Source: Asterella californica (taxonomy: Eukaryota; Streptophyta; Marchantiopsida; Marchantiales; Aytoniaceae). From it: DNA of 64,000 nt. A program made the position numbers and the translations under genes. The stretch lies in contig JAYKYS010000011.1 of the NCBI GenBank assembly GCA_036924285.1, positions 3,162,001 through 3,226,000 of the forward strand, given 5' to 3'. A model generated the notes under the pieces. It was not told where the DNA came from, searched no databases, and saw only the letters and a list, made by a program, of their open reading frames with translations. This document shows positions 1 through 64,000 of the stretch, one piece after another; the first letter of the stretch is position 1, and each line of letters begins with the position of its first letter.

Positions 1-1158
1 CAATCTATGTTGCATGAGCTCTAAACTTCCGATAGTACAAAAAGGAACGTGCTTAACACTTCCACCGGATAACATGCTTGGCATGCAAACTTATTGTAGT
101 CCAGTTTTACAATATACTTCAACACTCTATTAGCATAATATGGATATCAATCCTATGAAAACAGTTTATTGAAACTAGAAATAAGGGTTTTGTTGAATGT
201 CAAAATACATTACACTGAATGTTTTTTGTACAATATCGTAATGTGCTTTTGTTATTTCCAATAGAACGTCTAAAACATATAGTAGGCACAAGTTTAAACT
301 TTGCATATACAATGATCAACTTTTTCCATTCCAGATTTGTCACAATACATGTGGCTACTATATATCAGATACATTCATTCTCTCTTGTTAAGCCTTAAAC
401 AAGTAGTGGTGAGCTCATAGGGGTTATATCTGAACATGAGAGGAAAGATATGTGAATAGATTTTATAGATTTTTTGAGATTATAACGTCTATGAACTGAT
501 GAAAAACTTGATGAAAAAACCTTAACATCTAAACTCACCCGAAAGAAAAAAAAATATGGTTAGGGTTTAAAAGTGCACGGACATCCGATTGGCAAATTTG
601 AACCATGATGAGAAATTAAAAGGAGGTTTATATTACGGCGAGAGACTGCTAGCGCTCATGATCGATTATCTCTCAAAGTACCCTCGTCTTGCTGTTTATG
701 ACGCAAACTTCAAGGGAGCTAAGACATCGTGTTAGAAGGCGATGTCTGAACGTGCGACCGCAGTAGAGTGATTTTCAGATATATCAGGAAAGATACCGAA
801 AAGGAAAATATGACTGTGAAAGCTGTAGTAGGTTAGAAATTCCATAACAAAACTTTCTCTATACAAAACATTATATTTCGTAGGAGTCAAACTCACGATG
901 ACGGATAGCATACTATAGTCCCCTCCCCTCTCTTTTACAGCAGACACCATATCATCATTCATTGCTTCTCATTGTTACTAGTGTAGAAGTGAGAACACGT
1001 GATAGAACAAACATATATACAAAGAAGAGTTAACAAAACAGATCTAGGCTTTAAGAACAAGAAAGTGAAGAACATCAAAAACTTTTCAGTTGTATGAAAT
1101 TAACTATACCTCTAACTCGCGCATTCAATCTGGTTTGATTTGTTCATTTGTGCTATTT
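1..1158. other. No gene recognised
   Basis: AT-rich sequence with only short ORFs full of stops in neighbouring frames. It lies downstream of the minus-strand LRR gene, so it may hold its 3' UTR or further exons, but nothing is recognisable. Confidence 0.5.
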
Positions 1159-2970
1159 TTACTCTTTTAACTTTTTTGAATTCTTGTACCTTCCCACTCT
1201 CTTGAGTATATTAGAAAAGTGAACCGCAACTTGAATGACATGCATGCTCACAAGTTGAGAGTGATGAAGTTTACATGCAAATGGTTCTCCACACAGAAAC
1301 ACTCGACCGGCCTTCGCTCCATCGAATGTCAATTTTGCATCTGCAAGGACCAAAAAGTAGCCCGCCTGCTTCTTGTTTCTTCTCAACACTTCTTCGATGA
1401 GTGCACTATTTCCATCTCTCTCCCATTTTGTATACCTTACATCTATTTTCTCTAGAATGAAGTTCACTTGAAGTAGATCCATCATATCTCTAAAGTTATC
1501 ATCATTCAGATCATTTGAATGGTGGAGGTTCAAATATTTAATGGATGTGTTTCTACGCAGATGAAAGAAAAGGTTCCTCCATCCGTCCTTGGAGCTACTT
1601 CTACCTCTACTTATCAGCAACTTCTCCACTGAGGAGTTTGAAGCCAACTTGTCTACAAAGGATGTAAAGTTCTGGGTGCCTACATCAACATTGGAGATGG
1701 TTAACTCTTTTAACCAGGTAGAAGTTCTCGTAGAACTGACAACTCTTTCTAGGAAGACAAACTTCTGAGATGTGTTCGAATGTCGAAATGAGTAAAAGGG
1801 AAGATAAAGATGTACACGTAATAGAGAGCTTTTTTGACTAGCGCTCCACATTTCTGTAAGACCATTTTCCATAGCTTCCATCTCTTGTTTTGATGCGTCT
1901 CCTACGAGGAGATAAATATAAAACTGAAGTAATGTGGGTGGATGGAGAAAACTTCTTCCTATGCTTTTCCATTCATCTAAGCTAAAGCGAATGAAAACCT
2001 TATTCAAGTTTTCATGAAAGGGCTTATTAATGAAAATAGAGGTGATGTTGCCACCTATAAGACTAGCCAATGCTCGTGCTGTCATTCCTTCTGAACTCTC
2101 AGTGAGCTCTAGACGTTCTAGAACAAGATATGAGCATGTTGCACTGTATACCTCCACAAGGACATGCATCAGTTCCTCCCCTGTACTCCATAAGATAAGG
2201 TTCTTCAAAAAAGCAGAACCCTTTAGTGCACGTGACAGAGCTTCTTTAGCATCTCCATCTAATCGAGGTACATTCTGCAAGTCAAGGTTTTCAAGGTAAG
2301 GTGCACAAGATATGATTTCTGCCACAAACAACATAACGTTTCCTTCAACACCCCTTCCTTCAAAACACATTGACTTCAACTCATGATGCTGCTTTGGTCG
2401 GAGAACGGAGGCGACTTCTGCGACCAGCTTTGCTCTTAATCCCACATTGTCCCCTGATCCAAGAGTTAAGCCCCGCAGGATAAGAGATCGACTGATAAGT
2501 TTTTGGAATTGAGGGCCAATCAGCGCTTCTTCCTCTGCAGACTTGAGCGAGCTTATCTCAATGTCTTGCAACTGAGCGGTAGTTTGGAAGTGTATCAGAA
2601 GAGCTTCCCATTCCTTCACCGACAAATGCCAACTTTCCACGTAGGCACTATCGAAACTCTTCAGCGAGTTGCAAGTACCCAGTGCTTCTAACACCATTAG
2701 TCGCACCTCCGTACGCCTATGACATTCTCGCCCTTCCGGTCTGAAGAAATCACCATACCTTTCGTCCTCAATGAATGACAAAGAGTGCACGGGTTCCTCA
2801 CCGAGACTCGAACTCCCCGCCAGACGACGCAACAAATCGTGGAGCGCTTGAGGAAGCAGAAGCTCTGAGTCGCCTGCCTCTGTTTCTATCTCTTGACTAA
2901 CCTTCTCACGAAGGCTCTCCGTAGCTCCACTTTCCACCTGAAGCATCTCCACTCCATCTCTGTGCTCCAT
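1159..2970 (-). CDS. Leucine-rich-repeat protein, truncated ROCO-like (LRR-Roc GTPase) N-terminal part
   Basis: A single open frame of 603 codons starting at an ATG (MEHRDGVEML). Residues about 95-530 hold irregular ribonuclease-inhibitor-type leucine-rich repeats (for example LENLDLQNV, LKELTISNV, IKYLNLHHS). Near residues 550-568 the motif GRVFLCGEPFACK closely resembles the start of a Roc/Ras-like GTPase P-loop (G-x4-G-K-S/T), with Cys where the second Gly is expected and Leu instead of Thr. The protein then ends after about 35 unrelated residues, so the GTPase and COR domains are missing. Plant ROCO proteins such as TORNADO1 have LRR, Roc and COR in that order. Function is therefore probably lost or limited to LRR-mediated binding. 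An unannotated intron at the P-loop is an alternative. No partner genes are adjacent. The family call is from motif memory; the LRR nature is seen directly. Confidence 0.65.
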   Translation of the reverse strand: MEHRDGVEMLQVESGATESLREKVSQEIETEAGDSELLLPQALHDLLRRLAGSSSLGEEPVHSLSFIEDERYGDFFRPEGRECHRRTEVRLMVLEALGTCNSLKSFDSAYVESWHLSVKEWEALLIHFQTTAQLQDIEISSLKSAEEEALIGPQFQKLISRSLILRGLTLGSGDNVGLRAKLVAEVASVLRPKQHHELKSMCFEGRGVEGNVMLFVAEIISCAPYLENLDLQNVPRLDGDAKEALSRALKGSAFLKNLILWSTGEELMHVLVEVYSATCSYLVLERLELTESSEGMTARALASLIGGNITSIFINKPFHENLNKVFIRFSLDEWKSIGRSFLHPPTLLQFYIYLLVGDASKQEMEAMENGLTEMWSASQKSSLLRVHLYLPFYSFRHSNTSQKFVFLERVVSSTRTSTWLKELTISNVDVGTQNFTSFVDKLASNSSVEKLLISRGRSSSKDGWRNLFFHLRRNTSIKYLNLHHSNDLNDDNFRDMMDLLQVNFILEKIDVRYTKWERDGNSALIEEVLRRNKKQAGYFLVLADAKLTFDGAKAGRVFLCGEPFACKLHHSQLVSMHVIQVAVHFSNILKRVGRYKNSKKLKE

Positions 2971-4379
2971 ACTCCGACTCCAAGCTTCTAGATCTTGAGA
3001 ACTATTTTCATGAGCACGATGACGATGACAATAGAATCAGAATTCAAGTATGCACTGCACATATTCAGAGATCTAATTAGGGAGGGTCCTCATGATCATA
3101 AGCGACGATTCAAGATGTTCCTCGAGTTGACTTCAAGAAATCGAGATAATATTTGTCGTAAACTTACTCGTTGTCGGGTGAGCTTCAAGAGAAGAAGTTT
3201 CTAGCTCCTGGTTCGACGATGAGCTTCAGAGGATTGCAGTTGCTAGAAAGTTGTTGAGGTTGCCGTTGAGATGGTCAAACTAGAAGTTCAAAACATCTCT
3301 ATAGTTGCACGTGCTCTTTCCACCTTGGCAGACTCGCATGAGAGCTGGAACTGTAATGATCATGAAATGAATATACACACATCAATTTGATCGACTCACC
3401 AACAGAAAGAGTATAGTTCTAAGTGATTGCAAGAAGAACTGGTATTCACGGCAATTATACAGCACTCAGAATGTTCAGCTCCGGTTCTTTTTCACCACAA
3501 CTCTGGAATCCATGTATATAGAAACTTGCTGTCAAGAAACTGGTTTTCACTTGGGAGGAGGGACTGCTGAACTATATACAAAAGAAGAGGGATCCAAAAT
3601 TAGACTCTAATTGTTGTTCTAATTGTTGTTAGAAAGTTTATCGATACAATAGTTGTCAAAACCCTTGCACCAAAAAGCCTTTTCTCTCTGCTTTTAGAGT
3701 AACCGTAAGAAGGGTAGGCAGAAAAGCCTCGTAGATAGATCAAAAGATTACAGGCTTTCAGTTGTGATATTTATAACTTAGCATGTACATGTGACCCAGA
3801 AGACACTAAGCTAGAATATATATCTTTCTTGTTGTCCAAAAGACACTAGGTTAGAAAAAATAAATCTTTGAAATTCTTGTTGTTGAAAAAACTTCAAATT
3901 TTAAGACTTTCTATATTTTCTCGTTGAATACCAGGCTGTGCAGTCATCATTTGCAGATAAACAATTTAAAAGCATGACGAAGCAAACTGACTGGAGGGTC
4001 CATACGAGCCGGAAAGCATCTCCATGACAATTCTGGATTATAAACTATAATCTCCATAAAAGTTCTTCACAAATTCAAAACCGTAATTAATCAAATGGAA
4101 TTTAGGATGACTCTGTTAATGGTGGATTGAAATCAATAGAAACAGATGAACATGCTTCTGTGAAGCATAGAGATTCAACATCATGTTGTTTCTACTTGAA
4201 AAGATGAGAATAGAATTCCAGTTTAATGGTAAGTAGACTTACCCGTTATGTTGATGAGGTTCAAGTAAGAAGTTTGTAACGTCTAGATCTCCGATGAACT
4301 TGCTAGATCTGGGGTGAAGGGCAAAAGCGATGGTATTAATACCCTTGCAGAATGTTGTCGAAAGTGGCCAAGTTAACTA
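2971..4379. other. No gene; upstream of the LRR gene, degenerate repeat copies
   Basis: No convincing ORF. The part around 3230-3430 resembles segments at 4440-4510 and 4680-4800 (shared words around 'gcatgagagctggaactgt' and 'gcatgactgtgataac'), so old copies of the repeat described at 4380-4990 extend into it. Confidence 0.35.
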
Positions 4380-4990
4380 ATTAAAGCTTTTGTTCACCAA
4401 CAGGAGATATTTCCCCTTCTAGAGAAAGTGAAGAGCGGATTTCAGCAACGCTCTTTATCTTGCACGACAGACTAGCATGAACGTGAAAACATGACTGCAA
4501 TGACATACAGGAGACTGAATCATGATCAGATACAGGATAAAGATATAACAGTTGATACACTCACATTGTGAACTAGAAGAACTGAAGTGATTAGATGATT
4601 AAAGATCCAATCTCTTTCACGGGTAAACTTGGTAAGAAGTTGACACTCACAATAAATTTGCCAAAATCCTTGCGGCTTCAAATTCTGAGAGACTGAAGAG
4701 ATGATTTGGGCAAACGCTCCCTGTCCTACATGGTAGTCTTGCATGACTGTGATAACATAACAGGGACTGTAATGAACGATTTATACAAGCATATCATATT
4801 GCTGAGTCAGATACACTGTATGGACCGATTGATGGAACCACAACTAAACGAGTTGAAGACGCTTAGATGAACAAAGGTCCGAGCTGACTCAAGGGCAAAC
4901 CTGGTAGAAACTTGACACTCAGAGTATTCAGCACGGAGCTCTCATACACGACAGCATTGGCTTTCCCAGGTCTTTAAACTTGATCGATCA
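4380..4990. repeat. Degenerate tandem repeat, unit about 275 bp
   Basis: The block at 4576-4650 and the block at 4850-4921 align (both contain a variant of GGcAAACcTGGTA followed by TTGACACTCA). Flanking words also recur with the same offset of about 272 bp (GATCAGATACA/GAGTCAGATACA; TTGCACGACAG/TACACGACAGC). This indicates two full units and one partial unit. No coding capacity is seen. Confidence 0.5.
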
Positions 4991-6925
4991 TACTCGTTCT
5001 GACCTGCAAAACACAAATGCACCACCTTGCAAGTTTAGTGCAATATTTGGAAAGCGGATTAGTTTGTATATATAGATGTCGCGAAAGTGGATAAATCTAG
5101 ATTAAATGTAAATAGTGCTTCGACAAAGAGTTTTGGTTCTCAAAATCCATGAAAGGAGATGCCGTTAGTAAGAGATATGGGGCTGGGTGATCTATGTGTA
5201 GGGAAGAGGAAACTGAAAATATACCTTTATTTCCTATTCCTAAATACGGTTCCAAGTAGTGGTAGAAGCAGCAGCAAAAAGAGCAAAAGCAGATTTTGAG
5301 GAAAAGCAAATTCAAAGCTTGGAAACATCAGTACGAAAAGGAAAATGGAAGAATTGAACAAATTTTTATGTCAATGTGAACAATCCTTTTGAACTTATCT
5401 ATCTAGGCCCCCAATCTAGAAGTTTACAAACCTTCTACTTAAACCACATCACAATAACGCGTGAGCTTACGGATCACATACTTTTAATCACAACGTTGTG
5501 CCCTCTCCAGATATACTTGCAGCGTGGTAGCCTTTTTGTTCTGGATCAGCGAACGGCAGACTTGATATACACCTCCATCATCTGGTCTCTGCTTCACAGG
5601 TATCACATGGTAAGTGATTGTCATCTCCGGTTAACTTATAATAAAAGGTTACATTTCATCCATGGCCAAATGCATCGTGCACGTGGCCGTCACTTTAATT
5701 CCGCTGGTTATCGAGGTCAAACAGGCCAGAGCATGGAAGTCTTGAATCAACGATAAGTCGTGGACTGAAAGCTTACAGCTGACACGATCGAGATTGAGGT
5801 GAAAGAGTGATCATGGAGGTGCACATCTGCAATCAAAGTTACTTCAGGAACAGCAACGAGGCTAGTGTACACAGAAGCTGCAAAAGACTAGTAAGCCTTA
5901 GTAAGTACCTCAACTCCTGGCTCAATAAAACGAGGCGATGTATGTTCTGTCCCAGTCTGAGTCGATGTAAAACAGCAATGAAGCGCGCGCAAAGAGGTCA
6001 CCTCGAGCAGTTAGATGGCAATGCAGCTCACAGCGTCTGCAACATGTAGATTGCGGATGCTTCTACATCGATGTCCGATCAATAAAAGACGGGTTCATCT
6101 GTTGCAAGACTCCCTGAGTCCCATACAGTCGCAGCTTCGAAGATTTCTTGAGGTGTGAAGAAAGAGGAAGTTACAGCATTGGTCCGAAAGTCAAAGCAAG
6201 ACCTACAGTAGTGATCGATGCATATGAATGACCTCACCCGCAGCTGGTCAGCTGTTCCATTCTGACAAACAGGAAACGATATCGAGGCTCGTGTTCACTC
6301 CTTGGTCTGCGTCTACGGATCTGAAAACCTGCTTTAGTAATCATGTGGACTTGGTCATACCTGTCCAATAGTTGACTTTGAGATCTACTACATGATAGTC
6401 GGTAACAGCGCGTCGAATGCGATTAGCTCTTATAGGGAGGGTCTTCCAGCAACTTAATGTAAAGGCGAAGCGAAAGAAATAACCAAAGATCTCCTAGAGT
6501 ACATTTACTCGCAAGAGATTGTGGGTATTGTCGGAATTTCGAGCTTTTAGAAAGTGCATTAGACCGAGGTTGGTTTGAAATGTGTTCTTTGTTCAATCTA
6601 CTTTGTTGCAGTAGATCTCAACGTAGGATCGGAGGACCTGTGGATATACCTTCTTTGGGTTTTCACGGCTGAGGTTAGCAAGTGCAAGTGCCAAGAGCAA
6701 GAGAGGATATTCGCTGTTCGGACATGATCAAAAAGCATTGCTCCATGTCTGTGTGGACGGGTGGGCCACGCGTACTGTGGTTAGAGTCAAGAAAATCGAG
6801 CCACTTTCCGCTGTCAATCTTCAGCAGTCGATTACTACGCCCGTTCACGGGGGACATCTGCAGTGCAGTACTGGATGAAAAGTTCCCTAGGCCTGTACTT
6901 TAGGAGTTGAGAGAAGTCAATAGAT
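4991..6925. other. No gene recognised
   Basis: Several ORFs of 60-130 codons occur on both strands, but none shows a domain, a repeat pattern or a biased composition. I see no RNA gene and no terminal repeats. Confidence 0.4.
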
Positions 6926-6929
6926 GAGA

Positions 6930-7105
6930 TTCTTTGCGGATGATTCCTTAGACCTCAGAGCTACGATAGCGGGGCTTAGTCCCGGTGTCCTTCCTCCCTT
7001 CGAGGCGTTGGTTGCTTGGACATCGGGTCCTTCTTTCCCTTGTGAGGCTCGATGGGGTCTTTCCATCCGTTGGCTATTCATTGCGTCTCGTTTTTCCTTT
7101 GCGCA
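6930..7105 (+). repeat. Dispersed repeat, copy of the inverted segment at 41220-41390
   Basis: The stretch matches the reverse complement of 41220-41390 (shared words include TTCCTCCCTTCG, GCGTTGGTTGCTT and GGTCTTTCCATCCGTTGG). The two copies can both be read as peptides containing G/S-P-x-V-LPPF-x-ALVA. At the other locus this segment adjoins the 157-bp tandem array, so it belongs to the same retroelement family. Confidence 0.7.
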
Positions 7106-7950
7106 TGATTTCCCTTTGATGCTCGAGTGTTATATACGTACATGTAGGTGCAAGCCTGGAATAGCTACACAAGCCGGAAAGCAAGACTTTGGAAATTTAA
7201 TATGATCCTTCTTGGTTTTGTTTTGTTGTGTAAAGCTGTTTTCACTGCGCTCGTGATGACATGAGATCACCAAACAGACTGTAAAACCACCACAATACAA
7301 CCTCGTAAGTACCACAGGTTGAACACCCAAACTGATGTTTTTGAGTGAGACTGACAGCAGCACACTTGTCAGACTTGCAGAATTACGACATTCATATCTA
7401 CACATTAGACAAAGTAATAAAAAACTGTCAGAATGTTTAGATAGCAGTAACATTTTATTTGCGGAATACGAAGTAGGCTTAATGTAGTTCGCTTAACTGG
7501 CCTTGGGGAACAGTGGAGAAACTGAACAGGGCTGGTGTTAACCACCCGAAGAGAAACATTCTGCTGAGCTTCTTCTTCATGATCAGACTCCTCGTTAAAT
7601 AGTGAACTCAGATATAAACGGCCCAGAAGCTTAAGGTTGATGTAGTCAATACACTCAGTCTGAAGTATTATTTGTATCTTTAAACTTTTCGATAATGCCA
7701 TACATGTATAATTGACATATATATATATATGAAATGTTTGTCACTATGGGGTAGCTAGGAGGGTCGATAGGAGGAGCTGTTTTGTTCCACTTGTACTTCA
7801 GTATAGGACTATGTATTCCATGTCACAAGGTGGAAGTTGACACGGATCGAGCTTCTATCTCATTCCACATGAAAGTGATATTGACAGCTCTAGGATCCAC
7901 ACATGTGCATTCTAGATCTGTCCTATAATATGTAACATAATTTATGTCTG
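7106..7950. other. No gene recognised
   Basis: Short ORFs only. Includes an (AT)n run near 7718-7730. Nothing else is supported. Confidence 0.4.
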
Positions 7951-7952
7951 AA

Positions 7953-8830
7953 TCAAGAATAATATCCTACACTTGCATCTAGCAACTTAAAGTATGGAAG
8001 GAGAAGATTTTGGACAAAGTAGTCTCTGAAATACCACCAAGCTTCTTGAACAGATCTTTTATCTTCCAGTAGCGAGAGATTTCCATTCACTTGTAACTTG
8101 AGATGAACAAGGACAAGATTTGTAGTAGCCAAAGTTACACCGACGGAAACTAGAGGTTGGAGATATGAGGGATTACACTGCCTAAGCTTGCTGTAACTTG
8201 AGCTCCTACCTGGATCACGTGGAGAGAAAGTACATACAATCTTCTTCTGCATTTTGGGATAGAATCTTTCTTCTCGAAGCGTAGTTCCAAACCTGTTTTA
8301 TTGTCAACAAAATGAGGTCGATGTCTTGCCCCACATATCATATGCAGACTCACTGCATTGCCAAATAACACATCTGCGTCAAACGCACATAAACATACAT
8401 CCCTCGTAATAAAGTATGGACCTCGAGGAGTTCCGGAACCTTCTGTGGCTTCTGGTATCTTATGATGTTGTCCACTTTGGAAGTAGCACTCTACATATAC
8501 GATTGCATATCATCCAAACCTGACTTGAAGTTACTCAAAACATCTTCACTTCTTCAATACTCTTCATCTCGAAGCATCCCACGAAGAATCAATTTCTCTC
8601 CGACTGTAACTTCATTTCTCGTCTTGAAAGATGATCAAATAAGACCAAAGATTCATATTGAGACCTTATGAGGAATGACAACTTTTCAGATGTAGGATAT
8701 ACTCTTGTAAGTATAAAAAACCTAACAGATGAATAGTTCAACCTACTTGAAACTTGGTTTAGTTCTTGCAAGTTTTCCCTAAAATCCTCATGGCATGTTT
8801 TTTCTGAATGGCTACACAACATCATTGATG
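7953..8830 (-). pseudogene. Possible decayed protein-coding remnant, unknown function
   Basis: On the minus strand three overlapping ORFs (8589-8825, 8150-8371, 7953-8252) read like one broken coding sequence, with a frameshift near 8155. The middle piece contains LHMICGARHRPHFVDN and the last LLEDKRSVQEAWWYFRDYF, both plausible globular protein rather than random translation. I do not recognise the family with confidence. A distant resemblance to the C-terminal part of bryophyte ROCO-type proteins came to mind, which would fit the LRR fragment at 1159-2970, but this is weak. Confidence 0.25.
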
Positions 8831-10050
8831 TCCTTTGATGACAACAGAGTTTGTGCTGCTTGAAATTCTTGAGGTAAACCGAATCTATCTTCAGTAGAGG
8901 TGTACTTTATTTCTGACATGTATGTTGATAGTCAAATAATAACTTGCTCTGCACCTCACCTTCCCCAAGTTTCTTTTCAATGTCATGATGGAAATATCTC
9001 TTCAGCTCTTCTATCACCACAGCTTGTATGAGCTACTCAATCAAGAAGCTGTAAGCGGTCTGATTTATGTTAATGCGGAGTGGTATTTGCTGATGGAGAT
9101 TGAAGAAGAAATTTTAGAGATTATAAAGACCAGACGAGCTCTTCTGAATTCCTTGACGGCTCATGTGAAGAGCAACCATCCTAATACGTATGATTTCTTT
9201 CAGATCTCAGCTCGTTGGATCGAGTCTTCCTCCTTAGGAATATACGAAGATATGGTGTTCCTTGTCTTGCTTATGTGGATCAGATAATTTCTTACTATTA
9301 TGAATTTTCTGAGTGAAATCAAAGTTGAACCAAAAAGTGTAAACTACTAACCATTGACGTCCTTTTTTTGAGTTACAGAGATCATTGCTCTTCCAATATT
9401 AGGGGCAGTGACTCTTATGTCAAGTGGGTCATCAATGACATCCAGAAAGTTGGTGATAGACTCCTGGCTGTTGAAGGATATTCAGACATCATTTTAATCA
9501 TAATTTCCAAGTTTGAAATGTAGTTCTGATACTCATCTGTAGATTCTATCAGTTCACATTAAGAGACATTGTGAGATGGTCAAAATGAAAATGCTGAGAA
9601 TGTAAAGAGAGAACCTGAAATGCTGAACTGAAGCTGTACCAGGATTTTGCTAGAGTTAAGCGTCACTATTCGGAACGTTGTAGATTTAAACATCTATCAA
9701 CAGTTCATCGACTGAAGAAGATAGAAGTCATTTTGTCACCTGGAAGTGTCTCGTCTCGAAATTAGTCATTGTGAGCCAAGAGATTTTGTAACTGAACATT
9801 TAGAATCATCACAAAGTCACGTTAGCTACAACCTCCTTAACTCAATAATTATACGAGTCTGAGTTGATCTAAGAGAGAGAGGAAGAAAGTGACTGAGAGA
9901 GGTGGTGGAACTCTACCAACTCTCTAGCATAAGAATATAAGTTTAACATACCAAAAGTGTGGTGCCCACAATTTGCAAGATTGGAGATTTTTTTGAAATT
10001 TTCAAATTAATGACGTGTCTATATAATTGAAGTAATATTATTACTTAAGA
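8831..10050. other. No recognised gene; one unassigned 100-codon ORF
   Basis: A plus-strand ORF at 8985-9287 (starts MMEISLQLFY) is acidic in its middle part, with no domain I know and no neighbouring exons I can support. The rest is AT-rich and empty. Confidence 0.3.
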
Positions 10051-11920
10051 TTACGCCTTGCTTAGCCGGAAGATGATCTTAAGGGAATTCATGGGAAGAA
10101 GTCGACTTCTTCTGAAGCCGGAAGACGTCTTTTGGAAGCTATCTTATGAAAGTCAAAAGTCAAAAGCCGGAGTACGCTTTCGAGAAGACAGTGACTACAA
10201 CCACGGGAGGTACCAACCGCGCACCAACTGGGTAACGGTAGGTATACATACTGTGCAGTCTTCATTGTAGTAGGTAGGTCTAGGATAGTCAAGCTATTAC
10301 CTTAATCACGAAGAGAAGACAAGAAAGCTGGAGGCGCATTAACACCAGAGCTCTCTTTGCTACTTCTCGATTGGAGAATTGACCTCGATTTGAGAATTGA
10401 TCTCGATTTGAGAATTGGAGAGGACATTGGAAGCACACAAAAACTAATTGAAGTGAGTGAGTAGGAGAAGACGTCTTCTAGTAGGAAGCGCACTCAAGGT
10501 GGAAGAGTTGAGAATCCTCACAGGACTAGAAGATTAGAAGTTGAGGGTCGAGGAGGAAATCAAGAGCGAAGCTTCAAAGTGCAGCAGATCGAGTTCGATT
10601 GTAGAAGCAGTGTTGTAGTAGCTCGAGATTGGAGACAGAAGTAGGATCGTGGCAAGACATTGAAGATGGAATCGAAGTTCTAAAGCGGTTAGAAGCGTAG
10701 CAAATTGGAAGCAGTACTGAGGTTCTTTTAATGTCTTCCTCCTTTTCTATCGCTTTCGTCTTCTGTTCCGACGTCTCTCCCGCTTCCGCGATCGTTTGTA
10801 GGTAGCATATCAAACCTTCCCCACCCCTGAAATTTTCTTGAGAAGATTAGACGCGGAAGCGCTGTCCAATTTTTGTCAGCTGTCTTCTCTTATCTCTTCT
10901 CGCATTGAAACTGAACTTCCCTTCTTCTCATGCCAAAATTCGATTGTCTGACTATCAATTTCCTTACCCTACTGCCCTTCTGTCCCATAATCTGTGGACA
11001 AAAAACATGTCTGAATCTCTGGATATTTCTAGAAGCCGAATGTTTGTAATTCGCATCAAGTAGTTGGATTGGATTGGAATTGGAGTTGTGAGAAGCTTGA
11101 TGTGAATCCAAAGTGAACTTGATAGTTGATTGTTGTTTCGAGAAGCAAGAAATTGAGAATCAGGCCTGTGCCTCCCAAGCTTCTTGGCTCCTCAAATCCA
11201 CATCTTCCTAGAGAGCTAGAAGATTGGAAAGGCTGGCAGAATGCGCGAGAAGACGTGAGGGTCCTTTACGGATCTTTTTTGCCTGACCCCTAGGATCCTA
11301 TTCCTTCTTCTTCTTGAACTTCGAAGAGAGTTGTGAGAAGCCTTGCAGGCAAAATCTGGAGAGAATGGTCAAGGATCACGTCTTCTCGTTTTGCAGCAAG
11401 CTTCTTTTGAGAGTGTATGCGAGATGAGGAGTTGAAAGACAAAGTGCGAATGTTCTGATTTTGTTGCGAGGCTAGATTGTGTGTAGGAAGCCGAAGACAA
11501 GTGAGACAAGTGATGAGAAGCTTGGCTGCGAGATGTCTTCTGAATATGCCAGTTAACCAGAAGTTGTCCCGGGAGTCTTCTTGGAGACCACTGTCACTGC
11601 AAGAGTCCTCAGCCTTCTTCCGAGCCATTCGTAGACTACGCTTCTCACATATCTTGTCATCTTCTGTTAGGAAGTAGGATGAATTGCAAGGTGGATTCTT
11701 AAGAATCCATACGATGCCTTGCTTAGTTAGGATTGCTTAGATATAGATCGGAAGACGTGATGTACTTAGGAAGCATTGTTAGAATTCTAGAAGACGGAAT
11801 AGTTATTTTTTGGAAGACTAGATTCGTCTTCTGCAAGTGGAAGCTGGAGTGTGAAGACCTGGTAAGAGCTTAGCCTTAGGCTCACAGCAAATATGTGTGG
11901 CTTAGTGTAACATAAGCTCT
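10051..11920 (+). mobile_element. GAAGAC/GTCTTC-rich leader of a decayed retroelement
   Basis: This stretch is unusually dense in GAAGAC and GTCTTC words and in palindromes built from them: an 18-bp perfect palindrome centred on GTCGAC at 10095-10112 and a 14-bp one at 10466-10479 (AGAAGACGTCTTCT). The bias continues to about 13200, through the ORFs below, and stops where the 157-bp array begins. Coding ORFs are absent. I infer that it is the 5' untranslated or LTR part of the gypsy-type element whose gag is at 13845. I could not define LTR ends or a primer-binding site. Confidence 0.4.
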
Positions 11921-11923
11921 AAA

Positions 11924-12211
11924 ATGTTGATGCATCCTCGAGGGTTGATGTTACCGCAAGTAGAGTTGATCGAGGTCAAACCTTTCATCAAGGAGTTGGA
12001 CCTCGACTTCTTCACATGGGATTCGAATCTCGCTGACCAAGGTATTCTGGAAGAGGTCTGGGCAGCCTTGTCCCTTCTCAACCGTGTACCTGTCAAGGCA
12101 GAAGGAGAAGATTTTGCCGATGATCTCAGGGAAGTGACATGTACCTGGAAGTACCACATGTCTCTTCCTGGAAGACATACAAAGGAGGAACGGATGAAAG
12201 GTGGAAGCTAA
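11924..12211 (+). CDS. Retroelement-associated ORF of unknown function
   Basis: A 95-codon ORF (starts MLMHPRGLML) lies in the GAAGAC-rich leader, just ahead of the Ser/Lys-rich ORF, on the same strand as the gag and RNase H remnants downstream. It is acidic in the middle (KAEGEDFADDLREVT). No domain is recognised. It ends inside the long inverted repeat at 12182-12241. Probably part of the decayed retroelement rather than a host gene. Confidence 0.3.
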   Translation: MLMHPRGLMLPQVELIEVKPFIKELDLDFFTWDSNLADQGILEEVWAALSLLNRVPVKAEGEDFADDLREVTCTWKYHMSLPGRHTKEERMKGGS

Positions 12212-12241
12212 CAGGCTTCCACCTTCCATCCGTTCCTCCTT
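12182..12241. repeat. 27-bp near-perfect inverted repeat (hairpin)
   Basis: The left arm 12182-12208 and the right arm 12215-12241 are reverse complements with one mismatch, separated by the 6-nt spacer TAACAG. The core is GGTGGAAGC / GCTTCCACC. The ORF at 11924 ends in the spacer (TAA), so a transcript would fold into a stable stem at its stop codon. Confidence 0.85.
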
Positions 12242-12614
12242 CTAGAGAAGCTGTACCTTCACCTTTTCTCCACGGAAAAGGTCCAGAAGGTTAGATACCT
12301 TGGAGACCATGACGTGGAGTTCATGGAAGCTATCTAAGAAGGACAGGTTGTCAACTGAGGAGCCTTCTTTCACACCTAAGGCCAGGCCGAGCTATGTATT
12401 TGGGCATCTCAATAAGAGGACATCTTACCCATTTCTTTTGCTATTTATATGTGTCCAAGGAGGACAAGAGGGAGAACGAGTTGGTCAAGTATGGGCCAAC
12501 GAGACGATGAGAAGTGAAGGAAGAGACCTCGGAGGAAGAAGATCGCACAGCTGTCAAGTCTTCCCCTCTTACTCTAGTGTCTCAGGCGGGGCAGGCACTC
12601 ATTAGAAGCCGATT
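12242..12614. other. No intact ORF; decayed retroelement leader
   Basis: Plus-strand peptides in several frames continue the retroelement-like composition, interrupted by many stops. No feature is assigned. Confidence 0.4.
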
Positions 12615-13043
12615 ATGGTGCGAGAAGACGACTCCAGCGATACAAAAGACACGTCGTCGAAGAAGATGGGACCTAGGAGCGTTCGTAAGAAGAATGCATC
12701 TTTCTCGACCATCCACTCTGGATCCGAGTCCGATTCGCAAGAAGATACCTCCAGCACCAAGATCGCCAAGAAGAAAGCTTCTGCGACTACAAGGAGTCTT
12801 CCGAAGACTCTAGAAGCCAAGACATGGGTTGATGTTCCAACTGCGAGTGGAGGAAGCGCAGCGAAGAGGACTGCTTCTGCGATGGGAAGAGATCTTTCGC
12901 CACGAAAGACATTAAGGGTAACGTCTTCTCGAGCACAGAAGGAGAAGATCATTATAGTGGAAGAGGTATCCACGCCTCTAGAAGACAAGGAAGTCATCTC
13001 AGATCGATTTGTGGACATGAACATGTCTTCTGCGAGAAGATAG
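12615..13043 (+). CDS. Ser/Lys-rich retroelement ORF, truncated
   Basis: A 142-codon ORF of low complexity, rich in Ser, Lys, Asp and Glu, with basic patches (AKKKASATTR, RDLSPRKTLR) and acidic serine runs (SGSESDSQEDTSST). It ends in a TAG, after which the same frame continues with a helical-looking stretch (LEEFNAIFSLEIQ) before more stops. Such disordered ORFs precede gag in some plant gypsy-type elements, and from memory similar proteins are abundant in Marchantia. The gag remnant lies 800 bp downstream on the same strand. The antisense ORF here is a shadow. Function unknown; nucleic-acid binding is only a guess. Confidence 0.4.
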   Translation: MVREDDSSDTKDTSSKKMGPRSVRKKNASFSTIHSGSESDSQEDTSSTKIAKKKASATTRSLPKTLEAKTWVDVPTASGGSAAKRTASAMGRDLSPRKTLRVTSSRAQKEKIIIVEEVSTPLEDKEVISDRFVDMNMSSARR

Positions 13044-13219
13044 TTGGAGGAGTTCAATGCCATCTTCAGTTTGGAGATCCAGCCAGCGATGAAGTTGGTG
13101 GAGAAACGTATGATGGCTTAGGAGAAGCCACTGTAGCTTGGATTCGGCCTTCGAACCTTGATGCAGCAGGAAGAAGCTCGGAAGTAGAAGCTGGAAGCTC
13201 TGGAAGTCAACCTCCGCAC

Positions 13220-13850
13220 CACGGATTCACAAATAATCAGCAACTAGGGCCCTTGCATCCTTAGTATAGCGTCAGGAGTCACAAATACCCAATCAGCAAT
13301 AGTAAACTAGGGTCTAGCTTGATTTTTCCTTCTTTCGAGTCACGTAATTTCTCCACTAGGCGTCCAAATGAAATAGATGAAGTGTCCATGGAAAACTGAC
13401 AATGAGCTCTACCCATCGATGTAATGAAAGTGAAGATCCGAAGTTGTGCAAAAAGTCTGTAAGCTGAGGTCTAGCTTGTTTTTCCATCTTTCGAGTCTCG
13501 TAACTTCTCCACTAGACATCCAAATGAAGTAGACAAAGTATTCATGGAAAGATGACAATGAGCTATTCATCGTTGTAATGAATGTGAAGATCCAAAGTTG
13601 TGTCAAAAGTCCGTAAGCTGGAACTTAGCTTGTTTTTCTCATCTTTCGAGTCTTGGAACTTCTCCACTAGACGTCCAAATGAAGTAGACAAATTGTCCAT
13701 GAAAAGCTGACAATGAGCTCTAGCCATCGATGCGATGAAAGTGAAGATCTGAAGTTGTGCAAAAAGTCTCATTTTTAGTCCCATGAGTGTCTTTGGAGCG
13801 ATAATGATAAGCATCAGAATAGATTTTCATATAGGACACGACCTCATACG
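13220..13850 (-). repeat. 157-bp tandem array (about 3 units) with flanks, copy 1
   Basis: Units begin near 13309, 13467 and 13621, each with a variant of TCTAGCTTG-TTTTTCC-ATCTTTCGAGTC and the words TTCTCCACTAG and CCAAATGAAGTAGACAAA. The array and its flanks are the reverse complement of 41400-42050, including the outer words GAGTGTCTTTGGAGCGA (right side) and CCCTTGCATC-TTA (left side). It sits between the Ser/Lys-rich ORF and the gag remnant. Confidence 0.85.
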
Positions 13851-14335
13851 ACGATGATGTCGATGCTGATGACTTCATCATGATGTTCGAGACCATCTCT
13901 TGATCCAACAAGGAAGACACTGATGCCGACAGACTCCGTGTATTTCCTAGTCTGATCGTAGAGAAGGGAAGGAAATGGATGAATAAAGCGATGGATGATG
14001 ATTTAGTTACGACCACTTGGGCTGCTCTGAAGGCAGTTTTTCTGAAGAGATTCAGAGGAGTGAGCTATGACAAGATGACTCTCATGGCACTTCAGAGGTT
14101 AGAACGGAAGAAGAAAAAGACACTGTGGGATTACACTGAGAGGTTTGAAGACCTCTTGGATCACATCCCCAAAACCAAAGAAGATCCGGTTCTTGTGCTC
14201 AGCAAGCCGTGGACTGGTACTTGAGAGGATTGTCTCAAGACATGGAGTTGTATTTTAGAAGAGGAATAGGTGATGACTTAGTAGAGGTACAGAAGTGTGC
14301 AAAGCAGTATGAAACCTCGAGCATTACAGGAGATT
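13845..14335 (+). pseudogene. Ty3/gypsy-type gag remnant
   Basis: From about 13849 the plus strand reads a gag N-terminus (DDFIMMFETIS, then a stop, then RLRVFPSLI and the ORF at 13979-14224 with WAALKAVFLKRF and DYTERFEDLLDHIP). These match the retrotransposon gag family pattern (W-x2-L-K-x2-F, then Y-x2-R-F). A frameshift near 14195 moves the frame to DWYLRGLSQDMELYF, the usual end of this domain. The capsid-like protein would package element RNA; this copy is broken by one stop and one frameshift and ends abruptly at about 14340 against RNase H sequence. Confidence 0.75.
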
Positions 14336-14339
14336 TATT

Positions 14340-14705
14340 GACAGGTATGCAGATGTAGTAGGAAGACTTACCAAGTTGCTTAAGAAGGACAAACTTTATG
14401 TCTGGTCTTCTGAGCAGCAGGAAGCGTTTGAAGAGATGAAAAGACTTCTGTCAGAATCTCCTGTCCTAAGACCACCTGATTGGAAAAGGATCTTCTACAT
14501 TTATGTGGATGTTTCTGCTTTTGTCATAGTGGTGGTAATGAGCCAAAAGGATGAGAAGAAGAAGGATTATCTCATCTACTATGCGAGAAGACAACTCAGC
14601 GATGCAGAGAAGAAGTACTCGACAACTGAAAGGGAGTGTCTTGGCATGATTTACTCCTGTAGGAAGTTTAGACACTATCTTGTAGCAAATCCATTTGTCT
14701 TCTAG
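14340..14705 (+). pseudogene. Ty3/gypsy RT-RNase H junction remnant
   Basis: The ORF at 14376-14705 reads the end of a gypsy reverse transcriptase and the start of its RNase H: W-x-QQEAFEEMKRLLSESPVLR, then YVDVSAF in place of the usual DAS, then YYARRQLSDAEKKYST and FRHYLVANPF. The gag domain ends only about 40 bp upstream, so protease, RT fingers/palm and everything between have been deleted. Integrase is also absent. The fragment ends in a stop and AT-rich DNA follows. Confidence 0.8.
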
Positions 14706-14719
14706 TCTTATTTGGAGTC

Positions 14720-16930
14720 TCTTTCCTCATCTTATAATGCAACTACTTTTCTGAAATTACATCCACCGTCTTGGTACTTCAGATCAAACCTCACCACTCC
14801 TTTGAAGGAGACACATCATAAGTTATAGCAGGAACTCGTTACTAAAAACTTTCGCCCTAAAGTAGACAAGTTAGTGTCTTTGTTGTATATGAAATCTCAA
14901 AATGTGCCATTGAGAATTTATTGAGATACGTTCTAGATGCTAAAGAGCTTGAGCCAGATCAATGCTAGAAATATGCTATTCTTTAACGATTTATGCGTCA
15001 TGAAAATGTATAGCATCTGGAAGATTATAAAAATGCCTTAGAATATCTTATCAAAGTTCAGAATCAGTATTTTGTATATAAACAAAAATCTTGATAATCA
15101 TCTCGTCATGTGTTTCAAGATACATGTTGTAATGACATCTAGTTAATAAAACATGTACATCCATGTATCTTCAGTTAATAAAAGTTTATATCTCTATGCA
15201 AGTAATAAATATTTTAATTGATTTTAACATCTCTATGTGATTTATATTTATTTTCACTTGCAAGATATTTGAATTTAATCTCACCAAGGTTTAGTGCAAT
15301 AATGCAATATTGATGAATTTATTTAATATTTTTTGTGTTTCGGATCATGTTTTAAATAAATTATTAAAATCTGCACGAGGACAATCAGAATGAAGATGTT
15401 CAATAGAATCATAGTAGTTTTTGTTCAGTTTTGTCTAATAACTTTAAAAAATAGTGCACTATTAATGACTGTATTTAATATTTTTAAATTCTGAGTTATA
15501 TTACAAATAACTTATTAAAATCTGAAAAGGTTTTTTTTGAAACATTTAACGTGTCTAACGTTTAACATAATATCACTCGCAAAAGGTTTATATTCAATCT
15601 TGCAAAGATTTAGTTATATCTAAGTTAACTATAAGAGTATCATAATTAAAATTTTCAATAGATGTTGAAGATTCATCTATTCATTCTTCTTTTCATTATT
15701 TGCTTCTATAGCATTCTTTCTGTGCAAGACCGATCATACTTTGAATCTGTGCGAGGACAATCATAATAAAAGATCTACGAACCGATACGAGTTTACTTAG
15801 AAAATTTAAGCTTGACTATAGCAATGCAATTCTTATGTTAGTTTATATATATTTTGATCTTTTTTCATTTTGAATATATGCGGTTTATTATCTTATAACA
15901 TTATATGTTTACTTTAAATTATTATATATTACTGATTAATATAGTTAAGATGCTTAATATATATTAAAATCTATTAATTCATATAATTCATATCAGTTTA
16001 TATTAATACGACAAACGAATTATTAGAATTTAGAATTTATTAGTAATAATTAATTAATCAAAAGTAATAATATATTTCTGATATATAATATACATTTGGA
16101 ACTATATTTTATACTATTGAGATCATAATTTGAGATTATAATTTAGATTATACACTCACAATATTTAGAATATTCGATGAATATTTTGAACAATTGATGT
16201 TAAACTTTTGGACTAAGAGAGTTTACAAAATGGACACTGGATTGTCCAGAATTAATGAATACACGGATTTAAATAGAGCTGTGCATGTGATGCAGCTCCA
16301 GATTACGTGTTTATTGTTAGAGTAGTGGAAGCCTCCACACACAAACGATCATACGAAGAAGCACAGGCAAACATTTACCAAGAGAAGGAACGGAGTGGCA
16401 TAGACCCTCCTATATATAGAGAGTGTTACAAAGGGGTTGGTTCCATAACTTAAAACATACCTTAACTGAGTTTACTTACCAAGGTCTGATATCTTAGCAG
16501 CGGTAGGAGACACTAGAACTAATTATCTCTTCACCCTTCTGGGTGTTGCGTGCTTGGCGGTACGAGTCTCTTTTTCCTCTTTATTCCCATCCGTTTGTTA
16601 TCCATCGAGAACTGACTCCTATGGATCCTTAACTGAGTATATACAGACCTCCATATAGTAAACATGAACATATATATATAACTAGAGCTGCACATATATT
16701 AACACCTAGATCTTCAGTTCAGTTCATTCGCTGTTCAGAGTCTTAAGCAGATGGAACTGATAAAGCAATACGAGACCGCGCCCCTGGAGGTAAACGATTA
16801 ATATGCATCCCAACTGTACTTCTGGCAAACAAGAGGAAGAAGACAAACGATTAAAAAATCCATTGTTTTCATTCGTGGTAATGTATCTATTCATGACTTT
16901 TATGTTTGTTTGATAATGAATAGACCGGAT
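14720..16930. other. AT-rich, no gene
   Basis: Very AT-rich with no ORF of note. Words such as 'ctgtgcgaggacaatcat' (15744) and 'ctgcacgaggacaatca' (15372) are a repeated motif about 370 bp apart. (AT)n runs occur near 16670. Confidence 0.5.
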
Positions 16931-16934
16931 AAGT

Positions 16935-16978
16935 AAATGAGTAACCTAATCTGAATAAATGAGTAACCTAATCTGAAT
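16935..16978. repeat. 22-bp direct tandem repeat, two copies
   Basis: Two perfect back-to-back copies of a 22-bp unit beginning AAATGAGTAACC. A short tandem duplication; no function is implied. Confidence 0.9.
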
Positions 16979-17039
16979 AGAGCTAGTGGGATAGACTGGT
17001 ACGTACGCGTGTTCTAAAAAATATATTTAGTTAAGAATT

Positions 17040-17125
17040 ATACTTTTTCGCATAGATATGAAGTTATCACAGTGGTAAGATTTTAAGTTTGGAAAGACTA
17101 CATCGAGAGTTCAAGCCTCCTAGGA
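17040..17125 (+). other. Possible tRNA-derived (SINE-like) remnant
   Basis: An A-box-like CAGTGGTAAGA is followed about 35 nt later by a B-box-like GAGTTCAAGCCTC. Spacing and content fit a tRNA-derived promoter, but no cloverleaf can be drawn with confidence and no poly-A or terminal duplication is seen. Confidence 0.2.
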
Positions 17126-17732
17126 GAACAGAAGAGATACAGAAGGGTGACTTTATATCTATATCAGCCAACGGTAGAAGCTGAAGATTATCGTGCTAGA
17201 ATAATAATGACTCTGGCTCTCTTCTCTAGATATGTCACTAGTAATCTAAAAATTTAGAGAAGTATTTGGAGTAATAAATTGTATCTAAAGTACATCTCAT
17301 CTGATTGATTTTGACTAAAAATAATTCATCTTCGTTAATTAAGACACTGTGAAATATGAAGCAAACCGAACTCAGGTGATAATGCAAGGATATCTTGATG
17401 TTTGAAGGAGTAAACTCGTTTATCAACGCCAAGATGAGAGTCCTGAAAGCCTCTGAAAGCTCTAGTAAAGTGTGGGATACCCTCAATTGGTGAAAAAAAT
17501 CATTGTCAACTGGAGTGTGAACCGCCCAGTCCCATGCCAGGGGAAGGGCTTGACACCAGATCCTATTTGACAACGTTAAGATAGATAGAGAGTTCAGAGG
17601 CGAGGATATTTTGGCAATTTGGACAAACTCTTGAAACCATACCTTCTGTACACGGACTACATACCACAAACGTTAGCGATGGATCAGATCAAACGTCAGT
17701 ACCATAGTGAAGACCTTCATTGGCCTGGAAAT

Positions 17733-17783
17733 AATCTCCAAAGTTGGAGATTCCTTCCATATATAGTTCTATATATGGAAGGA
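17733..17783. repeat. Two adjacent perfect hairpins present only in unit A
   Basis: AATCTCCAA/TTGGAGATT (17733-17752) and a 15-bp arm pair at 17752-17766 and 17769-17783 (TCCTTCCATATATAG). Unit B lacks about 40 bp here, going directly from AATAATCT to TATGGAAGGACC. This is either an insertion in A or a deletion in B. Confidence 0.85.
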
Positions 17784-18792
17784 CCGATCAATCGGCAGGG
17801 TAGTGCTGGTGTGAACAAAATCCCTCGTGAACCTGTACGTAAAGAAGTCCGAGGCTTTGAGTTGCAAGGACCGCTTGCAACAATCAGATGGAGTATGTAT
17901 TGAGAGTATGACTACTCGCGCAGGAGTTGACCCAGACAGCGCTCTCAAACACGAGAACTCTAGATTACATGTGCATGTACAGATATATATGCAACTGAAA
18001 TGCGCAGGGTGTGTCAATAAGTATTTCTGATCGATCCCATTCTCTTCAAAATAGTCTCTATTCACAACGAAGTTTGCGGCTCTTTACAAGGAGAAAATCC
18101 CCTTGTTCATATTGCCGAGTACCCAGATTAAGCACTTCAGGCAAAACGCAAAGAGAAAAATCACGATACTGCAGCTCCTTACAAGAAGAAAACACTTGTT
18201 CAGATTACAAAGTTATGAAATATCAGCACTTCAGTCAGCAAAAATGCCAGGAGAAAGATCACGATACTTCCAGCAATACCTCATGGTCATGGAGCCGCTC
18301 AGACACTGTATTTATAACAGGATCATTTCGTTGATTCCTTTTCTGTATTATCAGAAGAGTTATCGCCTAGTGTACAAGAAGAAAACTTCCAGACACATAC
18401 TAAAGAAGAATCGGGGAACTTCCTCAAAACTTCAACGTTTGACTGACGGACAGATCTAGAGTGACTGTTGACAGAGCATTCAACCTACAGAATTATCCTT
18501 GCGAGTCGAGGGCTCTGATGGAGAATTCGTATCCTTTGACGCGGTGCAAATCGGAATTGTACTTGATTCCTGAGTAACGGTTCAGTTTATCTGTTCACAG
18601 ACATCAAGACGGTAGTTCGATAACTTTCCTGGCAAAATGGCAGATTACGTCGACCCGGACGGGATCTCAGAATCCCCCTCTCAGACGCAGCAATAACTGC
18701 AAGGTCGAGTTATAATCAGCCAGCGTACGACCGTCTTCGAGCCGCTTATCGGCGAAAATCAACCTCTGCTCGGCGAAAATCAACCTCTGCTG

Positions 18793-19011
18793 TGTTAAAG
18801 ATAATGTCTAGTCTATAGTCACATCTATAGTCACCTCTATAAGTCACCTCTATAGGCACATCTCTATGTCTAGTAACTGACTAGTGATTAACCTCTGTCC
18901 ATAGGTTAGAGTATATAACAACCCCCCTCTTGGAAGATGATGAGTCGACTGATCCCTTTACTAATGTATCTTCCATAGTGGAGAGTATTCACTTGGTTTG
19001 ATTCTTAAACA
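18793..19011 (+). repeat. Left LTR of the copia element
   Basis: Starts TGTTAAAGATAATG and ends TTCTTAAACA. It contains a run of short CTCTATA(A)GTCAC repeats and a TATA-like AGAGTATATAACAAC near 18908-18922, which fits the promoter of element RNA. Confidence 0.95.
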
Positions 19012-19023
19012 TGGTATCAGAGC
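19012..19023 (+). promoter_or_regulatory. Primer-binding site, initiator tRNA-Met type
   Basis: TGGTATCAGAGC directly follows the left LTR. This is the standard complement of the 3' end of plant initiator tRNA-Met used by copia elements. Confidence 0.95.
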
Positions 19024-19490
19024 TTAGGCACGAGCATTAGCAAGGAGAATGAGGAACCAGAGAGTGAAAAAGACATAGAGTGAGCACACCACCTTCAACT
19101 GAAAAGTGAGAAAGAATACGTAAATTTCTGTTCAAACTACCTTTGACTGCGTTTTTGGAGAGGAAGGAGGCAGAATTAGACAAATCTGAGAGAGAATTTG
19201 GGGTTAAAACGCTCCGCCTTTCAATCCAAACGGAGCAAAGAGCAAAGAGCTTTCCAACGGTTCAACTTTCGACCCAAACGGACCTCATATAAGGAAGTTA
19301 CACTTTGGGGAACCCTTGGTCAACAGATCTTTGACTGCACTTTTGAAGGTCTTAACGATCAATTTTCGCATTTCTGAGATTTTTGCCGGGCAAGACAAGA
19401 TTGCAGAGGATTACAATATAGACACTACTTCCACCTCCACAACCACTTTGAGGAGTTCCAGATTTTTCCCACCTACTTTACTTTCGATCG

Positions 19491-20379
19491 ATGGCTAACG
19501 TTAGTGATAACCTACTTCATGATCATCATAAGTTGGATAGCACCAACTATCCAATATGGTGCTTCAAGGTTCAAGCCATTTTTCAGAACTACGACTTATG
19601 GGACATAGTGTTGGGTGAGGAAGAAAGACCTATAGATTCACCAGCTGCTGTCAAAGCTTAGAACAAAAGAAATCAACAAGCACTTGCTATCATCAAGATG
19701 ACCATAAAAGACTCGGAAGTTATGGATATCTTGGAGGCTAAAACCTCTAAAGATGCTTGGGATACTTTCACCAAGAAGCACGAAGGAGCTGCTCGAGGAG
19801 GAAGAGAATGCTACGCAGAAAGTTAAACACTTTGCAGATGGTTGCAGACATCTCACTCGAAGAGCACTTCAATATTGTCAAAGGGTTGCTACAACAACTG
19901 AAGAATCTGGGTGGAGGTATAGATGAGGACGACTTGGTGCTTATAGTGCTCCAGAGCTTACCAGAACCGTATGAGCACTTCGTCAAGCAGTGGATGTCCG
20001 CAAGGAGCCTGTCTCATTTGAAGAACTGCAAACACTAGCTTTGCAAGAAGCAATGAATATCGAAACCAAGTCAACTCAAGCAACTACCACAATTGATTCA
20101 GCTTTCTTCTCCAAGAGGAGAGATCATAAACGTGGTAGACCTCAAGACTCACAACCAAAACAGAAGGAGTTTTGAGACAACAAGAAAGGCAAATTCAACA
20201 AACGAGATTCAGAGGGCAACTCCAACAAACCTAAACCTGGGAACTGCAACTACTGTAAGAAACATGGTCACTATGCTTATGAGTGCAGGAAGAAGGCATT
20301 TGATCAACGTTCCAACACAAACAACAGAGGTAACTTCGTACAGACAACTGATCACGAAGAGAAGCTGTTCTTCACTGCC
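19491..20379 (+). pseudogene. copia gag with CCHC knuckle, broken
   Basis: An ATG at 19491 (MANVSDNLLHDHH) starts the gag polyprotein, with LDSTNYPIW typical of copia gag. The frame meets a TAG near 19660 (probably a former Trp codon), shifts near 19790 into the 19757-20038 frame (FNIVKGLLQQLKNLGG, DEDDLVLIVLQSLPEPYE), and shifts again near 20000 into the frame of pol. A TGA occurs near 20173. The zinc knuckle CNYCKKHGHYAYEC follows at about 20246-20287. It would form the capsid and bind RNA, but two stops and two shifts prevent this. Confidence 0.9.
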
Positions 20380-23300
20380 ATGTATACAGACACACATGAC
20401 CAACAATGGTGGATTGATTCTGGAGCATCAAATCATATCACCTCAAAGAAGGAGTGGTTTCAAAACTTTCATCCTCTTAATGGACCAGAGATTCGACTAG
20501 GAGATGGTAAGGACTACCAAGTCCAAGGAGAACGTAACGTTCGTATTAAGCTACCTTCAGGACAGATAAGAATCATTAGAGGTGTCTGGTTTGTACCTGG
20601 TGTAGTGCATAATCTTCTGAGTGTTGGTAAACTTGCTGCAAACGGATTTCAACTGTCATTTGATGCTCAAGGATGTTCAATTCTTGACCAAGGATCTGTA
20701 GTAGCTACATGGCTTAAGGTTGGCCACTTGTATGAGTTACAAGTCTTACCCTTAGTAGCTCCAGTTCTAGCTGCTGTAACAGAGATCAGCCAGTTATGGC
20801 ATCTACGACTTGGACATTTACACTATCAGAGGATGCAGAAGTTGTTTCATGAGAACTTAGCACTTGGTGTTTCCAAACTCGCCCCTGTAAACACCCCATG
20901 TGAAGTTTGTCTCAGATCTAAACAAACTCGAAGGAAGTTCTTTAAGACTACTGCAACAAGGGCAACAGATATCCTTCAGCTGTTACATATAGATCTCTGT
21001 GGACCTACTGAGATCATATCGCTTGGAGGTTCTAAGTACTTTATGCTGGTTGTTGATGACTTCTCGAGATACATTTGGGTTTTCTTCCTCTTAAGAAAGT
21101 CTGAAGCAGTCTCGAATCTTCAACAACTTGTTAACATGGTGGAAAGACAGATTGGACAGCAAGTGAAACAGCTACGAAGTGATAGAGGAGGAGAGTTCAC
21201 TTCCAAGGCAGCTGACCAATATTTCGCTGAGAAGAGGATACTGCGGCAGTTGACTACAGCTTACACGCCTCAGCAAAATGGAGTTATTGAAAGAAAGAAC
21301 AGAACTGTTGTGGAGATGGCAAGAAGTCTTCTTCTTGAGCAAGATCTTCCAAAAAATCTTTGGGCTGAAGCTGTCAATACTGCGGTCTACCTTCTCAACA
21401 GAAGTCCAACAAATGCTGTGAACAACAAAACTCCATTCGAAGCTTTCACAAGGAAGAAACCAGACCTCTCTAACCTACGAATTTTTGGATGTAAAGCATA
21501 TGTTTCAACTCCTCAAAAATTACTCCAAAACTTTGATGATAGATCTCAGCTCTGTACATTCATAGGATATCCAGCAAGAGAAAAGGGATATAAGCTATTG
21601 AGTGCTGCAAGAAAGATCATCATCAGTCGAGATATAGTGTTTTTAGAGGTCCCCTCATCTCGAAACTTACAACACCATCTTTCTGACCTGCCACCTCTCT
21701 CTATCCAAACACCTACTTCAGATAACCATGAAGAAGAACCTCAAGCTCAACTAGAACCACCTCCTACACCACCCACACAAGTTGAGCTTACTGAATCAGG
21801 TCCAACTACAGCAGATTCGCCTCTCATTCATCAGCCTACTCCAGATTCGAATCTTGCTACCCAACCAAGGAGACCTATCAGAACAAGGAAGGTTCCTGCA
21901 AGGCTACATGATTATATTCTCATGGCTGAAGCTCAAGGTGATGGAGAGACTATTACATTCGAGGAAGCTTTCAGTAAGAATCACTGGAGACGTGTTATGC
22001 AGGAAGAATATGATGCACTGCTCAAAAATGCAACCTGGAGCCTAGTACCTCTTCCAACAAATAGGAAAGCACTTGGCTGTAAGTGGGTTTATAAGATCAA
22101 GAGGCATGCGGATGGAACTATTGAGAGATACAAGGCTCGTCTTGTTGCAAAAGATTATTGGCAGACTGCAGAAGAAGATTTTCAAGAGACCTTCACACCT
22201 GTGGTAAAACATAACTCTATTCGAGTTCTTTGTGCTCTTGCAAAACAACATGGTTGGAAGTGTCTACAAATGGATGTTAAGAATGCATTCCTTAATGACA
22301 TTCTTGAAGAAGATATCTACTTGCAGCAACCACCTGGTTTTCGTCGTCAAGGAAGTGGACAGTTAGTGTGCAAGCTGCACAAGGCATTGTATGGTCTCAA
22401 ACAAGCTCCAAGAGCTTGGTACATAAGAATCGACACCTTCTTGAGGCAACAAGACTTCTCTCTTACAAGAGGTGATCCAAACTTATATGTTTTGATTACT
22501 TCTCAAGGTATTGTGTTACTGTTACTGTACGTGGATGACCTGATAATATCCGGAAGTAATCAAGGAGGAGTAAAGAAGATTCAGCAAGCTTTAATGCAAG
22601 AGTTTGATATGAAGGATCTAGGACTTCTCAACTTTTGTCTTGGAGTTCAATTTTTGGAACACAACGAAATGTTATATCTCTCTCAGGCAAGATACCAGAA
22701 AGTATACTTCAGGATTTCCAGATGGAGAAGTGCAAGCCTGCGCCTACTCCTATGGTTATCTCAAAGGAGTGGCAAAGTTCTTCTGTTGATGATGAGCAGG
22801 CAGATGCAACAGAGTTCAGGAAGCTGATCGGGAAGTTAATTTATCTGGCTGTCACTACAAGACCAGATATTTCATATGCAATCAGCAAACTCAGTCAGAA
22901 TATGGAGTCTCCCACACTTATGCATATGAGGGCAGCAAAGAGAGTTTTGCGCTACCTCAAGGGAACTACCAGCTATGGGCTCAGATATAGCTCAGATAAG
23001 TCACTTGGACTTGTTGGATTTACAGATGCTGATTGGGCAGGATTCTACAGATCGTAAATCAATGTCTGGATTCGCATTTATGCTGGGAGGGGGTGCCATC
23101 CTTGGCAGTGTAAAAAGAAGCTAACTATTGCTTTATCCTCCTCTGAAGCAGAATATCGTGACCTGTGTAATGTAGCACGAGAGGCCATTTGACTAAGATG
23201 GATGTTGGAGGATGTAGGTGTCAACCAAGACACTCCAACAGTAATCTGGACTGATAGCATGAGTGCAATAGCATTGGCGAAAAATCCAATGCATCATGCT

Positions 23301-23510
23301 AGAACAAAGCACATTGAAGTGCAAGTCCACTTCATCAGGGAGAAAATAATTTCGAGAGAGGTTGTTACTCAATGGGTAACAACTGATGATCAAACTGCTG
23401 ATATATTCACCAAGTCTTTGTTTTCAGACAGGTTTCAAAAATTGAGACTTGAACTTGGTGTATATTCAGTACCACTGACATTAAGAGAGGATGTTAAAGA
23501 TAATGTCTAG
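20380..23510 (+). pseudogene. copia pol: protease, integrase, RT, RNase H
   Basis: The main ORF 20380-22827 (815 codons) continues the gag frame. Protease WIDSGASNHI is at residues 11-20, followed by the integrase zinc motif (HLRLGH...CEVC), the integrase catalytic core (D near 206 in LHIDLCGP, LRSDRGGEF, then E in NGVIERKNR near 303), and reverse transcriptase with YVDD at 717-720. A frameshift near 22695 moves to the 22635-23057 frame (CKPAPTPM, RPDISYAI, FTDADWAG of RNase H); a stop at 23055 and another near 23190 interrupt it before the last ORF 23202-23510 (WTDSMSAIALAKNP, ARTKHIEVQ). The element is therefore non-autonomous. Confidence 0.95.
23481..23491 (+). promoter_or_regulatory. Polypurine tract of the copia element
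   Basis: The purine-rich TTAAGAGAGGA lies immediately before the right LTR, where plus-strand DNA synthesis is primed. Confidence 0.85.
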
Positions 23511-23733
23511 TCTATAGTCACATCTATAGTCATCTCTATAGTCATCTCTATAGTCACCTCTATAAGTCACCTCTATAGGCACATCTCTATGTCTAGTAAC
23601 TGACTAGTGACTAACCTCTGTCCATAGATTAGAGTATATAACAACCTCCTCTTGGGAGATGATGAGTCGACTGATCCTTTTACTAATGTATCTTCCATAG
23701 TGGAGAGTATTCACTTGGTTTGGTTCTTAAACA
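23492..23733 (+). repeat. Right LTR of the copia element
   Basis: The same ends as the left LTR, but 23 bp longer because two extra copies of a 12-bp CATCTCTATAGT unit are present and one C is missing from a C run. Followed by TGCTC, the second target-site copy, and then ubiquitin-derived sequence. Confidence 0.95.
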
Positions 23734-25539
23734 TGCTCGTCGGGAGGGAGTACCTTCGAGTTCATTGTCTTGACGATCGTGTTAGACCTTTCCACCTTCA
23801 AAGTGATGGCTTTCCCTGTCAATGCAAGGTCTTGACGAAGATCTGCATCCCTCCTCTCCACCGCAATACCAAATGGAGAGTAGACTTCTTTTGGACGTTG
23901 TAGTCCGCCACAGTTCTCCCATCCTCGAGATGCTTGCCCGCAAAGATCAGCAGCACCCTTATCTCGAATTTTCACTTCACACTATCGATAGTATCGGATC
24001 CGAACTGTCGACCTCCAGGGTGATGGTCTTCCCCGTCAAGTTTTGCACGAATATCTGCATTTTCCTACACCTGCAACGACTAAACGCACCAGAACGAATT
24101 ATACAACAAACGTCTTGTTCACAATATATACTACTTCAGAGCAACCTTCCACGAATCGGCTACTGTGCCCCCCTTACTCTTCTACAAACTGAAAGCTTAA
24201 GCTTCACCCCGAGAACTATTCTTCAATGAAGGCTAATGTTGTAAACTACATTCACTTCTCGATCTTTCGCGTCTACGGCTCCGTTGCTCTTCCTCCGAAT
24301 CTTCACGGTTAATGCTACGGCCTGTGAAGGGCACCGGTGGTTGATTGAATCTAACTTGTAGTATTATAACGAGCTTGATGATATATAGGTGCCAAATCCT
24401 CTGTCCTAAGTAACACGTAGAATATGAAATAGGTATGAAAACAGATTTATGCTTCATCGGAGTGATCGGACCCTCGTGTCGGGAACGACCACCAGTTACA
24501 TGCAATGCGAGCACATTCCATGCACGCCGATAAGGACCGATCAAGGATTACTTTTGACGGAAAGGCCCCATCGGAACAATATACGGATGCCGCAGTATTC
24601 CGGCAATGTAAGCATGCTCGATCTACTTCGGGAACTTTTGCTCCCTTTTTGTTATCAGTAAAGATTGAAGTGCTAGGTTTATTTATACTAAGTTACCGAT
24701 GAATTTCTGTATATGTTGAAGGTGTGTTTTCTAAGAAAGATATATCAGAAGGAAAAGCTATGCATGTCTCGACAGTAGGGTACTGTCGAGATGTACATAG
24801 AGAGTTTCAGAGGCGAGGATATTCTGGCAATTTGGAATTACTCTTGTAACGAGACGTACTGTATACGGACTACATACGACTGGCGTTAGCCATGGATCAG
24901 ATCAAACAGTCATGACAATCAGGTCGAACGTTAGTACCATACTGAAGACCTTCGTCGGCCAAAATAATCTTTATGGAAGGACCGATCGGCAGGGTAATGT
25001 AGGTGTGGACCAGGGATCTCTTGGACCTGTGCAGTAAGTTGAAAGCCCAAGACAGCTTGTAACTCAGTGCGCTGCAGTATGAATTCAAAGTATGAACTCT
25101 CTCTAAGTAGACGACCCAGACAGCAGAAGCGTGATCTAATAGACCACTCAGACACTGCATTTAGAACAGGATCGTTTTACTGATTCCATTTCCTTCATCA
25201 TCAAGAAAGTTATCGGCTATTGTACAAAGGGAAAGTTTTCAGACATCTCACTAGAAAGAATCGGGAAATCTCCTTCAAACATTAACGTGCTGACAAGACT
25301 GTCAGCAGGACACTTCGGGCCCTGTCAGCAATCACTACGATAGTCAAACATTAATATCTACAGAATTATCCTTAGAAAATTATCCGAGCTGAGACACATA
25401 GGATAATTCTGTATCTTCGTTCGGGATTGTACTCTGACTCCTGACGTACAACGGATTCAGTTCATCGGCTTCAGAGACGTAAAATCCTAGTTTGCTAACT
25501 GTCCTGGCACAAGGCAGATTAGGTCGATCCGGCGGGATC

Positions 25540-26660
<1,121 letters not shown>

Positions 26661-27290
26661 CGCTTAGATTACACAACGCTCTCCACAGCCAGCACTGCCG
26701 AGTGGGAGACCGGGAGTGGTCCCAGTGAACCTGCGCCGAGCGTAAAACGAGGACTCGACTCGAGACTCAAGAGCGGCGGTGAAGCTTCCTCGGTGCTTCA
26801 GTAGGACTCGGTCGTCCTTCACCGCTAAGTTTTAGAAGCTATCGTTCTTCCGATGTCCAACAAGAAGATTCCAGATATTACACTTCAGTTGTTACTGTAC
26901 TAGGCTTTCGGGGACAGTTTCCACCTACAGCTCAAACTTCTGTCCTCTCAACGTGGCGAGCTACCAGTACCGTGGTAACTTCGTTCGTGCGCGAGGTAAC
27001 ATCTAGAAAGTAATACGTACGGAAGAAAATATAAAATCCGAAATAGATTTTATCTCGATTCGAGTCATCGGACGGATGAGACCAGTCAGTCATTTGCATG
27101 CCTCTCCAGGCGGCCACCAATCACATGCAATTCGAGCACATTCCATGCATGTAGGCACCAGCCAGTACCGTAATGCCATACTGGTCCGCGTTCGGATCAC
27201 TGATATACTGATAACGCGAAATATTGTTTCTGAAATTACATGCGACATTTCGCGTTGGTAACATTGACAGGTTTAGTACTTCGCGACATG

Positions 27291-28070
27291 CACAGATACT
27301 TTTTAGTTTATAAAATTACTAATCAGTTCGAGTTTAAACCAGAGATCTTCTTATAATCTTTTGATTAATTTTTTCCTCGAAATATAAAGTGAGTTCGTGT
27401 TGTCAAACCATCCTTAACCATCCTTGTTCAACGCGAAATGATACGGCACTGCAATAAACTAATATTTATTTCTTGATCAAATATTAGTTCTTACACAAGT
27501 GCTCGCTTAGACAATTATCTGGAAATAGTACTATGACAATGATATCTTATTAATGTAATACTCACGATTATCTACCCAACGAGCAATAACTTGTTGCAGC
27601 TCCATCCATCCATAGTCTGGGAGGCGTGGGGTCGAGTCCTCCTTCCGGGATGGTTCAGTCAGTGCAAGGGCAGCAGCGTTCGGTTCCAAAAAGCACCACG
27701 GTGAAAAGAGACTTAAATAATGGCACCGCGAGCCTACCCAATTATTACTTGGCAAAACAAACTCCTGATTATTCCAATATTGACTATAATCTAATCCTGC
27801 TAACTTCCCTCTAGAATAGTGTACATTCTTCTTATCTATACGTTCACTTGGTGCCCGTAAAAATGTATTCTAAGAAAGGCAATATTGCATTTTTCGTAAG
27901 TTTATAAACACACCACCTCCCAACTCAGATAAGGCAACTTCTTATCTGCATACCCTTGATATGCTTTGGAGAGGGATCCATGTGTTATGGCAGCCTTCTC
28001 TCTTCGTTTCATGGTGCAACCATAGAGAGAATGTTGTTATCTTAGTGAGACAAAAAAACGTAGCTTTAAC
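27291..28070. other. No gene recognised
   Basis: AT-rich spacer with short ORFs only. It separates the duplicated ubiquitin locus from a group of unassigned ORFs. Confidence 0.5.
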
Positions 28071-29556
28071 TTAAAAAATAACAAATAATACATTCAGAAT
28101 AACATCATGATGATCTAGATATCCTGATATTTTTAATTTTAAATGTGATCTTTTCTGATAAACAAGTGTCTTCATCGCATGACTGAAATATTTCCCGGAG
28201 ATTATCATCAACAAACCACCAGTCGGGAGAAAGAGTGTCAACTCTTCTCTTGTGATTATAGAAACGAACTCCTTAACGTCCACACCATCGGTCTTAACGA
28301 CACGATATGAAACCACATCAACTACCGGAGAGATATCTGCTGGAGACTTCATGTTATTTATGACCTCGTTCAAATGAAAAAGAGAGAGTGATCGGTAGAT
28401 CATCATAAGAAGAAGATCTGTCAACTTCGTGACCGGAGCAAAAAATACAATCATAACCTAATGTAGTATTTCTCTATCTCCTTGAGCTCACTCACTTGTT
28501 CCTTCGTGAGCCTTGTGTTTCCACTATGTGCACAGGAACCATAGGATATGCATCAGTGGTGATGATAGCACTCGAGATGTTCACGTCTATCAGGTCTAAC
28601 TTTCTTCCCTCAGTTTATTGAAGGGGTCGTGGAGGATGAAGATGTGGAAAGAAGACTCAAGAGGACAGCCGAGGAACCGTTCCTCCTTGAACAGATAGGT
28701 CAGACGACTCGGATGGTTTGACAACACGAGTGCGAAGTTTCCTACCTCTAGAAAATGTAATCTTCGACTGCTTTGCAACTAGTTCTTTTGCTCTAGAGGC
28801 TGAAGCTTGTGTCTTGGTTTTCTTCCTCCACGGTTTGCACGAGACATTGCCGGATGGATCTAATACTACAATGGTTGAGATTTTTCTTCCTCCAAGTTCA
28901 CAAGGACTGCTCCAGAAGGAATAAAAGACTGACGGGAAGGAGATGCTTGGGACCTGATGTGGAAAGCTGCATCATCTCCTCCACCTACAGCGCTCCCTTG
29001 TAGCGAGTATGAGGTAGCACGGTGGTTCGACCTAATCCAAGTGTCAGTGTCGTAAAGGAGACGCAAAGATAACCCAATTTGAAACACGGTTAAGTTCTAC
29101 AGGATCAACACTGCACTCTTCTAGTGCACCGTTGAATCGCCAGTATGCGCTCGAACTTCAAGCGATCTCTTACCAAGCCATACAGAAAGTGTCAATCACT
29201 TCAAAGAATACCTCAATTGGACGGCCGACAAAGATTCTTGGACTCAACAACACAACACTGTAAAGATCACCGACGGACAAAAGATTCGGGTTGAAAGTCG
29301 ACATGGACAGCTCCAAAGAATGCATCCTCTTATCGACATGATTCCCCAAAAAAAATACATAGGTTGTTATCTTTATCAACAGCGCCACACACGAGATCAA
29401 TAACTCATGTTCCTGCACAGACATTGAAGCCAGCATCCATATCCACTTTCTGGCAAGCTCCTTGACGGTTCCTTTAAGAACTGATGCAACATAAACCGCC
29501 CAACTCTTCACAAGATGGACCTTAGTATACACGACAAAGGCAATGGGAATATCCAT
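28071..29556 (-). CDS. Unrecognised, possibly decayed multi-exon gene
   Basis: Minus-strand ORFs at 29170-29556 (128 codons, starts MDIPIAFVVYTK), 28866-29087 and 28071-28454 (127 codons) have protein-like composition. The first contains hydrophobic stretches (ELLISCVALLIKITTYVFFL); the last has EELTLFLPTGGLLMIISG. I cannot assign a family and cannot place splice sites convincingly. They could be exons of one minus-strand gene, a dead gene, or chance. The plus-strand ORFs overlapping at 28718-29003 look like shadows. Confidence 0.25.
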
Positions 29557-29559
29557 AGC

Positions 29560-32500
29560 TTAAAAATTGAACAGACGGACAAGAACAAATTTATACCTTA
29601 ATTAATCAATCCTCAACTGAGTGACAATGTGCCATACAGGTATTGAGCGGAAGTTTAAATTCAAAATCTTGTTGCTATGTTTGTAATAGCATATCTTTAG
29701 TTTATAATTTCATAAGCTAAGCATATGGATGTGAAGCAAAATTTAATATGAACAAACGTACATTTTCAACAATATTACCCAATCGAATGAATCTGCAATA
29801 AAAAGAAATCATAAATTAAGTGTTTGGAAAAAGAAGTCTTCAAGAAAACAGATTTATAATTATGTAGAACACCACTTGTACATCTGAGCTGTAATTCGAA
29901 ATATTTATATGAGAATGGACTGGATCTAAATTTTTAAAACCCTAAACTTGGAGACGAATCTTTTTAACCTTTTATTAGAGTAAGTTTCTTGACTTCTTAC
30001 CTAAGTACCTTTCTGACATATTGCGGAACAAATGAATGCAGGGAAACAATGGACATTAAACAGCTGAGAACAAGTTTTCTGTGAATTAGAGCAAACCCTT
30101 CGTGAACTTTTAACCCTAAACCCTAACCTTAATCAGTAAACTCTATAACAAGCTCCGAACCTAAATGTTAAGGAAGTAATTTAGCCATGCAAGTATGTAC
30201 AAATGATTATTTATTTGCCTTTTAGTACTTTTGGTTTGAGTACACGTAACCCCGTCATGAAGTATTAACGCTAAATCCCAAAGTTAACCCTAAACGCTAA
30301 CCTCTTACGTACACTCTAAACCCTAATCTCTTATCCTACACCCTAACCACTTGCCCTAAACCGTAAGAGAAATAGGGGTAAAAGAAGAGTAGCTTCTTTT
30401 AGGGTTTTTGTGAGTGACAGTTGTGACCCGAATCTTAAACCCTAATCCATATGACTATGGAACCATTATGTACAGAATTAATACTAATTATTCATGGACC
30501 TATATGCACATTGTGTTTTAATACATCTAAGTGACCCTCACGTAAATCAGAAATATCTGAAATTTTAATATCTGAATGAAATTGATGTGAAAGCAAAGAA
30601 ATAATTTATTAAAGCAAAGAAATAATTTAATATTTAAAATATCATAAAAAGAAAGTATTTATCTAGAAAATTATTTATTTAGAAAAATGTATTTCTTTAG
30701 AAAGGTATTTATCTGTTTACGATTTTATGTTATCATTCTGGAAATAAAATTTCAATAACCAAATCGAACATGAAGTATTGATACACAATTTAATATCAAT
30801 TTTGAAAATAAAGATTTTTATTTTAAAAATTGATATTATACAACCTTCTTGTAATCTTTCTTAAGCAACCTTCTTGTAATTTTACCAATTTCCAGTTGTC
30901 AATGAATGTTTATCCTTTGTTCAGTATGAAGCTACAAAGTGTTTAACCCTAAACTTTAAACCCTGGGCTTAAATCCTAAATGTTAACCATAACCCAAAAC
31001 CATAAACCATAACCCTAAACTCGATTAAACATTAGTTGTATTTGTCAATGAGCTTAGAAGTCTTCAAGTTTAATACATAATATACTTACCCTAAATCATA
31101 GGACGCATGGATACTACATTAAAATTTTTTGAATATCAAAAATGAAATTTTGCTAATTCATAAGATAACAAGACTCAAACGAAGCTTTCAGAAGGCATGT
31201 TGAATAAAAGTCATTTTTCGAAATAGAGTATATATTTGTCATCTGTTCGTAAGCTAATATGGACAATTATTGAGAATATTAGGATTTTGGCTAATTTTAT
31301 TTACAGAAACTTGTATTTAAAATCGATGTGCTAAATGTAACTCAGTACATGGAATTCGAAGATATCCAAACATGAGATAATTCGGAAACTTCGAACAACA
31401 GGAAAGAGGAGGTGAAAAGGTGAGAGGTAAATGATTTATAAATTCATTTATACTAGCCAATATACAATGGCTAAATACATGACAATATATTATTCACGAG
31501 TGGAGTTAAATGGAGTGTACAATTAACGAGAAATCAGCATGTTCGTTTTGTTAGTTAATATTAACGAATTTTTAAAGAGAACTAAAGATATGAATTCTAC
31601 AATTATACATAATTGGATTATTTACCTTGTAGTGTTTCATCTGTGCAATGGTTGTTCTATTAATTTATATCTGCTTGTTCAAAAGAGTTTAATACACTGT
31701 AAATAATTTCATTAATCATTAACCCTAACCAAGAAACTCACAGGTTAGTGTAAAATATTAATATATATATGAGCCATAAGAGTCTTTTAGAAAACATAAA
31801 GAAAATCGATACCAAAGGCCGAATATTATTTTGAAAAACATTTGATTAATGATGTGAAAATTTGAATCAGAAAAACAACAGCTGGTAGCGAATAGGAAAA
31901 ACAATTTTATTTTTCTGAACAGAGAGGACAATTAAATCTGCACTCATATTTGGAAATAAATATAAAAGGTAAAATATAAAGGGGTAAAAACAAAGAAAAA
32001 TATTTGAGTGCAATGGAACTGCAACCTTTACCAGAAAGTTTTGCGGAATTCCAATGATAAATGAAATAATTTGAGTAATAAATTCTTATTTCTGTTAATT
32101 CATTTAATTTTAAGCCTAACATTTTATAAAGGGATAACTTCAATTTTTTTACCAAAGTAGAACTACTTTAAATTTCTATATCTTATTAGTTTCCATGATA
32201 AGAATAATATTTAATTATGACCATTGATTAATTACAAAACTGTAAAAGATAACAGTGCTATGATACATAGTCGATTTGGAAAAAGAATAAAATTTAAGTC
32301 AAAATAAATCAGAAGTGTTTTTAATAAAAAATCAAACTCTTTGATAACACTTTGACTCGAAAACAGTGCAGAATACACTTAGTATAAGCAGGAATTAAAG
32401 AGTTCTGCAGCTTGTGAATGGAGAAGAGAAGGGGCTCGTTTGCTAAAATCCATAAGTCAAGAAAGTTTAGTTTAGTGAAATGCAAATATTGATAAAAGAA

Positions 32501-32695
32501 GGAGGTTCTCCCCATCTTTCCATGCCCGCAGCAGCTCTGGTATTTCAGGATTAACCCATAAGCATAGCAGGTCTAGTGACACCGGAACCACCATATAGCG
32601 CTGAGGGTCTAGACTCATTTTTCATAACTTACTGTTTATCTAAAGACTACTGTTAGGGTCAATTCATAATTACAACACATTCCACTAAACTTATA
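29560..32695. other. AT-rich, no gene; contains telomere-like motifs
   Basis: Very AT-rich with no ORF above about 80 codons. Apart from the telomere-like block listed separately, a near-perfect direct repeat of about 20 bp (AAAGCAAAGAAATAATTTA) is present at 30590-30632. Confidence 0.6.
30105..31025 (+). repeat. Scattered degenerate telomere-like (CCCTAAA) motifs
   Basis: Clusters at 30107-30135, 30280-30370 and 30942-31022 contain many exact or one-off copies of CCCTAAA/CCCTAA in one orientation, separated by AT-rich sequence. The heptamer is the Arabidopsis-type plant telomere unit. The copies are not in an uninterrupted tandem array. Confidence 0.75.
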
Positions 32696-32709
32696 GTAAG
32701 TATATCTAT

Positions 32710-33930
32710 AGAGCCGTGCCTGTTAGCTTTAGAGACAGTTCGTACATAAATGTCATCACTCGTTTATACAGTGTCGTTTCATTAGGGCTTTTGAGCAAGA
32801 ATCTGTGCGAGGTCTCGTACAGATTCTTGTGTATAGAGTTTGAACAAATACAAAGACTTGAATCTGCATGAGGTCTCGTACAGATTCTAGTGCACTGACC
32901 ACACGCAACTGGACGAGACCTCACGCAGTTGGTACGGATGTAGAGAAAGAGATGTAGTACTTTTGGTGTTACGTGGAGAGCAATGAAATGGACTAGGTCT
33001 ACCCGAGCCCTTGCACAAATCTGAGGGAAGATGGTGATGGTTAGATCAATTTAGATATCTATGCGATGGCTTGCACAAATATCTGATGGAAAAGATAACC
33101 GATCAGGTGTGGACGATCAAGGGTTTGGATAGAGCCGTGCCAATTTGCTTTAGAGACGGTTCGTAAACAAATACAGTCACGCCATTCTACAACGATCATC
33201 ATTCACTTCATTAGAGATTTTGAGTAGAGATCTCTGCGAGGTCTCGCACAAATCTCTTGTGTGTAGAGTTTGAACATTAAGCTCCAAAGACTTGAATCTA
33301 CACAAGATCTCGCGTAAATTTGACAACATCGCTCATAAATCAAACAAGCGACATGCAACTACGTGAGACATTGCGCAGTTGGTACGTATGTAGAAGAGGG
33401 ATGTAGTACTTCGGATGGTACGTAAGAGCGCATAGAAACGCACTAGGTCTATGCGAGCTCTCAAATAAATCGAGAGGGAAGATGATGATGATTAAAAAAA
33501 TATAGATATCTGTGCGAGGGCTCGCACAATTATCTGACGGAAAACATAACAGATCAGATGTCGACGACAAAGGGTTTAGAGAAAAGTAGAACTGTGTCTG
33601 TTCGCTTTAGAAATCTGTGCGCGTCTTTGCAAAAATTACACATATATCTTGAGTAAAAATGTCTGTCAACATGGAGATGAGAATGGATTAAATGGCTAAC
33701 CACTAGAGAATATGTGCGAGTCCTCACACAGATGGTAAGAACGTCCTCTGGGATCCCACAGATCCTCAAATAGCATGGAGATAAGGATGATGAAAACTAA
33801 CTAAACCTCAAGGAATCTAGGCGAGCCCTGGCACAGATCCTCAAATAGCTTGGAGATGAGAATGACGAAAACTAAGTAAACTTCAAGAAATCTATGCGAG
33901 CCTTTGCATATATCTTTAGACGTCAACGGA
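32710..33930. repeat. Array of imperfect palindromes in 420-460-bp higher-order repeats
   Basis: At least ten copies of a dyad resembling AATCTGTGCGAG-GT-CTCGCACAGATT occur, for example near 32800, 32864, 33218, 33294, 33446, 33509, 33600, 33712, 33812 and 33890. The best copy, 32796-32829, is a 34-bp palindrome with 16-nt arms and a single mismatched pair. The block from 32712 is repeated from 33132 (both begin AGCCGTGCC and contain TTTAGAGAC-GTTCGTA) and again, truncated, from about 33588. No ORF is supported. Confidence 0.85.
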
Positions 33931-36817
33931 GATGAGTATGGAGTTCAACCTGACGGTCTTGACGATACTTGATATTTTAATTCAAAGATGGTTTTTGGAT
34001 TATATTCATGTATTTGCCTTGTGAGCCGAATCTGAGAGAAAAGATTGTTTCTATGTTGGGTATGAAAGAATAAGACTAGGATCCAGTCAAAAGAAGATAA
34101 CGTAGTATCGAGAAGAAGTGCTTGGACTAAACCTGCACAACCGTTAAGATGTACAAAGAAGGACAAACACTACTCACGAGGTATATGACAGATTTGGATT
34201 GTTCTATCCTACCAAAAGAATGTCCGCAGTGGGTTGCAAGATAGAGTCCAAGGAGGAGCAGAGAGAAGAGAGGGATAGTGAGGATGAGAACAAAAGTTGG
34301 CGATCATCCTGATTTACACCCTCTCGAGGAAGAGGGAAGCGCCAATCAGACTTACTAGATTTAGGTCTGACAGACTGAATCGGCTTCAAGCATGCTAGTT
34401 TGGACCACTCAAGAGTAAATCATGTGCGCTAATTCTCAAATCGGACGATTAGAAGAGACAAAAAGGAGGAAGCGTATCTTGCAGGTAGCAATGGAATGTC
34501 AATCTGGAGCAACACTCTCGAGGGGTTATACCATAGAGGTGATGTCATGCTTCTTCATTCCACTCCTCCTCTTGTTTGAATCTGTTTTCTCTCGGTCTTG
34601 GAGCACTTGGCAGTTGCGGTAGCGGACAACTTTACGATGATATGTTGGTTGAAGGATGAAGTTATGACTATAGCATGGTCAAGTTTCTGAACCTTGGCCT
34701 CTGTTGGAGTAGCAGAGAGCATACAGAACCATAGTACAAACGATAGCGGAGGGATGATTTCTAAAAACAAAGGGACTTCTTTAACGACTTTGATCAAACA
34801 CTGTGAAAACAGATTCTATAAGAGTTGAAATAGACATGCTTTGATCTCAATGTGATATATCTATCATGTTTAAAGGGTCTCATAGTACCAAGATATAATT
34901 CTTTGTTATGGTTGAGGTGGTAGTACAAGCTAGAAAGTACAAATGGAATGATGCATCATACAACTAGCGATTCTCTTATGAAGAGATATACCAATCGCAT
35001 GAATAAAAATAAAGATTGAGAGAAAACCTCAATTCTTATTCGAAAAGAGAATGTTGGATTGATGCTAATGCATGTGTGTAGGATTGGCAGACGAGAGAGA
35101 AAGCGCTGCAGTAAAAGTAAAGATTCCAGTTAGGTTTGAGAGATAGTATTGAAGTTTCTAGAGACTCTTAGAGAAATAGAGACATGGGTCTAGTATGTTA
35201 TTAGAAAAGTTTAAGATTTTACGATTTCGAATAGTCTTCCGGAAGTATTTTATCCTCTTGTTTTAGAGAACTGAAGCGAGACTTTAAATTTGTATGAGCT
35301 TTAATTCAATTATAACTACATCATTTTGAAATTGGAGTAGGATATGAAGGGCTCACATACGAGCTATGTGTGAGTCTTAAGTCTCGATTGTGAATGAATA
35401 TTTTAGTAATAAATTTAGTGAAATTATTAAATAATAATAAATTATTATTATTATATAGATATTAAACATATATGAATAGAGGGATTAGATCAAGTCTTCT
35501 GTTTCTTATGAAAAATTAACAAATATTTTTAAATATAAATTTATTTTTAGTACAAATTGTGCAAGACCTCTCACAATTCAATGACAAACTAATTAAATTC
35601 AAAATCTTGACTAAGATATGTTGTATCTATATTATTTAAATTTCAATCTAGAAAATTATCGTCAAATATAAAATATAGTTTCGAATCGCTTATTATGTTT
35701 TGTAGAATATTATAGTAATATTGCATAATATGATATTCGAATATTTACTTCAAAAATATTTCAGATATTATCTATGTTATTAATATACTTTTAAAAAGAT
35801 TAATAGTAATTTATATGATTTTTTAAAATCTAAATATATTCTATTTTATTATTAAATATATATAATATTTATTTGTAGTCCAGAATTTGATAGCCAATAG
35901 TTCAATTTTTCTTCTGAATAATCCAACCCTCGCAGCTAACATCAAAAGAATAATAACGATTATCCAAATCTTCACTTCCAAATATATTATCTTGAACTCT
36001 GAATTGTGAAAAACATCAACCTTAATTTCTTTTCCACTTTTCACTACTCTAATGTCCACAAGAGTTGGAACAACCCAGATTTAGTGAATACATGGATTTA
36101 AGTTCTGAAGTGGAAAATGTACGTGAAATATCTAAGCACGTCGACTGCAGCGTATGCTTCATAACCCATGCCTATGGTTACATACGTAGGCCTATGGCAG
36201 ACTATACGAGAATTGGCCTCCGAGAAACTCGCTCAAGGTTGCGGACCGACTGCAATATTAGGACGGGACCCAAAGCAGCTACGTCTTTACAGTGCACGAA
36301 AGTCGATACGGAGAAGTTGGAAGATGAGGTATTTGGAATACCCTCGCGCACGTTACCATACAAACGCTCCACTAAATTCAGTGGAGAAAGTGAGAGGCTT
36401 GGAATTATAAGCTCCTGCTGGACATACGTATATCTCTGCTGCTCGAGATGAACTTTGTCACATAAATTCACCTCAGAGCATTCCTGCAGTACTTTCCCAC
36501 GATGATAGGTTCCCCCGAAAAAGCTACAGAGGGCTTCTGGCCTCTAGGTGTCATGCGTGCTTGCTTGTATTTACAATTATCGGGTGAGCTCCAGATGATG
36601 ATATAGATTCGACTTTGGTATATCCCAGCAAATTTAACTAATCGGCTGTGAAAAAGGACCTCAACGACTTCACACACTACTAACAGGAGGAGCATTGCTC
36701 CAACGACAAAATGAGTTTATACAGTGGCACATCATACGGGCACGCATGCAGTCCGAAGTCCTATCAAGATCCCGAGAGCCACTGGGTTGTCGTCTAGGGC
36801 TCTGACAGTCACGTCGA
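33931..36817. other. No gene recognised
   Basis: Mixed sequence, very AT-rich from 35380 to 36060. Short ORFs on both strands (for example 36065-36451 plus) show no domain. The stretch just below 36818 would carry the 3' end of the kinase transcript. Confidence 0.45.
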
Positions 36818-38131
36818 CTACACTGTGTGATGGGGAGGTGCATGGCCCGCGACTCCTCCAGAATTCGACCGCCGCAAAGATGGCATTGTGTCACAGCCCC
36901 AACGTTGTGAGGAATCTTCAGAAGGTTGGGACGAAGGTCCGTCATCGATTGCTGGGCAGGTACTGGCAGTGATATCGATCTCCCCGTATTGAGGAAGTGG
37001 AGGAAGTGGGTGTAGCGTATCGAGAGGAACTAAACAGTCCAGGTAGCTCTGGACATGTCGCATGCTCGGCCTCCTGACGGGATCAAAATGGCAGCAGGCG
37101 AGTGCCACGGTCAGCATGGTGGTGATTCCTTCAGCTGGGTAACCCCCACACTGCGGGAGGTCGAGGTTAGGATCGGCCGCTTCCAACAACTTCCCTTCAT
37201 GGTATAAGGTGGCCACCAACAGCGGCAGCCCTCCGTAGCAGAATGACGGGCTTTGACCAGTGGCAACTTCCATCATCAAAACTCCGAAACTGTAAACGTC
37301 GCTCTTGTCCGTGAATCTGCCAGACATCATACTTTCCGGAGCCATGTAGTCCGGGCTGCCTGCAACTCGATTGGTGCGGAGAGCGGATTCATCGAGTGGA
37401 TAAAACCCCCCAAGACCGAAATCGCCGAGCCGTGCATTGTAGTCTCTGTCGAGCAAAACGTTGCGGGACTTCACGTCCCGATGCACCATTCGTTTTCCTG
37501 AAATTCCTTCGTGTAGAAGTGTCAGAGGTGCCGCCAGTCCTTTCACGATATTCATTCTCACATGCCACTGAACCGGCCATTGAGCCTTTCGAGGAGGTAG
37601 ACCAGGAGCTCGCTCCTTCTTGTGCAGCAACTCATGCAGATCCCCGTTGGGCATATACTCGTACACTATTAAGTACTTCCCTCTCTCACAACACCATCCG
37701 CGCAAACGCACGAGATTTGCATGACGCACAGCACCGATTGTCTCTACCTCCGCCTGGAACTCTTTTTTACTATCCACATTATCTTCCTTGATGGACTTGA
37801 CAGCAATCGTGGAGTCGTCAGATCTAGAGCTTCCACCCGCTTCGTGGTTAGGAAAGGTGCCTTTGTACACAATTCCGAACCCCCCTTTCCCGATAATGTT
37901 CTTTTTGCTGAAGTTGTTTGTGGCCACAGATAGATGTTCGTAACTGAAAATCCGAGGTCCGTATATCTCTGTATTGAACTCCACTCCCGGAGTCTCTGAA
38001 TTGCTCATGCGGTTGCTTCCTGTAATATCTTGGAAAGAAATCCTAGGAGTTTGTGCTCGACGCCGGAGAATCCACAGAACGAGACACACCACGAAAAGAG
38101 AAGGAAGGCTCAGATTGATCCTTTTATGTTT
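36818..38131 (-). CDS. Kinase half of an L-type lectin receptor-like kinase
   Basis: The minus-strand frame reads a hydrophobic transmembrane-like segment (LPSLFVVCLVLW) followed by the stop-transfer RRR, a juxtamembrane region and a full protein kinase domain. Numbering from the first Val of the 424-codon ORF: glycine loop GKGGFG 68-73, Lys99 in IAVK, Glu115 in helix C, HRD 204-206, DFG 224-226, APE 251-253, so it is an RD kinase with all catalytic residues. The tail to residue 424 is Ser/Pro-rich. The closest family is lectin receptor kinases (FSYEHLSVATNNFS, VAGSPDYMAPE), which sense extracellular ligands at the plasma membrane. There is no start Met or signal peptide upstream; a TGA about 15 codons before the membrane segment closes the frame. 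The matching lectin domain lies next door on the opposite strand, so the gene appears split by an inversion. Confidence 0.85.
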   Translation of the reverse strand, partial: KHKRINLSLPSLFVVCLVLWILRRRAQTPRISFQDITGSNRMSNSETPGVEFNTEIYGPRIFSYEHLSVATNNFSKKNIIGKGGFGIVYKGTFPNHEAGGSSRSDDSTIAVKSIKEDNVDSKKEFQAEVETIGAVRHANLVRLRGWCCERGKYLIVYEYMPNGDLHELLHKKERAPGLPPRKAQWPVQWHVRMNIVKGLAAPLTLLHEGISGKRMVHRDVKSRNVLLDRDYNARLGDFGLGGFYPLDESALRTNRVAGSPDYMAPESMMSGRFTDKSDVYSFGVLMMEVATGQSPSFCYGGLPLLVATLYHEGKLLEAADPNLDLPQCGGYPAEGITTMLTVALACCHFDPVRRPSMRHVQSYLDCLVPLDTLHPLPPLPQYGEIDITASTCPAIDDGPSSQPSEDSSQRWGCDTMPSLRRSNSGGVAGHAPPHHTV

Positions 38132-38149
38132 TGTTGATCAATAAAACAT
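38126..38149. repeat. 24-bp palindrome at the split of the receptor kinase
   Basis: A palindrome centred on TGATCA with one mismatched base pair; the arms begin ATGTTTT and end AAAACAT. It overlaps the point where the kinase-side frame is closed. Confidence 0.85.
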
Positions 38150-38185
38150 AATACCATTTCCTCCAAAAACTATGATTGTCAGCTG

Positions 38186-38214
38186 GGGATCCACCGCAGA
38201 CTGCGGTGGATCCC
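38186..38214. repeat. Perfect 14-bp inverted repeat, 1-nt spacer
   Basis: Arms 38186-38199 and 38201-38214 (GGGATCCACCGCAG and its complement) around a single A. It lies between the kinase and lectin halves, within about 5 bp of where lectin-like reading begins. Confidence 0.95.
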
Positions 38215-38218
38215 AAGC

Positions 38219-38934
38219 GAGATCTTATGTACAACTAATGCGGGTTTAACGGATCCGGACAGTAAACGCGTAGCTATGTGTCTCACTCCACCTGGTGATA
38301 CAGTACTGGGACTGAACCAATCAGCTGTAGGGAGATGCATGTACAACAGATCCATTCAATTTTCGGGAGGGAGCTCTTTCAGCACAGCATTCAGCTTCAA
38401 CTACTAACAGATCGGCAGATTCACGGCGAAGGTTTTGTGTTTATTATCAGCACAGATGGTTCATACGCTCCGCAGCCTCTAAGCGAAGGACGCGAATTCA
38501 TGGGCTGGCTGAACAGTTCGACCAATGGGAACTCTACTGATCTCAATTTTGGAGTGGAGTTCGACTTGAAGCATACACCGGCATTCCAGGATCCAGAAAA
38601 TGCTCACGTGGGAATCAATCTCGACAGCATGATTTCGCTGAACACGACAGAGACTCCTATCATCAACACAACGAATTCTATGGCCATCACATATGCCTGG
38701 ATCGACTATGATTACACCACGTTAGAAGGCGAGGTGAGAGTGAGCTTGGATCCATGGAAGCCATGTGAAGCGATTTTGAGCCACAAGGTAGACCTAAGTA
38801 AGTTGCTGTCGGAACTGAGGTACGTCGGATTCGCGGCTTCGACTGGACCCGCTAGCTCAAGCCTTTCGGAACCCACCATTTTCGACTGGACTTTCAGTTC
38901 AAAAGGGCAACCTGTCGGTTCCTGGACTGTTTAA
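38219..38934 (+). pseudogene. Legume-type (L-type) lectin domain, frameshifted, inverted relative to its kinase
   Basis: The plus strand reads the lectin N-terminal half from 38219 (LNQSAVGRCMYN, then GGSSFSTAFSFNY) up to a TAA near 38406. The rest is in another frame: HGEGFVFIIS, FGVEFDLKH, AHVGINLDS, ITYAWIDYDY, LRYVGFAASTG and IFDWTFSS, ending in a stop at 38934. These are the hallmark strands of the legume lectin fold, including the metal- and sugar-site region (VEFD, HVGI). One indel between about 38395 and 38435 joins the halves. Downstream there is no stalk, membrane segment or kinase; those lie on the minus strand next to the lectin's N-terminal side. In a normal receptor the lectin C-terminus leads to the membrane segment, so the block looks flipped. 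It could also be a separate soluble lectin gene, but the frameshift argues it is dead. Confidence 0.8.
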
Positions 38935-38991
38935 GTAAATGGTCAATAGTGACCCTCACTGTGACATCTGTCTCTGGTCGTCGACCGAGAG

Positions 38992-40490
38992 TTAAGGACC
39001 GTGTTGCAGTAATGTATTGTGTTCTGTGGAAGAAAAGCTTATCGTTAGCTCGTGATGTTGTAGTGGGTAGGAACCATCCTCCACCTCCGTCATATAGTTC
39101 TCTAGAATAAGTTTGTCTCGCACGAGAAAATGCCAACAGAGCCAAAGTGCTGAGAGGGTCCAACTACCCAAAAAGACTATCGGCGCAATCTCTTCCGTGG
39201 ATAATAAATCCATCTCGTCATATGATATCGACAAAGATGTCAGCTTACGTGCGAGAGGTCCTGTCACACAGTCAAAGGTCCCTGGTCCTACAATGTCATC
39301 AAACACCCCCACGATCTTCCTATCAAACTCTTTAAGACGCGAGATGAAGATAAGGGACGGAGGTACTGCGCGGAGTAAGTAACTAAGACGACGTGCAATG
39401 GAAGAGAAAAGGATACTAAAGACAACATGTGGGTCCTCTAACATAGGGAGATCCTCGATATGCAAAACGTCCTCCGCAAGGACAACATCCAAGAACCGAG
39501 GGACAAAGTTCTTTGTACCTACCGGTACTCCGAAGATGCATAAACCATCAGTAGGAGTGACAAATCCCTCCGGGAGCTGGAGGTCCGACGGTATACATAT
39601 GAGAGACCAAGCTTTGCACTTTGACACCTTCATTCTCAGCCATTGCACTTTGACACCTTCATTGAGAGACGAGGTGATCAAAGACAACACCGACTTGATC
39701 CGCCAGACCTACAATGTGTGCATCATCAGCTAGAGATGGAAAAACACAACTTGGAGCAGCCAAGGTGGTGGTCAAGAGAGCTTTATAGTGAGCCAAGGCA
39801 AAGAAGGGTGCACCCAAAGGATCTCCCTGACGAGCACCTGCAGCGGAATTGATGACTGTAAGCCCCTCTATTATAAGACCGTGCTGGTAATAGAGAGGAG
39901 AGGAAGAACCATAGAACGATCGCACGAAGAAAACGAGACCCGCCAAAGATCCACCGCCATCCATGAGCTCCCTAAAGATGGAAGCGCGAGAAATACTATT
40001 AAAAGTATTTTCGACGTCCACTTGTAGGACAATCCAATCGAGATGGATATCTAAGAAAGCCCGAATGCCAAAAGACACAGACTTACAACCTCCAAGCATC
40101 GCAACTCCGAACTGATGTGGACAAAAGTGATCCTGAAAAGTATCTCGAAGTTGTAGGACAATAATACGACTGATAAGTCGTAAGAAAATCTCACCGATGG
40201 CTACCGGTCGAATCTCACCACTATCCTTCATCATGACCAAAAGTCTAGCTGTCCCCAGTACTTGAGTTATAGACCGGAAATATGTCCTTGAGCTACTGCT
40301 GCCGCTACCTGAAAAAGCTCCGTGAAACCACTAGAGGGGTCGTTTGTCTGAAAACAGTCCCATATGTGCTCGTAAACCATCCCAGACAGACCTCTAGAGG
40401 ATAGATGTGGAGTTGTACACAAGGCTTGAGCAAACAAGGATCTATCGAGACATAATGGCTCCTCAAACTGATAGTCCTTAACCTATTGCT
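38992..40490 (-). pseudogene. Non-LTR (LINE-type) reverse transcriptase remnant
   Basis: Minus-strand ORFs 39659-40240 and 38992-39690 read successive parts of a reverse transcriptase: IRPVAIGEIFLRLISRII, WIVLQVDVENTFNSISR, GARQGDPLGAPFFALAHY, and a catalytic-site LADDAHIVG (usual xADD with Leu). They continue, after a frameshift near 39680, into KCKAWS, FGVPVGTKNFV and RRLSYLLRAVPPS. Upstream peptides to about 40490 (PHLSSRGLSGMVYEH) extend it through small shifts. There is no endonuclease, no poly-A tail and no target duplication that I can see. It abuts the lectin fragment by about 60 bp. Confidence 0.8.
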
Positions 40491-41182
40491 ATTGATGCAA
40501 TGTGATTTGCTGGATATGCTTCTTGTTAGGCAACTAGAAAGAGATCCCAAGTACGCTCCAATGTATCAGCTACTTGAGGTTTTTCTTACCTCACACCTCG
40601 ATTCTTATCTCGAGTTCCAAGCAACGAACGCAACCACGATCAAGACGTACGATAAGTGGAGGTTTTACTTTCCAGCAGTGTAGAATTACAGGATTGGTAA
40701 TCTATGCTTAATCCTTGAAGGTAATCTGTGTCACAATGATTTTGAGATCAGATCAGTGTGTAATACGACGGTAACTTTCCAGGTGTTGTGCACGAAGAGG
40801 AGCTGATCAAAATGCGTCTTATGTCTTTGGCTGGTCTTACATCCAAGAGTTCCGGAGAGATCTCATACTCTCTAGTGGTCGACATCTTAAAGGTTCGTAA
40901 GCGGATCATCAACTTCTCAGGTTCATTATTTGTCATTTAATGTCATGTATGATTTGTTCTGGTGAAGAGCATTGTGATTGTAACATCTGAACTCGTCTTT
41001 CTAGAAGATAAGATGGTGCTTTGTAATGAGTACATTCCATTCAAGTATGGAACGTAAGAATGTAAGAATGTAAGAAATGTAAGAAAGAGTGGAGTCACAT
41101 CTTATAAACGTATTAGAGATGCGGTAAAATGCAGACCTTGCAGTTGATGAGATGATCATCCGATCGAGCCATGCAACGATAG
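40491..41182. other. No gene recognised
   Basis: Short ORFs only, with a small run of GTAAGAATGTAAGAA repeats at 41047-41085. Confidence 0.5.
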
Positions 41183-42050
41183 TCAGAACAAAATGAACAA
41201 ACAAGTCGCATAGAGAATTTGTGAAGTTATTGATGATGAAAAAAAGAAAAACGTGAAACAATGAATAACCAACGGATGGAAAGACCTCATCAAGCCATTC
41301 AAAAAGGACTCGAAGGGTAAAGCAACCAACGCTCCGAAGGGAGGAAGAACATCGGGGCTAAACCATGCTATCAGTAGCTCTAACGTCACCTGCCGCTCTT
41401 AAAATATCACACACCGGTGTCGTGTCATGGACCGGCTCCTATCTGGTATTCAGACTTCGATGCTTGTCGCTCCAAAGACACTCATGAGAAAGATAAGCTA
41501 GGCTCTAGCTTACGGGCTTTTGGTATCATTTCGGATCTCCATTTTCATCGCATAGATGGGTAAAGCTAATTGTCAGCTTTCCATAGCACTTTGTCTACTT
41601 CGTTTGGACGCCTAGTGGAGAAGTTACAAGACTCGAAAGATGGAGAAAACAAGCTAAGCCCTAGCTTACGAGCTTTTTGCACAACTTCAGATCTTCGCTT
41701 TTATCGCATCAGTGGATAGAGCTCCTTGCCAGCTTTTCATATGCACTTTGTCTACTTCGTTTGGACGCCTAGTGGAGAAGTTATAAGACTCGAAAGATGG
41801 AGAAAACAAGCTAGGCTCCAGCTTACGGGCTTTTGGCGCAACTTCAGATCTTCACTTTCATCACATAGATAGGTAGAGCTCATTGTCAGTTTTCCATGGG
41901 CATCTTGTCTACTTCATTTGGACACCTACTGGAGAAGTTATGCGATTCGAAAGAAGGGAAAATCAAGTTAGGCCTTAGTTTACTTGCTGACTGGGTATTT
42001 GCAACCCCGGGTGTTATATTAAAGATGCAAGGGGCCTGCTTCCTCATTAT
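41183..42050 (-). repeat. 157-bp tandem array and flanking repeat, copy 2 (inverted)
   Basis: Units start at 41495, 41651, 41808 and 41965 (AAGCTAGGCTCTAGCTTACG and variants), a period of 156-157 bp. With the flank 41183-41490 (matching 6930-7105 and 13780-13850) and the right end to about 42050 (matching 13220-13300) it is the reverse complement of copy 1. The family is therefore an interspersed element, with its ends not yet defined. Confidence 0.85.
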
Positions 42051-45040
42051 TGAAGAGAACTGGTATGTACAAAGACTGACGTAAGGGGACAGCTTAAGGG
42101 ATCAATTTGTTTTTACGATCTGTCGGTGGATGTTTTAGAGAATTGGAAAGTCCAATACACGCGCGCAAGGTGTCATTGGGTTCAGATCTGTGCAAGCTAC
42201 GTGTGGGTTAAGACGATTCTTGAAGAGACGGATCGGGGTGTGTGTACTGGGAAAAATTGAGACGCAGAGAAAGGATTTTGAGAGTTTCAATGATCTGTGA
42301 AGGAGAGTTGGACCGTTCGGGGTCGTTCTGGAATCCAAACTTGTTGTCCTTGGATCCATCGGGATCAGAACAACGAGTTCTTCAGGAAATTGAAGACAAT
42401 ATCAAGTTTCATCGGGCAGTTTGGGAGTTTTGGGTGAAATTGGCTCGCAGGGAAGCGCTTGCGTCAAGTTTTCATCGTCTGCGACTTGAGATTGGTTTGT
42501 TCTTTGCGATTGGTGAGCCAAGCTCTTCGTTCTTGGTGCCTATGTGATCAAGGAGTTTTTATCTACGCATAGGAGAAGATCATGTGTGGATTGGATTGTT
42601 GGTTTGGGTGAGGTGAGCGAGTTTGAGCCGTAGGGAGTCCATTTATGTCAGTTTTTTGCAACTTGCGATCAAATTTCTTGCGTGGTTTTGCAAGAGGAAC
42701 TCCAAACGGCTTGTTTGGAGTCCCGTTGGGTTCATGATAACTAGATCTACCTGCCAAAGAAGACAGATATCATATCAAGCGATTCGTTTGAATGGTGTGT
42801 GCGGTTTTAAGCCGTAGGGAGGATTTTTTGAAGGTTCGATCACTTGCGACCAAAAACCGACGATATATCGACTATCGAGAGTTGGATCTGAAGGTTTTTT
42901 GGGCTAACGAAGTCAGGGAAGGAGACCCTATCGACATCTAAAGACTGTTTGGCGAAAGGAGAAAGTTCTCAGATAGATCTTTTTCGATTTCTTCGCTACG
43001 GGTTTTGCTCTTTTGAGTTCAATAGAGATCTAGTTGGCTATATACAGCTTGTGGTAGCTAGCTTTGGCTAAGAGCATGTACATGGATGTGGTTTGGACTT
43101 GGGTTTCAATCGTGTGATATTGGTGCAGCTCTTTTTGTTAGCAAAGGAAAATTTCTCTTGCTTTGAGCTACGCTTCGGTGGTTTTGGGTCAGGGTTGTGA
43201 TTCAAGGGTTTGTTTTATGCGCTTTGAAGCAGGTTACAGACCGCTCTGGTCTGTTTCTCAGTTGTGTGCTCTTAGGAGAAAGATCCAGCAGTGTACATAC
43301 ATTTGGAGTTGGAATATATTGCAGCACTCGTTTTCGTGGTTGTCTTTCTCTATCTTATCTCTGTTCAGCACACAGCATCTCTACAGTCAAGAACCTCGCG
43401 TCTTCCTGGACATCCTTCACGCAATATCCGACACGATACCGGTAAATCAAAACTCTTGCATACAACATGTGCATATGAGAGAAGCATCACCTTCTGCAAT
43501 CGCTGTCTAAAAAACATAGTGCAATTGCACCACCACACTGTTACATCTCGTCGACGAGAACAGTCCCAGTCATTATAGATCCCAAAATTCTAGTCGGCGA
43601 TAAAATCTAGAAAGTATATTAAACATGCGGTATTTCCATAACTGTAATCGTGACAATAGATTCATAAAAAGTTCAATCTGAATAAAGCACATCAGTCGAG
43701 AGAACAGAGCCCAGCAAGAAAGAGAATAGATGAGGTTAAAGCAAAGAGGTTTGGCTGGAAATACTCCGGATTGGTCCATAAAAGATATTCGTTGTCGAAT
43801 GACGATTCACCGATCTGCACTAGTGGTCGAAGCACGAATGAAGGTGATCAGCACCAATCGGTCGTACAAAGTGAAAAATTGAAGAGAAGACAAATCTGAC
43901 ATATGAATCAAGACGATCAAGAGGGAAGAAAGTCAAGCAGACGTCATTGAACACCAAAATCACAAGAGATTACCGCACTAGGATGTCTACAACACGATCG
44001 TGCATACAGAAACCTTAAAGTTGGCAGGCCAGAATGAAAAGAAGTGAGCGAGACAACCACGAACGACGAGCACGGCGTCAATTTTTAATTCTTTCGACTG
44101 TCTTCAACTTTTCACTTCTTAAGAGCTTTTTATTTGTTACATTTGCATGTGACTTAACGAATAGAGCAAGTGTTATATAATAATATAGAGAGTGTGTGAT
44201 ATTTTTAGCATGTGAGAACTTGAGAGACATTGTTAGAATGGATAATTTTAGTTTATAAGTGTGTGAATGATTGAACTTAGCATTTTTCTCTTCAAGTTCA
44301 TGGTGTGCTTTCATCAAAGCCATCAGAGATAACTCTTGATTGAGACATATGCGACATGTTACAGATTCATCGATGTCTATCGTGAAGGTTGAGAGATCGA
44401 GAAAGACCGCGGAAGGTTTACAGAACAGAACAGAAAAAACAAAAAGAATTTATCCGTTCCTCGCATGTGAGCATCATACACGTGACAAACACATAGAGGA
44501 GAGAAAGAGGCTCGCTTGCAAAAACCGGGATGATCGAGACAAATTTGACCCTGCATACCACCGAGCTCAGTTGTTACGGCACGCACACTCGTCAGAAGTG
44601 AGTGGAGTGAACAAGATCATCATTGCGATCTTTCTCCAGCGAACTTTCACATGAATTGCATGTAGTACATTTGGGATCACCTTAACAAGATGAACTTTAG
44701 TTTGTGCAATTAGCACTAAATATTTATCTTCGTCTTGGGTGAGCAAGAGTATCTTTCATTACTAACTGACTTGTGAAAGAGTATGTTTATGAACTCGTCT
44801 CGTGCATTTACATCACCGGCCGGGTCATGTTGTTAATATTCTACGCAAGAAAAGTTTAACGTGCCTCACTGTGTATAAAATTTGCCCTCCACTACTCAAA
44901 AGTCAGATCAAAACAACAAGAACTTACCTTTCTCTACAGCATTCGTCAGGACCACATCCGTAGATGTGAGCAATAACTGTCACATGTATGACCAACAGAG
45001 AAACCAAAGAAGATGTTGATGAACGAACATCTTCCAAGGA
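42051..45040. other. No gene recognised
   Basis: ORFs up to about 115 codons on both strands without recognisable domains or composition. GC is somewhat higher between 42100 and 43500. No RNA gene or terminal repeat is seen. Confidence 0.4.
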
Positions 45041-45046
45041 AAAGCA

Positions 45047-45457
45047 TTGACTCTTGTAGAGAAATATGACGGAACTCTTATGACTCGACACATAGATCGG
45101 CAACAAATTATCAAAAAATCCGTTTCAATTGTGATAGGAAGAGATAAAGATGTGAAATTTGTTTGTGGTCATATAACATTTCTCTTTGTTGATTTGTGTG
45201 GTACATCAAAAAAAGAAAGAACTGATGGAGAAATTTGCAAGAATCAAGATTCTATTATCATATCAACTCAATGTTTGGAAGATTGTGACTTCTCAGTCGT
45301 GCATGTGTTGAAGAACAACCACGAGATCATATGTAAGGTCACCATTTTTCCACCACTTGCTTGCTTCGATCTATGGAGCGCTGCTGCAAGAGATTTGATA
45401 ATTCCAAATGGAATCATGTCTTCAATTTCTGTGGCTTTAAGGAATATTGGATTGTGA
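45047..45457 (+). CDS. Unrecognised 136-codon ORF
   Basis: Starts MTLVEKYDGTLMTRHID and has protein-like content (HITFLFVDLCG, CLEDCDFSVVHVLKNNHE, CDLWSAAARD-like region near the end). Neither a domain nor a neighbouring exon can be assigned. It is the most coding-like ORF in this stretch, but may be chance or a gene fragment. Confidence 0.25.
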   Translation: MTLVEKYDGTLMTRHIDRQQIIKKSVSIVIGRDKDVKFVCGHITFLFVDLCGTSKKERTDGEICKNQDSIIISTQCLEDCDFSVVHVLKNNHEIICKVTIFPPLACFDLWSAAARDLIIPNGIMSSISVALRNIGL

Positions 45458-45919
45458 ATGAACTACCTATATCTGAATTTGCCATGCAAACCAGTACTAG
45501 ATGTAGAAATAACAATCGTAAAACATTTCATGTTAAATCATAGCTTTTCACATATGAACACGAGCGTACATGAGAGGCAAAGGATATACGAATCAGATCT
45601 CTGAAGTAAGAGTATCGGTCCCATCAAGGAGTTTGTACAATAATTAATATTCAAAAGTCAAATAAGTGGAACTTGTAGCTAGCATTCAAATTTATCTGAA
45701 AATGCAGCAACACACTGTCTGTATTACCGTAATGATCGAGTAAGTTAATTCAGTTTTTAGGATCTTTTTTCTATTCATCTACTTTACAGCAACGTATGCT
45801 TTTCAGTTCAAATAAAGAGGTAGAGAATAACTCAGGTATTTCTCAATGTTGAATTATCTCTTTACAGTTCTCATTGGTACATGTATCATATATATATCAT
45901 GTACAGTACCAAAGATCGA

Positions 45920-45990
45920 TGTCTCAGATGGTTTAGCTTACAATCCCCTAAGAGAAAGATTTTAGATTCGATCCTTTGCGGGTATGATTG
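45920..45990 (+). other. Possible tRNA-derived (SINE-like) remnant
   Basis: GATGGTTTAGCTTAC followed by AGATTCGATCCTTTGCGG resembles tRNA-derived A and B boxes at suitable spacing. No cloverleaf or terminal duplication was found. Weak. Confidence 0.2.
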
Positions 45991-45999
45991 GAGGTGCAT

Positions 46000-47270
46000 G
46001 CGCTCCAAATTCTTAACGAAGCTTCTGGTCTGAGTCTCGCTGTGATGGACCGCGAAGACTCCAAAGGACAAATAATAACATTTATTATTTATATAGATTT
46101 ATAAATCTTCAAGACTCATTTTGGTTAATGGATTTTAAATTTAAATTTTTAAAAATCATTAAAATATGAATAAAATAATTAGTGAATCCATCAGAAAATA
46201 TATTTTTTATAGTAAATAATAGAGAAATTTGGCATGATTTGATTATTTTGTATAATCTATAGAAAATTTGTTTCAACATAATGGAGATCAACATTCATAG
46301 GAAAAAAGTGTCCAAAATCTTTATCAAACATATATATCTTATCATGTATATATTAATATAAATATTTTATATTTACAAAGTATAATATATAATAATAAAA
46401 TATTACACTACCAACACATATTATATGCGGAGAACGTCATGACATAAGAAAATAAATCTCTATCACCAAAAATATGAACATTAAGCTTTGAGAAAATAAA
46501 CTATTATAAAAAAAATTTGTTTCAAAGTTTGATACTAAACAAGCATTATATATATTTATATCTAGATCTATATGAAACATATTGCAATAATCTTTTGTTA
46601 GAATATGCATGTGTGATTGAAATACAATTTTATGTTTTTCCTTAAGTTCTCAATATCCATCATTAGAAAAATAATATTAATCAAGAATGATAATAAATAT
46701 ATAAAATAATAAATGTGATTCTTTTAAAATAAATAAACTGTTTATTTTCAATGCCCGGTAATATTTCAAGTAGCACAATTGTTGCTCAATAAAACATACG
46801 ACATGATAATATTATCCAAATAACAAAATAAATTTAGTAAACATATCAAGAAATGTACCACTATACTCGATTGTATAGCGGATAGATCATACGCATTTGT
46901 AGAAAAGAAGATATTTCATTTTTACATCAAGTATAGAGCGGATAGATCATACGCATAATTTCACTAATAAATACTAATCGATCATTTATGTTTTACAACA
47001 TATTTGATATCATAAAGAGAAATGATGTGATTATGCACAAAATTGTGTTAGCTCTCAACAAGCTTTCCTTGTTTTCTTTTTGCAAGTATACTCAACTATT
47101 TGGAGTCTATTGATTATACTCCGTTCACACAATGAACACTATAATAAGTTGGAGGTATATCACACCATTATACTTATTTTAACTGTTAATTCCTTTTTAA
47201 GAATAAAAAATATATAAAAAATTTTAAAAATATATGAGAGTTAAACTCCCGTCCGAACCAAATATGATCA
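46000..47270. other. AT-rich, no gene
   Basis: Mostly AT-rich with short ORFs only. A direct repeat of about 22 bp (GCGGATAGATCATACGCAT) occurs at 46878 and 46936, about 58 bp apart. Confidence 0.55.
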
Positions 47271-47282
47271 AAGTAGTTGGTT

Positions 47283-47680
47283 CAGACTGGAGTAAGACTC
47301 TCGAGCAGATCAATTTTCTTCACAAGATGTTTCACAACAAAATGATCCACATAAAAAATAAAGTCATTAACTAATAAATAATGAAGAAAATTCTTACAAC
47401 AGAAGACCATTCTCAAACATTTGTGAAAGTACAACTCCAATAGCAAAAGCAGAGACATTGACGTACACGTGGAACTTCTCTTCACAATCAGGCGGTCATA
47501 AAACATGAGCAATTACTAGGTTGTCTTTTAGTGTCTCAAATAGTTTATATGTTTCTGTATTCAACATCTTTTCCAACAACTACTTCAGAGGAGCTTTCAT
47601 TGCGGCGTAGCTCTCAACAAAACGTCTAAAGTACTCTCTAAGAAGTCTCTCAACTACCTCAGATTCTACAGAGGTTCAAA
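47283..47680 (-). pseudogene. Ty3/gypsy RT-RNase H remnant
   Basis: On the minus strand one frame, interrupted by two stops, reads EYFRRFVESYAAMKAPLK, then LFETLKDNLVIAHVL, PPDCEEKFHVYVNVSAFAIG and VVLSQMFENG. This is the end of a gypsy reverse transcriptase and the start of RNase H (VNVSAF for the usual DAS). No other part of the element is seen nearby; the surrounding DNA is AT-rich. Confidence 0.75.
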
Positions 47681-49587
47681 GACATAACAACAATTACCTT
47701 GTCCTTGTCAATTCTCAGGCTAAACATTCTTTAAGTCTTGATCTAGATCCGATTAGATCGATCTCAAAACGTAAGCAAGTCATAACGTGACTTGGAAGTC
47801 TAGGGTATTAAACGATACTCCCAACACACTTACGGATCAAATCGCCTTTGATGTTTTTATGCGTTAAGATTCTCGTCATTGTACACTTTATGTTAATAAT
47901 GGATACATTCAATATGGATTTGATCTATAATGTTTATATATGTATAAAAAAAAATCAACTTCTAGTCGTTCATTACTAAACATATTAAATTTTATAAAAT
48001 AGAACTTGTACGGTAAAACTGTATCTTCAAAACTCGAACTTGCTTAACATCCATTCGCTTTTTCTTTCAATCAAAGCACACGTCCATCTATGAACTTATA
48101 ATTTCTTTGACAAGTCGTAACAGACATGGCAAGATTTCAAGTTTATGTATTAGGTTTGAACACTCGAGAGTATGCACAATAATACACCTTCGGTTGTAGA
48201 AACAACAAACTATCGCTTTACAATTCCTTGCAAAGATTAGTTGCAACAAGACCACACGGAAGTCTAAAATGTAAGCATGTATACGTCTTCAAATGTTACA
48301 ACTAAGAACTAATGTTAAGCCAAATACATCTACAAACAACATATCATCATATAGTCAAGTACTCGCAACCTGATGGCATGAAAGTCTTATGTGAGTAGAA
48401 TACATCCTACCGAAGATCAATAATGATATCGAATCATACTACTAATGGTATGAGTAGTTTGATGATGAATAAAGTACGTACAACTCTTGTTAGCCAAGAG
48501 ATGAGTAAGATAAAATTCATGTGAAGTTTTTGGTCAAGCATTCTATGGTCTTTAAAGTATTTTTTCATGTCTATGCAAGCTATATTTTTTAAAATGGGCT
48601 CATTTTATGTCTGTATGAGTATACGACTTAGAGAATATTTTGTAAATGATATTACTACAAAATATTAAGCTGTAATTGTCTTAGGTTACAAGAGAATGTC
48701 AGATTAAAGACCTTTCCGATAGGCTATCTTGAGAACTTATACATCTCTATTGTTAAAACTCTCGAAAAATAAAGCTTTATGATTGTATCTTACCCTTCTT
48801 TTTATTATCAACGGAAGTATATAAAAGTATATATCTTGACTCGAGTTGACCTTTGATTTTTATGAAAGTTCAACTCCGTGCTTTTCGTATAGTTTTTTAT
48901 GCATAGTCACCGAAATGCATGATTAAATTATGTATTCATAGTACCCCGGACTTGTATCTTCTGAAGCGCGAGAATCCAATCTACACTTATGGTTTCTTGT
49001 CTGTTCTCTCCGTGTTTCCAAGCATGGGCTTACAAATAACGTCTATGGAAAATTTTAATGATTTATATCTATTTAATATATATATTTTATTTAACACTTA
49101 TATAATTCTTTGAGAAAAAAAAAGAACACAAGTTCCCAAAAGTTCAGTTTGCATGCATATTTTGTCTACTTTGTGAATCTTGACTGACTCGTTCATCTTT
49201 TAACATCAAAAGCCGGTCGTGTTTGTGAATTTCAGCTTCTTAAGAATTCTGGAGGACCCGAGTGGCGGAATGCTGCCAGAGTATCTCTGCTGCTCTGCAG
49301 TGGCAATTTCTTTTATTACTCCGAAGTCTACTCCTTCGTATTTTCCCCTGGAGCATAACAGTCGCAGATAGATCAACAAATCAGTTTCAAACACGTAATA
49401 GGACAAGATTCATAGCGACATGAATGCGTCTTACTACGTTCGTTTGTCACGTGACTCAGTACGCTATACTACCATAATACCACAGGACGGCTTTAACGGG
49501 TGAGAAAAACGACATCTACACAGCCAGAGAACACTTCATCGTTTGACTTTAATCGTGCTATTAGATCCGTGGAAGTCAAGTAAACCA
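47681..49587. other. AT-rich, no gene
   Basis: Nothing recognisable. Short ORFs only (for example 48919-49113). Confidence 0.55.
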
Positions 49588-49597
49588 CAGAAAACGA

Positions 49598-49677
49598 CAG
49601 AAATTTACTTCCTCAGTCCCCTGTATGGACAACTGAACCTCCTCAGTCCCCCGATGTTGAAACTTACTTCCTCAGTC
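49598..49677 (+). repeat. Left terminal inverted repeat
   Basis: 80 bp, matching the right end with three mismatches. Confidence 0.9.
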
Positions 49678-49831
49678 CTTGACCGGCTGGGGCCCCGGTG
49701 CCGACTGCAGTAGGGGCGTTACCTGGTAAGCCAGACGCAAGTTCAGGTGAGCCAGAAGCAAGTCCGTGGAGCTCAACACTGGTCTTTCTTTCAGCGCATT
49801 AAGTTCACAATGTGACGTTACTCTCACGTAG

Positions 49832-50242
49832 GCAATCACCGCTGGAGTGCTTGCTGGGAGTGGTCATATGATGGCACAGAAGCTTACCGGAGCTAAGTCT
49901 CTACACTTCAAACGAGCTTTCTTCATGGCAGTGAGTTTACATCATTCCACCAAGTCGCGTTGGCTCTTACAGTGACTTTGCAAGCTCTTGACTTTGTATT
50001 GAGCTGAAGGAGTAATACCAGTATTCTATCCATAGTAGAATTTGATACACATATAACCACTTTTGTCCTTTTGTCAGGAACCTGCTGGAGGACCCTCTGT
50101 GTTGTCAGTGCTTGTTATGTCTAAACTAATTCTTGGGTTGGTTGGAACCTAGTTGTACGGGTTGTTGTATGCTGTTCCTTTTGGACATTTCTTTCACAAA
50201 TTGATGGACAAAATGTTTGCTGGACGACGAGATGACAAACAT
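49832..50242 (+). pseudogene. Captured fragment of a PMP22/Mpv17-family peroxisomal membrane protein gene
   Basis: The plus-strand exon 49832-49930 reads AITAGVLAGSGHMMAQKL and SLHFKRAFFMA, then a consensus donor GTGAGT. After an AG at 50151-50152 the frame continues LYGLLYAVPFGHFFHKLMDK and MFAGRRDDKH. This order and wording match plant 22-kDa peroxisomal membrane proteins of the Mpv17 family (TAGVLSG, GHFFH). Only about 60 internal residues remain; start, later membrane helices and C-terminus are missing. The ORF runs on to 50518 with unrelated sequence, which could encode a chimera if transcribed. Confidence 0.75.
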
Positions 50243-50699
50243 CTCACATTGTGCGCTTCAGCATTCACAGTAACCACATCGTGGAAGTTAGTCTGTTGTG
50301 ATCATCTCTTTTCTCAGTTTTCATCGAAGGAATGTACCTGGTTTGAGATCTTTAATAGGTTCAAGCGACCAGTTCCAACTGATTTGACATTCAGAAGACC
50401 ATGTACATTCATGCTTTTCATCTTTCGAACTCGCATGCATATCATCCAATCGTTTACTTCGTGGCTACATCAGCAAGAGGTCGAAACGATTGGTTCTGTG
50501 TATGATTCTTACGCATAGCAGTTTCTGTGATGCAATGAGCATAGTGAGGATACTATAATATAGTACTATCAGCACTATATTGTACTTGCAAATTCAGGTC
50601 ATATTGATCCCAAACTAATAAATCAGCCTTACGTTGCATGGAGGCTGCAGATTTGTAATGAATAGGACCTGGTCCTGATTCATGATCAAGCTGCTTCTA

Positions 50700-50911
50700 A
50701 CTCCGTCGACCGCACCTGTGTACTTGATGTAGATATGCCTCGAGCATTCGAGGCTGTTGACAGTGATCACCCATATGATAACGAGGGTTACACTGTGCTG
50801 AAGCAACATTGTTCGTTCTTCGTTCGCAACAGCGATGGAATTATCGTTTCCACAATTGTCGTGTTTTTCATCAAGGGGACGTTCAGCTATGCTACCCTCC
50901 CTGTAAGCTAG
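50700..50911 (+). pseudogene. Captured fragment of a caleosin gene
   Basis: From 50735 the plus strand reads MPRAFEAVDSDHPYDNEGYT, VLKQHCSFFVRNSDGII and then GTFSYATLP before GTAAGC (a good splice donor) and a stop at 50909. This resembles caleosins, lipid-droplet proteins with one EF-hand and peroxygenase activity, at the stretch before and within the EF-hand (H-x-x-FF-x-R-N-x-DGI, here with Val for the first loop Asp) and at the hydrophobic hairpin. The part between the EF-hand and the hairpin is absent, so the fragment is internally deleted or spliced out. No function is expected. Confidence 0.7.
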
Positions 50912-51123
50912 ACGCCACCATGAGTCTCTTACTGTAGCTCCAAGCATTATGCTCTTTCTCCCGCATTCTCTTCAAACAGCACTTGATTCTTCTCGCTTTG
51001 ATAGTATGAATAAACTCAAACGACTGTGCATTACCGTACCCGTGCCGGCGAAGTTCTCCGATGACTGCGATTCGCTTTCGACCGACTCGACCGGCGTGCT
51101 CGACGGTCAATACCCGGTAAGGA

Positions 51124-51203
51124 GACTGAGGGAGTAAGTTTGAACATCGGGGGACTGAGGAGGTTCAATTGTCCATACAGGGGACTGAGGAAGTAAATTT
51201 CTG
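51124..51203 (-). repeat. Right terminal inverted repeat
   Basis: 80 bp, reverse complement of the left end with three mismatches. Confidence 0.9.
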
Positions 51204-51213
51204 CAGAAAACGA

Positions 51214-52490
51214 AGTGGTAAACGAAGTGTCTTTGTCCCACACACCACAACGTTATTATGCTGATGATGATCCGGGGTCCCGCTTCTTCACTTACGAAGC
51301 TTTGAAAGCACTAAGAGATCTACTCACGGAAGCAGTAAACACACAGAGCCGAGCACATAACAGCACATATCATACCATGAGTGATTCTTAGACCAATCCG
51401 AGTAAGGAAATGCTGGACTCCATACGCCGTAGAATATCCGGGCGTCGCCTCTCCCTGTCAGACTGACATGCTTGTTCGATCTAATAAAGTCCTGCAATGT
51501 AGAAACATTGTCTCAGATGGGGTCTCATTCTCGGGTTCGTCTACATCTTAGAAATGATTCTACGTGATTTGAAGCCTCAATACACAAAATTCCAACTGAG
51601 CTGATTCAGAAGGCTTGGTCACGTCGAATTACCTTGATGTCCGCCCGGAGAAATTTTCTGCATCAGGGACTTCAATCTAACTTTTAGCAAAGGTAATGCA
51701 GTCAACTAATTACGATCATTCCGGACTTACGCCACCAAGCAGGTTTAGACGATCACCAATTTTGATCATGATAAAACCCCTTTTATAGGTTGTGACAGAA
51801 AACACGTGTGACACTGGCTTGAATAGACACTCCGAGCTACGTAGAGACTGACAGTATTCCAAGCATGGACGAGGTAGGGAGTTGGTTCGTACCTGCTGGG
51901 TTCGATGATGCTTGGCAACTGTTGAGAAGGGAGCGAGTCTTCGTCTCCTCAAAGTAATGCTTAATGCTAGCTTGAAACGACGCTTGCTCAGAAGATGATG
52001 AAGTGCTCGCCTTCGATACTTCTTCGTTTCTACTACAGACAACGGAAAGTGCTGCTGTGTACATGGAATCAACCTTTCTCACCTGTAGATCGAGCACGAA
52101 GTGAATCGTGGTTCATGATAAAATTATTAAACTGAACACAATATCTTCACATCAACTGAAAGATTCGAAACTTAGTCCATGACTACGCAAAGAGAACTCC
52201 CGAGAAAATGAGAATCCGTAAGAAGACCAACACACACTAACATTTTACCTTGCTAGTTTCGACCTCGTTACGGCGTTTAGTCATGGCGGAAGTAAGGAGG
52301 CAAATATCTTCAGGAAATCTTGAGACCGTGAAGCAGAACGCAGGGTCACCATAATCACACGCGATTTCTCCGGCAAGCTGCAGAATGTCCAATTATAAGC
52401 ACGCTACATCCGCACGGAGGTTTGACTAGCTGGGTGCAATACTCTTTTTAACAAAAACCGTAAGCTAGCACTTGGTAAGAGTAGTTCTGC
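51214..52490. other. No gene recognised
   Basis: ORFs at 51716-52097 on the minus strand overlap in different frames and show no domain. Nothing else is supported. Confidence 0.45.
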
Positions 52491-52493
52491 TGC

Positions 52494-53818
52494 TTAGGAG
52501 TCTTGTCGGAATCCATATTCTTCGAAGCTTCTAAGTCCATGAGCCACATGGCCGGTAACTGCAGATGTTAAATACAACTTCCACATTATAAAGGAGTATT
52601 CAGCTTCTTTTTGTATCATTACTAAAAGAAAATTCGCCTCACTGAGAAGAAGGTTTTGAGAGGAAAAACAAAGATCAGTGAGTAAAGCCCACAAATATGG
52701 ATGCTGGACTTTATCGTAGATCGTCTGAAAATCCAACTGCAAAAATGAAGTTGTAGAATGGCACCGTAAGAGCAGCTCATGCGTAGCAGCAAGGTCAGGA
52801 TGTTATCAGCAGTCGAGCAACCTTTAATGAAGTCTGATTGAGCGGTGGGGACAAGGGAGGGGAGTAGAATGACCAAGCGAAGAGCCAAAATCTTAGCTAG
52901 GAGTTTATAGTGGGAGTAGAGTAGCATGCTAGGGCTAGTCCGAGAGGGTGGTGGTGCAACATGTTTTGGGAAGACTTTGATAACCCCAGAAGAAAGTAGT
53001 GTGGGAAGGGACCCGTCTGCCAGTAGTAACAAGTTAAAGAGTAGCAGTTCTGACATAAAACCTGAAGAACATAAGAAGACATACTGTCAATGCCCGTTGC
53101 TCTGCGTTTAGAGAGGGAGAACAAAACGTCAGTGACATCCTTAAAGGAAGAGAGGTCAGTCAGGAGAACATTTTCTTGCGGGGAAAACCGACCAAGAAAT
53201 ATATTCTAGAACCAGGACCCTGCAGATTGAGATGAGGTGTCATGTAGATGTGAGTAGAAGGAGTGAACCTCACGAACTAAATCATCCTTGGCAGTAATAG
53301 TTTGTCCTTTTGATGTAGTAAGTGACGTGAGTTGTACCTGGCGAACGCAAATCCTCTTATGACCGGCGATGTTCTCTAGCTTCCGTATTCCCTCCTAGGT
53401 CTTGGTGACTTTTCGGTGGAGATATTAGATGTGCTTAGAGAGGAAATCTTGTGCCCTAAGCTCTCGTTGTTCTTGTTGCTATAAATGACGAAGATGATCT
53501 CGATAGAGATTTCAAGCCAAAATATATCGATGCGTCAAAAGACTCGGCCATGCCCTGTTGCCACAGTCGATGTAGAGCTTGACAAACCCTAGGGATGCTG
53601 AGAACACACGTGTCAACCTTGAAGTAGGTTCGGCAGGAGTGCTGCAACTGACCTGGAGCTGGAAAGTGGACGTCCAAGGGAACCAGAAGATGATCAGAAA
53701 GCACGTAATGGGCATCATGTATCAAGTCAAAACAATACAAGTTCGAATCATGTGACAAGTATATTTTGTTAAGATATTTGTTGCTACATTTCATCTGCTC
53801 AAAGTCAGGGAGCTTCAT
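52494..53818 (-). pseudogene. LINE (L1-like) ORF2 remnant: endonuclease end and RT start
   Basis: Minus-strand reading from 53818: the ORF 53456-53818 ends an exonuclease-endonuclease-phosphatase type endonuclease (YLSHDSNLY, YVLSDHLLVPLDV, the SDH motif). Broken frames between 53456 and 53124 carry the linker (RRATGIDSM, resembling kapGpDGl). The ORF 52622-53056 then reads the start of reverse transcriptase (LPTLLSSGVIKVFPK, YKLLAKILALRLV, SDFIKGCSTADNIL). The catalytic palm is not recognisable below 52620. Frameshifts and stops make it dead. It is unrelated in wording to the 39-40 kb RT. Confidence 0.8.
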
Positions 53819-54638
53819 TCTTTTATAAGGTCTCGCATTTGAGTAAATGGAAAGTTTTAACGCTTAATAGGAATGTCTGTAGCAGTGTGGTGTTTTAACT
53901 CAATAGAAACTGATTTAGTGAGGCTCTCTCAATTCAACTTTTACACTCAATTATGATAGATTTGACTTCTCTGCATATTTAGAAAAAGTGAATAATGCAA
54001 AGCGGTTAAATTTATCAGAGAATTACTTTCTGATAAGATAAGAAGCAGATTTTATGGTTCTAGGAGCGCGCTTCAACCTACATGAGTTATAGCTTTTCTC
54101 AAGAAGTTCTGGTAAGTATTATGCATATTATGTATAATATATATTTTTTAAATATATTATATTTTGGAGATTACTTTAGATTTTTATATTTATTACTATA
54201 AGCTAGTATAGAGTTACTATTTCTTCTCTACTACATTCAATGTAGTAGTACATTGGACGAGATATTCAATTATAGGTTAGTTCACTTTATCTATGTGAGT
54301 GTGAGTCTTTAGTGTGAGATAACAGAAGACATAAAGAAGATACAAGTGATTTTTTCCCCTGACATAAATAGTGCATTTTCCAGAACCAATTATGTATTGA
54401 TGTGGCATTCAACTTTGACAAAAAGACATGAATAACAGTAAAAATCACTTCGGGACTCCACCCACCATCCTCTTAACTTGACCAAACCGAGTCCTCTCGG
54501 AGGTCATCACACAATCATAGAAGACAGACATAATCATTTAACTCTACTAGGTTTGATAGATAAATTTTGTATAATTCTTGAGGTACTACGTTACATCTTT
54601 TCTATAAATATTCTGCTGTCATTTTCATTAGATGCTCG
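53819..54638. other. No gene recognised
   Basis: AT-rich spacer with short ORFs only. Confidence 0.5.
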
Positions 54639-54744
54639 TGTCGTGCGCATACACATCGTTACACAACATACATCGCTGTTAGAGATACACCGCACATACA
54701 CATAAAACACGGACGATCTCATACACATCCACAAGTGTACCACA
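54639..54744 (-). repeat. Short LTR-like repeat, copy 2
   Basis: Aligns with 55042-55159 in the same orientation (shared ACACAACATACATCGCTGT and ACATCCACAAGTGTACCACA). On the minus strand it begins TGTGGTAC and ends CGACA, the TG...CA pattern of LTRs. The two copies are 297 bp apart. Confidence 0.7.
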
Positions 54745-55041
54745 ATAATCTGAACAGAGAAATTATCATCTCCAACACTGCAACAAAGATTACTCATAAA
54801 CGGTCAAGTCAAACCCACTCTATGCTCGAAGAGAATCCGGGTTACACTCAACTAGACTATCCATCATAGCTTGGAGCTTGAAGACTCAACTTGAAGAACT
54901 AAGACCTCCAAGCTCTACCTGCGAAGTATACCCCTAGTGAGTTCTCTCACCAACTCGCCCTAACGGCACTAACGGCCTTACCGGGATTCGTCACTCCGCA
55001 CTCGATCAACCTAGCCGAGGTACCCAAACTGACGTGACAGC

Positions 55042-55159
55042 TGTCATGCGCATACACATCGCTACACAACATACATCGCTGTCAGAGATTACATCACATA
55101 TACACATAAAACACGGATGATCTCTTACACATCCACAAGTGTACCACAAGTGTACCACA
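55042..55159 (-). repeat. Putative 3' LTR of the gypsy element, copy 1
   Basis: Minus-strand ends are TGTGGTACAC and ATGACA. It follows a purine run AGTTAGGGGGGCGA (55162-55176 region) that fits a polypurine tract at the end of the minus-strand gypsy element. A 12-bp internal duplication (ACAAGTGTACCAC) makes it longer than copy 2. I could not find a matching 5' LTR above 62.5 kb. Confidence 0.5.
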
Positions 55160-55332
55160 ATCGCCCCCCTAACTGACGGTTATGTCCCTCTAACTCCATA
55201 TAGCTTCATATCTCAACTACGTGATATACACCTTCATGGGTGCAAGGATCAGGAGGCCGGGTGCTACATCGCTCCATCGTTAGTCGCCTGTCTGCAATCC
55301 ATACCACGCAAAGATCTAATCGGTTATCTCCG

Positions 55333-55752
55333 CTATATACATCGAGGACAAACCCACCGTCTAGTAGGAACGATACTAAGAGGTGGAGTCAAACATGACA
55401 TGTGTCAACCTCTAGAACAACCATTACACACCAACATATGGGCTGCTCCACCAGCAAACTCACATAACATACACCTCAAGCCCGCCCGTACAACTGCTAA
55501 GCTTGGGTCAATGGTACCATCGATGTTGAGAAGATGACATGACGCGCAATTCCGCACATGATCCTTCCAAACAACACCATCACGGCCCTCTAACATGAGT
55601 ACTCCAGAAGGTAACACCTCACGCACTCGTAAAATGGTGCGTCTTACGCTCACGTCCAACATCATCGGTGCAGTCTGCTTGTAGATAGATATAATCGCCA
55701 GGATGAAACTTGCAAATCGATGGTCGATAACCTCCTCCTCGAATAGTCGCAT
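55333..55752 (-). pseudogene. C-terminal tail with PHD-type zinc finger
   Basis: The frame from 55752 runs through a beta-rich stretch (LPSGVLMLEGRDGVVWKDHV) into a zinc finger starting at 55473: CMLC, then CNGC, then (past a TGA that replaces the expected Trp, 55405-55407) HMSC, and finally WVCPRC at 55339-55353, with a stop at 55333-55335. The C4-H-C3 spacing, the hydrophobic LTPPL before the last pair and the Trp two residues before Cys are those of PHD fingers, which read histone H3 tails. Gypsy integrases often end in a chromodomain that directs integration; a PHD finger here could do an equivalent job. That role is inference. Confidence 0.8.
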
Positions 55753-56001
55753 ATCGCAACGTGTCTATATGCTGAGCAATCGCTAGGTTCTCAAAAGCCA
55801 TAGACATAACTCTCCGAAATGTCTCTGCTTGTTGAGAACATGCGTTCACTCACATATCCGGGTCATCAAGGTTCAACACCTCAGCAGAATCACGACGAAT
55901 GGCCGAAGGTAGATCTGGATCTCGGCCATACAATAGAAAATACAGTGAGAAGGAAGCCATAGAAAACGGTAGCCCATAGCAAACCATGGTAACTGCACAT
56001 C

Positions 56002-56896
56002 TCAGTCTCCCAAGTGGCCCTTCTGCAAGCCATACTTGTGCAATCCTCTCTTCACCGTCTGAACTACCCTCTCTGCCAAACCATCCGCCTCAAGATGATC
56101 TCGAGATGTAGTCCGATGATCAATCAGCGCCTGATCACACAAGGTCTGAAACTCACCAAGGAACTCTGTACCTTGATCTGTCAGCACTTCAGCTGGTGCT
56201 CCAAAATGACTCAGCACTCGATCTAGGAACGCATACGCTGTCTCTTCACTCGTCTTTGTTTGGTAACGCCACCAACTCAATCCACTTGGAGAAGTGCTCC
56301 ACCATCACCAACACATACCGGTAGTGACGTATGGTCAACGGTAAAGGTCCCGCAAAATCCAAACTTCAACTGTAACCCAACCTCATAATCGGTAAGAGGT
56401 GTAACTGTGTATGAGCATTAAATGATGCTCGTACTCGATCACAAACCACACATCGTGCGACAAACTGCTGCACATCGACGTGCATACCACGCCACCAATA
56501 CTGTCCTTGGAGTAAGCTATGTGTACGCTTCACTCCAAAATGTCCCAACTCCTCATGGGCATGTCGTACTAACTGTGTCCTCTGAGATGGATGTGGCACT
56601 ATCCATACTCTCTCATCGTCCCAGACTCGGAGTACATGTCGTCTTTCTCGTCGAAATCTCTTCGCTCGTTGAAAGACACGATCTCGCTCCTTGGCACTTA
56701 CTGTGTCTATTACCACGCCAGTACATAGATACTCCATTACAGTCACATCGTCATGGATATCTCGCTGGTCTGGTACACCATCTCCGCCCTCAAGATCTGG
56801 AGACTCATCATCTACTCTCTGACCAGAGAAAGATACGACTTGGCCCTCCATACTAGAGTTCATGACCAACACATAAAAAAAGCAGATGCATGCCAC
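56002..56896 (-). pseudogene. Integrase of the gypsy element
   Basis: ORF 56366-56896 holds the HHCC zinc-binding part (HAHEELGHFGVKRTH, then CVVC). After a frame change, ORF 56002-56280 carries the catalytic core: LTDQGTEFLGEF with the second Asp, and the catalytic Glu in HLEADGLAERVVQTVK. The region of the first Asp (56280-56366) is in a broken frame. Inserts element DNA into the genome in active relatives. Confidence 0.85.
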
Positions 56897-56903
56897 CCTG
56901 ACA

Positions 56904-57368
56904 CTATCTCCTCATCAACCTCGTCATGTCATCGAGCCCCAGTCTGATTCTGCTGCATGGGTTACGACTCAACTCATCGGCATCTAGGTTTACAACTCCA
57001 GGTCTATGTACTACCTGGAAGTCATACTTCGATAAGATAAAAGCCCATCGTGCAAGCTTCCCTGTAAGCTTGTCAGACTCCATCAACCACTTGAGCGGCT
57101 GGTGATCAGTGATGAGAGTAAAGGGGTTCCTAAACAAATAACATCGGAAGTGTGCAACAGCTCACACTGCAGCTAAACACTCCCCCTCGTACGAACTATA
57201 CCTCGCCTCCGTTGAATTGTTGGAGCGACTGACATACGTCACCACAAACTCCTTTTTCTCATCATCATGCTGAGTCAACACTACTCCAAGTCCCAACATA
57301 CTCCAATCTGTGTGCAGTTGGAAAGGACGCCCCCTAACGGGTCTCCTCAAGATGAAAGCAGATGTCAA
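56904..57368 (-). pseudogene. RNase H of the gypsy element
   Basis: ORF 57162-57368 reads LHTDWSMLGLGVVLTQHDD (TDWS with the catalytic Asp) and RYSSYEGECLAAV. After a stop near 57160 the same frame continues at 57137 with LITDHQPLKWLM and RPGVVNLDADELSR. Typical gypsy RNase H and tether, one stop between. Confidence 0.9.
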
Positions 57369-57402
57369 CTTATCCTTGAGCTCTACAAAAGCTCGCTCCT
57401 GC

Positions 57403-58408
57403 TCATCTCCCCACTGTCACTCCTGGTCCACCTTCATCAGCTTGGTCAATGGCTTCACAATTGCACCGACGATAGAAGTTCACCAAACTAACAAATGCTC
57501 GAACTCGACTCACATCTGTGGGACGTGAGATACGTGCAATAGTCTCAACCTTCGTATGTTGAACATCCAACCCACCTGGGTAGATGGTGTGGTCCAGATA
57601 CTCTACCAACTCCTGGAAGAACTTACACTTCTCAGGGTGTAACTTCAACCTATGAGCTCTCAACCGCTCGAACACATCTCGTAAGTGTCTCTCGTGCGCC
57701 TCCACATTAGCACTATAGACTAAGATGTTGTCAATATAACATCTGACAAAATCCAATCCTGCTAGGATCCTGTCCATCACCCTCTGGAACTCAACAGGGG
57801 CGTTCTTCAACCCAAATGGTAAGAACCGCCACTGATACAAACCATCTTTGCCGTGAGAGTCAATTCCTCAGAATGCTGTCTTGGACTTATCTTCTTCTCT
57901 CACTGGCAACGGATGATACCCTGCTCGAAGATCCAAAGTACTGAAGACCTTCACATGCCCCACTGCATCAAAGATCTCCTCAGGTGTCGGCATGGCATAC
58001 TTATCGGACTTCTTCTGCCGATTGATAGAACGGTAGTCTCCACACATCTGTCTATCAGTTGCCATACATATCCTTCTTTGCTGGCATAACTGTGGCAGAT
58101 GCATACTCTCCATGCGACATCTCCATCAACCCAGCCTCCAACAAGTCTTGAGTCCTACTCTGGATCAAGACTCTCTCCATGTCACTATACTTGTAAGGAC
58201 GTCGAAAGATTGACGTGTCATTAGCCAAGTCGATCCTTATACTTGGTCCCTTCAAGGTACCCAAATCCTTCATACTGAAGGTAAAACAATTCCTGTAACT
58301 CTTCAGGAACCTCTGAACTCTTCGTCTCTCCTCTCTTATAAGCTTGGGTCCAATCTCTGGCTCCCAAGTATCCTCTGTTACCATGCTAGAGGTAGAAGAC
58401 GAAGTCAT
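57403..58408 (-). pseudogene. Reverse transcriptase of the gypsy element
   Basis: ORF 58055-58408 gives the N-terminal fingers (SIRIDLAND, EAGLMEMSHGEYASATVMP). A frameshift near 58060-58110 leads to CGDYRSINRQ, then PTPEEIFDAVGHVKVFSTLD, LRAGYHPLPV. After a stop near 57866, ORF 57403-57840 has FGLKNAPVEFQRVMD and CYIDNILVYS. The catalytic YIDD is YIDN in this copy, so the second metal-binding Asp is lost. The connection to RNase H follows. Confidence 0.9.
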
Positions 58409-58639
58409 TGACTGCTATCTTGCAGCCTCTGGAGCAATTTCCTTCTGCTCACCACCAACAACCTCCACCGCCACTGTGCGAATAACTCGTACTGTCCTAG
58501 CTGCAAGCTCCACACTCTCTCCTATGACATCCTATTATGTCCAAGGATGACGAACTTCGCACGCCTCGCCCCTAGCCTTTGTCTCCACCGACTCGATAGG
58601 CAAAGAGCTCAGAAGTGTCCGAACAGTAACACCCGTTGA

Positions 58640-59632
58640 TCACATCCGACGCTGCTCAGCCAATCCAAGGCTAACAATCCATGTCAAGCAATTGAAGTCC
58701 ATTGCTTGACCCAATACTTGACGACGTGAAGTCTCCGACACCGAAGCTACTGCCGTTGTACCCATAGCGAAACCCATCGCTCGTTTTCTCTCATCGGCAT
58801 TGAGCTCCACCAACTGTCGTAATTGAGCATCCCACACAAGCCCAGGTCCTCCATCTCTGTAAACATGTGACGCTGGAAAGCTTACCAAAGTGGGTAACGC
58901 TACCACGGGCCGTCCCACTAGGTTCATCACTGCCATGGGTGACCTATCGACAACTCTCACTACTTGAGATCGTCGCTCTGCATCTAAGATGTCATCAATT
59001 GTGAGGTGTTCTGATCGTCTCACTGCATCGTGTGTTCGCTTGAGCACCTCCTTCGATAACAAGTTCGTCCACCACAACTGTGGACAATGTGCATGAGATC
59101 CTACTCTCGCTGCATCTAACAACACTGCCGGTCTGACCCAGGACCGCACTTGGTACACACTCGTCATCATTTGTGTACGAGCATCACCCAACAAAGAAAC
59201 ATTCTCCAAGATGTACGTTGGAGAATCCACCGGATGCGTCTGAAGATATCATAAGATTCGTAACATCATCCAGAACATCCTAGATCGCGGGTCATGTAAA
59301 CCCTGACCTCTCCCAGCACGCGTGTGACCTTGACATGACCACCCGACTATCACCAAGTGAATGATGCCAACAAACGTGAGATCCTGCGCCCTCAGCAACG
59401 AAATATTTGACGGTAATGCTTGCTGGTATCCTCTAACAATTGATATGGACAACAACTCAGGATATCTCTACACCAAACGTACCACATGACGCAATGAGAT
59501 GCATCTCGTAACCTCATCTCTCTCCACATACAAGTATCGCTGTACTCGCATGTCTGCTTGCAATACCGCAGCCAAACATGTACTGATTCCTCCAAATAGC
59601 TCCAGCACACACACACCCTCCCCTAGATATTG
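58640..59632 (-). pseudogene. C5-cytosine DNA methyltransferase domain inside the gypsy polyprotein
   Basis: One continuous minus-strand frame of about 325 codons with only two stops (TAG 59468-59470, TGA 59249-59251). Motif I is VLELFGGIST near 59580-59610 (SAM binding); the following YLYVERDE fits the acidic residue of motif II. Motif IV is VGWSCQGHTRAGRGQGL near 59290-59360, with the catalytic Cys present but Ser in place of the usual Pro of PC. Motif VI is ILENV (ENV at 59198-59206). Motif VIII-like LWWTN, then the target-recognition stretch, motif IX/X-like ERKRAMGF and RRQVLGQAMD close the domain. The layout is closest to DNMT3/DRM-like enzymes. It sits between the protease and RT, in the protease-linker frame. 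It would methylate cytosines; this copy is dead. Confidence 0.88.
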
Positions 59633-60468
59633 TCATACAATGAGAGTCATATCCAATGGTGATAAGGTCACAGGGCCAGTAGCAGGAACAACCTTTGGTT
59701 CTTCTACTGGTGGTACAAAGGCTTCACTCCAAGCCTGCTGCACCAACCGATCAGCATATTGCTGCAACTCTCCACTCGAACTCCAGAGTGGAACATCCAA
59801 GGTAGATGGTACTACCGTAGTCATGCTAGGCATGTCGTCCATCTCCTCAAAGACCGGAGTATCCTCCGCATGAACATTGTCCTCTAACAACTTGCTCGGC
59901 CAAGTGATGACCGAACTGAACCCTGGAACGGATGCCATCGTCCTTGGTGTAGGCTCCATTGTCCCAACTCTAGCACTGAACCGCATTGGTAAGCGGCTCA
60001 CTTGTCCCTCACCGGACTGCCAACCTGGTCTGTAAGATGTTGTCTCTGTCCAATAATTGATCACAAACCCCATAAGATATAACACAGCACCTCCAACCAA
60101 TACATCATAAGACTCCGTGGTCGTAACGATGGCTTTGGCTCTTATCATGTGAGGTGATCTGGTCAAATTCTCACCATCAACGTCTCACATGTCATGTGTA
60201 GAGCTGTACCTCCTGATCCTCATAGAGATGGCTGTTGCTGGAATGGACATCTCTCAACCTCGGACTTCCTCAGACCCAAGCCAATACACGCCGTCTTCCT
60301 CAAAATCAACGGTTGGGCTCCAGAGTCTAACAAGACTTTCTGCGGTCGATACACCTTTTCTGACGGTGCCACCAAACAGAAGATATCACTTCTGTTGTCC
60401 AACAACACCACACTTGGGACCAAACCAGCACGGTCAATCGCCGGTCTAGCTGGTAACTCATCTAACAT
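59633..60468 (-). pseudogene. Aspartic protease and linker of the gypsy element
   Basis: ORF 60220-60468 holds VLLDSGAQPLILRKTACIG, the DSGA active-site motif of retroviral-type proteases. A frameshift near 60190 leads to ORF 59633-60166, which starts with a protease-like end (TTTESYDVLVGGAVLYLMGF) and continues as a Pro/Ser-rich linker to a TGA at 59633-59635, directly followed in frame by the methyltransferase domain. Confidence 0.75.
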
Positions 60469-61058
60469 GACAGCCGCCGCTTGTCAAGTACCACTGTTAG
60501 CTGTCTTGATCCTCGACTCCATGGACGCATCTACCGTCTCTCACTGAACCACCTCAGCACTAGAGGTAACAACATCCTCGCTCTTACTAAGCGTGGTCGC
60601 CAACTGAAACACTGGAGCTAAGCTGACTCCCAATGTCCTCATATCCGTGGCTGAAAATAGTGGGGCTCACAAAACTGCTGTAGCCGTCCCCAACATCGGG
60701 TTCGACATCGCATCCACAGACGTCGAGGGTTGACGTACATCACCCTCACTCCTGGATGTCGATGCTTCCAACTCCACTGCATCATCGATAGACCGTTTAG
60801 GAACCATAGACGTGATCGTCAACGCCTCCGATAACGTGAAGGATTGAGGAAGCCTGGTCTGTCTACTAGCCTCTCCGCCTTGTGGATCCAACTCCACTGA
60901 CGCACCTCACGGCTCAGAGGCACGTACTGCATCTCGAGTCACTGCCGCCAGATGTCTCAATCTCTGTCACACCAGCCATGAAGTCGAAGTCACCTCCTTC
61001 TCCTCCATAAGACGCGGAAGCCTCTGTTCCACCTGATCTCCGTTGAGCTATAGCCATA
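60469..61058 (-). pseudogene. Low-complexity linker of the gypsy polyprotein
   Basis: Same frame as the protease ORF (for example 60667-60897, rich in Ser, Thr, Glu), interrupted by stops. No domain. Confidence 0.5.
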
Positions 61059-61412
61059 CTAGCTATCCTCAATTCGGCAAGCCATACCTGCTTCTGACGT
61101 CGTAGCAGACGGTGGACCGACCGGTCCTCTCCCAGATGCTGGACCTCTATCTCCAGCTCGACCACCACGGTCTCCTTGAACTCCTCCGTCTCGTCCACGA
61201 TTAGCCTTCCCTTGCCGTAGCTCGAGATGAAGATCAAAACAACGGTCACTACTGTGACCAAGTCGTCCGCAATACTCACATTGCCTAGGTACCGCTTGAG
61301 ACGTCCTTGACGTCTCATAACCACCTCTCCTCTGTGGACAATCCTTTTGCTGATGAAGACCATCACACATCCAGCAAAGACCCGCTTGCTGTTGACTAGA
61401 GAAGGACAGCAT
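61059..61412 (-). pseudogene. Gag C-terminal part with two CCHC-type knuckles
   Basis: The ORF of 117 codons contains CWMCDGLHQQKDC and CEYCGRLGHSSDRC (C-x2-C-x3-[GL]H-x4-C), then an Arg/Gly-rich tail (GDRGGRAGDRGPASGRG). Nucleocapsid-type RNA binding. The overlapping longer ORF in another frame (60914-61621) is mostly a shadow. Confidence 0.85.
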
Positions 61413-62507
61413 GGGCTTCTACCCACCAGATCCTCCAACACCTCCTTGGGACCGTGACTGCTCCGCACGATCTTTACCACCACCACCACCACGCTGTTGC
61501 GTAGCTTGTGATCCTCAAGAAGAGGTGGTCGCCCCATGTGGTGTCTCCTTGCTGAACCCAGCAACCACCACTCTCTCCTCCACCATGTTGAGCTCAATCC
61601 GCTCAGCCAAACCAAAGACAACCGCTAACTTCAGAGCAGTCTCTCTAAGAAGAGTGGCATCTCTGACTCTCCTACGCAGCTCCCCATCTAGTATCCCATA
61701 CTAGAACTAGACTGCTTGTGCTTCCGTCACCCTTTGAGTAACGCTGATCAACCGCCTCATGTGAGTAAACGGCTCACGTATGCTCTCTCCAGTCTTCCGC
61801 TGGAACTCCTACAGACTCCTCAACTTATCGGTCCGCACACCTTGATAGTTCTTCCTCAAACATTGGAAGAACTAAACCACAGGGTTAAACCCTAGTGGTA
61901 TCACGCTCACACTACCACCTGCTCCACTACTAGTGGACGCACTGTCGGTAGTAGGTACTCCGCCACCTGTGGATAAACCACTACTACTGGCACCCCAACT
62001 CGTAGGTGCTACGCCTCTTGAAACTGCGCAAGTAGTGATAGAAACGTAGTTGGGAGAGCAATGTTGTCTCCACAACTCAATCTCCATACTGTAGTCTCGT
62101 TGGAACTCATGATAATCGTCCATCGACGGTCCCTCCAAGTGCTGGAACAAACCCTTCCACGTCATGAAGGGTGTAAACAGTTGTGGGTTCCGCATCTGCT
62201 GTAGATCGCACCAACAGTCGAACTCTTGGATGGAGTCATCCAGCTCGATGATACCCACTGTACCCGAGTAACGTCGAGGTCCCTTCATGGCCTCATAGAT
62301 CTCGTCCATGTCCCACAACAAGGGTGTGGTGACACTCGACTCATCACCAGAAAACACGCTATCTACGTCTGACTCGTCCTCTAGAACAACGGACGGTAAT
62401 GGTGTAGGTAGTCGATACCTCACCCCACTTTGTGTATATCCATTGTCCGAGAAGTCCTCACCAGAATCTCCCGAGAACTCCGTGATGAGAGAATCTCGGT
62501 AACACAC
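61413..62507 (-). pseudogene. Gag N-terminal and capsid part of the gypsy element
   Basis: The 211-codon ORF 61872-62507 begins MCYRDSLITEFSGDSG, has an acidic N-terminus, a capsid-like stretch (LFTPFMTWKGLFQHLEG, MDDYHEFQRDYSMEIELW) and a Ser/Gly/Thr-rich end. The frame then breaks repeatedly until the knuckles. Start chosen as the first Met of the frame; upstream sequence has stops. Confidence 0.65.
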
Positions 62508-62640
62508 TCTCCAACCAGAATGTCGAAATCTCCGTCACCACCATTATCGTATAATATGTTTTTCTGTCTAAGAATACACGGGGTATATGGCTATGTAGAG
62601 ATAAGTGATTTGAACAGGTTGGCTCTGAACCTTGATCTTT

Positions 62641-64000
62641 CAACCCTAATGCTCTCTATCTACTCTTCTCGGACAAGTGACATTGTATCTCTCGACTCAA
62701 GGTTAAAGGTTGCTACGGTCCAATGATACGTATAAGTTGTACAAATTTGTGTTACATACAAATCCTTTTGTACTCTATCTAAATACTTAGCTCTGTACTA
62801 TCTACATGCAAGTAACTCTAAATCACTAGAAGTATGATTTAACAACTTCTCAACGACGCTAGCTACCCATCAGTTTGGCCGCCACAACTCTATTTGATAC
62901 AACCGAAAGATACTATAAGATCGCTCGACCAACATGATCGAGTCTAGATACAACTTGCTCTACACCCTGGCCTACCAAGCATTCCAGCAAGGTAAAGCAT
63001 GCATGCTCCAAGACACTATTCAGATCTCAATATAGCACCAACGGCGATAGTACCTGACAGCTCCGAGAATCCAAACAGCGGCTTAAGACTCATGACGACT
63101 CCGTTCTTCTTCATCACCAAGAGCTGAAATCAGCCCCACACCTTCCAATGTCGAGTTGTATGCAGGCATGGCTGTTTCAGCAACAAACTCATCTCCAAAT
63201 TGCTCGAAAATGACCAAAGTGACAATAGATGTGACCGAAAAAATCCGAAATCACTAATGATAGAAGTATCTTTGAACTTTGAGACCTCAGTCCTCCCAAA
63301 CCAGTCGACCAGTGATGATCAAACTTCACAGGAAGTTTGATTGGACCCTTCACTCCTATCCTAAACAATTTTCAGGTCGAAATCTCAAACCAATTCTCAT
63401 ATATGGATCAAACCGTAATCTATGCTAACTTAAGAGCTTTACAGACCCAGGTACATTTGATCCAAGATTCTGAACAAACTACTCGACCATTTGAGATGAA
63501 ACTTCTCAAGTATCTTACTGATAAGACATACTTCAATCCTGGAAAGTTTCACTAAGAAATTTGACTCAGAACTCAAGCAATAGCAACCTATCCATGACTA
63601 TCACAGTTCGCTGTTCCCGTCTCATCACATCTGCACTTCTCAACTTCAATCGGTCGGTTCACAATCCAAATCGATCAAGAATCTGATGAAATTGATATCA
63701 AAACAACCAGCACGTCGTCAGCTCTCCAACCCAACAGACAGCTCTTCAAAACTCCTCACGAGTCTCTCAGAACAACCTAAAACGTAGCGGTAGATACAAA
63801 TTTCATCCCCTTCCACTCAATCGATCATAACGCCCTCATCCTTCTATCAAATTGATCGATTCTTCAACCCAGATTGTAGCCCCGGTCGAGAGCTTTCCAA
63901 CCATACCCTTCATTTTGCGAGTGGCCCTCCGAAGCCTCCAGAAACCACAGAAACGTTGCGAGGATCAGCTAGAACACCACTGGTCCAAAAGTAGACCAAT
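62641..64000. other. No gene recognised
   Basis: Probably the flank or the missing 5' LTR region of the gypsy element. No sequence matching the short repeats at 54.6-55.2 kb is seen. Short ORFs only. Confidence 0.45.

Follow-up and report, generated by a model that had tools for sequence, protein, structure and literature searches.

A Ty3/gypsy retrotransposon family in the liverwort Asterella californica that very probably encodes its own DNMT3-type methyltransferase

The DNA analysed here, hereafter the window, is a stretch of 64,000 nucleotides from a 517-Mb assembly of the Asterella californica genome (GCA_036924285.1, contig JAYKYS010000011.1, positions 3,162,001 to 3,226,000 of the forward strand). 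It holds, on the minus strand, a Ty3/gypsy-type element in which a frame with the motifs of a C5-DNA-methyltransferase (MTase) lies between protease and reverse transcriptase (RT). This arrangement had been claimed in an initial annotation made from the sequence alone, and the domain order supports it, with the protease-like LLDSGAQPL on one side of the MTase and RT on the other. Read 5' to 3' along the element, the parts are:

61872..62534, minus strand: N-terminal part of gag (from translation; resembles the relative P0101 by eye)
61059..61418, minus strand: zinc-knuckle part of gag (zf-CCHC, E 0.0055, 17.2 bits, under the 20.8 cut-off)
60220..60483, minus strand: protease-like stretch with LLDSGAQPL (from translation; aspartyl protease matches at the same place in relatives P0117, P0121 and P0147)
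58640..59632, minus strand: DNMT3-type C5-methyltransferase domain, degenerate, with two in-frame stops (motifs, Pfam, phmmer)
58415..58417, minus strand: TAG stop followed by CAG TCA (TAG-CAR-YYA), between the MTase open reading frame (ORF) and RT, which follows in the same frame
57403..58414, minus strand: reverse transcriptase, broken (RVT_1, 3.9e-22 for 57406-57864)
56904..57416, minus strand: RNase H-like domain, broken (from translation; RT_RNaseH matched in the young copy L006)
56366..56911, minus strand: integrase zinc-binding (H2C2-like) region (from translation; Integrase_H2C2 matched in the relative L097)
56002..56304, minus strand: integrase core (rve, E 1e-7, 32.6 bits, at the cut-off)
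55339..55473, minus strand: PHD-finger-like Cys/His motif 3' of the integrase, with one internal stop (from translation)
55042..55149, minus strand: repeat B1 (repeat comparison)
55040..55041, minus strand: GC dinucleotide at the B1/A2 junction (CATGACA-GC-TGTCACG)
54746..55039, minus strand: repeat A2, 294 bp, with an altered priming stretch (AGTTCTTCAAG vs AGTTCTTTGAG)
54639..54745, minus strand: repeat B2, the right end of the element (repeat comparison)

The element in the window is an old, truncated copy, approximately 90% identical to young loci of the same genome. Similarity to young copies stops at about 62542, and the loss includes repeat A1, which was not found up to 67000 (the window and 3 kb more of the same contig). 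The remainder is further broken by stops and frame shifts, and a short N-terminal part of the MTase sits beyond a stop at 59633. Relative to locus L008, the differences are mostly transitions (238 C>T or G>A, 81 in the reverse direction and 60 transversions). Within 57009-61609, C>T is seen at 9.9% of C, G>A at 9.4% of G, T>C at 2.2% of T and A>G at 5.3% of A. The rate of C>T-type change is 0.116 at CG, 0.12 at CHG and 0.084 at CHH sites, and given that the excess of CG and CHG over CHH is only mild, the copy bears no strong methylation scar.

Elsewhere in the window, an 883-aa open frame (20176-22827, plus strand) reads from its translation as a Ty1/copia polyprotein, and a polyubiquitin gene of four units (25540-26508, minus strand) has 228-bp repeats that also give a long open frame on the opposite strand. 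A kinase frame (36818-38137, minus strand) and a legume-lectin frame (38299-38934, plus strand) are divergent, as if a lectin receptor kinase gene had been split and partly inverted. Two arrays of approximately 156-bp tandem units (13301-13769 and 41490-41984) lie in inverted orientation and are 80-85% complementary across 28 kb.

The MTase frame contains, in the order originally claimed, LELFGGIST (motif I), GWSCQGH (IV), LENV (VI), LWWTN (VIII) and GQAMD (X). Taken alone, the window copy is only suggestive of a C5-MTase, given that it scores 19.6 bits against the Pfam profile PF00145 (E 6.9e-4, cut-off 22) and that its best solved relative by phmmer, DNMT3A, is matched at E 0.0015. The profile search proposed in the initial annotation thus fell short for the window copy and succeeded for the young copy L006, at 35.7 bits. 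Against a large protein collection, phmmer returned 99 proteins at E ≤0.001, the best with 69% identity across 99% of the query (E 1.4e-145), which marks the frame as more than a chance resemblance. Among 30 young loci of the Asterella genome, 28 keep all six motifs checked, and motif IV reads GWPCQGH in 29; our own script finds the frame free of stops in 26 of the 30, and the search output itself lists none in the matched stretch for 27. Across 14 diverse members, the cysteine of motif IV, the EN of motif VI and the RxR of motif VIII are invariant. A profile of the relatives matches DNMT3 at 4.1e-23 vs DNMT2 at 1.1e-7 or 9.1e-8, and the fold of the young-copy MTase is that of a full DNMT3 catalytic domain. 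With this profile and fold match and with motifs I, IV (Cys), VI (ENV), VIII and X unpermuted, the domain is assigned to the DNMT3 type. A Pfam scan of L006:1-3222 gave no ADD or PWWP match. Assignment to the DRM type was ruled out, as the motifs run linearly from I to X with no circular rearrangement and DNMT3A is matched linearly. We regard it as very probable that a DNMT3-type enzyme is integral to an active or recently active element.

The suggestion that a related lineage lived in this genome is supported but too modestly worded. Genome-wide, a 33-base signature of the MTase, allowing 3 mismatches at most, is found at 1,378 sites (683+695), which are signature sites and not complete-element counts; read backwards, the same signature is found at 0 sites. 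A copy search with a Calypogeia protein as query produced 5,563 candidates and 61 scored copies, the best-scoring ones; among these the matched stretch is stop-free in 48, and many have open frames of approximately 1,370 aa. In nine measured copies, picked from the best-scoring ones and not a sample of all copies, the terminal direct repeats are 99.66-100% identical. The family includes many copies, some of them young and intact-looking, and both a C5-MTase profile match and further copies in gag-protease-MTase-RT order were found. Among copies, pN/pS is 0.215 for the MTase (28 of 30 copies, 378 pairs), 0.113 for the protease (27 of 30) and 0.084 for RT (23 of 30), where the MTase and protease values are biased low, since copy selection used similarity to a protein that spans these two domains. 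Compared with Marchantia, identity is 79% in the MTase and 82-83% in RT and RNase H, vs 55% in gag, 61% in the linker and 56% in the tail, and this difference between the MTase and gag, linker and tail favours constraint acting on the MTase. For the Klebsormidium MTase, Ka/Ks is given as below 0.2 (PMC5890265).

Those of the 99 phmmer matches that are named by organism come from bryophytes (Marchantia, Riccia, Calypogeia and Sphagnum). Some of the 32 proteins returned by a longer query are polyproteins from Marchantia and Sphagnum, where the MTase is next to gag, protease, RT, RNase H, integrase or a PHD finger. Three protein searches, two of which scored only candidates sharing most words, yielded 212 relatives, mostly from metagenome or transcriptome contigs and classified with domain profiles built from members. 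MTase and RT occur together in 70 of the 212. In 24 of these the MTase precedes RT, as in Marchantia P0106 and P0114 and in Closterium P0169 and P0171; in the other 46 it comes after RNase H, as in Chlamydomonas eustigma P0204. A PHD finger occurs in some members of each type. Quick trees were made from 59 proteins with both domains at usable length, among them our own copy. The RT tree separates the two MTase positions with a single change (SH-aLRT 94), and the MTase tree does the same once DNMT3A and two long rows, P0210 and P0203, are left out (SH-aLRT 99); with these three included, the after-RNase-H group still falls on one side of a branch (96), and the other group takes two changes. The two trees thus divide alike, and the MTase has travelled with its RT and, most simply, moved position once. 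One relative, L097 (CADCWO010000201.1, 1-9285), is a Gypsy-Dnmt element of another host lineage with 49% MTase identity. Its contig is binned as a cyanobacterium, likely through eukaryotic contamination in a public genome. In the assembly, 127 end bases that are identical close this contig into a circle, and the circle may reflect a collapsed repeat.

The MTase ORF ends in TAG CAG TCA in 29 of 30 loci as well as in the window, and RT comes next in the same frame. TAG-CAR-YYA is the leaky-stop context of tobacco mosaic virus, and the stop is probably leaky here too; with such readthrough, the MTase would be made at the level of Gag. L097 has TAG CAA TCA at the same place, followed in frame by RT to PHD. 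A stop common to relatives is likely, though at the protein level only a part of them show it: among 29 with an AMDLN motif and <160 aa after it, five end exactly 92 aa after the motif (P0003, P0026, P0031, P0080 and P0100, of which P0031 and P0100 are from Calypogeia and P0080 from Sphagnum) and two end 90 aa after it (P0037 and P0101). The remaining proteins stop at other places, in many cases on short contigs, and P0091 continues into RT-like sequence. In P0121, P0129, P0138 and P0147, MTase and RT share one frame without a stop.

The full Cys/His pattern of the PHD finger follows the integrase in 44 of 48 right ends examined (50 fetched), and Pfam PHD matches were obtained for P0125 (4.4e-9), L097 (4.3e-10), P0164 and P0182. 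Such a finger is found in 52 of the 212 relatives, and may steer integration. In P0164, of the algal type, residues 1075-1130 after the PHD finger weakly resemble PTM_DIR17_Tudor (E 0.0011, 19.2 bits, under the 27.2 cut-off).

The left end of the element is a 294-bp repeat, A1, that starts with TGTCACG and is repeated near the right end in nine of ten copies tried, A1 and A2 being 100% identical in five of these and 99.66% in four. The right end terminates in CACGACA, and a 4-bp target duplication is legible by eye in 9/9 copies. A2 was located in 42 of the 50 right ends fetched, and the order there is B1-GC-A2-B2, giving a whole element of the form A1-int-B1-GC-A2-B2 with split direct repeats. 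The junction of B1 and A2 is CACGACA-GC-TGTCACG in young copies, vs the CATGACA form of the window, and the GC is present in 40/40 readable copies. Of 39 readable A2|B2 junctions, 32 are clean, five have one extra A, and two carry inserts, one of 22 and one of 27 bases. The longer insert terminates in GGGGGGCGA, which are letters of the polypurine tract; the tract itself (TTAGGGGGGCGA in the copy shown) lies directly 5' of B1. In 9/9 copies the 11 bases 3' of A1 match positions 140-150 of A in reverse complement. Of 390 internal 11-mers in one copy, only this primer-site 11-mer has its complement in A+B, and a predicted RNA fold pairs the two. In Tf1, too, the primer site is self-complementary and adjoins the first repeat on its 3' side, and we hold with good confidence that the RNA would prime itself as in Tf1. 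L097 has the same CACGACAGCTGTCACG junction, a G-run ahead of it and two self-complementary 13-base stretches separated by 176 bases. DIRS elements have a tyrosine recombinase instead of a DDE integrase and make no target duplication; that status was ruled out here by the rve integrase and the duplications in all nine copies.

The polypurine tract 5' of B1 and the primer site 3' of A1 place the LTR of the cDNA at B-GC-A, and opening a 2-LTR circle at a single internal B-GC-A would yield the integrated order A-int-B-GC-A-B. Constancy of B1-GC-A2 beside variation of A2|B2 suggests integration from such circles, in which ends A and B would have been joined and the DDE integrase would cut the fixed palindromic CACGACA-GC-TGTCACG inside the LTR; the integrated form would then be a permuted element with split direct repeats. 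We put this forward tentatively, at less than an even chance. In 1984 circles were put forward as the integration precursors of a retrovirus, a claim that was later abandoned (PMC11054761). DIRS-like templated completion of the ends is a possible but doubtful origin of the split repeats, which are DIRS-like as in KnitGypsy-Dnmt3 (PMC5890265) and join cleanly at A2|B2 in most copies; however, a junction that varies where its neighbour does not, a cDNA LTR of B-GC-A form, and an rve integrase with 4-bp target duplication all speak against it. The two MTase places would also suit a bryophyte-type MTase captured independently of that in algal-type elements. We consider such a capture rather improbable, as the MTase and RT trees split alike (SH-aLRT for the MTase 96 if the long rows are included and 99 if not, and for RT 94; the long branch DNMT3A was the single cellular outgroup) and both types include carriers of the PHD finger. 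That the whole resemblance is due to chance in a broken frame, or to an assembly artefact, is practically inconceivable; its one support is that the window copy alone lies under the Pfam cut-off, and the findings above have already refuted it.

We are highly confident of the overall reading, namely a Ty3/gypsy family with a gag-protease ORF ending in a DNMT3-type MTase, a TAG-CAR-YYA stop and RT-RNase H-integrase-PHD in the same frame. With it goes the following proposed life cycle. The leaky stop would cause the MTase to be made at Gag level, and the protease would free it inside the particle. The element RNA would prime itself, and the cDNA, carrying LTRs of the form B-GC-A, would have its ends joined into a 2-LTR circle, which integrase would cut at the internal B-GC-A site, leaving TG..CA ends. 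The packaged MTase would methylate element DNA before or at insertion, and a new copy would arrive already marked. Two bolder extensions, which lie outside the tentative standing of the circle reading, are that the Gag-level enzyme would methylate the circle before insertion and that the PHD finger on the integrase would read target chromatin. To the putative methylation of the element's own DNA before insertion we give only slightly less than an even chance; the benefit would most likely be that the new copy is silenced from the start or escapes recognition as foreign. We think it unlikely that the domain persists for a function other than methylation (nucleic-acid binding or particle structure) or because it methylates RNA. 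The enzymes of KnitGypsy-Dnmt3 and of a Symbiodinium LINE gave no DNA methylation in yeast, RNA being raised for the latter (PMC5890265), and MTase pN/pS is the highest of the three domains measured, but the invariant catalytic residues, the six motifs in 28 of 30 young loci, the full DNMT3 fold and a DNMT2 profile match far below DNMT3 are at odds with such a role. Equally unlikely is action in trans on host DNA or a disturbance of host silencing. The many signature sites could supply much enzyme if expressed, and host-methylome effects are discussed for Symbiodinium (PMC5890265), whereas a place inside the gag-protease ORF predicts packaging with RNA and cDNA, and the K. nitens methylome is land-plant-like (PMC5890265). 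With relatives in liverworts and Sphagnum, the genetic model Marchantia could serve to study the benefit that DNA methylation brings to a transposon. The junctions suggest an integration route that is not accepted for LTR elements and that would explain the DIRS-like repeats of Gypsy-Dnmt elements.

The precedent named in the initial annotation is real, as de Mendoza et al. 2018 (PMC5890265) reports Dnmt-carrying retrotransposons. One published paper describes land plants as without such elements, and none of the five DNA methyltransferases counted in a Marchantia methylome paper is of retrotransposon type (PMC5784723). Our literature search found, for such elements, no bryophyte hosts, no MTase upstream of an in-frame TAG-CAR-YYA stop, no PHD finger after the integrase, no Tf1-like self-priming, no pair of MTase positions co-inherited with RT and no constant B1-GC-A2 beside a variable A2|B2 junction. 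Plant DRM differs from the Asterella MTase in its permuted motif order, and plant DRM/DNMT3 and animal DNMT3A/3B differ in not being part of a retroelement polyprotein. Tf1/sushi and Tcn1 chromoviruses, whose self-priming is treated by Neumann et al. 2019 (PMC6317226), likewise have a self-complementary primer site, which in the Asterella element is recognised by sequence complementarity only, and lack the MTase, PHD finger and split direct repeats of the Asterella element. SymbioDIRS-Dnmt3 of Symbiodinium shares a Dnmt3-type MTase in a retrotransposon polyprotein, with CG methylation activity demonstrated in yeast (PMC5890265), but it is a DIRS element, whereas ours has an rve integrase and 4-bp target duplications. 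KnitGypsy-Dnmt3 of Klebsormidium nitens is a Gypsy element with Dnmt3 and DIRS-like repeats in a host whose methylome resembles that of land plants; its enzyme showed no activity in the yeast assay, which the authors call inconclusive (PMC5890265). No K. nitens protein is among the named matches of our protein searches (212 relatives), and the comparison is with its description in the main text of PMC5890265, where 'PHD' and 'readthrough' each have 0 occurrences. The Asterella element shares its Gypsy pol in protease-RT-RNase H-integrase order (from the window pieces, L006 for RT and RNase H, L097 for RT to integrase, and relatives), its unpermuted Dnmt3-type MTase within the polyprotein, its conserved key residues and its DIRS-like split direct repeats. 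Unlike KnitGypsy-Dnmt3 as described, it has Asterella as host, an MTase upstream of a TAG-CAR-YYA stop and a PHD finger after the integrase. KnitGypsy-Dnmt3 is the closest known system and the kind of element is already known, to which the Asterella version adds its host, stop, PHD, priming and junction features.
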